Part shown: piece after piece, positions 1-39,951 of the stretch
Layout of the letters: each line of letters starts with the position of its first letter
How positions within the stretch are numbered: position 1 is the stretch's first letter
Origin: Rhodobacterales bacterium
Lineage (GTDB): Bacteria; Pseudomonadota; Alphaproteobacteria; Rhodobacterales; Rhodobacteraceae
Reading direction: 5' to 3'
NCBI GenBank assembly: GCA_003228875.1
Contig: QIGK01000035.1
Coordinates: 1-39,951, forward strand
Length of the DNA: 39,951 bases
The notes under the pieces: generated by a model
Databases searched by the model: none
Told to the model about the DNA's origin: nothing
The model's input: only the letters and a program-made list of their open reading frames with translations
Translations under genes and position numbers: made by a program

Positions 1-97
1 AAGCCGCCGCTTAAGATAACCCAACTGATGAGGCAGATACTCTCTTATTCTAAAGCCTAATCTGTGCCAAATACTCTGACGACGAACAGTTACTTTT

Positions 98-134
98 CAA
101 TTTGTCGTAGGTTCGACCCCTACCGCCGGAGCCA
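98..134 (+). other. 3' end of a tRNA-Asn-like gene; possible attachment-site scar
   Basis: The stretch has a complete T arm: 5-bp stem GTAGG/CCTAC around the loop TTCGACC (107-123). It is followed by a 7-base acceptor strand CGCCGGA, discriminator G and an encoded CCA (124-134). An acceptor of this form with discriminator G and genomic CCA fits alphaproteobacterial tRNA-Asn. The matching 5' acceptor strand (TCCGGCG), D arm and a normal GTT anticodon arm are absent from the upstream 97 bases, so this is not a working tRNA. Tyrosine-recombinase elements often integrate at tRNA 3' ends and leave exactly such a fragment at the far end. With this orientation the element would lie to the left of the window. 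A decayed tRNA copy is the alternative. Confidence 0.6.
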
Positions 135-166
135 CTTTCACACAGCATTTCCAATTGTTTCAAAAT

Positions 167-190
167 AGGCTGATTTGTGCCTGTTTTTTT
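167..190 (+). terminator. Weak hairpin plus T-tract after the tRNA fragment
   Basis: A short AGGC/GCCT stem (167-170 with 179-182, 8-base loop) is followed by one base and seven T residues (184-190). The stem is only four pairs, so this is a modest intrinsic terminator. It would suit the 3' flank of the tRNA gene whose end lies at 134. Confidence 0.4.
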
Positions 191-200
191 CGGAACAAGT

Positions 201-228
201 TTGCCAAATCTTAATGCGGGTGTATAGA
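201..228 (+). promoter_or_regulatory. Sigma70-type promoter for the first DegT gene
   Basis: TTGCCA (201-206) and TATAGA (223-228) are separated by 16 bases, and TG directly precedes the -10 box. The start codon at 264 lies 35 bases downstream. Both hexamers are close to consensus, and the placement suits the 264-1448 gene. No transcript evidence is available. Confidence 0.5.
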
Positions 229-247
229 AAATCAGAAATTAAGATTT
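206..247. promoter_or_regulatory. Inverted repeat spanning the DegT promoter, candidate operator
   Basis: A perfect 10-bp inverted repeat, AAATCTTAAT (206-215) and ATTAAGATTT (238-247), brackets the -10 box of the promoter at 201-228. One arm sits in the spacer and the other just downstream of the likely transcription start. The placement suits a repressor or a DNA-looping operator. The LysR-type protein encoded at 1581-2543 is a natural but unproven candidate to bind here. Confidence 0.4.
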
Positions 248-263
248 AGAAAAAGAGAACGAT

Positions 264-1448
264 ATGGGCAAGCGCAGTGTTTATGATGCCGAACCAATTC
301 CGGGTTCAGCAAAGGCGGTGATTGACGATCTGATGGAAACAGGTGATCTGTTTCGATACACTGCTTCGGTTGATGATCCATCGCAGGTCACGCTTTTGGA
401 AAAAGATTTTGCTGATTTCATGGGGGTAAAATATGCTTTGGCGGTGAATTCCGCATCCTCGGCGATTTACCTTTCTTTACTTGCCGTTGGCGTTTCTCCC
501 GGTGATCAAGTGTTGATCCCTGCATGGACATTTGCAGCAGTGCCAAGCGCGGTTGTTAATGCCGGTGCTTTGCCAATATTGGTTGAGGTCGGGGATAACC
601 TGCGCATTGATATGGCCGATTTCAAAGAAAAGCTGAATGGCAAAACCAAAGCCGTGATCATCAGCCATATGCGCGGTCATACCAGCGATATGGACGCGAT
701 TATGGCGCTTTGTGACGCGGCTGGCGTGCCAGTGATCGAAGATGCTGCCCACTCATTGGGCACGCTTTGGAACGGTGAAAAAGTCGGCACTTTGGGGGCT
801 ACGGGGTGTTTTAGTTTTCAATCCTATAAAATGGTTAACGGCGGCGAGGGCGGCATTTTGTTAACCAATGATCCTGACATTCTGGCAAAAGCTGTGTTTA
901 TGTCAGGTGCGTATGAACATAACTGGGCCAAACATGCCCATCCCGAAGTGCCGTTTGAAAAATATCAAAACCTGTTTCCACTGTTTAATCTGCGCATGAA
1001 TAACCTTTCTGCTGCGGTTATTCGTCCGCAAATTCCACTGGTCGATGAACGGGTCGCCAAAGGTTTAAGCAATTATGAATATGTCGAAAGCAAACTGAAT
1101 GCGTCCAGTTTTATTTCGGTGCCAAAAGCTGACAGCCGTGAGCGTCGCGCGCCGGATTCGTTGCAATTCAACCTGGTCGGTTTTTCAGATGATGAGGCCT
1201 TTGATGTTATGGAAATGTCAAAACAGCGGGGCAATATGATCAGCATTTTTGGCATGCAGGGCGATAATGCGCGGGTGTTCTGGAACTGGAAATTTATCGA
1301 TAATGTGCCTGAATTGCCCATGACCCGTGCGATGCTAAAACGGGCATGTGACATACGCCTGCCCATTGGGCTAACCCGATCAGAGCTTGATCAAACCGTT
1401 GAATTTATTCTTGATTGTGTGTCTGACGCCAAAAGGGCGGCCGCCTAA
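264..1448 (+). CDS. DegT/DnrJ/EryC1/StrS-family PLP aminotransferase
   Basis: This is a 394-residue fold-type I PLP enzyme of the DegT family, whose members usually aminate keto-sugars or related carbonyl substrates. The PLP-binding lysine is K189 within SFQSYK, followed by the family's GEGG turn at about 194-197. The IED motif at about 158-160 supplies the acidic residue facing the pyridine ring. The length is normal for the family. The ATG at 264 has an AAAGAG ribosome-binding site 6 bases upstream. A paralogue lies at 2540-3727 on the other strand, sharing HMRGH..DMD, IED.AH, TWNG-like and GEGG blocks. No sugar-nucleotide or polysaccharide genes are nearby, so the substrate is unknown. The family call is firm and the role open. 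Confidence 0.9.
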   Translation: MGKRSVYDAEPIPGSAKAVIDDLMETGDLFRYTASVDDPSQVTLLEKDFADFMGVKYALAVNSASSAIYLSLLAVGVSPGDQVLIPAWTFAAVPSAVVNAGALPILVEVGDNLRIDMADFKEKLNGKTKAVIISHMRGHTSDMDAIMALCDAAGVPVIEDAAHSLGTLWNGEKVGTLGATGCFSFQSYKMVNGGEGGILLTNDPDILAKAVFMSGAYEHNWAKHAHPEVPFEKYQNLFPLFNLRMNNLSAAVIRPQIPLVDERVAKGLSNYEYVESKLNASSFISVPKADSRERRAPDSLQFNLVGFSDDEAFDVMEMSKQRGNMISIFGMQGDNARVFWNWKFIDNVPELPMTRAMLKRACDIRLPIGLTRSELDQTVEFILDCVSDAKRAAA

Positions 1449-1470
1449 AACCAATCGAACCAAACGCAGT

Positions 1471-1562
1471 GAGGCTTGGCCCAAAGGTAAGGGTCGCATT
1501 GCGTCAGCGATACTGGCGCTGAACGGCGGGAGCGCTCCCGCCCTTTGGTTGGGCATGGCCTC
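1471..1562. repeat. Nested palindromic intergenic element
   Basis: Between the convergent genes ending at 1448 and 1581, an imperfect outer inverted repeat (1471-1486 gaggcttggcccaaag with 1545-1562) encloses a perfect inner palindrome. Further short repeats continue to about 1610. The GC-rich nested design resembles REP-like intergenic repeats. Whether other copies exist cannot be seen from this window. Confidence 0.45.
1525..1542. terminator. Perfect GC-rich palindrome, bidirectional terminator candidate
   Basis: GGCGGGAGCGCTCCCGCC is an 18-base perfect palindrome lying between two convergent genes. It is followed on the plus strand by CTTTGG, so the T-tract is poor. It could end transcription from both sides or simply be the core of the larger repeat. 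Confidence 0.45.
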
Positions 1563-1580
1563 GCTTCGCTCGGCTTTGGG

Positions 1581-2543
1581 TCAACGCTCGCCCAATGTTC
1601 GGAAATCCGATTTTAGCCAGTGAAAACGCTGACCTGCTTTTGTGACCAAATGGTCATTGATAAGCGGGCGCATGCGCGTCGCGATGTCTTGCGGCATCCG
1701 GTCAAGCGTGTCTTTTCGGGCAAAAAGCGAAATTCTGCGTGACAAGCCATCAAAAGGCACCGGCAGCATATCAACCTTTTCCTGAAATCGTTGGGCCCGC
1801 AGATAACACATCGGCGGCGCAATCGCCCAGCCGGCGCCTTTGGCGACCATCGCCATGATAGATTGATAACTGTCGAGCGAAAATTTCCGCGGAATAGACA
1901 AGCGTTGCAGGGCAAGCGCGGTTTCGACTTTACGACCAACAACCTGATTTTCTGGAAACCGGATTAAGGGATGTTGCATCAATTGGGCCAGAATGTCTTG
2001 GCTTGGATCAATGCTGTTTTTGGGTGCCAGCACTACAAAAGGTTCATTCAGCAGAGGGAATATTTCCATCCAGTCCGGGGTTTGATCAGGTTCTGCCGCA
2101 ATACAAATATCAACGCTTCTTGATTCGAGCGCAGCCAGATTAGAATGGCTGGCACCTGTGGTTAAGACCAGATTGGCCAATGGCATATCTTCGGAAAGTT
2201 GCAGCATCAGGGCAGGGGTGACGTCAGGCTCAAAATCATCGATGATGGCAATGCTAAAGCGGCTGAGTTTTGAGAAATCCTGCACCGAAAGCTCGGCCCG
2301 GGCCAGCACCGCCTCAGCCAAAATATTTTGCGCGCGGCGCTGAAACAAAAAACCCGAAGGCGTAAGCGCCAGCGGACGGGCCGCGCGGTCCAGCAATGTT
2401 GTGCCAAGCTCGGTTTCAAGGTTGGAGATTTGCTGGCTGATGGATGAAGGGCTGGTTTTAAGGCGGCGTGCGGCAGCGGCAACCGAACCTTCTTCAACGG
2501 CAGCAATAAAAATTTCGATGGAACGCAGGGTCAGGCGGCTCAT
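1581..2543 (-). CDS. LysR-family transcriptional regulator
   Basis: The product is 320 residues, the usual LysR length. The N-terminal winged helix-turn-helix (about residues 3-62, with SVAAAARRLKTSPSSISQQI as the recognition part) is typical. It is followed by a linker helix and a periplasmic-binding-protein-like effector domain (about 90-300). The start ATG overlaps the stop of the upstream aminotransferase gene by four bases (ATGA, 2540-2543), so the two are co-transcribed and probably translationally coupled. By context it likely controls one or both DegT-type aminotransferases here. The ligand is unknown. Confidence 0.92.
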   Translation of the reverse strand: MSRLTLRSIEIFIAAVEEGSVAAAARRLKTSPSSISQQISNLETELGTTLLDRAARPLALTPSGFLFQRRAQNILAEAVLARAELSVQDFSKLSRFSIAIIDDFEPDVTPALMLQLSEDMPLANLVLTTGASHSNLAALESRSVDICIAAEPDQTPDWMEIFPLLNEPFVVLAPKNSIDPSQDILAQLMQHPLIRFPENQVVGRKVETALALQRLSIPRKFSLDSYQSIMAMVAKGAGWAIAPPMCYLRAQRFQEKVDMLPVPFDGLSRRISLFARKDTLDRMPQDIATRMRPLINDHLVTKAGQRFHWLKSDFRTLGER

Positions 2544-3727
2544 GGTATTACCGCATCCACGGATTCGGTGATGACATCCGCCAGAATATCAGCCTGCTGA
2601 TCGGTCAAGCCAAGCGGCAGGCGGACATCGCAAAGGCTGGAAAGCACCCGTTCTGATTGGGAAACCTGTTGATCCCCCGAGATATACTCCCAATGGGGGG
2701 AGCGCGATGTGAACCCGATTGCCTTGTCACCGCCAAAAAATTTAATCGGCACGCCGTGTTTAGCGCTTTGTTCCAGCACCGCCTCGATTTTATTACCAGC
2801 CAAGAAAAACTGGATCGAGGTCGGGGTGTAATCTTCTGCTTGCGGGCGGTGTGGCAGGCGCAGCATTTGGTGGCGGCGCAAACGGTTTGCGATCCGGTCA
2901 TGGATTTCGCGCCAACGCTTGTTACGCGCTGCCAGCAGGGGCAATTGCGGGCGCAGGATGGCTGCTGTCAGCGCGCTCATCCGCATGGAATGGTTGGCGC
3001 ATTGGCCTTTCCAGCGTTCAAACACATCTGGTGACGGCGCAGCAGCGTGTTGTTCATACAACATATAACTGCCGGACATTAAGATCGCTCGCACTGCAAT
3101 ATCAGCGTTATCAGTGACGATTAAGCCGCCTTCGCCGGTGTTGAATTGTTTGAATGACTGGCTGGAAAACGCAGCGGCAACCCCAAAACAACCGGTCTGA
3201 GTGCCATTCCAAGTGGCCCCCATGGTATGGGCGCAATCCTCGATCATTTTGATGTTAAATTCGGCACATATTTCGGATACTTTGTCCATGTCACCGATAT
3301 GGCCGCGCATATGGCTTTGCAACAGGAATTTGGCGCCGTTCTGCGCGGCCCTTGAACGTAGCGCGTCGGGGTCGATCACCAAACGGTCATTGATGTCTAC
3401 CAATACGGTTTCGGCACCCAGATGCTGTAGCGCCCCCGGAACCGGGGCGAGGGTGAAGGCGTTTAGCATTACTTTGTCGCCGGGCTGCACGCCAGCGGCC
3501 TTTAGCGCCAGAAAAATGGCAGAACCGCCTGAATTGACCGCGATACAGTATTTTGCCCCTAGCATTGCCGCAAATTCGGTTTCCAGCTTTGCGGCCTCGT
3601 TACCTTCGCCGCCCATTTCGCCGTAACGGAACAAATGCCCGGTTTTTAACAGCCGTATTGCCGCATCAATTGATGCTTGGGGTGGTGGTTCCGGCGTTGC
3701 GAGGTCTAGGTCAAGTCTGGCGCGCAT
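2540..3727 (-). CDS. DegT/DnrJ/EryC1/StrS-family PLP aminotransferase, second paralogue
   Basis: This 395-residue relative of the 264-1448 product has its PLP lysine at K193 (SFKQFNTGEGG context) and the IED.AH block at about 162-167. The two share conserved blocks through most of their length but differ at many positions, so this is an old duplication or two separate acquisitions rather than a recent copy. The ATG at 3727 is preceded by GGAG at 4-5 bases. It is the first gene of a two-gene operon with the LysR gene. The 55-bp gap to rnd is a divergent promoter region. The family assignment is secure and the substrate unknown. Confidence 0.9.
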   Translation of the reverse strand: MRARLDLDLATPEPPPQASIDAAIRLLKTGHLFRYGEMGGEGNEAAKLETEFAAMLGAKYCIAVNSGGSAIFLALKAAGVQPGDKVMLNAFTLAPVPGALQHLGAETVLVDINDRLVIDPDALRSRAAQNGAKFLLQSHMRGHIGDMDKVSEICAEFNIKMIEDCAHTMGATWNGTQTGCFGVAAAFSSQSFKQFNTGEGGLIVTDNADIAVRAILMSGSYMLYEQHAAAPSPDVFERWKGQCANHSMRMSALTAAILRPQLPLLAARNKRWREIHDRIANRLRRHQMLRLPHRPQAEDYTPTSIQFFLAGNKIEAVLEQSAKHGVPIKFFGGDKAIGFTSRSPHWEYISGDQQVSQSERVLSSLCDVRLPLGLTDQQADILADVITESVDAVIP

Positions 3728-3782
3728 GGGGTCTCCGAAATTATGCTTGGAAAGCGGGGTGAAAACCAGATATAGCAGGGGA

Positions 3783-4940
3783 ATGAAAACAATAACAACT
3801 ACTGACGCGCTGGCCGCATATTGTGCTGAATGCGCCGCCCATCCTTATGTCACCATAGATACCGAGTTTCTGCGCGAACGCACTTATTATGCGCAGCTTT
3901 GCCTTGTGCAAATCGCCATGCCTGGAATAGGCACTGATGGCGCGGTTCTGGTTGATACATTGGCCGAGGGGCTGGACCTTGCGCCGCTTTATGATCTGTT
4001 TCGCGATGAAAATGTGGTCAAGGTTTTCCATGCCGCACGCCAAGATCTGGAAATTTTTGCGGTTGAGGGCGGCGTTATTCCTAAACCGTTTTTTGACACC
4101 CAGGTCGCGGCCATGGTTTGCGGATTTGGCGAACAGGTCGGCTATGAAACGCTGGTGCGAAAAATTGCCAAGGAACAGGTCGATAAATCCAGCCGCTTTA
4201 CCGATTGGTCGCGGCGGCCTTTGTCGGCCAACCAGAAAAATTATGCGATTGGCGATGTCACCCATTTACGCGTGGTTTACGAAGAACTGGCGCGGCAGCT
4301 AAAAGAAACTGGCCGCGAGGCGTGGGTGGAAGAAGAACTGGCGGTGCTAATGAACCCCGATACTTATGTTGTAAAGCCTGAAAACGCGTGGAAACGCCTG
4401 AAAACTCGAACTAATTCGAAACGGTTTTTGGCTATCGCCCGAGAATTGGCAAGTTTTCGCGAAGAATATGCGCAGCGTAAAAATATCCCTCGGCCCCGGG
4501 TTTATAAGGATGATGCTTTGTTGGAACTGGCTGCAAACAAGCCTCAAAATTCCCATGATCTTAGCAAATCGCGCCTGTTGCGTGACGGGCGGCGCGGCGA
4601 AATTGCCGAAGGCATCTTGGCTGCGGTCAAACGCGGTGTGGAATGCGAAACCGAAAACCTGCCGGAACTACCAATTCAACGCGAAAAGAAACTGGGGTCA
4701 GAGGCATTGTCGGATCTGTTGCGGGTATTGCTTAAGGCCAAATCTTCAGGGGCGGGGGTTGCTGCCAAGCTGATTGCCACCTCGGCTGATCTCGATCGGA
4801 TCGCCAATGAAGAAGCGCCCGATGTTCCTGCATTGCGGGGCTGGCGGCTCAAAACATTTGGCAAAGATGCTTTGTTATTGAAACAAGGAAAAATAGCGTT
4901 GTCTGCAACAGCGGATGGCGTCAAGATCGTTTCGGTATGA
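3783..4940 (+). CDS. rnd: Ribonuclease D
   Basis: This 385-residue 3'-5' exoribonuclease acts in tRNA and structured-RNA 3' maturation. The DEDDy catalytic set is visible: D26 and E28 (TIDTEF), D88 (FHAARQDLE), and Y154 with D158 (YAIGD). An HRDC-like helical region follows at about 200-290, as in other RNase D proteins. An in-frame ATG exists 19 codons upstream at 3726, but the ATG at 3783 has an AGGGG Shine-Dalgarno and gives the usual N-terminus. The stop overlaps the next gene's start (ATGA, 4937-4940), so rnd heads an operon with the CobK-like and SufE genes. Confidence 0.93.
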   Translation: MKTITTTDALAAYCAECAAHPYVTIDTEFLRERTYYAQLCLVQIAMPGIGTDGAVLVDTLAEGLDLAPLYDLFRDENVVKVFHAARQDLEIFAVEGGVIPKPFFDTQVAAMVCGFGEQVGYETLVRKIAKEQVDKSSRFTDWSRRPLSANQKNYAIGDVTHLRVVYEELARQLKETGREAWVEEELAVLMNPDTYVVKPENAWKRLKTRTNSKRFLAIARELASFREEYAQRKNIPRPRVYKDDALLELAANKPQNSHDLSKSRLLRDGRRGEIAEGILAAVKRGVECETENLPELPIQREKKLGSEALSDLLRVLLKAKSSGAGVAAKLIATSADLDRIANEEAPDVPALRGWRLKTFGKDALLLKQGKIALSATADGVKIVSV

Positions 4941-5590
4941 AGTTAACAATTGTTGGCGGGTCACGCGAAGCTGACCTGCTGACCAAAGCGGTTGAAAAGT
5001 TAGGCGTTAAAATTGAACCGTCGGCTGACGTGGTTGTCATTGCGCCGCATCCGTTTGACACTGATCTGATCGAATGCGCGCTTTTGTCAGCAAAGGGAAA
5101 ACCGCATATTCTGTTACAACGGCCAAAATGGTTGCCTGAAACATCTGACAACTGGCATTTTGCAAATTCGGCATCGGATGCAGCCGCGATATTGGCAAAG
5201 TTAAATGTTAAACATGCATTGCTGGCTGTCGGAAACGGGCGATTAGCGCCGTTTTACCGGTTGGAAAATATCGAATTGATGGTGCGCAGCCGCAACACGC
5301 CGCATCCGCCAAACCCGCCAAAAGGCCGGGTTAGCCAATTTTTCGGGCCGTTTGATATTGAAACCGAAGCCAAAGGCCTGATTGACAATCATATCGATGC
5401 GCTGGTGGTTCATAATGCCGGAGGGCAGGGCGGTTGGCCCAAACTGGCTGCGGCTCGGCGTTTGGGTTTGCCGGTTGTGCTGATTGATCGCCCGGAATTA
5501 CCCAATCTGAAAATCGTCACAAATGTTGATGCGGCACTCGATTGGGTTGCGGCATCCTTGGGTCTGGACCTATCTGCACAAAGCACTTAA
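4937..5590 (+). CDS. Precorrin-6A reductase-like protein (CobK/CbiJ family)
   Basis: The 217-residue product matches CobK/CbiJ, the NAD(P)H-dependent reductase of the corrin ring pathway. It has APHPF at about 36-40 (the family's D/A-THPFA site), LLAVGNGRLAPFY at about 95-107, FFGPF at about 135-139 and the C-terminal block from KL at 169 to RP at 186 (AARRLGLPVV core). It is shorter than typical CobK proteins (about 250 residues). The missing part lies in the first Rossmann-like half, where the loop between the start and APHPF is reduced. No other corrin-synthesis gene is in the window. The start overlaps rnd by four bases. It may be a true CobK away from its cluster or a diverged relative, so I give no symbol. 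Confidence 0.7.
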   Translation: MKLTIVGGSREADLLTKAVEKLGVKIEPSADVVVIAPHPFDTDLIECALLSAKGKPHILLQRPKWLPETSDNWHFANSASDAAAILAKLNVKHALLAVGNGRLAPFYRLENIELMVRSRNTPHPPNPPKGRVSQFFGPFDIETEAKGLIDNHIDALVVHNAGGQGGWPKLAAARRLGLPVVLIDRPELPNLKIVTNVDAALDWVAASLGLDLSAQST

Positions 5591-5614
5591 ATGCTAGGCC
5601 CAAAGGGGCAGCCA

Positions 5615-6040
5615 ATGGCCAGTGAACAGTTTGAAACAATTACAGAGGACTTTGCGTTTCTGGATGATTGGGAAGACCGGTATCGTTATGTCATTGAACT
5701 TGGCAAGAAAATGGCGGATATGGACCCGTCTTTCAAAGTTGATGCAACCAAGGTACATGGTTGTGCCTCACAAGTGTGGATCATGCCAGAAATAAAGGGG
5801 CAGGGCGCGGATGCCGTGATCCGGTTTTCGGGGGATAGCGATGCCATGATCGTGCGTGGTTTGATCGCGATATTGCATGCGCTATACAATGGACTAACAG
5901 CCAAAGAAGCGGTTGCGGTCAACGCGTTAAAAGAAATGGGGCGGCTTGGATTAGATCAGCATCTTTCTGCCCAACGCTCAAATGGCTTGCGGGCCATGAT
6001 TGAACGGCTTGACGGCATTGCTGCTAAATTAATTGGATAA
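5615..6040 (+). CDS. sufE: SufE family sulfur-acceptor protein
   Basis: This 141-residue protein accepts persulfide sulfur from the SufS cysteine desulfurase and passes it on for Fe-S cluster assembly. The acceptor cysteine is C50 in VHGCASQVW, the hallmark of the family. The downstream FSGDSDAMIVRGLIAIL segment and the RSNGLRAMI end are also typical. An ATG at 5591 directly follows the previous stop, but the ATG at 5615 is preferred because AAAGGGG sits 6 bases upstream and it gives the standard N-terminus. It is third in the rnd operon. The suf operon itself is not in the window. Confidence 0.92.
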   Translation: MASEQFETITEDFAFLDDWEDRYRYVIELGKKMADMDPSFKVDATKVHGCASQVWIMPEIKGQGADAVIRFSGDSDAMIVRGLIAILHALYNGLTAKEAVAVNALKEMGRLGLDQHLSAQRSNGLRAMIERLDGIAAKLIG

Positions 6041-6070
6041 ACGCCCAACGGGTGTAGGAACGGAAAAATA

Positions 6071-7075
6071 ATGGACGCGCTAAGCAAATTACTGACGGAA
6101 CGACAATGGATATTGGCAGATGGCGCAACCGGCACCAATTTGTTTGCTATGGGACTAGAGGCTGGCGAAGCACCTGAATTATGGAATGTCGACCAGCCCG
6201 CCAAGGTTCGCGCACTTTATAACGGTTCGATCAACGCCGGCAGCGATATTTTCCTGACCAACTCTTTTGGTGGCACCGCATCACGGTTGAAACTTCATAA
6301 CGCGCAAGATCGGGTTCACGAACTAAACCGTGTCGCAGCCGAAATAGGCCGCGAGGCCGCGGATGCATCAGGGCGGTCAGTAATTGTGGCCGGTTCAGTT
6401 GGCCCGACAGGCGATATAATGGAACCGGTTGGCGGCTTGTCCCACACCTCTGCTGTTGAAATGTTTGAGGAACAAGCCAGCGGATTGATGGCAGGCGGCG
6501 CTGATGTTTTATGGCTTGAAACCATTTCCGCCCCCGAAGAATTCAGAGCCGCCGCGGAAGCATTTGCCAATGTCGGCGCACCTTGGCTTGGCTCCATGAG
6601 CTTTGACACAGCCGGGCGAACCATGATGGGCGTCACGTCAGTTGATATGGTTTCGATGATAAAAGAAATCCCCAACCAACCGATTGCTTTTGGGGCAAAT
6701 TGCGGGGTTGGCGCGTCGGATCTTTTGCGGACCATCCTTGGCTTTGTTAAAGAAAAATCCAACCTGCCAATCATTGCCAAAGGCAATGCCGGTATCCCTA
6801 AATACCATGATGGCCATATCCATTATGACGGTACACCTGAGCTAATGGGGCAATATGCAGTGATGGCCCGCAATTCAGGTGCCAAGATTATCGGGGGTTG
6901 TTGCGGCACCATGCCGGAACATTTGGTGTCTATGCGTGAAGCGCTGGAAAATACAGCCATCACATCTGCATCAACTTTGGCTGAAGTTGAGGCCGCCATG
7001 GGCGGGTTTTCATCGGCTGACGATGGCACAAGCGGCGTTGCCCCACCCAAACGTGAGCGCCGTCGACGCAAATAA
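6071..7075 (+). CDS. Homocysteine S-methyltransferase, MetH-module/betaine-homocysteine methyltransferase type
   Basis: The 334-residue TIM barrel belongs to the homocysteine S-methyltransferase family. It carries the DGATGT start motif at about 17-22 and the zinc-binding cysteines C211 (GANCGVG), C277 and C278 (GGCCGT) that activate the homocysteine thiol. It ends in a basic tail (KRERRRRK). It has no cobalamin or folate domain of its own, but the next gene encodes a cobalamin carrier. That makes it either the homocysteine module of a split methionine synthase or a corrinoid-dependent or betaine-dependent methyltransferase. The ATG at 6071 follows a purine-rich GGAACGG site, only 30 bases after sufE. 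I favour the split methionine synthase reading. Confidence 0.85.
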   Translation: MDALSKLLTERQWILADGATGTNLFAMGLEAGEAPELWNVDQPAKVRALYNGSINAGSDIFLTNSFGGTASRLKLHNAQDRVHELNRVAAEIGREAADASGRSVIVAGSVGPTGDIMEPVGGLSHTSAVEMFEEQASGLMAGGADVLWLETISAPEEFRAAAEAFANVGAPWLGSMSFDTAGRTMMGVTSVDMVSMIKEIPNQPIAFGANCGVGASDLLRTILGFVKEKSNLPIIAKGNAGIPKYHDGHIHYDGTPELMGQYAVMARNSGAKIIGGCCGTMPEHLVSMREALENTAITSASTLAEVEAAMGGFSSADDGTSGVAPPKRERRRRK

Positions 7076-7172
7076 GTCGGTCAATGGCATAGCCAAGTCG
7101 TAAATTGCAAAGACTAATCAACAGGCTGCAAGATAAATCAACCCTATGCACCTGTGACAAAGGAATATTTTA

Positions 7173-7868
7173 ATGTCCGACGAAGAAGATGATCTGATTC
7201 TAAGCGAACTCAATGACGAAGAGCTGGTTTTGCAGATGTTTGATGATCTCTATGATGGCATGGCCGAAGAGATCGCGGAATCTGTTGACATTTTGCTGGA
7301 ACGCAAATGGTTGCCTTATGATATTTTGACCAAAGCACTGGTTGAAGGCATGCGGATTGTTGGCATTGATTTCCGCGACGGCATTCTGTTTGTGCCAGAA
7401 GTATTGCTGGCAGCCGGTGCCATGAAACGCGGCATGAAAATTCTTAAACCTTTGCTGATTGAATCCGGTGCACCACAACTTGGTAAAATGGTGATCGGCA
7501 CCGTAAAGGGTGACATCCACGATATTGGCAAAAACCTTGTGGCCATGATGATGGAAGGCGCTGGATTTGAGGTTGTCGATCTGGGTATCAATAATCCGGT
7601 CGAAGACTATCTTGCTGCGATCAAAGAGGAAAAAGCCGATATTTTGGGCATGTCTGCGCTGCTGACAACCACGATGCCTTATATGAAAGTTGTGATTGAC
7701 ACGATGATCGCAGAAGGCATTCGCGATGATTATATCGTGCTGGTTGGCGGTGCGCCTTTGAACGAGGAATTTGGCAAAGCCATTGGTGCTGATGCCTATT
7801 GCCGTGACGCGGCCGTGGCTGTGGAAACCGCCAAAGATTATATGGCGCGTAAACATAACCAGTTGTGA
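7173..7868 (+). CDS. Corrinoid (B12)-binding methyltransferase subunit
   Basis: The 231-residue protein has the two-part fold of MetH/MtbC-type corrinoid carriers. A helical cap domain spans about residues 15-95. A Rossmann domain follows from about 105, with the cobalt-ligating motif D114-x-H116-x-x-G119 (GDIHDIGKN). The SALLTTTMP and VGGAPLNEEFG segments that contact the nucleotide tail come later. The first 20 residues are strongly acidic. It would shuttle a methyl group on cobalamin to the homocysteine methyltransferase encoded 97 bases upstream. AAAGGAA precedes the ATG by about 7 bases. Its stop overlaps the DUF1638 start, linking the three products. Methylamine-type corrinoid proteins are the main alternative. 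Confidence 0.9.
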   Translation: MSDEEDDLILSELNDEELVLQMFDDLYDGMAEEIAESVDILLERKWLPYDILTKALVEGMRIVGIDFRDGILFVPEVLLAAGAMKRGMKILKPLLIESGAPQLGKMVIGTVKGDIHDIGKNLVAMMMEGAGFEVVDLGINNPVEDYLAAIKEEKADILGMSALLTTTMPYMKVVIDTMIAEGIRDDYIVLVGGAPLNEEFGKAIGADAYCRDAAVAVETAKDYMARKHNQL

Positions 7869-8482
7869 CCCGTGATTCTGAACAGTTTTTTGATACACCC
7901 AAAGCCAGCCCCGACAGGGTGCTTATACTGGCTTGCGGTGCTTTAGCCCGAGAGATAATAGCGCTTAAAGAATTGAATGGCTGGTCGCATTTTGTGTTGC
8001 AATGCTTACCAGCCAATTTGCATCTTTATCCCGATAAGATCCCTGATGCGGTCGAAAAAGTTGTGCTGGCTTCAAAAGGCAAATTTGCAAAAATATTTGT
8101 GGCTTATGCGGATTGTGGCACAGGCGGGATCTTGCAAAAACGGTGTGATGATCTGGAGGTTGAGATGATCGCAGGCCCACATTGTTATTCGTTCTTTGAA
8201 GGCAATGCTGCATTTGAACAGCGCGCTGAAATTACCTCGTTTTTTCTGACAGATTTCTTGGCGCGACAATTCGATTCCTTTGTCTGGAAACCGATGGGGC
8301 TGGACCGGCATCCTGAACTACGTGACCTGTATTTTGGAAATTACAAAAAACTGGTGTATTTGGCCCAGACCAATGATCCTGACCTAGACCAAAGAGCCGA
8401 GCAAGCTGCATTGCAGCTTGACCTAGCATATGAGCGCCGGTTTACCGGTTATGGCGATCTGGAAAGCGCGCTGGCCCCCTAA
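7865..8482 (+). CDS. DUF1638 family protein linked to corrinoid methyl transfer
   Basis: This 205-residue protein of the DUF1638 family has no established biochemical role that I can state. Five cysteines fall in its first 107 residues: C24 (ACGAL), C47 (QCLPANLH), C84 (DCGTGG), C94 and C107. Several lie in conserved-looking motifs, which suggests metal or thiol chemistry. The GTG start overlaps the stop of the corrinoid gene (GTGA, 7865-7868), so the two are very likely translated together. That coupling suggests a role in loading, repairing or serving the corrinoid protein, which is inference. The stop overlaps the dctD stop tail-to-tail (CTAA, 8479-8482). Confidence 0.85.
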   Translation: MTRDSEQFFDTPKASPDRVLILACGALAREIIALKELNGWSHFVLQCLPANLHLYPDKIPDAVEKVVLASKGKFAKIFVAYADCGTGGILQKRCDDLEVEMIAGPHCYSFFEGNAAFEQRAEITSFFLTDFLARQFDSFVWKPMGLDRHPELRDLYFGNYKKLVYLAQTNDPDLDQRAEQAALQLDLAYERRFTGYGDLESALAP

Positions 8483-9831
8483 AGATAATTAGCGCGGCTT
8501 AGATCGTATTTGGCCATTTTTTCATTTAAGGTACGACGCGGCAAAACCAGTTCCGCCATAACTTTTGAAACTGAACCGGTGTGCCGACGTAATGCGTTGT
8601 CAATTAGCATACGTTCAAATGCCTCTACGTGTTCTTTTAGCGGTTTTTGCGCAGTGGAACCGGAATCTGAGGCAACAGTTTCTGCCGCCAATAATTGCGA
8701 TACTGCGGTTTCGCCGTGACGCGATTGAATAACAGCCCTTTCCGCAAGGTTAAGCAATTGGCGAATGTTGCCCGGCCAAGGTGCGCTTAGCAAATTTGCC
8801 GCGTCGGCTGCTGAGATTTCCAAGGTCGCGCTGCCATATTCTTCGGAATAAATCTGGGTAAAATGGCCAAAAAGCTCCAGTATATCTTCGCCCCGTTCAC
8901 GCAATGTCGGCGCGGTGATTTCCATTGAAGACAGGCGATAAAACAAATCCTGCCGCAAACAATCAGAAATGGACTTGCCTTGATTCTCTTGGCCTGCCAC
9001 TGCAATTATTCGAACTCTTGGGGCTTCGCCGTCCGCGGTTTCACTGTCCAAAGATTCGAGCATCGTTAATAAGTGCGCCTGAGACACAGATGAAAGCGCG
9101 CCAACATCTTCAAGACACAATGTGCATGGCTCAGTATAAGACACAATCGGTTTAATTTCTGCTGATACCGAAGGGCCAAAAAGCCGTTGGTTGAATTCCG
9201 CATCGTCAAGCGCCGCACAGTTCAAGGTGATCATCGGTTTGCCCTGTCGGGGGCCACAGGCATGAATAGCATTGGCGATCAAGCTTTTTCCGGTGCCGGT
9301 TTCGCCGTGAATCATCACGTTGCCATCAGCAAAAGAAATATCCAGAATGTCTTCGCGCAGCTTTTCAATGGCATGCGAGCCACCAATAAGTTTGCGCAAC
9401 AATACCGTTCCATCGCCCAATTCGCGCCGCAACGTCCGGTTTTCCAGTGTCAATCGTCGGGCTTCAATGGCGCGTTTGGTTAGATCTGCCAGACGGTCGG
9501 GATCAAACGGTTTTTCAATAAAATCATAGGCTCCGAATTGCATGGCTTCGACCGCCATTTGCACATCGCCGTGGCCGGTGATCAGAATAACCGGCAGGGC
9601 GGCATCTTGGGCATGCAGACGTTTTAACATGTCCATACCCCCCATACCCGGCATTCGGATATCAGAAATCACAATGCCCTCAAAATCGCTGCCGATTTCC
9701 GCAAGGGCTTTTTCAGCATTTTCGAAACAAACAGTGGCCAAGCCCGACAGCTCCAGCCATTGACTGATGGAATCGCGCATATGGGTTTCGTCATCAATAA
9801 TGGCGACTTTAAGGGTATTAGACATATTCAC
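8479..9831 (-). CDS. dctD: DctD-like response regulator lacking GAFTGA
   Basis: The 450-residue protein has a receiver domain (phospho-acceptor D57 in ISDIRMP), an AAA+ domain with Walker A GETGTGKS at about 175-182, and a C-terminal Fis-type helix-turn-helix at about 418-445. The GAFTGA loop that contacts sigma54 is absent: after RLFG the sequence reads PSVSAEIKP. The Walker B region is unusual too (CLCLEDVG instead of the usual FLDEIG). It therefore probably does not act as a classical sigma54 activator. The start is GTG at 9831, overlapping the dctB stop and preceded by AGAGG; an ATG six bases further in is possible. DctD controls C4-dicarboxylate uptake in relatives, but no dct transporter is in the window. 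Confidence 0.85.
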   Translation of the reverse strand: MNMSNTLKVAIIDDETHMRDSISQWLELSGLATVCFENAEKALAEIGSDFEGIVISDIRMPGMGGMDMLKRLHAQDAALPVILITGHGDVQMAVEAMQFGAYDFIEKPFDPDRLADLTKRAIEARRLTLENRTLRRELGDGTVLLRKLIGGSHAIEKLREDILDISFADGNVMIHGETGTGKSLIANAIHACGPRQGKPMITLNCAALDDAEFNQRLFGPSVSAEIKPIVSYTEPCTLCLEDVGALSSVSQAHLLTMLESLDSETADGEAPRVRIIAVAGQENQGKSISDCLRQDLFYRLSSMEITAPTLRERGEDILELFGHFTQIYSEEYGSATLEISAADAANLLSAPWPGNIRQLLNLAERAVIQSRHGETAVSQLLAAETVASDSGSTAQKPLKEHVEAFERMLIDNALRRHTGSVSKVMAELVLPRRTLNEKMAKYDLSRANYL

Positions 9832-11573
9832 TCTGCGGCCTCTTTAATTTCATCCGCATGTGGTAGGTGCAATTCAAAAATTGCACCTAGCGGGGTTGCA
9901 TTTCTGGCGATCAATCGACCGCCCATTTCGGTGGCGATCCCAGCAGAAATAGCAAGGCCTAGCCCCACACCTTCACCAGGTTCTTTTGTTGTATAGAAAG
10001 GTTCAAATAATGCCTCTGGGTCGTCAAAACCATGGCCATTATCCTGAATTTGCAAACATACGTCAAAATCCGCCGATAGGGTCACTGAAATTCGCGGTTC
10101 AGTCACGTCTTTGACTGCATCCAGCGCGTTTCTCAAAAGATTAATAATAACCTGTTCAACCCGCAAAGCATCGCTGATGACATAGGTCGGCGAATCGGGG
10201 ATGCTTTTGGTGATGGTCACTTCGCGGCGACCAAGCTGGGGTGACATCATGCCAAATGCAGCTTCTACACAATCGCGCAGGTCAATTTTTTTCGGGTCAT
10301 CCCCGGTTTTTCGAGCATATGATTTAAGCTGTTTTGTGATCGCCCCCATGCGCTCAATCAAGTCGTCAATTCTTTGAAAACTTGTTGACGCTTCTTGAAT
10401 TCGATTGCGACTTAACAAAAGCTTTGCACCCGCAAGATAGGTCCGCATTGCGGCAAGTGGTTGGTTAAGTTCATGGCTAACCGCCGCAGACATCTGGCCA
10501 AGCGCGGCCAGTTTTGACGATTGTTCAAGGTTTTGCTCTGCTGATTGCAAGTTTTTTTCAGCTGCTTGTCGTTGTTCTACCTCTGAGGAAAGCCGCGCGT
10601 TAAGGGAACGCAACTCAGCAGATTCGCGAATAACCTTGATCGATTCTATGGCTGTGCGTCGGGATAAAACAAAAAACATTAATGCTACCAGCAAAGCCAA
10701 CGCCATGATTTCAAGCGCAAGAATGGCGTTAACCCGCGCAGCCACATTCTGCGTGGAAGCATAATAATTCACTTTCCAACCACGAAAGCCAACTGCAGCC
10801 TCGCTGGCGAACAGACGCTCGCCGTTGATATAGACAAAATCACTGGTTGGGGTCTGTTGAAATGCGCCAAAAACCCGCTGAGACGCTGACGGTAGGCCGT
10901 TTTTTTCCAGAATAGTTTGCAGGGTTTGCCTGCGCCAAAGCACTTCGGAGGCTAATAAAATTTCGCCAACCGTGTCTGTCAACGCTACTTGCAAACCAAT
11001 GTTGCGCCATAATTCTTCTTGTTTGCGCAGGTCTACCTCAACAACGATCACCCCCAAAGAGTCTGGGCCGGATTCCACTTTTTGAGCGAAATAAAACCGA
11101 TAAGCGTTTTCTCCACGCGACGTTGCGCTAAAAACAGTACCGGAATCCCGTAACGCCCTGATAAAAAATGTTTCGTCTTTCAGGATTTCCCCAATGGTGC
11201 GCCGATCACTGCCAGCCACCACACGACCATCAAGGTTTAGCAAAAATACCGAAGCCGCGCCGATTTCTTCCGAAAAGGAAATTAGCCGCTGAGAGGTGGT
11301 CGAAAAACTTTCAGTCTGCAACGCTGCTGACAGAATCGGGTCTTGCGACAGCAAAAGCGGCACCACCGAGTGCTTTTGTAACACTGATTTAATGTTGCCC
11401 GAATATAAAGCAGCACGCAAAACTGCCTGATTACGTAAAGTTTCCGTGAACCGTGCCGTTAAATAACCATTGGACAATAACAAGATGGCAACAATAAATA
11501 GCATCGAAAGCCCAACAAACCAACGGACAAAGCGTCCGGAATGCGTTGGCAGGTGATCATTTGCAATTGTCAT
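9828..11573 (-). CDS. dctB: DctB-like sensor histidine kinase
   Basis: The 581-residue membrane kinase has a first transmembrane helix at about 17-37, a periplasmic double-PAS-like sensor at about 38-278 and a second helix at about 283-303. A coiled-coil linker at about 315-355 leads to the HisKA domain with phospho-acceptor H367 (SHELNQPLAAMRTY). The HATPase domain carries the N box NLLRNALDA and G boxes DNGHGF and GVGLGLAIS. This order and the H-box type match DctB sensors of C4-dicarboxylates. It is translationally coupled to dctD through a 4-bp overlap. Only 104 bp separate it from the divergent msrP. The ligand is assigned by family and not proven here. Confidence 0.88.
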   Translation of the reverse strand: MTIANDHLPTHSGRFVRWFVGLSMLFIVAILLLSNGYLTARFTETLRNQAVLRAALYSGNIKSVLQKHSVVPLLLSQDPILSAALQTESFSTTSQRLISFSEEIGAASVFLLNLDGRVVAGSDRRTIGEILKDETFFIRALRDSGTVFSATSRGENAYRFYFAQKVESGPDSLGVIVVEVDLRKQEELWRNIGLQVALTDTVGEILLASEVLWRRQTLQTILEKNGLPSASQRVFGAFQQTPTSDFVYINGERLFASEAAVGFRGWKVNYYASTQNVAARVNAILALEIMALALLVALMFFVLSRRTAIESIKVIRESAELRSLNARLSSEVEQRQAAEKNLQSAEQNLEQSSKLAALGQMSAAVSHELNQPLAAMRTYLAGAKLLLSRNRIQEASTSFQRIDDLIERMGAITKQLKSYARKTGDDPKKIDLRDCVEAAFGMMSPQLGRREVTITKSIPDSPTYVISDALRVEQVIINLLRNALDAVKDVTEPRISVTLSADFDVCLQIQDNGHGFDDPEALFEPFYTTKEPGEGVGLGLAISAGIATEMGGRLIARNATPLGAIFELHLPHADEIKEAAE

Positions 11574-11580
11574 GCAATTG
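11562..11580. promoter_or_regulatory. Tandem TGCAATTG repeats at the dctB start
   Basis: TGCAATTG occurs at 11562-11569 and again at 11573-11580, exactly 11 bp apart, so both face the same side of the helix. Each contains the palindrome CAATTG. The pair covers the dctB start codon and lies about 100 bp upstream of the divergent msrP. It is a possible regulator-binding site, and chance is not excluded. Confidence 0.25.
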
Positions 11581-11677
11581 AAACTATGCCCAGATCACGC
11601 GATGCTCAAGCGTCTTTGATTAGCACTAAGGCACGTTTCCGCTTATGGTCAATTATTGAAAGTAGAGGGATAACCAA

Positions 11678-12643
11678 ATGCATTACCACAAAAAGCCTGA
11701 CTGGACCATCAAAGAGAACCAGTCGACCGATGAAACCCATTTTATAAACCGCCGGAAAATCCTAGCAGGGATGGGGATAGCCACCGGATTGGCAGCCATG
11801 GGCAGCCCTGCCTTTGCGCTTCCAGCAGAATCCCGGTTTTCTCCGCGACCATCGCTTAATGGCTCTTATGCCAATGCGGGGCGGCCGGTGACAGCTGAAT
11901 CCATCAACACAACCTATAACAATTTTTATGAATTCGGGTCTTCAAAAGTCATCCATCGGGAAGCGCAGGCTTTAAACAGTGATCCTTGGACGGTTACGAT
12001 CGACGGGATGGTGGATGCGCCGTTTCAAATCTCGGTTGATGATCTGATTTCGCGCTTTGGTGTCGAAGAACGCATTTACCGCCACCGCTGTGTGGAAGCA
12101 TGGTCAATGGTTGTGCCTTGGATTGGGTTTCCGCTGTCAAAGCTGGTTGAATTGGCAAAACCGCTGTCACGGGCCAAATATGTGCAATTCCAGACCTTTA
12201 ATAACCCCGAAGTGGCGTCTGAACAGCGCGCAAGCTGGTATCCGTGGCCCTATACCGAAGGGTTGACCATGGCCGAAGCCACAAACGAGCTGTCATTGAT
12301 GGTTGTCGGGGCTTATGGAAAAGTGCTGCACAAGCAATTCGGTGCGCCAATGCGTCTGCACACACCTTGGAAATTCGGGTTTAAGTCTATCAAATCCATT
12401 GATCGCATTACCTTTACTGACAAACAGCCTGTCGGGTTTTGGGAAGGATTGCAGAAAAAAGAATACGGATTTTGGGCCAATGTGAACCCTGCGGTAGATC
12501 ACCGCCGCTGGACCCAAGCCACGGAACGCCCCCTAAGCGGAGGAGATCGTATCCCCACCCAACTTTATAACGGTTATGGCGATCAGGTTGCTGGCATGTA
12601 TGGAAACCTGCCTAACGAACTTGGTGACAAGTTTTGGCGTTAA
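11678..12643 (+). CDS. msrP: Protein-methionine-sulfoxide reductase catalytic subunit MsrP (YedY)
   Basis: This 321-residue periplasmic molybdenum enzyme repairs oxidised methionines in envelope proteins. A twin-arginine signal is visible (N-R25-R26-K followed by a hydrophobic stretch to about 48). The molybdopterin-coordinating cysteine is C138 (RHRCVEAWSMVVPW). The KFGFKSIKSI motif and the length match MsrP. AGAGGGA lies about 9 bases before the ATG. Its usual heme partner MsrQ is not adjacent. The next gene is purQ on the opposite strand, whose stop overlaps this one (TTAA, 12640-12643). MsrQ would have to be encoded elsewhere or replaced by another electron donor. Confidence 0.93.
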   Translation: MHYHKKPDWTIKENQSTDETHFINRRKILAGMGIATGLAAMGSPAFALPAESRFSPRPSLNGSYANAGRPVTAESINTTYNNFYEFGSSKVIHREAQALNSDPWTVTIDGMVDAPFQISVDDLISRFGVEERIYRHRCVEAWSMVVPWIGFPLSKLVELAKPLSRAKYVQFQTFNNPEVASEQRASWYPWPYTEGLTMAEATNELSLMVVGAYGKVLHKQFGAPMRLHTPWKFGFKSIKSIDRITFTDKQPVGFWEGLQKKEYGFWANVNPAVDHRRWTQATERPLSGGDRIPTQLYNGYGDQVAGMYGNLPNELGDKFWR

Positions 12644-13311
12644 TTCGCGATCACAGCGCCAAGCAACGAGTCAAATAACCTTGCCCCGTCGACCCCGCCA
12701 AGCGCGGGGTCGTTCAGGCGTTCGGGATGGGGCATCATGCCCAATACCCGGCGGTTTTCTGACAGTATGCCGGCAATATTTTCCACAGAACCATTGGGGT
12801 TCTCAACATAACGAAACGCAACGCGATCTTCGCCATTTAGTTTGGCAAGCAAGTTATCATCGGCGATATAATTACCATCATGATGGGCAATCGGCACTGT
12901 AAACTTTTGGCCCTTGCCAAAGGCATTTGTAAAGGGACTGTTGGTGGTTTCGGTCATTAGCACCTGATCTTTGCAAACGAATTTAAGGCCAGAATTACGC
13001 ATTAATGCTCCGGGTAAAAGCCCGCTTTCGATTAACACCTGAAAACCGTTGCAAATACCCAGAACATGGCCGCCACGATTTGCAAAATTAATAACCGATT
13101 GCATAATCGGCGCGCGCGCGGCAATCGCCCCGCAACGTAAGTAATCGCCAAATGAAAACCCGCCAGGAATTGCAACAATATCAATGTTATCCGGCAGGCT
13201 TGCGTCTTTGTGCCAGATCATTTGAGATTTAACACCAAAACTGCGTTCAAACGCGACTGCCAAATCCCGATCACAATTGGAGCCGGGAAAGACAATGACC
13301 GCAGATTTCAT
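12640..13311 (-). CDS. purQ: Phosphoribosylformylglycinamidine synthase subunit PurQ
   Basis: The 223-residue glutaminase subunit of FGAM synthase supplies ammonia for the fourth step of purine synthesis. The class I glutaminase triad is visible: nucleophile C87 (GICNGFQ), H195 and E197 (MPHPER). The N-terminus (FPGSNCDRD) is diagnostic. It overlaps purS by four bases (ATGA, 13308-13311). The catalytic subunit gene purL is outside the window. The small PurQ/PurS architecture is the one found outside the gamma-proteobacteria. Confidence 0.96.
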   Translation of the reverse strand: MKSAVIVFPGSNCDRDLAVAFERSFGVKSQMIWHKDASLPDNIDIVAIPGGFSFGDYLRCGAIAARAPIMQSVINFANRGGHVLGICNGFQVLIESGLLPGALMRNSGLKFVCKDQVLMTETTNSPFTNAFGKGQKFTVPIAHHDGNYIADDNLLAKLNGEDRVAFRYVENPNGSVENIAGILSENRRVLGMMPHPERLNDPALGGVDGARLFDSLLGAVIAN

Positions 13312-13550
13312 AGCGCCGGCCGGATGGTATAATTTTCAATCACCGTATTGGCGAGCAGTTTTTCGCACATTTTTTGGGCTGTTATTTCCGCAGCTGCCCG
13401 GTCAGTTTCGGCCAGATCCAGCTCTATCACTTTGCCTTGGCGAACCCCGTCAATGCCATCAAATCCAAGCGCCCCTAATGCGTGTTGAATGGCTTTGCCT
13501 TGCGGATCAAGAACCTCTGATTTTAATGTTATATCGACAAGAATTTTCAT
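13308..13550 (-). CDS. purS: Phosphoribosylformylglycinamidine synthase subunit PurS
   Basis: The 80-residue protein bridges PurL and PurQ in FGAM synthase. It begins MKILVDITLK and contains the family's LDPQGKAIQHAL and GVRQGK motifs. The same frame stays open 44 codons further upstream into purC, but the ATG at 13550 has an AAGGAA site and gives the normal length. It sits 10 bp after purC and overlaps purQ, completing a purC-purS-purQ operon. Confidence 0.95.
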   Translation of the reverse strand: MKILVDITLKSEVLDPQGKAIQHALGALGFDGIDGVRQGKVIELDLAETDRAAAEITAQKMCEKLLANTVIENYTIRPAL

Positions 13551-13560
13551 AAAGCGTTCC

Positions 13561-14319
13561 TTAGTCAACCAGTTTAGGACCAGCGGCGATTGATTTTTTG
13601 GGCATAACCCCCAGCCGTGTTGCCAATTCGGCATAAACATCAGCCAGATCGCCCAAATCTTGGCGAAATACATCTTTGTCAAGTTTTTTACCGGTTTCTA
13701 TATCCCATAAACGGCAAGAATCGGGGCTGATTTCGTCGGCCACAACAAGGCGTTGGAACTCGCCTTCAAAAACGCGGCCAATTTCGATTTTGAAATCAAC
13801 CAGCTTGATGCCGATACCATACATGACACCCGACATAAAATCATTAACCCGCAGCGCAAGGCTGATCATTTCGTCTAGATCCTGCTGGCTGGCCCAGCCA
13901 AAAGCAATGGCGTGTTCTTCGGTGACCATTGGATCATTCAAGCTGTCATCTTTGTAATAAAATTCAATGATCGGGCGGGGAAGGGGGGTGCCTTCCTCAA
14001 TACCGAGGCGTTTGGACATTGATCCGGCAGCTACATTGCGCACCACGACTTCCAATGGAATAACATCAACTTTTCGCACAAGCTGTTCGCGCATATTCAG
14101 ACGTTTAATAAAATGTGTCGGCACGCCAATCAGGTTAAGGCCGGTCATGAAATGTTCCGACATACGGTTATTCAAAACACCTTTACCTTCAATCACCGCT
14201 TTTTTGGCAGCATTAAACGCAGTCGCGTCATCTTTGAAAAACTGGACGATGGTGTCCGGGTCCGGTCCTTCATACAGGATTTTTGCTTTACCTTCATAGA
14301 TCATTCTGCGACGCGGCAT
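13561..14319 (-). CDS. purC: Phosphoribosylaminoimidazole-succinocarboxamide synthase
   Basis: The 252-residue SAICAR synthetase couples aspartate to CAIR in purine synthesis. Recognisable blocks are [12 protein letters not shown] near the N-terminus, [10 protein letters not shown], the RNVAAGS loop, LVDFKIEIG and [12 protein letters not shown]. An in-frame ATG lies two codons upstream at 14325, but the AGGGG site sits 6 bases before the ATG at 14319, so I start there. It is the first gene of purC-purS-purQ. The 141-bp gap to the divergent DUF1476 gene must hold both promoters. Confidence 0.96.
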
Positions 14320-14423
14320 TTGCATCCCCTACGTGGTCAATTGATGTGGTTTATCGCTCTATAGGGCTTGTAAGAAAAAGGAGCAAGGATTCGCAACAAA
14401 GCCTTGTAAACCGATGCTTGTCA

Positions 14424-14440
14424 CCCTTAACTATTAAGGG
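14424..14440. promoter_or_regulatory. Perfect hairpin/palindrome in the DUF1476 leader
   Basis: CCCTTAA and TTAAGGG form a perfect 7-bp inverted repeat with a 3-base centre (CTA), 20 bases upstream of the DUF1476 start. It could be an operator shared with purC or a small leader hairpin just before the AGGAGC ribosome-binding site. No T-tract follows, so a terminator is unlikely. Confidence 0.35.
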
Positions 14441-14460
14441 AACAATAACAGGAGCAGACC

Positions 14461-14775
14461 ATGCCAACATTCAGTGATCGCGAAAACGCGTTCGAAAATA
14501 AATTCGCCCATGATGCCGAAACCCAGTTTAAAATTGATGCCCGCACAAATAAATTATTAGGCATTTGGGCGGCAGAAATTTTAGGTAAAACCGGCGACGA
14601 TGTGGATGCCTATATACTCGAAGTCATCAAATCCGACTTTGAAGAAGCCGGAAATGAAGACGTTGTGCGCAAAGTTGCCGGCGATCTGGCTGGAAAATCA
14701 GATGCAGACACAGTGCGTGACAAGCTAGCGGAATTGGGAATCATTGCCGCAGAGCAAATCACCTCCGGTTCTTAA
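14461..14775 (+). CDS. DUF1476 protein, F1-ATPase zeta-subunit family
   Basis: The 104-residue protein matches DUF1476, the family of the alphaproteobacterial zeta subunit that was shown in Paracoccus denitrificans to inhibit F1-ATPase hydrolysis. The N-terminus (FSDRENAFENKFAHDAE) is the inhibitory region of the family, and the remainder is a helical bundle. AGGAGC lies about 6 bases before the ATG. The gene is divergent from purC and overlaps purB tail-to-tail (TTAA, 14772-14775), an arrangement I recall from related genomes. The family is certain. Inhibition in this organism is inferred. Confidence 0.9.
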   Translation: MPTFSDRENAFENKFAHDAETQFKIDARTNKLLGIWAAEILGKTGDDVDAYILEVIKSDFEEAGNEDVVRKVAGDLAGKSDADTVRDKLAELGIIAAEQITSGS

Positions 14776-16076
14776 GCCTCAAAAACCCGCTTAAAAATCG
14801 TGTCAGCATGTTTGGTGTGATACCCGAGGTCGAAATTTTCTTCGATCTCGGCATCAGACATCAACGCGGTAACCTCAGTATCAGCTTTTAGTTCTGTCAT
14901 AAAATCTGCGCCTTCTTCCCAAACCCGCATTGCGTTGCGCTGCACAAGGCGATAGCTGTCTTCACGGCTGGCACCTTTTTGGGTCAATGCCAGCAATACC
15001 CGTTGAGAATGCACCAAACCGCTGAATTTATTCATGTTTTTTAGCATATTCTCCGGATAGACCAGCAATTTATCAATCACCATGGTCAGCCGCGCCAGCG
15101 CAAAATCAAGCGTTATGGTGCTGTCCGGCCCGATGTTACGCTCAACAGATGAATGGCTGATATCACGTTCATGCCAAAGCGCCACGTTTTCCATGGCTGG
15201 CACCACTGCCATGCGCACCAGCCGCGCCAGACCGGTCAGGTTTTCGGTCAGGATGGGATTGCGTTTATGAGGCATGGCGCTGGAACCTTTTTGCCCGGGC
15301 GCAAAATATTCCTCGACCTCCAAAACTTCAGTGCGCTGAAGATGGCGGATTTCAGTGGCAATGCGTTCAATCGATGATGCGCAAACCCCAAGCGCTGCAA
15401 AAAATGCGGCGTGGCGATCGCGCGGGATGACTTGGGTGGAAACCGGTTCGGGGGTTAGCCCCAGTTTGGTACAAACATATTCCTCAACGGCTGGGTCAAT
15501 ATTGGCAAACGTGCCAACCGCGCCGGAAATCGCGCCGGTGGCAATTTCGGCGCGCGCCACGATCAGGCGATCACGATTACGGTCCATCTCAGCATAAGCC
15601 TGCGCCAGTTTGATGCCAAATGTCGTTGGTTCCGCATGAATCCCGTGGCTGCGGCCAATGCAAACCGTGTCTTTATGCTCATATGCACGGCGTTTGATGA
15701 CTGCCAGAAGCTTGTCCATGTCAGCGATCAGCAGATCGGATGCTTTGACCAGTTGCAGGTTAAAACACGTATCCAGCACGTCGGAACTGGTCATGCCCTG
15801 ATGCACAAAACGAGCTTCTTCATTGCCGATAATTTCTGCCAGATGGCTCAAAAAAGCAATGACATCATGTTTGGTCACGGCTTCGATCTCATCAATGCGG
15901 GCAATATCGAATTTGACATCACGGGCTTTCCAGACCGCCTCAGCGTTTTCGCGTGGAATGACCCCAAGGTCAGCCTGCGCATCCGAGGCATGGGCCTCAA
16001 TCTCAAACCAGATGTTGAATTTGGTCTCCGCAGACCAGATAGCAACCATTTCGGGGCGAGAATAACGTGGAATCAT
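14772..16076 (-). CDS. purB: Adenylosuccinate lyase
   Basis: The 434-residue fumarase-superfamily lyase acts twice in purine synthesis: on SAICAR and on adenylosuccinate. The signature SSAMPHKRNP is at 265-274. The catalytic histidine region (SHGIHAEPTTFG) is at about 143-154, and QGMTSSDVLDT is at about 93-103. The frame extends 17 codons upstream of the ATG at 16076, but MIPRYSRPEM is the standard N-terminus, so I use it. Together with purC, purS and purQ it gives four purine genes within 3.4 kb. Confidence 0.96.
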   Translation of the reverse strand: MIPRYSRPEMVAIWSAETKFNIWFEIEAHASDAQADLGVIPRENAEAVWKARDVKFDIARIDEIEAVTKHDVIAFLSHLAEIIGNEEARFVHQGMTSSDVLDTCFNLQLVKASDLLIADMDKLLAVIKRRAYEHKDTVCIGRSHGIHAEPTTFGIKLAQAYAEMDRNRDRLIVARAEIATGAISGAVGTFANIDPAVEEYVCTKLGLTPEPVSTQVIPRDRHAAFFAALGVCASSIERIATEIRHLQRTEVLEVEEYFAPGQKGSSAMPHKRNPILTENLTGLARLVRMAVVPAMENVALWHERDISHSSVERNIGPDSTITLDFALARLTMVIDKLLVYPENMLKNMNKFSGLVHSQRVLLALTQKGASREDSYRLVQRNAMRVWEEGADFMTELKADTEVTALMSDAEIEENFDLGYHTKHADTIFKRVFEA

Positions 16077-16156
16077 GAGGCAGACCTTTGATTGATGCGT
16101 TTGCGGGGTTCTTAGCCGCCGAACCAATAATTCTCAAGTCATTGCTTTGCCGCAGG

Positions 16157-16990
16157 TCAGGATTTTAGCCGTTCCAAATTGCGATAGGCTTTGGGTGAAT
16201 AGCCGATGCGTTCGGAAAATACACGGGTGAAATAAGCTGGGGTGCCAAAACCCAGATCGTGGGCAATATCGCCAATTTTCTGATTGGTTTCCTTTAACAA
16301 AAATTTGGCCTCTTCCAGCGCTTTTTCCTGTATCAGGCGTGTGGCCGGTTTGCCCGCTGTCTGGCGGCACACGCGGGTTAAATGGGTGGTGGTGACGCCA
16401 AGTTCGGCTGCGTAATCTTTGACCGTGTCATTGGTAAAATAGCGTTTATCAAGCTGGGCAATAAAGCGGCGCATCAGGCGACGTTTGGCGGTATCTTTGT
16501 CTAACTCTTTGCGATTGCTGGATATATCGAGCCGCTGAAACTGCACCGCCAGCGTTCCGGTTGCATAAATTAATGCCGTGCCGCGCATGGTTTGTTTGGA
16601 AATAAATTCTTCCTGCACCGCACCAAACCCTTTGCTAAGCATCGATTGCTGGATCTGTTTTTTAATGTTTGTTAAAAACGGCGTCTTGGGCAGGGGGATG
16701 CGCAAATTTGAGGGCACAGAAATATGCCAGCCATTTGTCCCCGGGGAAAGTTCCAGAATAAAAAGGGTTTGGGCGGGAATAAACATTGCCGTATTTGGCC
16801 CGAATCCTTGCTGGGTGCCTTCGATAATGGCACGACCGCCGCCGCGCGTGATCCAGACCATATGGTGGTCAGAGGCCCGCAAAGGTTCCTTGGCTTTGGC
16901 ATTCGGCGCAGTCCCGGTCAGCGTTGCACTGTTGATCCGGTTGCCGAGCTTTTCAAAATCTGTAACAGGTTTACGCATTCTTGGGTCCAT
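16157..16990 (-). CDS. AraC-family transcriptional regulator
   Basis: The 277-residue regulator has an N-terminal cupin-like sensing domain (about 35-130) and a C-terminal double helix-turn-helix AraC domain (about 170-275). The LGVTTTHLTRVCRQTAGKPA and IGDIAHDLGFGTPAYFTRVF segments correspond to the two DNA-reading units, the second being the best-conserved part of the family. A perfect palindrome just upstream (17003-17027) suggests autoregulation. It is flanked by purB and miaA on the same strand with no obvious target operon, so the regulated genes are unknown. Confidence 0.9.
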   Translation of the reverse strand: MDPRMRKPVTDFEKLGNRINSATLTGTAPNAKAKEPLRASDHHMVWITRGGGRAIIEGTQQGFGPNTAMFIPAQTLFILELSPGTNGWHISVPSNLRIPLPKTPFLTNIKKQIQQSMLSKGFGAVQEEFISKQTMRGTALIYATGTLAVQFQRLDISSNRKELDKDTAKRRLMRRFIAQLDKRYFTNDTVKDYAAELGVTTTHLTRVCRQTAGKPATRLIQEKALEEAKFLLKETNQKIGDIAHDLGFGTPAYFTRVFSERIGYSPKAYRNLERLKS

Positions 16991-17002
16991 ATGTTCGAAA
17001 CC

Positions 17003-17027
17003 TGCAAAGAATCGGATATTCTTTGCA
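17003..17027. promoter_or_regulatory. Perfect 10-bp palindrome upstream of the AraC-type gene
   Basis: TGCAAAGAAT (17003-17012) and ATTCTTTGCA (17018-17027) are perfect inverted copies around a 5-base centre. The palindrome begins 12 bases upstream of the start codon at 16990. No T-tract follows on the minus strand, so a miaA terminator is less likely than an operator. The nested GAAT/ATTC symmetry adds to the case for protein binding. Confidence 0.55.
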
Positions 17028-17047
17028 CGATTGCAACCCTGTTTTTA

Positions 17048-17953
17048 CTAAGCATCGAGATTCGCTATGATTTCTTCGGATGACGTTGAGTCATTCATCT
17101 CAATTTGCTGCCAGTCAGACATTTTGCTTCGAAACCAAGTGCGTTGACGTTTGGCAAATTGACGAGTCAAAATTTTTGCTTTGTTTACAGCATCTTCCAT
17201 GGAGATATTACCATCAATCGCTTCCAGAATTTCAGCGGCGCCAAGTGCACGGGATGATGGCAGAGCAGGGTGCCAATAGCCATTTTTGACAGCCCTGATC
17301 TCATCCACCGCGCCCATATCCATCATTTGATCAAACCGTGAGTTAATCCGATCATTGAGGTGATTTACCGGCCAATTCAACAAGATAGGAAGGGTATCTT
17401 CAAGTGAAATTAACGGTGGTGGCGTGGTTGATTTCCAATATTGCAGGCCTTTTCCGGTGGTTTCCAACACCTCCCACGCCCGTTGAAGCCGCGCAGGGTT
17501 TAATTGATCTATGGCCTGAAAAGTTCCGGGATCGTTTTTGCTCAGAATTTCTGCAAACCAGTCTTTGCCAATCGTATCCCTTATTTTATTGCCTTTATTG
17601 CGAATTACCGTCGGAATGGCCGGAATATCTGCCAGACCATTGATGAGCGCACCAAAATACAAACCGGTTCCACCGGTAAAAATCGGCAATAAATCAGTAT
17701 CTTGCAGGGATTTCTTTATGTCACTGATCCAACCACCAACGGAATAATGTCTGTCCATGGCCACATGGCCGTAAAGCTGGTGCGGCACAGAATCTTCATC
17801 AGCTATACTTGGCCGCGCGCTAAGAATTCGCCATTTATCATAGACTTGCAATGCGTCAGTATTGATGATCACACCGTTGAATTTTCTCGCAAGCGCCATT
17901 GCCAGTCCGGATTTACCGGAAGCGGTCGGGCCTGCAATAAGAATTGCTTTCAT
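17048..17953 (-). CDS. miaA: tRNA dimethylallyltransferase
   Basis: The 301-residue enzyme adds the dimethylallyl group to A37 of tRNAs reading UNN codons. The P-loop is GPTASGKS at about 8-15. INTDALQVY corresponds to the substrate-binding NADSMQVY motif, with NTDA in place of NADS. GGTGLYFGALINGLADIP is the second family block, and the RQFAKRQRTWFR end is characteristic. It stands alone with a likely promoter of its own at 17987-18016, between it and hflX. Confidence 0.95.
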   Translation of the reverse strand: MKAILIAGPTASGKSGLAMALARKFNGVIINTDALQVYDKWRILSARPSIADEDSVPHQLYGHVAMDRHYSVGGWISDIKKSLQDTDLLPIFTGGTGLYFGALINGLADIPAIPTVIRNKGNKIRDTIGKDWFAEILSKNDPGTFQAIDQLNPARLQRAWEVLETTGKGLQYWKSTTPPPLISLEDTLPILLNWPVNHLNDRINSRFDQMMDMGAVDEIRAVKNGYWHPALPSSRALGAAEILEAIDGNISMEDAVNKAKILTRQFAKRQRTWFRSKMSDWQQIEMNDSTSSEEIIANLDA

Positions 17954-17986
17954 CAGCGGTCTAACTCGTATAGGTCAAATGCTAAC

Positions 17987-18016
17987 ATAATATGTATTAT
18001 GCGCGTTTTGTGTTAA
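17987..18016 (-). promoter_or_regulatory. Promoter for miaA, with a palindrome over the -10 box
   Basis: Read on the minus strand, TTAACA (18016-18011) and TATTAT (17992-17987) are 18 bases apart, about 34 bases before the miaA start at 17953. A small inverted repeat, CATAAT (17986-17991) and ATTATG (17996-18001), overlaps the -10 box. The match to consensus is fair. Confidence 0.4.
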
Positions 18017-18022
18017 GGTCTG

Positions 18023-19288
18023 TTAAAGACCCTCATACTTGCTCTGCTCTCGTTTTGTCCATTTCACATCAAGCAAATAGCCGTTTTCGTTAAGCGCCTC
18101 AGCTTCTACAAGGTTATGGGAAAACAACCATGCCCTTTGTTTTCCTTGAGCAAAAGATAATTCCAAAGTCACCTTCATCGAAGGTTCAATCAGCGCGTCC
18201 TCGATCAATTGATACAAGCCGTCCATGCCCTGACCAGAAATCGCTGACATCGCCACGATTTTTTCATTTCTGTCGGCAGCGGTCATTGCCGCCTGTGCTT
18301 TTTCTTCGTCAAGCAGATCAATCTTGTTCCAGACCTCACGCATGGCTTCTTGGCGGTCTTGGTCCACGCCCAGATCCCGCAATATGTCGCGCACGTCTTC
18401 TGCTTGTGCCTCGGTATCCTGATGGGAAATATCGCGCACATGCAGTATCAAATCAGCGTCCAGCACTTCTTCTAATGTGGCGCGAAAAGCCGCGACAAGC
18501 TGGGTTGGTAATTCGGATATAAAACCAACTGTGTCCGACAAAATAACTGTATGGCCCGAAGGCAATTCGATTGATCGCATCGTCGGGTCAAGCGTGGCAA
18601 AAAGCATGTCTTTTTCCAGCACATTTGCACCCGTCATCCGATTGAAAATGCTGGATTTTCCGGCGTTTGTATAGCCCACCAGCGCTACAATCGGATACGG
18701 AATTTTCTTGCGGGCCTCACGGTGCAATGCGCGGGTTTTTACCACCTTTTTTAATTGAGATTTGATCCGCAAAATGGCGTCATCAATCGCCCTTCTGTCG
18801 CTTTCAATCTGGGTTTCACCCGGCCCGCCAACTGTGCCCATGGCACCGCGTTGGCGTTCAAGGTGGGTCCAGCTGCGCACAAGGCGCGATTTTTGATAAG
18901 TCAGATGGGCCAGATCAACCTGCAACACCCCTTCGCGTGTTGCAGCTCTGTCGCCAAAAATTTCAAGAATAAGGCCGGTGCGATCAAGAATTTTGACCTT
19001 CCATTCTTCTTCCAGATTGCGTTGCTGAATAGGGCTTAGCAGCCCGTCGATAATCACCAAATCAATTTCATGATCCGCAACAAGTTGGCCAAGCTCTACT
19101 ACTTTGCCTTTGCCAAACAGCATCCCTGCCCTAGGCTTTTTAACCGGCACCACAAGCGGCGAAACCACTTCCAGCCCCAGCGCTGAGGCAAGGCTGACAG
19201 CTTCCTGGAGCGCATGTTCAGGCGGACGGCGCTGGTCGCGCGATTTCAGATCAGGATGAAGGACACAGCACCGTGTTGTGTCAGACAC
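18023..19288 (-). CDS. hflX: GTPase HflX
   Basis: The 421-residue ribosome-associated GTPase splits and rescues stalled ribosomes in organisms where it has been studied. The N-terminal HflX domain contains GKGKVVELGQL and GGPGETQ (154-160). The G domain has G1 GYTNAGKS (205-212), G3 SDTVGFISELP and G4 NKID. It starts with GTG directly after the hfq stop (TAA-GTG), with GAGGAA upstream, so it is co-transcribed with hfq. The hfq-hflX pairing is widespread. Confidence 0.95.
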   Translation of the reverse strand: MSDTTRCCVLHPDLKSRDQRRPPEHALQEAVSLASALGLEVVSPLVVPVKKPRAGMLFGKGKVVELGQLVADHEIDLVIIDGLLSPIQQRNLEEEWKVKILDRTGLILEIFGDRAATREGVLQVDLAHLTYQKSRLVRSWTHLERQRGAMGTVGGPGETQIESDRRAIDDAILRIKSQLKKVVKTRALHREARKKIPYPIVALVGYTNAGKSSIFNRMTGANVLEKDMLFATLDPTMRSIELPSGHTVILSDTVGFISELPTQLVAAFRATLEEVLDADLILHVRDISHQDTEAQAEDVRDILRDLGVDQDRQEAMREVWNKIDLLDEEKAQAAMTAADRNEKIVAMSAISGQGMDGLYQLIEDALIEPSMKVTLELSFAQGKQRAWLFSHNLVEAEALNENGYLLDVKWTKREQSKYEGL

Positions 19289-19528
19289 TTACGTGTCTTC
19301 CTCGTTATCATCAAACCGCACCGGCATGGTTGGCATAATGGTCGAAATTGCGTGTTTATACACAAGTTGCGAGGATCCTTCGCGGCGCAGTAACACACAG
19401 AAATTGTCAAACCATGTGATTACGCCTTGCAGTTTTACCCCGTTTACCAGGAAAACCGTCACAGGATTCTTTGCTTTGCGGATGTTATTAAGAAATGCGT
19501 CTTGCAGGTTTTGTCTATCGGCAGCCAT
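19289..19528 (-). CDS. hfq: RNA chaperone Hfq
   Basis: The 79-residue Sm-like RNA chaperone mediates small-RNA pairing. The sequence follows the alphaproteobacterial form: [12 protein letters not shown] with the proximal-face [15 protein letters not shown] in Sm1, and YKHAIST in Sm2. The C-terminal tail is short and acidic (DDNEEDT). An in-frame ATG 7 codons upstream exists, but MAADRQNLQ is the normal start and has GGAAGG about 8 bases ahead. The 119 bp upstream separates it from trkH and may hold a promoter, though I see no strong hexamers. Confidence 0.96.
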
Positions 19529-19647
19529 GTTTCCAGCCTTCCGTTTCATTGTGCCCCAAGCGGGGTGGTTATAATTAACTCTATAATGGGGGTCATTTTG
19601 GTTAAGTTAAAGTGCAAAAGTGTAATATTTTTGTGGGAATACGCGAT

Positions 19648-21165
19648 TTATTGCCGCCAATAATCCGGATTAAACAGCGCAATCAACACTAATGCCTCTA
19701 GTCTACCCAAAATCATAGCCGCAGAAAGGATCGCCAAAGCGCCATCGCTAAGCTTGGCATAAGATGCAGCAGGGTCACCCAATACGGATAAAATTGGCCC
19801 TGTATTTGAAAGCCCGGCAATGGCCAAAGACAGGCTTTTTGTAAAGTTAATGCCAGTCATTGCCAGCAATGCCGTGAAAAGCGCGATACCCAGCAAGAAA
19901 ATCATCAAGAAAATCCATGCTATTTCAGCACCTTGGCGTCTAAAGCGACGATTTTCAAGACCAGATCGGCCAACGCTGCTGGGATGCCCTAGACGCTCCA
20001 TTTCCCGCAACCCGTGCTTATAAAGCGAATATATCCGCAACAGCTTTACCCCGCCAGCAGTGGTGGCAATGCCGCCGCCCATTACCGCCAAGCCAAACAA
20101 AATTATGCCCGGTGTTGGCAGCCCCGACCAGCTTTGTGAGGCTTGCCAATCCGTGCTGACAAATCCGGTTGTGGTCAGAAAAGACAAAACCGTAAACAAT
20201 GCGCCCCAAAAAGCATGGATGCCCGCCATCAGGTCTTGCCCAGCATTCACATCAAACGCGGCAAACCAGTGGCGAAAAAACAGGATCAGCGGCACGCCAA
20301 GCACAAAAATAGCCATCAGTCGATATTCCGGGTCTTTTGGGATGCTCAGTATATTCGCCCTGCTCTGGGTTAGAATCATATTTTTGGAAGAGATTGCGAC
20401 CAATAAAAAGATAACGATAAAAAATTCGCCCAAATAGCCGGAATTCGCCTTTTCCATGCCGCCAATCGGGGAAATTCCACTAGTTGAAATTACTGACATT
20501 GCATGGATCACAGCAATAAAAACCCGTTCCCCGTCATAAATTAATCCAGCAGCCAACAAAGCGGTAAACAGGCCATATGCGGGGGCAAGCAACAGCACAA
20601 AACCAATGATTTTTTCGCCTCCATCATGGCCGCCGCCGGTTCTTCGATCAATTCTTGATGCATTTTCATTCATCGTCGAGCGCAATTCAAACCCGCCAAT
20701 GTTTAGGGGTTCCATAATTGTCATGGCGGCAAGAATAATCAAAAATCCACCAAGCCAAGCCACCAGTGCCCGCCACAAATGCAACGATTCAGCAATGCGT
20801 TTAGGGTCATCAAACAGGGTTGCTCCGGTGGTGGTCAGGCTGGACAACATTTCGAAATAGGCATGGAAAAAGCTGACCGACGGCACCAGCGTTGCCATTG
20901 GCAGTGCCAAGAATAGCGGCAAGACCGTAAAACAAAGCACAAGGGTAATAAGATTGGATCGCGCCATGTTTCGCGGTTTCCGGTTCATCATTGACAGGCC
21001 AACGATGCCACAAAAAGCCAGAATTAAGGCGGACATTTGCAGAAAAACCCAAGCGTCTTCGCTATGGCCTTGTTGGGCAGCGTAAGCAGCCGGAACAAGC
21101 ATGGCCAAAGCACCGATCATCAAGACCAGAACGAACAAAGGATATTGGCGCAGATGCCTGCCCAT
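19648..21165 (-). CDS. trkH: Trk-type potassium uptake channel subunit TrkH
   Basis: The 505-residue inner-membrane protein is the potassium-translocating subunit of Trk. The four pore loops with selectivity-filter sequences are visible: SLTTTGATLF, VISTSGISP, FLTTTGFVST and GLSNTGPILS. About ten hydrophobic membrane spans surround them. The ATG follows the trkA stop directly (TAG-ATG), so the two are co-translated. It closes the ntr-trk segment before hfq. Confidence 0.94.
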   Translation of the reverse strand: MGRHLRQYPLFVLVLMIGALAMLVPAAYAAQQGHSEDAWVFLQMSALILAFCGIVGLSMMNRKPRNMARSNLITLVLCFTVLPLFLALPMATLVPSVSFFHAYFEMLSSLTTTGATLFDDPKRIAESLHLWRALVAWLGGFLIILAAMTIMEPLNIGGFELRSTMNENASRIDRRTGGGHDGGEKIIGFVLLLAPAYGLFTALLAAGLIYDGERVFIAVIHAMSVISTSGISPIGGMEKANSGYLGEFFIVIFLLVAISSKNMILTQSRANILSIPKDPEYRLMAIFVLGVPLILFFRHWFAAFDVNAGQDLMAGIHAFWGALFTVLSFLTTTGFVSTDWQASQSWSGLPTPGIILFGLAVMGGGIATTAGGVKLLRIYSLYKHGLREMERLGHPSSVGRSGLENRRFRRQGAEIAWIFLMIFLLGIALFTALLAMTGINFTKSLSLAIAGLSNTGPILSVLGDPAASYAKLSDGALAILSAAMILGRLEALVLIALFNPDYWRQ

Positions 21166-22542
21166 CTAGAAAAAATCCATGCTGACCTGAAACAGCTTTT
21201 CAACTTGGCGCACATCTTGCGATAACGCAAAAACCGTTAACACATCGCCCTCGTCTATGCGTGTATCACCGCGCGGCACAACCAGTTTTCCGGCTTTTTT
21301 GATGGCGCCAATAATCGACCCGTCTGGCCATTCGATTTCACGGATTTTTTTACCAACAATCATCGAGGTGCCCATAACCTGCGCTTCGATTAATTCAGCC
21401 TCTGCGTCACCAACTGAATAAACCGCCTTAATCCGACCGTGCCGGATATGGCGCAGAATCGACGATACGGTGGTGGCACGTGGATTAATAAACGCATCAA
21501 TACCAAGCGGCCCCATCAGGTTTTCCAAGCTGGGGTCATTGACCAACGCAATCACCAACGGGCAACCCAGTGCTTTGGCCCGCGCACACGAAAGCAAGTT
21601 GGTTTTGTCGTCATCAGTCACCGCCAGCAATGCGTCGGCTTTGGCGATATTGGCTTCCTCAAGCAGGTCTACATCTAATCCATCACCATGCAGAACGATG
21701 GTACGTTCCAGCGCGTCAGCGGCAATTTCAGCGCGTTCCCGATTTTTTTCAATCAGTTTGGCCCGCATCCGGCCCTCAGAACTTTCCAGCTTTTTGGCAA
21801 CACCAAGGCCAACATTGCCGCCGCCCACAATGATTGCCCGATCGCCACGCTTCTGGGTTTTGCCAAAAATTTCAAGGGTGCGTGAAACGTCATCAGTGGC
21901 AGTAATCAGGTAAATCTGGTCGTCAACAAATAACTGGTCATTGGCGCTGGGAACAAACAATTTCTCTTTGCGGCGCACCCCGACAACCACAGCGCTAAGG
22001 GTGGAAAACAGTTCGGACAATTGGCGCAAAGGTGTATCAATCACTGCACAATCTTCGGCCAGCGAAATACCAATTAGATGCACCATGCCATCCAGAAAGC
22101 TTTCTGTATCGAACGCGGCGGGCGCGGCAAGACGGCGCAAAGCGGCCTCAGCGACTTCTTTTTCGGGGGAAATCACCACATCAATCGGCAAATGATCGCG
22201 GCGATAAAGATCGGAATAAATCGCATCCAAATAGGATTGCGCCCTAAGACGTGCAATTTTGCGGGTGATGCCAAAAATGGAATGCGCCACCTGACAGGTG
22301 ACCATGTTTACCTCATCAGCAAAGGTGGCAGCGATGATCATATCCGCATCTTTGGCCCCTGCCCGTTCCAACACATCGGGATAAGAGGCAAAGCCAACAA
22401 CGCCGCCAACGTCCAGCGTGTCGGTAATGCGGCGAATTAAAGCTTCGTCTTTGTCAACAACGGTAACATCGTTGCCCTCAAGGGACAAATGCCGTGCGAT
22501 TTGCCAGCCAACCTGACCGGCACCACAAATGATAACTTTCAT
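21166..22542 (-). CDS. trkA: Trk system potassium uptake regulator TrkA
   Basis: The 458-residue cytosolic gating subunit has two RCK modules, each with an NAD-binding Rossmann fold: GAGQVGWQIA near residue 7 and GGGNVGLGVAKKLE in the second half. TrkA-C domains follow each. It binds TrkH and gates potassium flow in response to nucleotides. It lies 71 bp downstream of ntrX and directly upstream of trkH on the same strand. The linkage of ntrYX to trkAH is typical of this bacterial order. Confidence 0.95.
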   Translation of the reverse strand: MKVIICGAGQVGWQIARHLSLEGNDVTVVDKDEALIRRITDTLDVGGVVGFASYPDVLERAGAKDADMIIAATFADEVNMVTCQVAHSIFGITRKIARLRAQSYLDAIYSDLYRRDHLPIDVVISPEKEVAEAALRRLAAPAAFDTESFLDGMVHLIGISLAEDCAVIDTPLRQLSELFSTLSAVVVGVRRKEKLFVPSANDQLFVDDQIYLITATDDVSRTLEIFGKTQKRGDRAIIVGGGNVGLGVAKKLESSEGRMRAKLIEKNRERAEIAADALERTIVLHGDGLDVDLLEEANIAKADALLAVTDDDKTNLLSCARAKALGCPLVIALVNDPSLENLMGPLGIDAFINPRATTVSSILRHIRHGRIKAVYSVGDAEAELIEAQVMGTSMIVGKKIREIEWPDGSIIGAIKKAGKLVVPRGDTRIDEGDVLTVFALSQDVRQVEKLFQVSMDFF

Positions 22543-22613
22543 ATTGGCAATCCGCCCTTGTTAAGTGCCGCCAGTATGCGTTTTTTCAAATGGCTGGGTC
22601 AATCAGTTCCTTT

Positions 22614-24005
22614 TCAGGGTTTTTTGATGACGGAAGCGTGATCGCCGCTGGATATTATTCCCAGCGACTTCATTTTTCGATGTAACGCTGATCTTTCCAT
22701 GCCAACAAAACTGGAGGTCCGGGAAATATTTCCGGCAAACCGGTTGATCTGGGTCATCAGATATTCGCGCTCAAAAATTTCCCTAGCGTCGCGAAGCGCC
22801 AAAGTTGCAATGGCATCGGTGATGATTTGGCCGCTGTTCATCCCAGTGTCAGACCTGTGTTCATCGGGTATTTCAGTGGCTGAAATCTCACCTGTTTCGG
22901 GACCGAGAATAAGCGTTCGTTCAATGGTATTGCGCAATTGCCGCACATTGCCGGGCCAGTGCATGGTTTGCAGTTTTGCCAATGCTTCGGCAGAAACCTT
23001 GCGCATCGGTAGACCTTGATCCAAGTTCAGTTTCGATACAAAATATTCACAAAGTCGTGGAATATCATCACGTCGATCCGCGAGCGAGGGAACAATGATA
23101 GGCACCACGTTTAGACGGTGAAATAATTCTTCGCGGAAATTACCATTTTTGATTTCTGATAAAAGATCGCGGTTGGTGGCTGAGATAACCCGAACATCAA
23201 CCCTGACGGTGTCGCTGCCACCGACCCTTTGGAAATGCTGATCAACCAAAACCCGCAAAATGCGGGATTGGGTGCCGATTGGCATGTCTGCTACTTCGTC
23301 AAAAAACAATACGCCGCCATGGGCTTGCTCAAACAATCCCGGCAAAAACCCGTTTTGCGAATTTTCAACGCCAAACAATACCTGCTCCATCCGGTCTGGC
23401 TGAATTGAGGCAGAATTAACGGTCACAAACGGTTTTCGCGCGCGGCCGGATTGGGCATGGACAAAACGAGCCGCAATTTCTTTTCCTGAACCTGACGGGC
23501 CGGAAAGCATCACCCGACCATTGGTTTGGGCAACTTTTTCAAGCTGGGTTTTAAGGGATTTATAAGCAAATGTTTCACCGACCATCTGGTCCGTGGTAAA
23601 TTCGTCTTGCTTTAACGAAATATTTTCCTGCCGCAGCTTAGAGGCTTCAAGCGCACGTTTCACCACAACCATCAACTGGTCAATATTAAACGGTTTTTCT
23701 ATAAAATCATAAGCGCCCTGCTTGACCGCCGCCACGGCAATTTCGATATTGCCATGGCCTGAAATAATCACAACCGGAATATCTGGGTTATCCCGTTTGG
23801 TTTTCTTAAGAATATCAATCCCGTCCAGATCGCTATCCTTTAGCCAAATATCCAGAATAATCAGGTCTGGTGCGGCGGCATTGATTTCGGAAAATGCGGT
23901 TGCGGAATTCCACGCCAATCGGGTTTGATGACCTTCGTCGATTAGAATGTCACCGATCAGTTCACGAATATCTTTTTCGTCATCTATTACCAGAATATCA
24001 CTCAT
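22614..24005 (-). CDS. ntrX: Nitrogen regulation response regulator NtrX, lacking GAFTGA
   Basis: The 463-residue regulator has a receiver domain (D52 in ILDIW), an AAA+ domain with Walker A GPSGSGKE and Walker B VLFFDEVAD, and a C-terminal Fis-type helix-turn-helix (ISRTSSFVGMERSALHRKMK). The sigma54-contacting GAFTGA loop is replaced: after VLFG the sequence reads VENSQNGFLPGLFE. A frame open a further 28 codons exists upstream, but MSDILVIDDE is the standard N-terminus. The start lies 8 bp inside the end of ntrY, so the pair is coupled. NtrYX in relatives controls nitrogen, redox and envelope functions. A GAFTGA-less NtrX probably works without sigma54. Confidence 0.92.
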   Translation of the reverse strand: MSDILVIDDEKDIRELIGDILIDEGHQTRLAWNSATAFSEINAAAPDLIILDIWLKDSDLDGIDILKKTKRDNPDIPVVIISGHGNIEIAVAAVKQGAYDFIEKPFNIDQLMVVVKRALEASKLRQENISLKQDEFTTDQMVGETFAYKSLKTQLEKVAQTNGRVMLSGPSGSGKEIAARFVHAQSGRARKPFVTVNSASIQPDRMEQVLFGVENSQNGFLPGLFEQAHGGVLFFDEVADMPIGTQSRILRVLVDQHFQRVGGSDTVRVDVRVISATNRDLLSEIKNGNFREELFHRLNVVPIIVPSLADRRDDIPRLCEYFVSKLNLDQGLPMRKVSAEALAKLQTMHWPGNVRQLRNTIERTLILGPETGEISATEIPDEHRSDTGMNSGQIITDAIATLALRDAREIFEREYLMTQINRFAGNISRTSSFVGMERSALHRKMKSLGIISSGDHASVIKKP

Positions 24006-26253
24006 TCGAAACTTCCTCATCTTCTGAAATTTGTAGTGGCAGCGGCAAAATAATTCGGGCTTCAGCGCCAACGTGATCACTTTTGTCAAAGCGAGGCGCG
24101 TCGATCAAATCAAGACTTGCGTCATGTTCTTCAACTATCTTTTTAACAATTGATAAGCCAAGGCCTGTGCCGGAATCGCGCAAAGTGACATAAGGTTCAA
24201 ACAACCGCGCCCGATCGCTTGGCAGGCCAATGCCGTTATCCTGAATGCGAATGGTGATTTCATCCCCATCGGGTTCGGCGACTATCTTGACCCTGCCCTG
24301 CTGGGTTTCACCGGTTTCAATGGCCCGTGCGTCTATTGCCTCGATCGCGTTTTTAACCAGATTGGTCAGTGCCTGATTCATCATCGTGCCATCAACAAAA
24401 GCCAAAATACGGGTGTTTGGTAGGTCTAGCTCAAACGCAATATCTGGCCTGCCGGTTTTTTGTAAAAGCACCGCACCTTTGATTAAATCAATAATGTCGA
24501 TGTTTTTACGTTGTGGTGCAGGCATTCTGGCAAATTTCGAAAACTCATCAACAATGTGCCGTAAGTCGTTGGTTTGGCGGATAATAACATTGGAAAGCTG
24601 CTCAAGCGACTCGCGCTCGGAATCGTCAATCATCGGGCCAAATTTGCGTTTCACCCGCTCTGCCGAAAGCTGGATCGGCGTCAGAGGGTTTTTGATTTCA
24701 TGGGCAATGCGCCGCGCAACATCGCTCCATGCGGCCATTCTCTGGGCGGAGACCAGATCGGTTACATCATCAAAAGTGACAACATAGCCTTCAACTTCGC
24801 CACCATCGCTTTGGCGGGTGGCAATGCGCACCAGCAGTTTTTCTTCTTTTCCAGCACGCGAAAGCTGAATTTCGGCGCGCGTGACTTTATCAGAACGGCG
24901 CTTCAGCTTGTCAAAAAGTGGTGCGAATTCGGGAATTGCATCTTGCAAGCGAAAACCGATCATAGTTTGTGACATTTGCGCCAAAAGTTCCATGGCGGCG
25001 GCATTTGCTATGTCAATTTTGCCAGACTTATCCAACCCAATAACGCCAGCCGTAACCCCTGACAGCACTGAATCAAACAGCCGTCGTCGCAACTCGGTTT
25101 CAGCGTTATTGGCAATCAGTGCGTCGCGTTGGCCTTTGACCTGTGTAATCATCCGGTTAAAAACCCGCCCGAGCAAGGCAATTTCATCGTCGCCTTCTTC
25201 TTCGCGCACTTTCACATCCAAATCACCGTCACTGACCCGTTGCGCAGCACTTGCCAGCCGCCCCATCGGGCGTGAAAGTTTATCGGCAAACCACAGGCCC
25301 AGCCAGATCGCCGCTAAAATTACCACAATAGCAAAGCCCAGATAGATAAGTGCAAATTCAAACAAAAGCTTGCCGCGGTCAGATTCCAGTTGTTGATAAA
25401 GTGTCACGGTTTCTTGCGTTTCATCAAGAAGATTAAGAATATTGCCATCCACATCTCGGGTCACAAAAAGCAACCGATCAAGATAGTTATTCAATGCAAT
25501 CAACGCGCGAAATTCGCTGTTTGGCCAATCTTCGATGACCACGATTTCCCCTGCTAATGCCCGATTTATCTGTTCTATGCTGGGCGGCTCATAATCAAAC
25601 AGGTAACTGCGTTCGCCGCGTGCGATGATTTTGGAACTGCCATTGATGACATAGGCCTCAGCTAATGAGCGCTGCATAATGCCCTGCCCTCGCGATAGCG
25701 CATCACGCATTTCCCCAGCACCAACAATCCGGTATCTGATCCGCTGCCTTTCGATAAAATTGGCGAGGGTCTGGGCATCTGTTGTCAGGGTGATGCGATG
25801 CTCACTTTCATAAGCTTCCGCTGCCAAAAGAGAGTTCGAGACCACCTGCTGAACACGAGTTGAAAACCAGCCTTCTAATCCAAATTGCAGCGTAATAGTG
25901 GCAAAAATAGCGACCAAAACCGTTGGCACCAACGCGATAAAACTAAATACTCCGGTTAGCCTAAGATGCAGTTGCGACCCAGCAGAACGGTTACGTCGCG
26001 CCGCAATCATGCGCAGGATACGTCGGGCGATCAATGTTGCGATCAGCAATATATAGACAATGTCCGCCAGCACAACAAAACGCAGCAATTGGGGTTTTGA
26101 GGAGCCTTCAAAAAATCCAAACAAAAGCACAGTAGCCAATGCTAAAACCGGCCCAAGCACCACAAGCATAACCACCAGATAGTTGCGGACTATCTGTTTT
26201 TTGCGCCACAATTCAAACTTTTTACTGGCCGAAATTAGGATGCTTTGTTGCAA
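23998..26253 (-). CDS. ntrY: Nitrogen regulation sensor kinase NtrY
   Basis: The 751-residue membrane kinase has about three N-terminal transmembrane helices (roughly 24-48, 58-77 and 98-122), a periplasmic segment to about 300 and a further helix at about 300-322. A HAMP domain (about 324-376) and a PAS domain (about 385-500) follow. The HisKA box carries H518 (RRIAHEIKNPLTPIQLSAER), and the HATPase has NLVKNAIEAI and GTGLGLSIV. This layout is diagnostic of NtrY. It overlaps ntrX by 8 bp and follows ntrC after 45 bp. Confidence 0.95.
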   Translation of the reverse strand: MQQSILISASKKFELWRKKQIVRNYLVVMLVVLGPVLALATVLLFGFFEGSSKPQLLRFVVLADIVYILLIATLIARRILRMIAARRNRSAGSQLHLRLTGVFSFIALVPTVLVAIFATITLQFGLEGWFSTRVQQVVSNSLLAAEAYESEHRITLTTDAQTLANFIERQRIRYRIVGAGEMRDALSRGQGIMQRSLAEAYVINGSSKIIARGERSYLFDYEPPSIEQINRALAGEIVVIEDWPNSEFRALIALNNYLDRLLFVTRDVDGNILNLLDETQETVTLYQQLESDRGKLLFEFALIYLGFAIVVILAAIWLGLWFADKLSRPMGRLASAAQRVSDGDLDVKVREEEGDDEIALLGRVFNRMITQVKGQRDALIANNAETELRRRLFDSVLSGVTAGVIGLDKSGKIDIANAAAMELLAQMSQTMIGFRLQDAIPEFAPLFDKLKRRSDKVTRAEIQLSRAGKEEKLLVRIATRQSDGGEVEGYVVTFDDVTDLVSAQRMAAWSDVARRIAHEIKNPLTPIQLSAERVKRKFGPMIDDSERESLEQLSNVIIRQTNDLRHIVDEFSKFARMPAPQRKNIDIIDLIKGAVLLQKTGRPDIAFELDLPNTRILAFVDGTMMNQALTNLVKNAIEAIDARAIETGETQQGRVKIVAEPDGDEITIRIQDNGIGLPSDRARLFEPYVTLRDSGTGLGLSIVKKIVEEHDASLDLIDAPRFDKSDHVGAEARIILPLPLQISEDEEVSNE

Positions 26254-26298
26254 TTTGGATACAGTATCTGTGTTGTTTTTGCTTAATCTGTTGCAAGT

Positions 26299-27714
26299 TT
26301 ACATCATTTTTTTGCCGCGCGACACCTGAATATCCAGTTCTTTAATTTTTTTACGCAAGGTATTGCGGTTAATCCCCAAAAGTTCAGCGGTTTTTACTTG
26401 ATTGCCACGGGTGGCTTGCAACGCCAATGCGATCAACGGCAGCTCTACTTCCTGTATGATCCGATTATACAATCCGGGTGCGGGCAAGTTGTCTCCATGT
26501 AGCGAAAAATAGTGTTTCAGATGGGTTTCAATCGAATGCGACAGCTTTTGCGGTCTTGAAATGTTTTCGATTACCGCATTAGATTTTGAATATAGCTCCT
26601 GCTTAACAATAGCCGCGCTGATATTTTCTTCGGGGCTTAGAATGGCAAGTCGCCCCATCACGTTTTTCAGCTCGCGCACATTTCCAGCCCAGTTCTGACG
26701 GCGCAACACTTCCAGCGCTTCGGGCGAGATCGATTTTTGCGGCAGGCCCTCTTCGGCTGCAACCCGAAGAAAATGCCTTGCAAGGTCGGGAATGTCCTCA
26801 AGCCGTTCTGACAGGCTTGGCAAATTGATTGGCACAACGTTAAGGCGGTAATACAGGTCTTCTCTGAATTTCCCTTCATTCACCAATGCCCGCAAATCCT
26901 GGTGGGTCGCTGCAATGATACGAACATCGTTTCCGGTTTGATCAGCGCGACCAAATTCGCTTTCTTGCAATATTCGCAAAAGCCGGGTTTGAGCCTCTAG
27001 CGGCATGTCGCCTATTTCATCCAAAAACAGAGTTCCGCCATCCGCGGCATCGAATTTGCCATTTGTGTCATTGGCCAGTCCAAAAAGTTCTGTTTCAACA
27101 GCATCGGCTGGCAAGGCAGCCATATTGATGGCCATAAATGGCGCATCTTTCCGGTGGCCAAAATTATGCAACGCACGGGCTACAATTCCTTTGCCTGTGC
27201 CCGAAGCGCCGTAAATCATCACCCCCAGATCAGTGTTCATAAGACGTGCCATTATCCGATAGATTTCCTGCATGGCCGCAGAATGACCAACAAGCGGCAG
27301 CTTTTCTTCAGGATTTTTTCCAACAGGTGAAACCTGTCGTTTTTGGTTGGTTGATTGTTTGACAGCCTTGTTCACCAGCGCCAAAAGCGCTGCCAAGTCA
27401 AAGGGTTTGGGCATATATTCAAATGCACCAACTTCGGTTGCACGAATCGCGGTCATCACGGTATTTTGCGCCGACATAACAATGATCGGCAGATCGGGGC
27501 GTTTTTTCAAAATGGCTGGCAGAATGTCCAGAGCATCGCCATCGGGCATGTTTACATCGGTTACAATAACATCGCCTTCGCCCTCCTCCACCCATTTCCA
27601 CAAAGTTGAAATGGTTGAAGTGGAGCGCACACGACACCCTGCACGGGTCAGGGCTTGGGAAATTACAGTGCGTATCGTTCGGTCGTCATCAGCAACAATA
27701 ATTGTTCCGTCCAT
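26299..27714 (-). CDS. ntrC: Nitrogen regulation protein NtrC, GAFTGA-less type
   Basis: The 471-residue regulator has a receiver domain (D53 in VTDVNMPDGD), an AAA+ domain with Walker A GASGTGKG and Walker B GTLFLDEIGD, and a C-terminal helix-turn-helix (KTAELLGINRNTLRKKI). Between ELFG and the GKFDAADGG segment only ANDTN is present, so the GAFTGA loop is deleted. This is the known form in Rhodobacter capsulatus, where NtrC activates the housekeeping RNA polymerase rather than sigma54. The start directly follows the ntrB stop (TAG-ATG). It would control nitrogen assimilation genes such as glnB/glnK and amtB. Confidence 0.94.
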   Translation of the reverse strand: MDGTIIVADDDRTIRTVISQALTRAGCRVRSTSTISTLWKWVEEGEGDVIVTDVNMPDGDALDILPAILKKRPDLPIIVMSAQNTVMTAIRATEVGAFEYMPKPFDLAALLALVNKAVKQSTNQKRQVSPVGKNPEEKLPLVGHSAAMQEIYRIMARLMNTDLGVMIYGASGTGKGIVARALHNFGHRKDAPFMAINMAALPADAVETELFGLANDTNGKFDAADGGTLFLDEIGDMPLEAQTRLLRILQESEFGRADQTGNDVRIIAATHQDLRALVNEGKFREDLYYRLNVVPINLPSLSERLEDIPDLARHFLRVAAEEGLPQKSISPEALEVLRRQNWAGNVRELKNVMGRLAILSPEENISAAIVKQELYSKSNAVIENISRPQKLSHSIETHLKHYFSLHGDNLPAPGLYNRIIQEVELPLIALALQATRGNQVKTAELLGINRNTLRKKIKELDIQVSRGKKMM

Positions 27715-28776
27715 CTAGGCCTCTTTTTCTTGCCAGACCGGCAATAGAATTTGAAATGTTGCACCGGTTTGGCTGCTTTTGCATTCAACAATGCCGCCGT
27801 GATCAGCAATAATTTTAGACACCAGCGCCAGCCCCAGCCCCGAACCATTGGCTTTGCTGCTGACAAACGGGTCAAATATATCTGCGAGCAGGTTTGACGG
27901 AATACCTTTGCCATTATCGGAAACGCTTATCACAATTGGCAGGCTTTTGCTGCGCTTGCCGGGCATCGAAAGCTTAATGCCTGGACGATAGGCGGTTCTG
28001 AGCGTGATCGCACCACCAGTTGGCGTGGCTTCGGCGGCGTTTTTCATCAGATTTTGGAAAACCTGCATAAGCAAATCCGCGTCACCAGAAACCAGCGGGA
28101 TAGACGGGTCATAAAGATCCTTAAACTGCATATGGCTGGCAAATCCGGCCTTGGCGGCGCGTTTGCTTCGGTCCAAAATGTCGTGGATGTTGATACCACT
28201 TTGGCTAATCGGGCGGGCATCGCCAAACATTTCAACCCTGTTGACCAGCTTACCAATGCGTTTGGTTTCATCAAGAATAAGTGCTGTCAGTTCTTGGTCT
28301 TCTGGGGGCAGGTTCATTGCCAAAAGCTGGGCTGCACCGGATATGCCAGCCAGCGGGTTTCTAATTTCATGGGCCAGCATGGCCGCCATACCGGTGACTG
28401 AGCGCGCCGCATTACGATGCAACAATGACCTGTCCATTTTATTGGCGATACCACGCGGATGTAAAACCAAAAGCACCTCGTTTTCAGGGTTTTGCAGCCG
28501 TGTTGACAGCACATTCGCAAACCCGCGCGTGCTGTCACCCCATCCGATTTCCACATCATGCAGCACCACCGAATTCATGCCTTGCTGCGCTTGGCGCACA
28601 ACATCATGCAAAGCGCTGGTTTCGCCGGCAAACGTTTTTAATGACTTAAGGCGCATCTGGCGCACAGAACTTTGGGTGAAAACTTCAGCAGCGGTATTTG
28701 CTTCACCGATTTTTCCATCCGGCCCAATCACAAAAGCAGGAAACGGTAAAGCGGCCCATATTTGTTCAAAATTCAT
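27715..28776 (-). CDS. ntrB: Nitrogen regulation sensor kinase NtrB
   Basis: The 353-residue soluble kinase phosphorylates NtrC under nitrogen limitation and is gated by PII proteins in studied relatives. An N-terminal PAS domain (about 5-115) precedes the HisKA box with H136 (MLAHEIRNPLAGISGAAQLL) and an HATPase domain with NLMKNAAEA, DNGKGIP and GSGLGLALV. There are no membrane helices. Its start overlaps the dusB stop by four bases and its stop abuts ntrC, matching the classical nifR3-ntrB-ntrC operon. Confidence 0.95.
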   Translation of the reverse strand: MNFEQIWAALPFPAFVIGPDGKIGEANTAAEVFTQSSVRQMRLKSLKTFAGETSALHDVVRQAQQGMNSVVLHDVEIGWGDSTRGFANVLSTRLQNPENEVLLVLHPRGIANKMDRSLLHRNAARSVTGMAAMLAHEIRNPLAGISGAAQLLAMNLPPEDQELTALILDETKRIGKLVNRVEMFGDARPISQSGINIHDILDRSKRAAKAGFASHMQFKDLYDPSIPLVSGDADLLMQVFQNLMKNAAEATPTGGAITLRTAYRPGIKLSMPGKRSKSLPIVISVSDNGKGIPSNLLADIFDPFVSSKANGSGLGLALVSKIIADHGGIVECKSSQTGATFQILLPVWQEKEA

Positions 28777-29768
28777 GCAGCCAACCGAGTGCTTTCTACC
28801 AAACCCGCCCGCAATTCGCGGATAACCTTGGCTGGGTCGAGTTCACGTATAACCAAGGCCCGGATTTCAGCACCGTTGCGTAAAGGCTGCAAATACCAGC
28901 CAAGATGCTTTCGCGCGCAACGCATGCCAAGTTCTGGTCCGTAAAAAGAGATCATCGCCTCATAATGCTCTATCACAAGGTCGCATAAAGCATTGCCATA
29001 TAAAGCTTTTTGCGTATTTTCACCACATAAACTGTCACTGATCTGGGCCAGTTGCCAAGGCGCACCTTGGGCACCGCGACCCACCATAACGCCATCAGCA
29101 CCGGAATGGGCCAGCGCTGTTCGGGCTGAGACATGATCAAGGATGTCACCATTAGCGATTACCGGAATGGAGACCGCATTCTTAACTTTTTGAATAGCCC
29201 GCCAATTCGCCTGACCTTTATAAAACTGACATCGGGTGCGACCGTGAACAGTGATCATTTTGACGCCAACTTCTTCAGCCCGTCGGGCAATTTCCGGCGC
29301 GTTTAATTGGGCATCATCCCAGCCTAACCGCATTTTTAGGGTCACCGGAACATCAACCGCGTCAACCACTGCTTTAACAAGTTCCAGCGCGTGGTCTGGC
29401 TGGCGCATCAATGCAGACCCCGATAAACCGTTGGTGACTTTTTTGGCCGGACAGCCCATATTGATATCAATAATCTGCGCGCCCTGCCCTGCAACCAATC
29501 TGGCACATTCCGCCATCCAATAGGCTTCTCGTCCGGCGATCTGAACAGCGGTGCGGTCAACCTGTAAGCCAAGTTCAGCCCGAGACCGACGGCATTTGCA
29601 ATCCTGAACCAGCTCCTGACTGGCAATCATTTCAGAAACCACCAGTGCCGCACCAAATTTTAGCACAACATTGCGAAAAGGCAGGTCAGTAATGCCAGCC
29701 ATGGGTGCCAATAAAACAGGCGTATGATCAAAATTTATGGGCAAATGCCTATTCCTTGTGCAGAACAT
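28773..29768 (-). CDS. dusB: tRNA dihydrouridine synthase DusB (NifR3)
   Basis: The 331-residue FMN enzyme reduces uridines in the tRNA D loop. The barrel motifs are clear: LLAPMAGITDLPFR near the N-terminus, DINMGCPAKKV with the catalytic cysteine (MGCP), and the phosphate-binding ANGDI and GVMVGRGAQG. The annotated ATG at 29768 leaves a short extension (MFCTRNRHL). A TTG at 29744, with AAGGA 9 bases upstream, is an alternative that would shorten it by 8 residues. It is the head of the ntr operon and divergent from ispDF. Confidence 0.92.
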   Translation of the reverse strand: MFCTRNRHLPINFDHTPVLLAPMAGITDLPFRNVVLKFGAALVVSEMIASQELVQDCKCRRSRAELGLQVDRTAVQIAGREAYWMAECARLVAGQGAQIIDINMGCPAKKVTNGLSGSALMRQPDHALELVKAVVDAVDVPVTLKMRLGWDDAQLNAPEIARRAEEVGVKMITVHGRTRCQFYKGQANWRAIQKVKNAVSIPVIANGDILDHVSARTALAHSGADGVMVGRGAQGAPWQLAQISDSLCGENTQKALYGNALCDLVIEHYEAMISFYGPELGMRCARKHLGWYLQPLRNGAEIRALVIRELDPAKVIRELRAGLVESTRLAA

Positions 29769-29851
29769 ACTGAATTATCGCCAAATGACGGTTTGAGCAA
29801 TAGGTCAATTTACTGATTGTTTCAAAAAATGTTTCTGGAGTAGTAAGACCC

Positions 29852-30994
29852 ATGGAACAAAAAGTATCAGCGCTGATCGTGGCAGCCGGTCGTGGCCTTC
29901 GTGCTGGTGGCGGCATCCCGAAACAATATCGCAAAATCGCGGGTGAAGCGGTATTAACGCACGCGACCAAAGCCTTGCTTGCCCATCCGGCTGTTTCGAA
30001 TGTTCAAATTGTGATCCATCCCGACGATGTTGCATTGTATCGGCAAGCAACAAAATATCTAACCCTAGCGCCAGTAGTTTTTGGCGGGAACACTCGGTCT
30101 GAAAGCGTTTTGGCAGGGTTAAAGGCGCTTGAAAACTCCAAACCTGATAAGGTTCTGATCCATGATGCTGCGCGGCCCCTGTTGTCAATTCAAGTAATAG
30201 ACAATCTGTTGGACGCGCTACAAACCAGCAAAGGAGCAGTGCCTTGCCTTGCGGTTGTCGATGCGCTTTGGCGCGGCACAGAGCAGGTCGAGGCATCGGA
30301 AAACCGAAATAATCTTTGGCGCGCGCAAACCCCGCAAGGGTTTGATTTTACGACGATTCTTAATGCGCATTTATCTGTAATTCAGCCAGCAGATGACGAT
30401 GTTGCGCTTGTCCGGCAAATGGGCATAAAGGTTGCAATAGTTGCGGGATCAGAACAGAATTTCAAAATCACCACCGCCGAGGATTTTACCCGTGCTGAGA
30501 AAGAGCTGACAAATATGGATATTCGCACTGGCAACGGCTTTGATGTGCATGCCTTTGGTGAGGGAGAATTTGTAACCCTTTGCGGCGTTCAGATCCCGCA
30601 TACCAGCGGGCTGAACGGGCATTCAGACGCTGATGTTGCGATGCATGCAGTCACCGATGCGATTTTTGGTGCCTTGTGTGAAGGCGATATCGGGCAATGG
30701 TTCCCGCCCAGCGATGCCCAATGGCAGGGCGCAGATTCAGCAATTTTTCTTAAAAAAGCCATGCAACGAGTGCAGGAACGCGATTTTAACCTGACACATA
30801 TTGATTGCACAATTATTTGCGAAACGCCCAAAATCGGGCCTCATGCCGAGGCGATGCGGTTGAAAATGGCCAATATCACCGGTTTGGCGGTTGATCGGAT
30901 ATCCGTTAAGGCGACAACTTCGGAAAAACTGGGCTTTACCGGTCGCGGTGAAGGAATTGCGGCAATGGCAAACGCTACCTTGGTGAAATTATGA
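29852..30994 (+). CDS. ispDF: Bifunctional IspD/IspF, isoprenoid (MEP pathway) enzyme
   Basis: This 380-residue fusion carries two non-consecutive MEP pathway steps. The IspD part (about 1-220) has the nucleotide-binding LIVAAGRGLRAGG and the IHDAARPL block. The IspF part begins near residue 222 with D231-x-H233 (GFDVHAF) and H257 (NGHSDADV) as metal ligands, plus SEKLGFTGRGEGI at the end. The fused form is common in alphaproteobacteria. It overlaps pgpA by four bases (ATGA, 30991-30994), heading ispDF-pgpA-cinA. Confidence 0.96.
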   Translation: MEQKVSALIVAAGRGLRAGGGIPKQYRKIAGEAVLTHATKALLAHPAVSNVQIVIHPDDVALYRQATKYLTLAPVVFGGNTRSESVLAGLKALENSKPDKVLIHDAARPLLSIQVIDNLLDALQTSKGAVPCLAVVDALWRGTEQVEASENRNNLWRAQTPQGFDFTTILNAHLSVIQPADDDVALVRQMGIKVAIVAGSEQNFKITTAEDFTRAEKELTNMDIRTGNGFDVHAFGEGEFVTLCGVQIPHTSGLNGHSDADVAMHAVTDAIFGALCEGDIGQWFPPSDAQWQGADSAIFLKKAMQRVQERDFNLTHIDCTIICETPKIGPHAEAMRLKMANITGLAVDRISVKATTSEKLGFTGRGEGIAAMANATLVKL

Positions 30995-31482
30995 GCAGAA
31001 TGATCGCCACCTTTTTCTATGTTGGCCTATTGCCCAAAGCCCCCGGCACTTGGGGGTCACTGGCGGCACTGCCTCTGGGCTATGCGCTACATTATTTTGG
31101 CGGTTTTCCAGCGCTGCTGGGCGGTGTGGTTCTTAGCTTTTTTATTGGTGTGGCATCCATCAAGGCCACGACGCGTGGCAAAGAAGATCATGACCCGTCA
31201 GAAATTGTCATAGACGAGGTGTGCGGCCAGTGGATCGCCCTGCTTCCGCTTTCGGCAGGGCTTTGGTTTGCCGGTGCTGATCCTGCGGTTTTTCCTTATC
31301 CCGGCTGGGTATCCGCGTTTTTGCTGTTTCGGCTTTTTGACATCTGGAAGCCATGGCTGGTTGGTTGGGCTGATCGCAAACACACCCCGCTTGGCGTGAT
31401 GCTGGATGACGTGATCGCCGGGGCTTTTGCAGCAATTCTTGTTTCACTGGCGGCCGGCATAACCCATGGGGTGTTGATGTGA
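30991..31482 (+). CDS. pgpA: Phosphatidylglycerophosphatase A
   Basis: The 163-residue membrane phosphatase makes phosphatidylglycerol from its phosphate precursor. The N-terminal GLLPKAPGTWGSLAALPLG motif, the IVIDEVCGQW motif with acidic residues, and LFDIWKPW are signatures of PgpA. Three to four hydrophobic spans are visible. It sits between ispDF and cinA with 4-bp overlaps at both ends, implying a single transcript. Confidence 0.94.
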   Translation: MSRMIATFFYVGLLPKAPGTWGSLAALPLGYALHYFGGFPALLGGVVLSFFIGVASIKATTRGKEDHDPSEIVIDEVCGQWIALLPLSAGLWFAGADPAVFPYPGWVSAFLLFRLFDIWKPWLVGWADRKHTPLGVMLDDVIAGAFAAILVSLAAGITHGVLM

Positions 31483-31943
31483 GCCTCGCTGAACAAGCCC
31501 TAAGGCATTGTCGTGCCAAGGGTTGGTCAATTGCAACTGCCGAAAGCTGCACAGGGGGCATGCTTGCAGTCGCGTTTACGGATATTGCTGGTTCTTCGGA
31601 TGTTTTTGAACGGGGTTTTGTCACATATTCCAATGCAGCAAAATCCGAAATGCTTGGCGTTGATCCCAGATTAATCAACAAGTTTGGTGCAGTCAGTCAG
31701 CAAGTGGCCCAAAATATGGCCAGTGGTGCGCTTATCCACTCAAAGGCTGATATTGCGATTTCAATCACTGGCGTTGCAGGGCCCGGAGCCTCGGAAAACA
31801 AACCGGAAGGGTTGGTCTGGTTTGGGTTGGCTAATAAGCACAGCGTAATAATATCGCAAAAAATTGAGTTCGGGGCCTTGGGTCGCGATGCAGTGCGCCA
31901 AGCCAGTGTAGAGCATGCACTGATGCTTTTGCTAAATGCATAA
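31479..31943 (+). CDS. CinA C-terminal domain protein (nicotinamide-nucleotide amidase type)
   Basis: The 154-residue protein contains only the CinA C-terminal domain, which in characterised members (PncC) deamidates nicotinamide mononucleotide. The motifs TAESCTGGMLA, GFVTYSNAAKSEMLGV, and SITGVAGPGA with EGLVWFGLA are diagnostic. The GTG start overlaps the pgpA stop (GTGA, 31479-31482). The N-terminal MoCF-like domain of long CinA proteins is absent, which is usual for this short form. Confidence 0.93.
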   Translation: MSLAEQALRHCRAKGWSIATAESCTGGMLAVAFTDIAGSSDVFERGFVTYSNAAKSEMLGVDPRLINKFGAVSQQVAQNMASGALIHSKADIAISITGVAGPGASENKPEGLVWFGLANKHSVIISQKIEFGALGRDAVRQASVEHALMLLLNA

Positions 31944-32048
31944 TATTTGATCTTTGGCCATAATTTCTGCCTATTTCTTGATCATTAATTAAATTATGCC
32001 CTAAAGTTCATCGAATATTGTTGAATCTCGTCATTTGACCGCCAAAAA

Positions 32049-32066
32049 CCCCTAAAACCAAAGGGG
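32049..32066 (+). promoter_or_regulatory. Hairpin masking the amtB ribosome-binding site
   Basis: CCCCT (32049-32053) pairs with AGGGG (32062-32066), which is the Shine-Dalgarno core lying 7 bases before the amtB ATG at 32074. The stem is only five pairs with an 8-base loop, but four are G-C. It could reduce amtB translation unless opened by the ribosome, a small RNA or Hfq. Confidence 0.35.
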
Positions 32067-32073
32067 AATAACC

Positions 32074-33248
32074 ATGAATGCTGCTGATACCGCCTGGATT
32101 ATGACGTCAACTGTTTTGGTATTGTTCATGACCATTCCCGGACTTGCCCTGTTTTACGGCGGCCTTGTTCGGGCGCGCAATGTGTTATCGGTGCTGATGC
32201 AAACGATGGCCATTGCATGCCTGATGTCGATCTTGTGGTTGATGTTTGGCTATTCCATCGCATTTGGTGACGGCGGCAACCTTAACGCCTATTGGGGTGG
32301 ATTTGGCAAAATGTTCCTAAACGGCGTGACCGCAGACAGCATGACCGGCACTATTCCCGAAATCGTGTTTTTTGGCTTTCAAATGACTTTTGCAATTATC
32401 ACCCCTGCCCTGATTGTTGGCGCTTATGTGGAAAGAGTAGGCTTTGGTTTTGTTCTCGCGTTTTCCAGCCTCTGGATGCTGATTGTTTATTCGCCGGTTG
32501 TGCACTGGGTGTCTGGGCTGCTGGCGGCTGGGCGCTTGAACTTGGCGCTGTTGACCTTGCGGGTGGTATAGTTGTGCACCAGACCGCTGGCCTTGCAGCT
32601 TTAGTAGTGGCGTTTTTTCTTGGTGCTCGGCGCGACAAAAGCAAGCCACCGCATAATCCGGGTTATGTTATGCTGGGTGCTGCGATGCTTTGGGTCGGCT
32701 GGTTTGGCTTTAACGCGGGGTCGCAACTTAGTGTTTCGGGCGCCGCTGGCATGACTTTGGTTGTAACCCATATCTCTGCTGCGACGGCTTCGCTTTCATG
32801 GGCTTTGTGGGAGCGGATTAAATACGGCAAATCCTCAATGGTTGGTCTGGTGACCGGCACTATTGCGGGGCTTGCATCAATCACCCCGGCATCGGGTTCG
32901 GTCACCCCGATGGAAGCCATGCTAATTGGCGCAATCGCTGGCGTTCTTACGCAGGAAATGTGCCATGTGGTCAAAAACGTTCTCAAAATCGACGATACGT
33001 TGGATGTATTTGCAGTGCACGGGGTTGGCGGCATATTTGGCACATTGATGATTGCGGTGTTTGGAGGCGCGACTTGGATGGCGCAGATCACCACTTTGGG
33101 GGTTGTCGCGGTTTATACAATTGTGGTTTCCACGGTCATCGTTCTGGTCGTAAAGCTGGTTTTTCCGATCCGCGTGTCCGAGGAAGAGGAATTTGACGGG
33201 CTTGATATTTCCGCCCATGGCGAGCGCGCCTATGACCATTCTTCTTAA
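32074..33248 (+). pseudogene. amtB: Ammonium transporter AmtB, interrupted by a frameshift
   Basis: Two overlapping frames together make one Amt/MEP/Rh transporter of about 390 residues. The first frame (32074-32571) runs from the N-terminus (GLALFYGGLVRARNVLS) to SPVVHWV and then reads out of frame to a stop. The matching continuation WAAGGWALELGAVDLAGG starts in the next frame at 32514 and goes on to the normal C-terminus at 33248. The change is at about 32509-32514: two extra bases, or one lost. Pore-region sequences (VVHQTAGLAAL, HGVGGIFG) are otherwise intact, so the lesion is recent or a sequencing error. It lies 130 bp after cinA, and no glnK precedes it. Confidence 0.88.
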
Positions 33249-33688
33249 CCATAAAGCTGTTTGGCGCGTTGTTCAAACGCGCCAACAATCTGTTTCATGG
33301 CTTGGTCAAAAACAACCCCGATAAGGGCTTGCAAGACCTTGGATTTGAATTCAAAATCAACATGGAATGCCACTTCGCAGCCGTCTGGGTGGGGTTTGAA
33401 ATTCCAGTTATTCTCTAAAACACTAAACGGCCCGTCAAGATATTCCACGTCGATGCTCCGTGCTTTGGGCTGAAGCGTTACGCGGCTGGTAAAGCGTTCG
33501 CGAAACACCTTAAATGATATAATCAGATCAGCTTCTATAATCGAACCTTCAGTGGTTTTGGTGGTTTTGTGAATGCGCGCACCCGTTGTCCAAGGCAGAA
33601 ATTCGGGGTATTTGGCCACATCCGCGATCAGATCAAACATTTGTTCTGCACTATGGGGCATAACGCGGGTTTCGGTGTGGGATGGCAT
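33245..33688 (-). CDS. Coq10/RatA-like START-domain protein (ubiquinone-binding family)
   Basis: The 147-residue protein belongs to the polyketide cyclase/START Coq10 family. The N-terminal MPSHTETRVMPHSAEQMFDLIADVAKYPEFLPW-type pattern (here residues 1-33) and the C-terminal helix (FDQAMKQIVGAFEQRA) are typical. Members bind coenzyme Q or lipids and support respiratory function. RatA of Escherichia coli is a relative with a disputed toxin label. The ATG at 33688 has AAAGAG upstream and is preferred over an ATG 10 codons earlier. The stop overlaps amtB (TTAA, 33245-33248). Confidence 0.88.
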   Translation of the reverse strand: MPSHTETRVMPHSAEQMFDLIADVAKYPEFLPWTTGARIHKTTKTTEGSIIEADLIISFKVFRERFTSRVTLQPKARSIDVEYLDGPFSVLENNWNFKPHPDGCEVAFHVDFEFKSKVLQALIGVVFDQAMKQIVGAFEQRAKQLYG

Positions 33689-33755
33689 GTTATAAACTCT
33701 TTGTTGTCTGGTTATCAAATGACATAAAGTAGTAAAGAATCACAAGGACAAGTGT

Positions 33756-34295
33756 ATGGATCACTCCAATTATGTCATCGACGAGATGATCTCGGCCAAA
33801 ACCATCGCTGCACGGGTGGAATCCTTGGCGGTGGAAATTTCTGAATATTTTAAAGGGACTGACAAACTGGTGGTGGTGGGGCTGTTGCGTGGGTCTTTTG
33901 TTTTTATTGCTGATCTGGTGCGTGAACTTGACCTGCCGGTTGAGGTCGATTTTTTAGAAGCATCATCGTATGGCAACGCTACCGAATCCTCTCGCGAAGT
34001 GCGCATTCTGAAAGACCTGCGCGGAGAGATTGAAAACCGCGACCTGCTGGTGGTCGAAGACATCATCGACACCGGCCACACCATGACCCACGTGCTGCAC
34101 CTGTTGAAATCGCGCAATCCGGCGCGGCTAAAGGTCTGCGCGTTGCTGGACAAACCAACCCGCCGAGAGGCCGAAGTAACAGCTGATTGGACCGGATTTG
34201 AAATTCCTGATGAATTTGTAGTAGGCTATGGCATTGATTATGCACAACGCAACCGCAACCTGCCCTATATCGGGTCTGTGAGGTTTACCAAATGA
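33756..34295 (+). CDS. hpt: Hypoxanthine phosphoribosyltransferase
   Basis: The 179-residue salvage enzyme converts hypoxanthine (and guanine in some members) to the nucleotide using PRPP. The PRPP-binding loop is [12 protein letters not shown]. The flexible loop is around [10 protein letters not shown], and the C-terminal [18 protein letters not shown] completes the family pattern. Its last bases overlap a small membrane-protein gene (ATGA, 34292-34295). It is divergent from the coq10-like gene with 67 bp between the starts. Confidence 0.94.
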
Positions 34296-34480
34296 ATATT
34301 TTTCTGTTATTGCGAATGAAACGGCTGGCGGACAATCCGCCTAGCAGGAAACGCATTATTCTTGTGCTGAGCATTTTGGCCTTTATCGCAACATTGGCCT
34401 TTTATGAATATCTGTTTGGTTGGCCTGAATTTTTAACCGTTGACCAAGGCGTTGGACGTCGCGGGTTTGTTCTGCGCTAA
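34292..34480 (+). CDS. Small single-pass membrane protein, unknown function
   Basis: The 62-residue product has basic residues at 8-22 and one hydrophobic segment at about 22-42 ([20 protein letters not shown]). A short C-terminal tail follows ([19 protein letters not shown]). By the positive-inside rule the N-terminus should be cytoplasmic. I do not recognise the family. The reason to call it is the ATGA overlap with hpt, the consistent membrane topology and the fit between hpt and the convergent lipA. Confidence 0.65.
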
Positions 34481-34497
34481 GGCCTTAGCAGAAACGC

Positions 34498-35457
34498 CTA
34501 ATTTCCTGGAAATTTTGCTAGCCTGGCATCCCGAAGCCGCGCAAAATCATCCCCAGCATGATAGCTGGAGCGCGTCAGCGGTGTCGCGGAAACCATCAAA
34601 AACCCTTTGCCGTAAGCCGCAGATTCATAAGATTTGAATTCCTCCGGTGTCACAAACCGATCAACCACATGGTGTTTGGGGGTGGGTTGCAGATATTGGC
34701 CGATGGTTAAGAAATCTACATCTGCGGCGCGCATGTCATCCATGACCTGATGCACCGATTGTTTGTCTTCGCCCAAACCGACCATGATACCAGATTTGGT
34801 AAATATGGCTGGGTCCAGCTCCTTGATACGTTGCAACACCCGCAGGCTGTGAAAATAGCGCGCGCCGGGGCGCACTGTTGGGTAAAGACTGGGCACGGTT
34901 TCAAGGTTGTGGTTAAACACATCTGGGCGCGCCTCAACTACGGTTTCAACTGCTTCCGGCCCGCATTTCAAAAAATCCGGCGTCAGGACTTCGATGGTGG
35001 TATCAGGCGATTTTCTGCGAATGGCGCGGATGGTCTGGGCGATATGTTCAGCGCCGCCATCCTGAAGATCATCGCGATCCACCGAAGTGATCACCACATG
35101 TTTCAACCCAAGCTTATCAACCGCCACCGCCACCCGGCCCGGTTCAAACACATCCAACGCATCAGGCCGCCCAGTGGCGATGTTACAAAAAGAACAGCCC
35201 CGCGTGCAAATATCACCCATGATCATCATGGTGGCGTGGCCCTGTGACCAGCATTCACCCACATTCGGGCATCCTGCCTCCTGACACACGGTGACAAGAT
35301 TGTTTTCTTTCAGAATGTTGCGGGTTCTGCGATAGCCCTCGGAATTCGGGGCCTTTACCCTGATCCAATCCGGTTTGCGCAGAATCGGCGTGTCAGGCTT
35401 ATGCGCCTTTTCGGGGTGGCGTTGGGATTTGTCAGACAGATCGCGGGGTTGAGACAT
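34498..35457 (-). CDS. lipA: Lipoyl synthase
   Basis: The 319-residue radical-SAM enzyme inserts two sulfurs into octanoyl groups on lipoyl domains. The auxiliary cluster ligands are C58, C63 and C69 ([12 protein letters not shown]), and the radical-SAM cluster ligands are C84, C88 and C91 (CTRGCSFC). The C-terminal RSSYHAGDD supplies the conserved serine ligand. The frame stays open 46 codons upstream, but MSQPRDLS has an AGAGG site 6 bases before it and a normal length. Lipoate made here is needed by the 2-oxoacid dehydrogenases that use the LpdA encoded at 38951-39951. Confidence 0.95.
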
Positions 35458-35593
35458 GATGACCTCTGAATAATGGTTTCCACTGCATACCCCATACGCC
35501 AATCGCTGTCTGCCAAATTCAGCACATGCCAGCATTGCATTGCACGCAAGGATGTAAACATGTGATAAACTGCCAACAGAACAGGAAATTCCC

Positions 35594-36334
35594 ATGGCAG
35601 AAACGTCTTCAACATCGCTGGCAATTCACAAAAGTTCCGAGCATCAGATCGGAAAATTACAGGAATTCATGAAGCAAATCGTTTTTGGCGGCAATGACGG
35701 CATTGTCACAACCTTTGCCATTGTCGCCGGTTTTGCCGGTGCGGGCATGGAAGGCACCGCCCAAATAGGCGGCATCGCGGTTTTGTTGTTTGGTATTGCC
35801 AACTTGCTGGCGGATGCAACCGCCATGGGCTTGGGTGAATTTCTTTCAGGCCGCTCGGAACGCGATGTCTATACCGCCACCCGCGACAAAGAATTATATG
35901 AGATCAAGAATAACCCAGCCATGGAACGTGCTGAAATGTATGAAATTCTTGGGGAACGTGGCGTGTCGGAGGAAGATGCCAAGCAACTGACCGATATTTT
36001 CGAACGCCACCCGGAATTCATGGCGGATTTTATGATGCAATATGAGATTGGCATGGCCGACCCGACCGGTGAAAGCCCTGTGATGAACGGGCTGGCGACT
36101 TTTATCGCCTTTATCATTTTTGGCGTGGTGCCATTGCTGCCCTATTTCCTGATGGAGGCGTCACGAACCACGTTTAATCTGTCAGTTGCTGCGACATTTG
36201 CGGCGCTGGTTGCATTGGGATTATTACGCTGGAAAGTCACCAACCAATCTATGTTGCGATGTGTCGGAGAAACGGTGCTGGTGGGCGGCATTTGTGCAAT
36301 CGTTGCCTTTGGTGTCGGGCTGGCTTTTCGCTGA
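35594..36334 (+). CDS. VIT1/CCC1-family iron/manganese transporter
   Basis: The 246-residue membrane protein belongs to the VIT family, which moves Fe2+ or Mn2+ out of the cytoplasm or into stores in characterised members. [20 protein letters not shown] (31-50) is the hallmark first helix, and a second helix spans about 56-80. A cytosolic acidic/helical metal-binding segment lies at about 85-155. Three more helices follow (about 163-187, 194-211 and 221-245). AGGAAA precedes the ATG. It is divergent from lipA with 136 bp between the starts. Its regulation and metal are unknown. Confidence 0.87.
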
Positions 36335-36346
36335 CGGTTTAATGGA

Positions 36347-37777
36347 TCAATATTTTACCGCGCTCACCCGGTTTTCGGGTCGGTAGGTTTTTGGGACATT
36401 AATTTTCAGCAATGGCGGTTTGGGGTTGGCGGGCAAATGCAGAATCAGTTTTGAACATATTTCTTCAATATTGGAGCCTTTAGCAACCAACTCATCCGTG
36501 ATCAGGTTATTTTCCTCAAACGGATCAATTTCGTGATCATAAAGCTCCAACTGGCCGGTATCATAGCGAATTAAACGGTATTGTCCGGTGCGCACGCTGG
36601 CCGCCATATGGCTTTCAATGACGGGTTTTTCGGTAAACCGTTCCCACATCGAAATCGCATTGCCTCGCCCGGTTTTGCCACGGATTAATGGCATCAGATC
36701 CTGCCCGTCAAAAGGGTGTGGCGAGGTAAGGCCAAGCAGGTTTTGCAGGGTCGGATAGATATCCAGCAACGAAACCGGCTCTGACACCCGACGCGCCGGA
36801 AGGTCTGGATGATAGAGCATCAAAGGCACCCGCAAAGCGCGCTCCCACAAGGTGAATTTATGAAAAGCCAGCTTTTCGCCAAATTGCAAGCCGTGGTCGG
36901 ACCAGAAAATAATCAATGTGTTTTCAAGCAAACCTTGGCTTTCCAGTTGGTCCAGCAATTGCCCGACAATGTGATCCGCATAGGCAATACAGGCCAGATA
37001 GCTGTGAATAAAATCCTGATACTCGCCGGTTTTATACACGGTTCGGCCAATCTGGCGTTGCACAAGTTTGCGTGCTGAAGGCGGTAGGGTATTAAATTCG
37101 CTCAGATCATCAGGATCAAAGGCTTTGCCATGAAATCCGGGCGGCTGTTCAACTGGGGTTTTGATCTTATCGAAAAACTCCTGTCGTGCCATAAACGGCA
37201 GATGTGGCGAAAAGGTGCCAAATGCCCAGAATTGATTTTCGGAACCACGGGTTAGCTGGGTTTTCATGAATTCAAGATTGCGCTCATCATATTGCGGCGG
37301 CGCGGAATTGGGCAATGGCCCAAAATCGGTTCGAGGGCCTAACAAGCCTAATTTTGCCGCGCGGCTGGTTTTTGAAAATGTGTCCACCTCGGTATGGAAA
37401 AACTGAGACCAGTCTTCGGTATCAAACCCCGACAGGCCCATATGGAAAACCTTGCCGGCACCAATGGTTTCCCACCCCGCATCCCGCGCCTGCCCGATGA
37501 TTGATCGCCGCCCGCCGGGTGGATAGCGCAAAGCCCAGCTTTGCTGGTTGGAATACATACCGGTGCGCCAAGGTGCCTGCCCAAACAGCGTAGAAGTGCG
37601 CGAGGGCGAACAGGCGGGTGCCGCCGCATAGGCATGTTCAAACACGGTTGAGCGGTTCGCTAGACGGGTCAGATTGGGCGTATAAGCCTGCGGATGCCCA
37701 CCAAGCGGCTCGATCCAGTCGTTGAGGTCCTCAACCGACAGGAGCAGAATATTTTTGATTTTCGGGTCGGTGGACAT
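36347..37777 (-). CDS. Type I (formylglycine) sulfatase
   Basis: The 476-residue enzyme is an alkaline-phosphatase-fold sulfatase. The formylglycine precursor is C56 in CSPSR, matching the C-x-P-S-R maturation signature. The metal and sulfate-binding context follows: VEDLND near 15-20, GKVFHMG and SDHGLQFGEK. The overall pattern is closest to iduronate-2-sulfatase-type enzymes, but the substrate cannot be told from sequence. There is no obvious signal peptide at the chosen start, so it may be cytoplasmic. The start is uncertain because no good ribosome-binding site precedes 37777; the frame is open to 37855. No maturase or transporter is adjacent. Confidence 0.88.
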   Translation of the reverse strand: MSTDPKIKNILLLSVEDLNDWIEPLGGHPQAYTPNLTRLANRSTVFEHAYAAAPACSPSRTSTLFGQAPWRTGMYSNQQSWALRYPPGGRRSIIGQARDAGWETIGAGKVFHMGLSGFDTEDWSQFFHTEVDTFSKTSRAAKLGLLGPRTDFGPLPNSAPPQYDERNLEFMKTQLTRGSENQFWAFGTFSPHLPFMARQEFFDKIKTPVEQPPGFHGKAFDPDDLSEFNTLPPSARKLVQRQIGRTVYKTGEYQDFIHSYLACIAYADHIVGQLLDQLESQGLLENTLIIFWSDHGLQFGEKLAFHKFTLWERALRVPLMLYHPDLPARRVSEPVSLLDIYPTLQNLLGLTSPHPFDGQDLMPLIRGKTGRGNAISMWERFTEKPVIESHMAASVRTGQYRLIRYDTGQLELYDHEIDPFEENNLITDELVAKGSNIEEICSKLILHLPANPKPPLLKINVPKTYRPENRVSAVKY

Positions 37778-37835
37778 GGGGGATTTATGGCGGAGGCTGG
37801 CGGATTGGTCCAGCTTTTTCCGGATATGGCGCAGC

Positions 37836-37856
37836 GGTGCGTGGGGACCACGCACC
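37836..37856. repeat. Perfect 9-bp hairpin next to the sulfatase 5' end
   Basis: GGTGCGTGG (37836-37844) and CCACGCACC (37848-37856) are perfect inverted copies around three bases. The GC-rich form, ending next to CCCTACGG, resembles intergenic repeat sequences seen in many bacterial genomes. It lies upstream of the preferred sulfatase start, in the leader or promoter region. Confidence 0.5.
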
Positions 37857-37909
37857 CTACGGATCGGGTGTAATTTTTGTATAAGTTTTACATAAGTTTT
37901 CCGTAGGGT
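37854..37909. repeat. 10-bp inverted repeat bounding an AT-rich core
   Basis: ACCCTACGGA (37854-37863) and TCCGTAGGGT (37900-37909) are perfect inverted copies 36 bp apart. The core is AT-rich and contains ATAAGTTTT twice (37881-37889 and 37892-37900, 11-bp period). The left arm overlaps the hairpin at 37836-37856. This could be a small mobile palindromic repeat (MITE-like) or a regulatory site shared by the divergent sulfatase and ankyrin genes. There are no target-site duplications that I can identify. Confidence 0.5.
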
Positions 37910-37974
37910 TAATTTTGGTTAAGGTATTACGGCTTTGAGTTGAAACTTGGGGTGTGAGTGAATATGTATCTATA

Positions 37975-38964
37975 ATGAAGTCTTATAGAATATTGCAGCT
38001 ACCTACCTTCCTTATATTGTTAGTAATTTGGCCGAATGTTTCAGTTGCACAATTCTGCCCAGAAAAACTAATATCAAATCCAATGGCATGGTATCGTGCG
38101 ACACTGGTGCAGGTTACCGATTGCCTTGAATTAGGCCTTGATCCAAACGCGATTATCCGTGGCGATCGTTCAGCGTATCTATTGGCAGTTAGTAAAACTG
38201 ATAACATTCAGATTGTCCAAGCGTTGATAGATGCCGGGGCGGATGTAAATAGTTCAATGGGCTATGGTTATAGCGCATTAATTATGGCGAGATCGCCTGA
38301 GATGATAAGAATTCTTGTTGAATTTGGCGCAGATTTGGAAGCGCCTTACTATGACGGGCGGACACCACTATTAAATGCCGTAGGGAATTACATGAACGGT
38401 GACGATTCTGAACGGCAAGAAAAATTCGACATAATTCGCGTTTTAGTCGAGTTAGGAGCAAACATTTACGCTCAAGACGGCAACGGATACACAGTTTTGC
38501 ATTGGGCTGTAAATGCTGGCCACGGTAGAGGGGCCGATTATACCGACGTCATTAAATTTCTGGTCGAAAGTGGTGCAAACCTTAACACATTGTCCTTTCC
38601 GACCGAACGCAATTATCAACAATTACACTCTCCGCTGCACCTTGCTTTGTTGACTGGATATAGAATGCAGGTTGATGCATTATTACTAATTTCTCTTGGT
38701 GCCGACGCAACTCAACTGGTCGGGGGCATAAATGAGTCGGCAACACGGTACGCAGTGTGTCTTAATTCCCCGTCTCTCCGCCAAAATGGTGATGATCTGT
38801 CTGTGATTATGGAGGTGTTGCTTGAAAATGGCGCTGACCCGAGTGTCAGAAATTCTTTAGGAATTTCCACTATAGACATTGCCATACGCGGAAAGTGTTA
38901 TTCAGACATCCAACTTTTTCAGCAATACGGCTATATGGATCACGACCAACCTACATATGAATAA
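37975..38964 (+). CDS. Secreted ankyrin-repeat protein
   Basis: The 329-residue product begins with a signal peptide: basic n-region (K2, R5), hydrophobic core 6-19 and likely cleavage after A25 (VSVA-Q). About six or seven ankyrin-like repeats follow (roughly 40-310), shown by repeated LxxxGADxN-type ends such as LIDAGADVN, LVEFGADLE, LVELGANIY, LVESGANLN and LLENGADPS. Ankyrin proteins bind other proteins; no enzymatic motif is seen. A GTG at 37954 in the same frame, with GGGG just upstream, is an alternative start but would spoil the signal peptide's n-region. The gene looks more AT-rich than its neighbours. It overlaps lpdA by 14 bp tail-to-tail. Confidence 0.8.
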   Translation: MKSYRILQLPTFLILLVIWPNVSVAQFCPEKLISNPMAWYRATLVQVTDCLELGLDPNAIIRGDRSAYLLAVSKTDNIQIVQALIDAGADVNSSMGYGYSALIMARSPEMIRILVEFGADLEAPYYDGRTPLLNAVGNYMNGDDSERQEKFDIIRVLVELGANIYAQDGNGYTVLHWAVNAGHGRGADYTDVIKFLVESGANLNTLSFPTERNYQQLHSPLHLALLTGYRMQVDALLLISLGADATQLVGGINESATRYAVCLNSPSLRQNGDDLSVIMEVLLENGADPSVRNSLGISTIDIAIRGKCYSDIQLFQQYGYMDHDQPTYE

Positions 38965-39951
38965 CCCGCCCATAAGCGTCCAACACACTTTCATGCATCA
39001 TTTCACTTAGGGTCGGGTGTGGGAATACCGTTTGCATCAGGTCTTCCTCAGTGGTTTCCAACTGCCGCCCGACAACATAACCCTGAATAAGTTCGGTCAC
39101 TTCAGCACCAATCATATGCGCGCCCAGAAATTCACCGGTTTTGGCGTCGAAAATGGTTTTAACCAAGCCTTCGGCCTCACCCAGTGCAATGGCTTTGCCG
39201 TTGCCCATAAACGGAAAACGGCCGACCTTGATGTCATAACCCAGCTCTTTGGCTTTGGCCTCGGTATAGCCAACGCTGGCGACTTGCGGGTGGCAATAGG
39301 TGCAACCGGCAATGCTTTCGGGTTTTATCGCATGCACCTTTTTGCCAGCGATTTTTTCGGCTACCATCACCCCCTCGTGCGAGGCTTTATGGGCCAGCCA
39401 AGGCGCGCCCGCAATATCGCCAATTGCGTAAATACCGGGGATTTTGGTGGCGCAATATTGATCGGTCACAATATGGGTGCGGTCGATTTCAATGCCCAAT
39501 GCTTCCAGCCCCAGCCCCTCAACATTGCCAACAATGCCCACAGCAGAAATCACGGTGTCAAAGGTTTCGGTAATAGTTTTGCCACCGGTTTCGATATGCG
39601 CCGTAACTTTGCCTTTGCCACGATCCAGTTTTTTAACCATGGATTTTTCCATGATCTTCATGCCCTGCTTAACAAACTGTTTCTTGGCGAATTTGGAGAT
39701 TTCAGCGTCTTCAACTGGCAGCACACGGTCCATGACCTCAACCACAGTCGTATCCGCGCCTAGCGTGTTATAAAAACTGGCAAATTCAATGCCAATTGCA
39801 CCGGAACCGATCACCAGCAGTTTTTTCGGCATCCGCACCGGATCAAGCGCGTGTTTATAGGTCCAGACCAAATCGCCGTCAGCCTCTAGCCCCGGCAATT
39901 CACGGGCCCGCGCGCCGGTGGCGATGATGATGTTTTTGGCGGTCAGTGTAT
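38951..39951 (-). CDS. lpdA: Dihydrolipoyl dehydrogenase, C-terminal part (runs off the window)
   Basis: The visible 333 residues belong to the E3 flavoenzyme of 2-oxoacid dehydrogenase and glycine cleavage complexes. The reading frame is open to the right edge, where it starts with NIIIATGARAREL. The NAD-binding GSGAIGIEFA, the FAD-contacting YAIGDIAGAPWLAHKA and the C-terminal active-site HPTLSEMMHE are present. The N-terminal FAD domain with the redox-active cysteine pair lies outside the window. The usual neighbours (odhA/odhB or pdh genes) should lie to the right. Its stop overlaps the ankyrin gene's end by 14 bp. Confidence 0.94.
   Translation of the reverse strand, partial: TLTAKNIIIATGARARELPGLEADGDLVWTYKHALDPVRMPKKLLVIGSGAIGIEFASFYNTLGADTTVVEVMDRVLPVEDAEISKFAKKQFVKQGMKIMEKSMVKKLDRGKGKVTAHIETGGKTITETFDTVISAVGIVGNVEGLGLEALGIEIDRTHIVTDQYCATKIPGIYAIGDIAGAPWLAHKASHEGVMVAEKIAGKKVHAIKPESIAGCTYCHPQVASVGYTEAKAKELGYDIKVGRFPFMGNGKAIALGEAEGLVKTIFDAKTGEFLGAHMIGAEVTELIQGYVVGRQLETTEEDLMQTVFPHPTLSEMMHESVLDAYGRVIHM

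Follow-up and report, generated by a model that had tools for sequence, protein, structure and literature searches.

Why should the gene for a DUF1638 protein begin within the last bases of a gene for a cobalamin-binding carrier, in a cluster headed by a homocysteine methyltransferase gene? This arrangement occurs at positions 6071 to 8482 of a 39,951-nucleotide stretch of DNA, here called the window, from a Rhodobacterales bacterium (contig QIGK01000035.1, assembly GCA_003228875.1). A preliminary description had mentioned split methionine synthases in Rhodobacterales and had suggested that DUF1638 could maintain or reactivate the corrinoid protein. In our analysis, the cluster probably encodes MtgE and MtgC, which are the E and C parts of a cobalamin-dependent methionine synthase of the split kind, together with a DUF1638 partner that is needed to keep MtgC active. 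Such a system is already known in print, and the upkeep or reactivation role of DUF1638 is a published proposal.

For Phaeobacter inhibens, a split methionine synthase was published in 2018 by Price et al. (PMC5764234). According to the available parts of that paper, it involves PGA1_c13370, c13350, and c16040, plus c15200 and the DUF1638 gene c13340. Mutants in all five genes, DUF1638 included, had growth defects that were rescued by methionine, and fitness patterns were similar (r above 0.7) among the genes for the homocysteine module, carrier, and pterin protein. The RamA-like protein of this organism contains Fer2. Mausz et al. (2025; PMC12478193) report, in the portions available, that MtgBCDE of Ruegeria pomeroyi doubles as a glycine betaine demethylase, that mtgC and mtgD mutants lose both methionine synthesis and growth on glycine betaine, and that the DUF1638 protein SPO2162 and the RamA-like protein are more abundant on N-osmolytes. 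In these parts, both papers tie DUF1638 to B12 reactivation, and Price et al. state that they can offer no specific function for it. The reading as a split enzyme is supported by homology as well as by the genetics published for corresponding gene sets, and the suggested upkeep of the corrinoid protein, which is the same as the published proposal, appears to be supported.

Homocysteine and cobalamin modules in the window

As previously described, stand-alone homocysteine and cobalamin modules lie side by side on the forward strand. The first gene (6071 to 7075) encodes an MtgE/Bmt-type homocysteine S-methyltransferase of 334 amino acids (S-methyl_trans, PF02574, 204.5 bits), which also scores 553.6 bits, against a cut-off of 338, with the NCBIfam model NF005718, betaine--homocysteine S-methyltransferase. 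Although this model passes its cut-off, solved structures did not place the protein closer to BHMT than to MetH, the E values being 5.7e-35 for MetH (1q7m) and 4e-11 for human-type BHMT (1lt7). In an alignment with the best solved relative, a MetH, its motifs GANCGVG and GGCCGT correspond to GINCSLG and GGCCGT, and their cysteines presumably have a zinc role. After a spacing of 97 bases follows the gene for an MtgC-type stand-alone cobalamin carrier of 231 amino acids (7173 to 7868), with the domains B12-binding_2 (PF02607, 55.1 bits) and B12-binding (PF02310, 95.9 bits); its score with NCBIfam MtgC_2 (NF047996), 192.5 bits, is under that model's own cut-off of 370. The best solved relative is 1y80 (E 8.3e-52), whose GDLHDIG lines up with GDIHDIG in the carrier, and the histidine of this motif we take to be the cobalt ligand. 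The third gene (7865 to 8482, forward strand) encodes the DUF1638 protein of 205 amino acids (PF07796, 101.5 bits; curated cut-off 27). The overlap noted earlier is the GTGA at 7865 to 7868, in which its GTG start shares four bases with the TGA stop of the carrier.

On the same strand, a gene for SufE (5591 to 6040; PF02657, 143.8 bits) lies 30 bases upstream of MtgE; it is a neighbor and at most a putative member of the cluster. The one-strand order SufE-MtgE-MtgC-DUF1638 recurs in related loci L012, L016, L017, L018, L026, L057, and L061. Riboswitch control of the cluster was looked for with Rfam, which gave no gathering-score match in the window or in locus L007.

Remaining modules in the source genome

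The folate and reactivation modules had been noted as lying outside the window, and a genome search for the former and for a RamA-like activator had been proposed. Both were located, on contig C47 only, in the 2.6-Mb, 90% complete assembly: a profile search of the genome's contigs placed the pterin (folate) module at C47:71-979 (PF00809) and a RamA/RACo-like activase at C47:3822-5840 (PF14574, 285.9 bits). The best solved relative of the activase is 3zyy (E 2e-98), deposited as "iron-sulfur cluster binding protein"; no Fer2 match at E 0.001 or better was obtained for the activase of this genome. Three MttB-family proteins (PF06253) are encoded on contigs C115, C9, and C62.

The metH model TIGR02082 gets only three partial matches in the genome, each covering a different stretch of the profile (41 to 322 by the homocysteine protein, 323 to 597 by the pterin protein, and 638 to 860 by the B12 protein). 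A complete MetH or MetE elsewhere had been named as evidence against the proposed role of the cluster. Neither a one-piece MetH nor a full-length MetE was found in this assembly, in which, at 90% completeness, either could have been missed; a 359-amino-acid core-MetE-like protein is encoded at C57:225-1304. The MetH reactivation domain PF02965 (Met_synt_B12) had no match in the genome (G000). The three proteins resemble stretches of classical MetH but are encoded by three genes at two loci, with PF02965 not found.

Compared by description, in the available text of PMC5764234, P. inhibens has the same modules, with DUF1638 adjoining the B12 carrier and the RamA-like activase elsewhere in the genome, but by gene number a radical-SAM gene (c13360) falls between its homocysteine and carrier genes where the window has 97 bases, and in the window DUF1638 overlaps the carrier. 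Likewise, the source genome shares MtgC, MtgE, the pterin module, the RamA-like protein, DUF1638, and several MttB proteins (PF06253) with R. pomeroyi DSS-3, in which, however, the locus tags in the available part of PMC12478193 place mtgC (SPO2160) and mtgE (SPO1884) apart from each other.

Association of DUF1638 with the carrier

Among 385 genomes of the class, source genome included, DUF1638 was found in 75 and an MtgC-type carrier in 74, with both together in 72. Carriers in 73 other genomes are 71 to 85% identical to MtgC of the window; the MtgC-type limit of at least 71% identity was set after seeing identities drop from 71% to 52% or less among the matches listed. PF02965 occurs in 37 of the 75 DUF1638 genomes versus 175 of the 310 others (Fisher p 0.30), which is no association in a test that ignores relatedness, the 75 genomes representing 37 families. 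Given the coincidence in 72 genomes and the lack of association with PF02965, DUF1638 travels with the carrier and not with methionine synthesis as such. RACo was found in 87 of the 385 genomes, 72 of them with DUF1638; the 15 with RACo and without DUF1638 include three weak or fragmentary matches (G007, G077, and G228). One genome (G109, 99% complete) has MtgC together with MtgD and RACo but lacks DUF1638, and DUF1638 is therefore not always needed.

The genes are also physically close. When one DUF1638 copy per genome, the best, was scored, a same-strand carrier gene was found no more than 1.5 kb upstream of it in 68 of the 75 genomes (66 MtgC-type and two divergent carriers, in G125 and G196, at 43 to 44% identity), and in 42 of 72 genomes RACo is at most 10 kb away. 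With DUF1638 as bait, 77 of the 80 related loci (best 80 of 525) have an MtgC-like gene upstream on the same strand, which argues that this neighborhood is not due to chance. In two of the three exceptions (L015 and L046) the DUF1638 match begins at base 97 or 384 of the available locus sequence; the third (L060) has 8 kb of upstream sequence without an MtgC-like gene. DUF1638 usually standing apart from corrinoid genes had been considered as counterevidence, and the reverse was found. The overlap itself is atypical: with the nearest possible start codon, it was seen in 3 of the 77 loci (L012, L016, and L063) and is one base long. MtgE was found in 56 of the 80 loci (best 80 of 525), and its gap to MtgC exceeds 1.2 kb in 39 of the 56 measured; these gap lengths are approximations derived from BLAST ends, and the choice of start codon is uncertain.

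Four of 10 plasmid records with DUF1638 were inspected. In Azoarcus sp. KH32C and Paracoccus aminovorans, genes for the carrier, DUF1638, two MTHFR-like proteins, the pterin protein, and an ASKHA (RACo-type) protein are successive on one strand, and Sinorhizobium meliloti pSymB has a like series with small opposite-strand genes in between. An S. meliloti DUF1638 protein appears in a proteomics table in the available part of PMC12542648. In Terrarubrum flagellatum, a four-base overlap of DUF1638 and carrier is annotated; its 23.6-kb plasmid stretch has both genes, and a pterin or ASKHA gene is not annotated there.

Cysteines and predicted fold of DUF1638

The five cysteines that had been pointed out are exactly five (Cys 24, 47, 84, 94, and 107), with C24 within CGAL and C84 within CGTGG. 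All five are kept in 81 of 81 aligned close relatives, the window copy counted. In a family-wide alignment of 83 rows, 75 of them distinct, C24 is kept in 73 of the 75, C84 in 74, and C107 in 74. An AlphaFold2 model, predicted from 79 of the 81 sequences (alignment A1; L059 and L065 left out), has a mean pLDDT of 84.7. The fold search gave no clear relative, with a best Foldseek E value of 4.9e-3 and a best VIA Z score of 7.8; sugar-binding proteins, Asp/Glu racemases, and DPOR came up as middling hits, all within the stated background. Against sequences of solved structures, the best E value was 0.89 with the single sequence and 0.21 with a profile, and a scan of viral contigs revealed no relative. 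A role of DUF1638 as a B12-biosynthesis enzyme was rejected, since Price et al. argue against it in the available text (PMC5764234).

DUF1638-kinase fusions outside the class

In other Proteobacteria, outside the class, DUF1638 forms the N terminus of histidine kinases. These kinase genes lie directly downstream of genes for a corrinoid protein and a methyltransferase of the URO-D type, the family of MtaA-like methyltransferases. In five genomes, three of which are at least 95% complete, the kinase type is the only form of DUF1638 found, and RACo was not found. Taken together with RACo in genomes without DUF1638, this indicates that DUF1638 is not tied to RACo. Stand-alone DUF1638 in other classes was accompanied by RACo in 11 of 11 genomes, and the RACo of the relative at locus L155 carries Fer2. 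The divergent loci L153 to L155 resemble the type 1 mlp clusters of Kountz and Balskus (PMC10418091) in having a corrinoid protein, MtaA-like methyltransferases, and a corrinoid activase, but in the available part of that paper these clusters are described for anaerobes.

The kinase set of Azoarcus sp. KH32C, whose kinase is AZKH_RS26485 and whose corrinoid protein is AZKH_RS24050, sits inside an island for PQQ methanol dehydrogenase and tetrahydromethanopterin C1 oxidation, and the signal in this organism could therefore be a one-carbon compound. When 24 of 46 Azoarcus genes were compared with 15.7 to 40 kb around the kinase loci of G391, G407, G412, G445, G530, and G534, and with only 4.9 kb at G511 (L152), the C1 and methanol dehydrogenase genes had no match at 1e-10 around these seven loci; outside the kinase module, only the kinase and the sigma-54 regulator matched. 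A general service of these modules in methanol oxidation was rejected on this basis, the context being confined to Azoarcus. To judge from literature searches and a term search of PMC10418091, the fusions are new: no title or abstract opening on corrinoids and histidine kinases describes the kinase module, and neither DUF1638 nor histidine kinase occurs as a term in that text.

DISCUSSION

For this organism we infer the following roles, including a contact between DUF1638 and MtgC and any metal center. MtgD, the pterin-binding protein on the other contig, would use methyl-tetrahydrofolate to methylate the cob(I)alamin of MtgC, from which MtgE would move the methyl group on to homocysteine bound to zinc. 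In combination with MttB-type (MtgB) proteins, MtgC may also accept methyl groups of glycine betaine, in which case MtgD would run in reverse. Cob(I)alamin that is oxidized to cob(II)alamin would be re-reduced by the RamA/RACo-like ATPase encoded on C47. DUF1638 would bind MtgC, most likely presenting the off-cycle carrier to RACo or holding it, and its conserved cysteines perhaps hold a metal or Fe-S center.

Other roles of DUF1638 have been weighed. A chaperone for cobalamin loading or folding of apo-MtgC, in place of a reactivation factor, seems rather unlikely to us, even though DUF1638 follows MtgC (72 of 74 MtgC-type genomes) more closely than it does RACo (72 of 87), lies beside it more often than RACo lies within 10 kb, and a loading defect would yield the same methionine-rescued phenotype as in P. 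inhibens (PMC5764234, available parts). Kinase-fused DUF1638 near other corrinoid proteins suggests reading of a state and not loading of a cofactor, and RACo accompanies stand-alone DUF1638 in other classes as well. The invariant cysteines, and RACo in 72 of the 75 DUF1638 genomes of the class, would also suit an Fe-S electron carrier feeding RACo. We consider this improbable in view of the 15 genomes with RACo without DUF1638, weak matches included, and the five genomes with only kinase-type DUF1638; moreover, RACo can bear its own ferredoxin domain, as in the L155 relative and P. inhibens (PMC5764234, available parts), though Fer2 missed the threshold here.

With a similarly low probability, MtgE might be a self-sufficient betaine- or DMSP-homocysteine methyltransferase whose adjacency to MtgC is incidental. 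Its NCBIfam name and the distance between MtgE and MtgC in many relatives fit this, as does the finding that purified P. inhibens Bmt could use betaine and DMSP directly for methionine formation in vitro without cobalamin (PMC12366255, available parts). Against it stand the nearer solved relatives among MetH homocysteine domains, the shared fitness patterns of the P. inhibens homologue, carrier, and pterin protein (PMC5764234), and the statement, in the available part of Mausz et al., that betaine-binding residues are kept only in SAR11-type Bhmt (PMC12478193).

For the window, the value of the split methionine synthase with its DUF1638 partner lies in confirmation, since gene order, missing modules, and published genetics are united for one more genome. 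We read DUF1638 as a corrinoid-protein-binding domain that serves upkeep when acting with RACo and sensing when acting alone. More tentatively, and with somewhat less than even confidence, it may be a general domain for reading corrinoid proteins, namely MtgC with RACo in the window and elsewhere, as a kinase input in two-component sensing, a corrinoid protein whose methylation state or redox state is read. The question of DUF1638 function is thereby narrowed to whether it recognizes a corrinoid protein, for which the kinase fusions provide a second, independent test system. If the sensing role is true, some bacteria would sense methyl donors via a B12 protein and a histidine kinase.

RESULTS

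The three open reading frames named in the preliminary description are present and were correctly described. By Pfam, the first (6071-7075, +) is a stand-alone PF02574 homocysteine methyltransferase, the second (7173-7868, +) a stand-alone corrinoid protein with both B12 domains, and the third (7865-8482, +) a DUF1638 protein (PF07796), and the GTG start of the last does overlap the TGA stop of the carrier gene, in the shared GTGA at 7865-7868. A SufE gene lies 30 bases upstream of the MtgE-type gene, preceded on the same strand by genes for a 404-aa protein and a CobK/CbiJ-like protein (4937-5590). The latter has a shortened N terminus, covering only profile positions 63-233 of 234. The genome also has a full-length CobK/CbiJ match on another contig (C3:46134-46832), and the window-type gene has a tblastn match in only 3 of 80 related loci (L012, L016, and L017), some of which end short of its place.

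In a sequence search of solved structures, the homocysteine protein matched the homocysteine domains of MetH (1q7m) at an E value of 5.7e-35 and BHMT (1lt7) at 4e-11, which places it nearer to MetH; its NCBIfam label is betaine--homocysteine S-methyltransferase. In the work of Narvaez-Barragan et al. 2025 (PMC12366255), the P. inhibens homocysteine protein was able, by itself, to use both betaine and DMSP in vitro. The carrier, with an intact GDxHDIG motif, has 1y80 as its best solved relative (E, 8.3e-52) and falls far under the cut-offs of the NCBIfam MtgC models (192.5 bits against 370 and 166.9 against 310), in keeping with the phylogenetically distinct roseobacter MtgC described by Mausz et al. 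2025 (PMC12478193).

The folate and reactivation modules, which had been noted as lying outside the window, were both located by a genome search for a stand-alone folate module and a RamA-like activator. The assembly (2.6 Mb, 146 contigs, 90% complete) has three metH-profile matches, namely, the homocysteine and carrier genes of the window together with a pterin-binding protein at C47:71-979, and the same contig, C47, encodes a RACo/RamA-like protein (C47:3822-5840); the modules invisible in the window therefore exist in the genome. Neither a one-piece MetH nor a PF02965 reactivation domain was found in this 90% complete assembly, which encodes three MttB-family proteins and a 359-aa core-MetE-like protein with the catalytic domain only (PF01717; C57:225-1304, extracted as L008:225-1304). 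According to Mausz et al. (PMC12478193), P. inhibens also has a core-MetE homologue, yet becomes a methionine auxotroph once mtgCDE is mutated, and Price et al. (PMC5764234) report that methionine rescues P. inhibens mutants in all five genes of the system, DUF1638 included. In light of this published work on split methionine synthases, the window cluster is one more instance of an already published system.

The proposed neighborhood survey of DUF1638 bore out the association with a corrinoid carrier. DUF1638 served as the bait, and of 525 related loci, the 80 best matches were taken; 77 of them have a same-strand carrier gene upstream. An MtgE gene was detected in 56 of the 80, with a gap to the carrier of <300 bases in 15, >1.2 kb in 39, and intermediate length in 2, so that the window arrangement is a compact minority type. 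In several wide-gap loci, an opposite-strand gene with a Cys motif resembling that of radical-SAM proteins sits between the two.

In 385 genomes evenly drawn from the window's class, DUF1638 occurred in 75, the MtgC-type carrier in 74, RACo in 87, and the MetH reactivation domain in 212. DUF1638 coincided with the carrier in 72 genomes, three having DUF1638 without an MtgC-type carrier (G125, G312, and G313) and two the carrier without DUF1638 (G109 and G074, the latter 67% complete with its carrier 533 bases from a contig end). It likewise coincided with RACo in 72, and in 42 of these the two genes share a contig and are no more than 10 kb apart; RACo without DUF1638 was seen in 15, three by weak or fragmentary matches (G007, G077, and G228). 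No association with PF02965 was detected across the 385 genomes (37/75 versus 175/310; Fisher p, 0.30), these co-occurrence tests ignoring relatedness among the 75 DUF1638 genomes, which represent 37 families. In six genomes without DUF1638 (G081, G187, G224, G229, G359, and G367), RACo shares a contig with a corrinoid protein that diverges from MtgC (46-51%), and their RACo matches are lower scoring, with frames shorter or similar. These may be activase-carrier pairs working without DUF1638.

A phylum-wide draw found DUF1638 in 57 of 398 genomes, 16 of them from other classes. Eleven of the 16 have a stand-alone DUF1638, all with RACo; in three such loci (L153, L154, and L155), the gene order is RACo, corrinoid protein, URO-D methyltransferase, DUF1638, and then a PAS protein or PAS-containing kinase. 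In the other five, the only DUF1638 detected was of a histidine-kinase type, and a search for RACo gave no match in any of them (G407, G412, G445, G530, and G534; 95, 99, 96, 71, and 65% complete); G391 and G511 have both types. In the whole open reading frames (L145, L147, L148, L149, and L150), DUF1638 is N-terminal to HATPase_c, and to HisKA where detected by Pfam, the translated L149 frame scoring 26.1 bits, slightly under the cut-off of 27. L151 (G530) and L152 (G511) are truncated at contig edges, show no kinase part, and were classed by their resemblance to L148. Apart from L150, which begins at a contig edge, each of the seven loci has genes for a corrinoid protein and a URO-D methyltransferase immediately upstream of the DUF1638 gene.

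A named example is AZKH_RS26485 of Azoarcus sp. KH32C (L170:8001-9773; 590 aa), whose annotation says no more than ATP-binding protein. It scores 22.5 bits for DUF1638, under the cut-off of 27; it shares 26% identity with the L148 fusion across 98% of it and has CCHTF, RCGRPP, GRACL, and KQCFHW at matching places. Ahead of it are corrinoid-protein and URO-D genes and behind it a second kinase, and the whole set is embedded in a C1-oxidation island of PQQ methanol dehydrogenase and H4MPT genes (L172, NC_020548.1:255000-300000). No such island was found around the other kinase-type loci (15.7-40 kb at six, 4.9 kb at L152). The same plasmid also bears a stand-alone DUF1638 (L166), in one of four plasmid regions viewed. 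There, as in Paracoccus aminovorans, a carrier, DUF1638, two MTHFR-like proteins, a pterin protein, and an ASKHA (RACo-type) protein are encoded on one strand; Sinorhizobium meliloti pSymB keeps this order with small opposite-strand genes interspersed, and Terrarubrum flagellatum has the carrier and DUF1638, with annotated pterin or ASKHA genes absent nearby.

The five DUF1638 cysteines are invariant in 81 close copies. Family-wide, in 75 distinct diverse rows, C24 is kept in 73, C84 in 74, and C107 in 74, while C47 (59) and C94 (30) are not consistently retained. The AlphaFold2 model (pLDDT, 84.7; pTM, 0.71; 79 sequences) is alpha/beta, with C24 after strand 19-23, C47 at the end of strand 43-47, C84 after strand 76-80, and C107 in a region of block-mean pLDDT 50-63. 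A PDB fold search gave no standout match.

DISCUSSION

What the DUF1638 contexts seen here share is a corrinoid protein, and not RACo, methionine, or any single methyltransferase. The most parsimonious explanation is that DUF1638 recognizes a corrinoid protein. The association itself is supported by distribution and by published genetics, loss of DUF1638 in P. inhibens costing methionine synthesis; Price et al. (PMC5764234) put forward no specific role for the protein. Beside MtgC, DUF1638 and RACo would likely keep the carrier in service; as part of a kinase, DUF1638 would use the same recognition to report what state the carrier is in. We infer that DUF1638 contacts the carrier, that it takes part in sensing, and that its cysteines may share a metal or cluster site.

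One genome stands as a counter-example. G109 (99% complete) encodes MtgC, two unassigned open reading frames, the pterin module MtgD, and RACo in a single run on one strand (L164:7955-13085) with DUF1638 absent, and it offers a natural test case for the conditions under which DUF1638 is dispensable.
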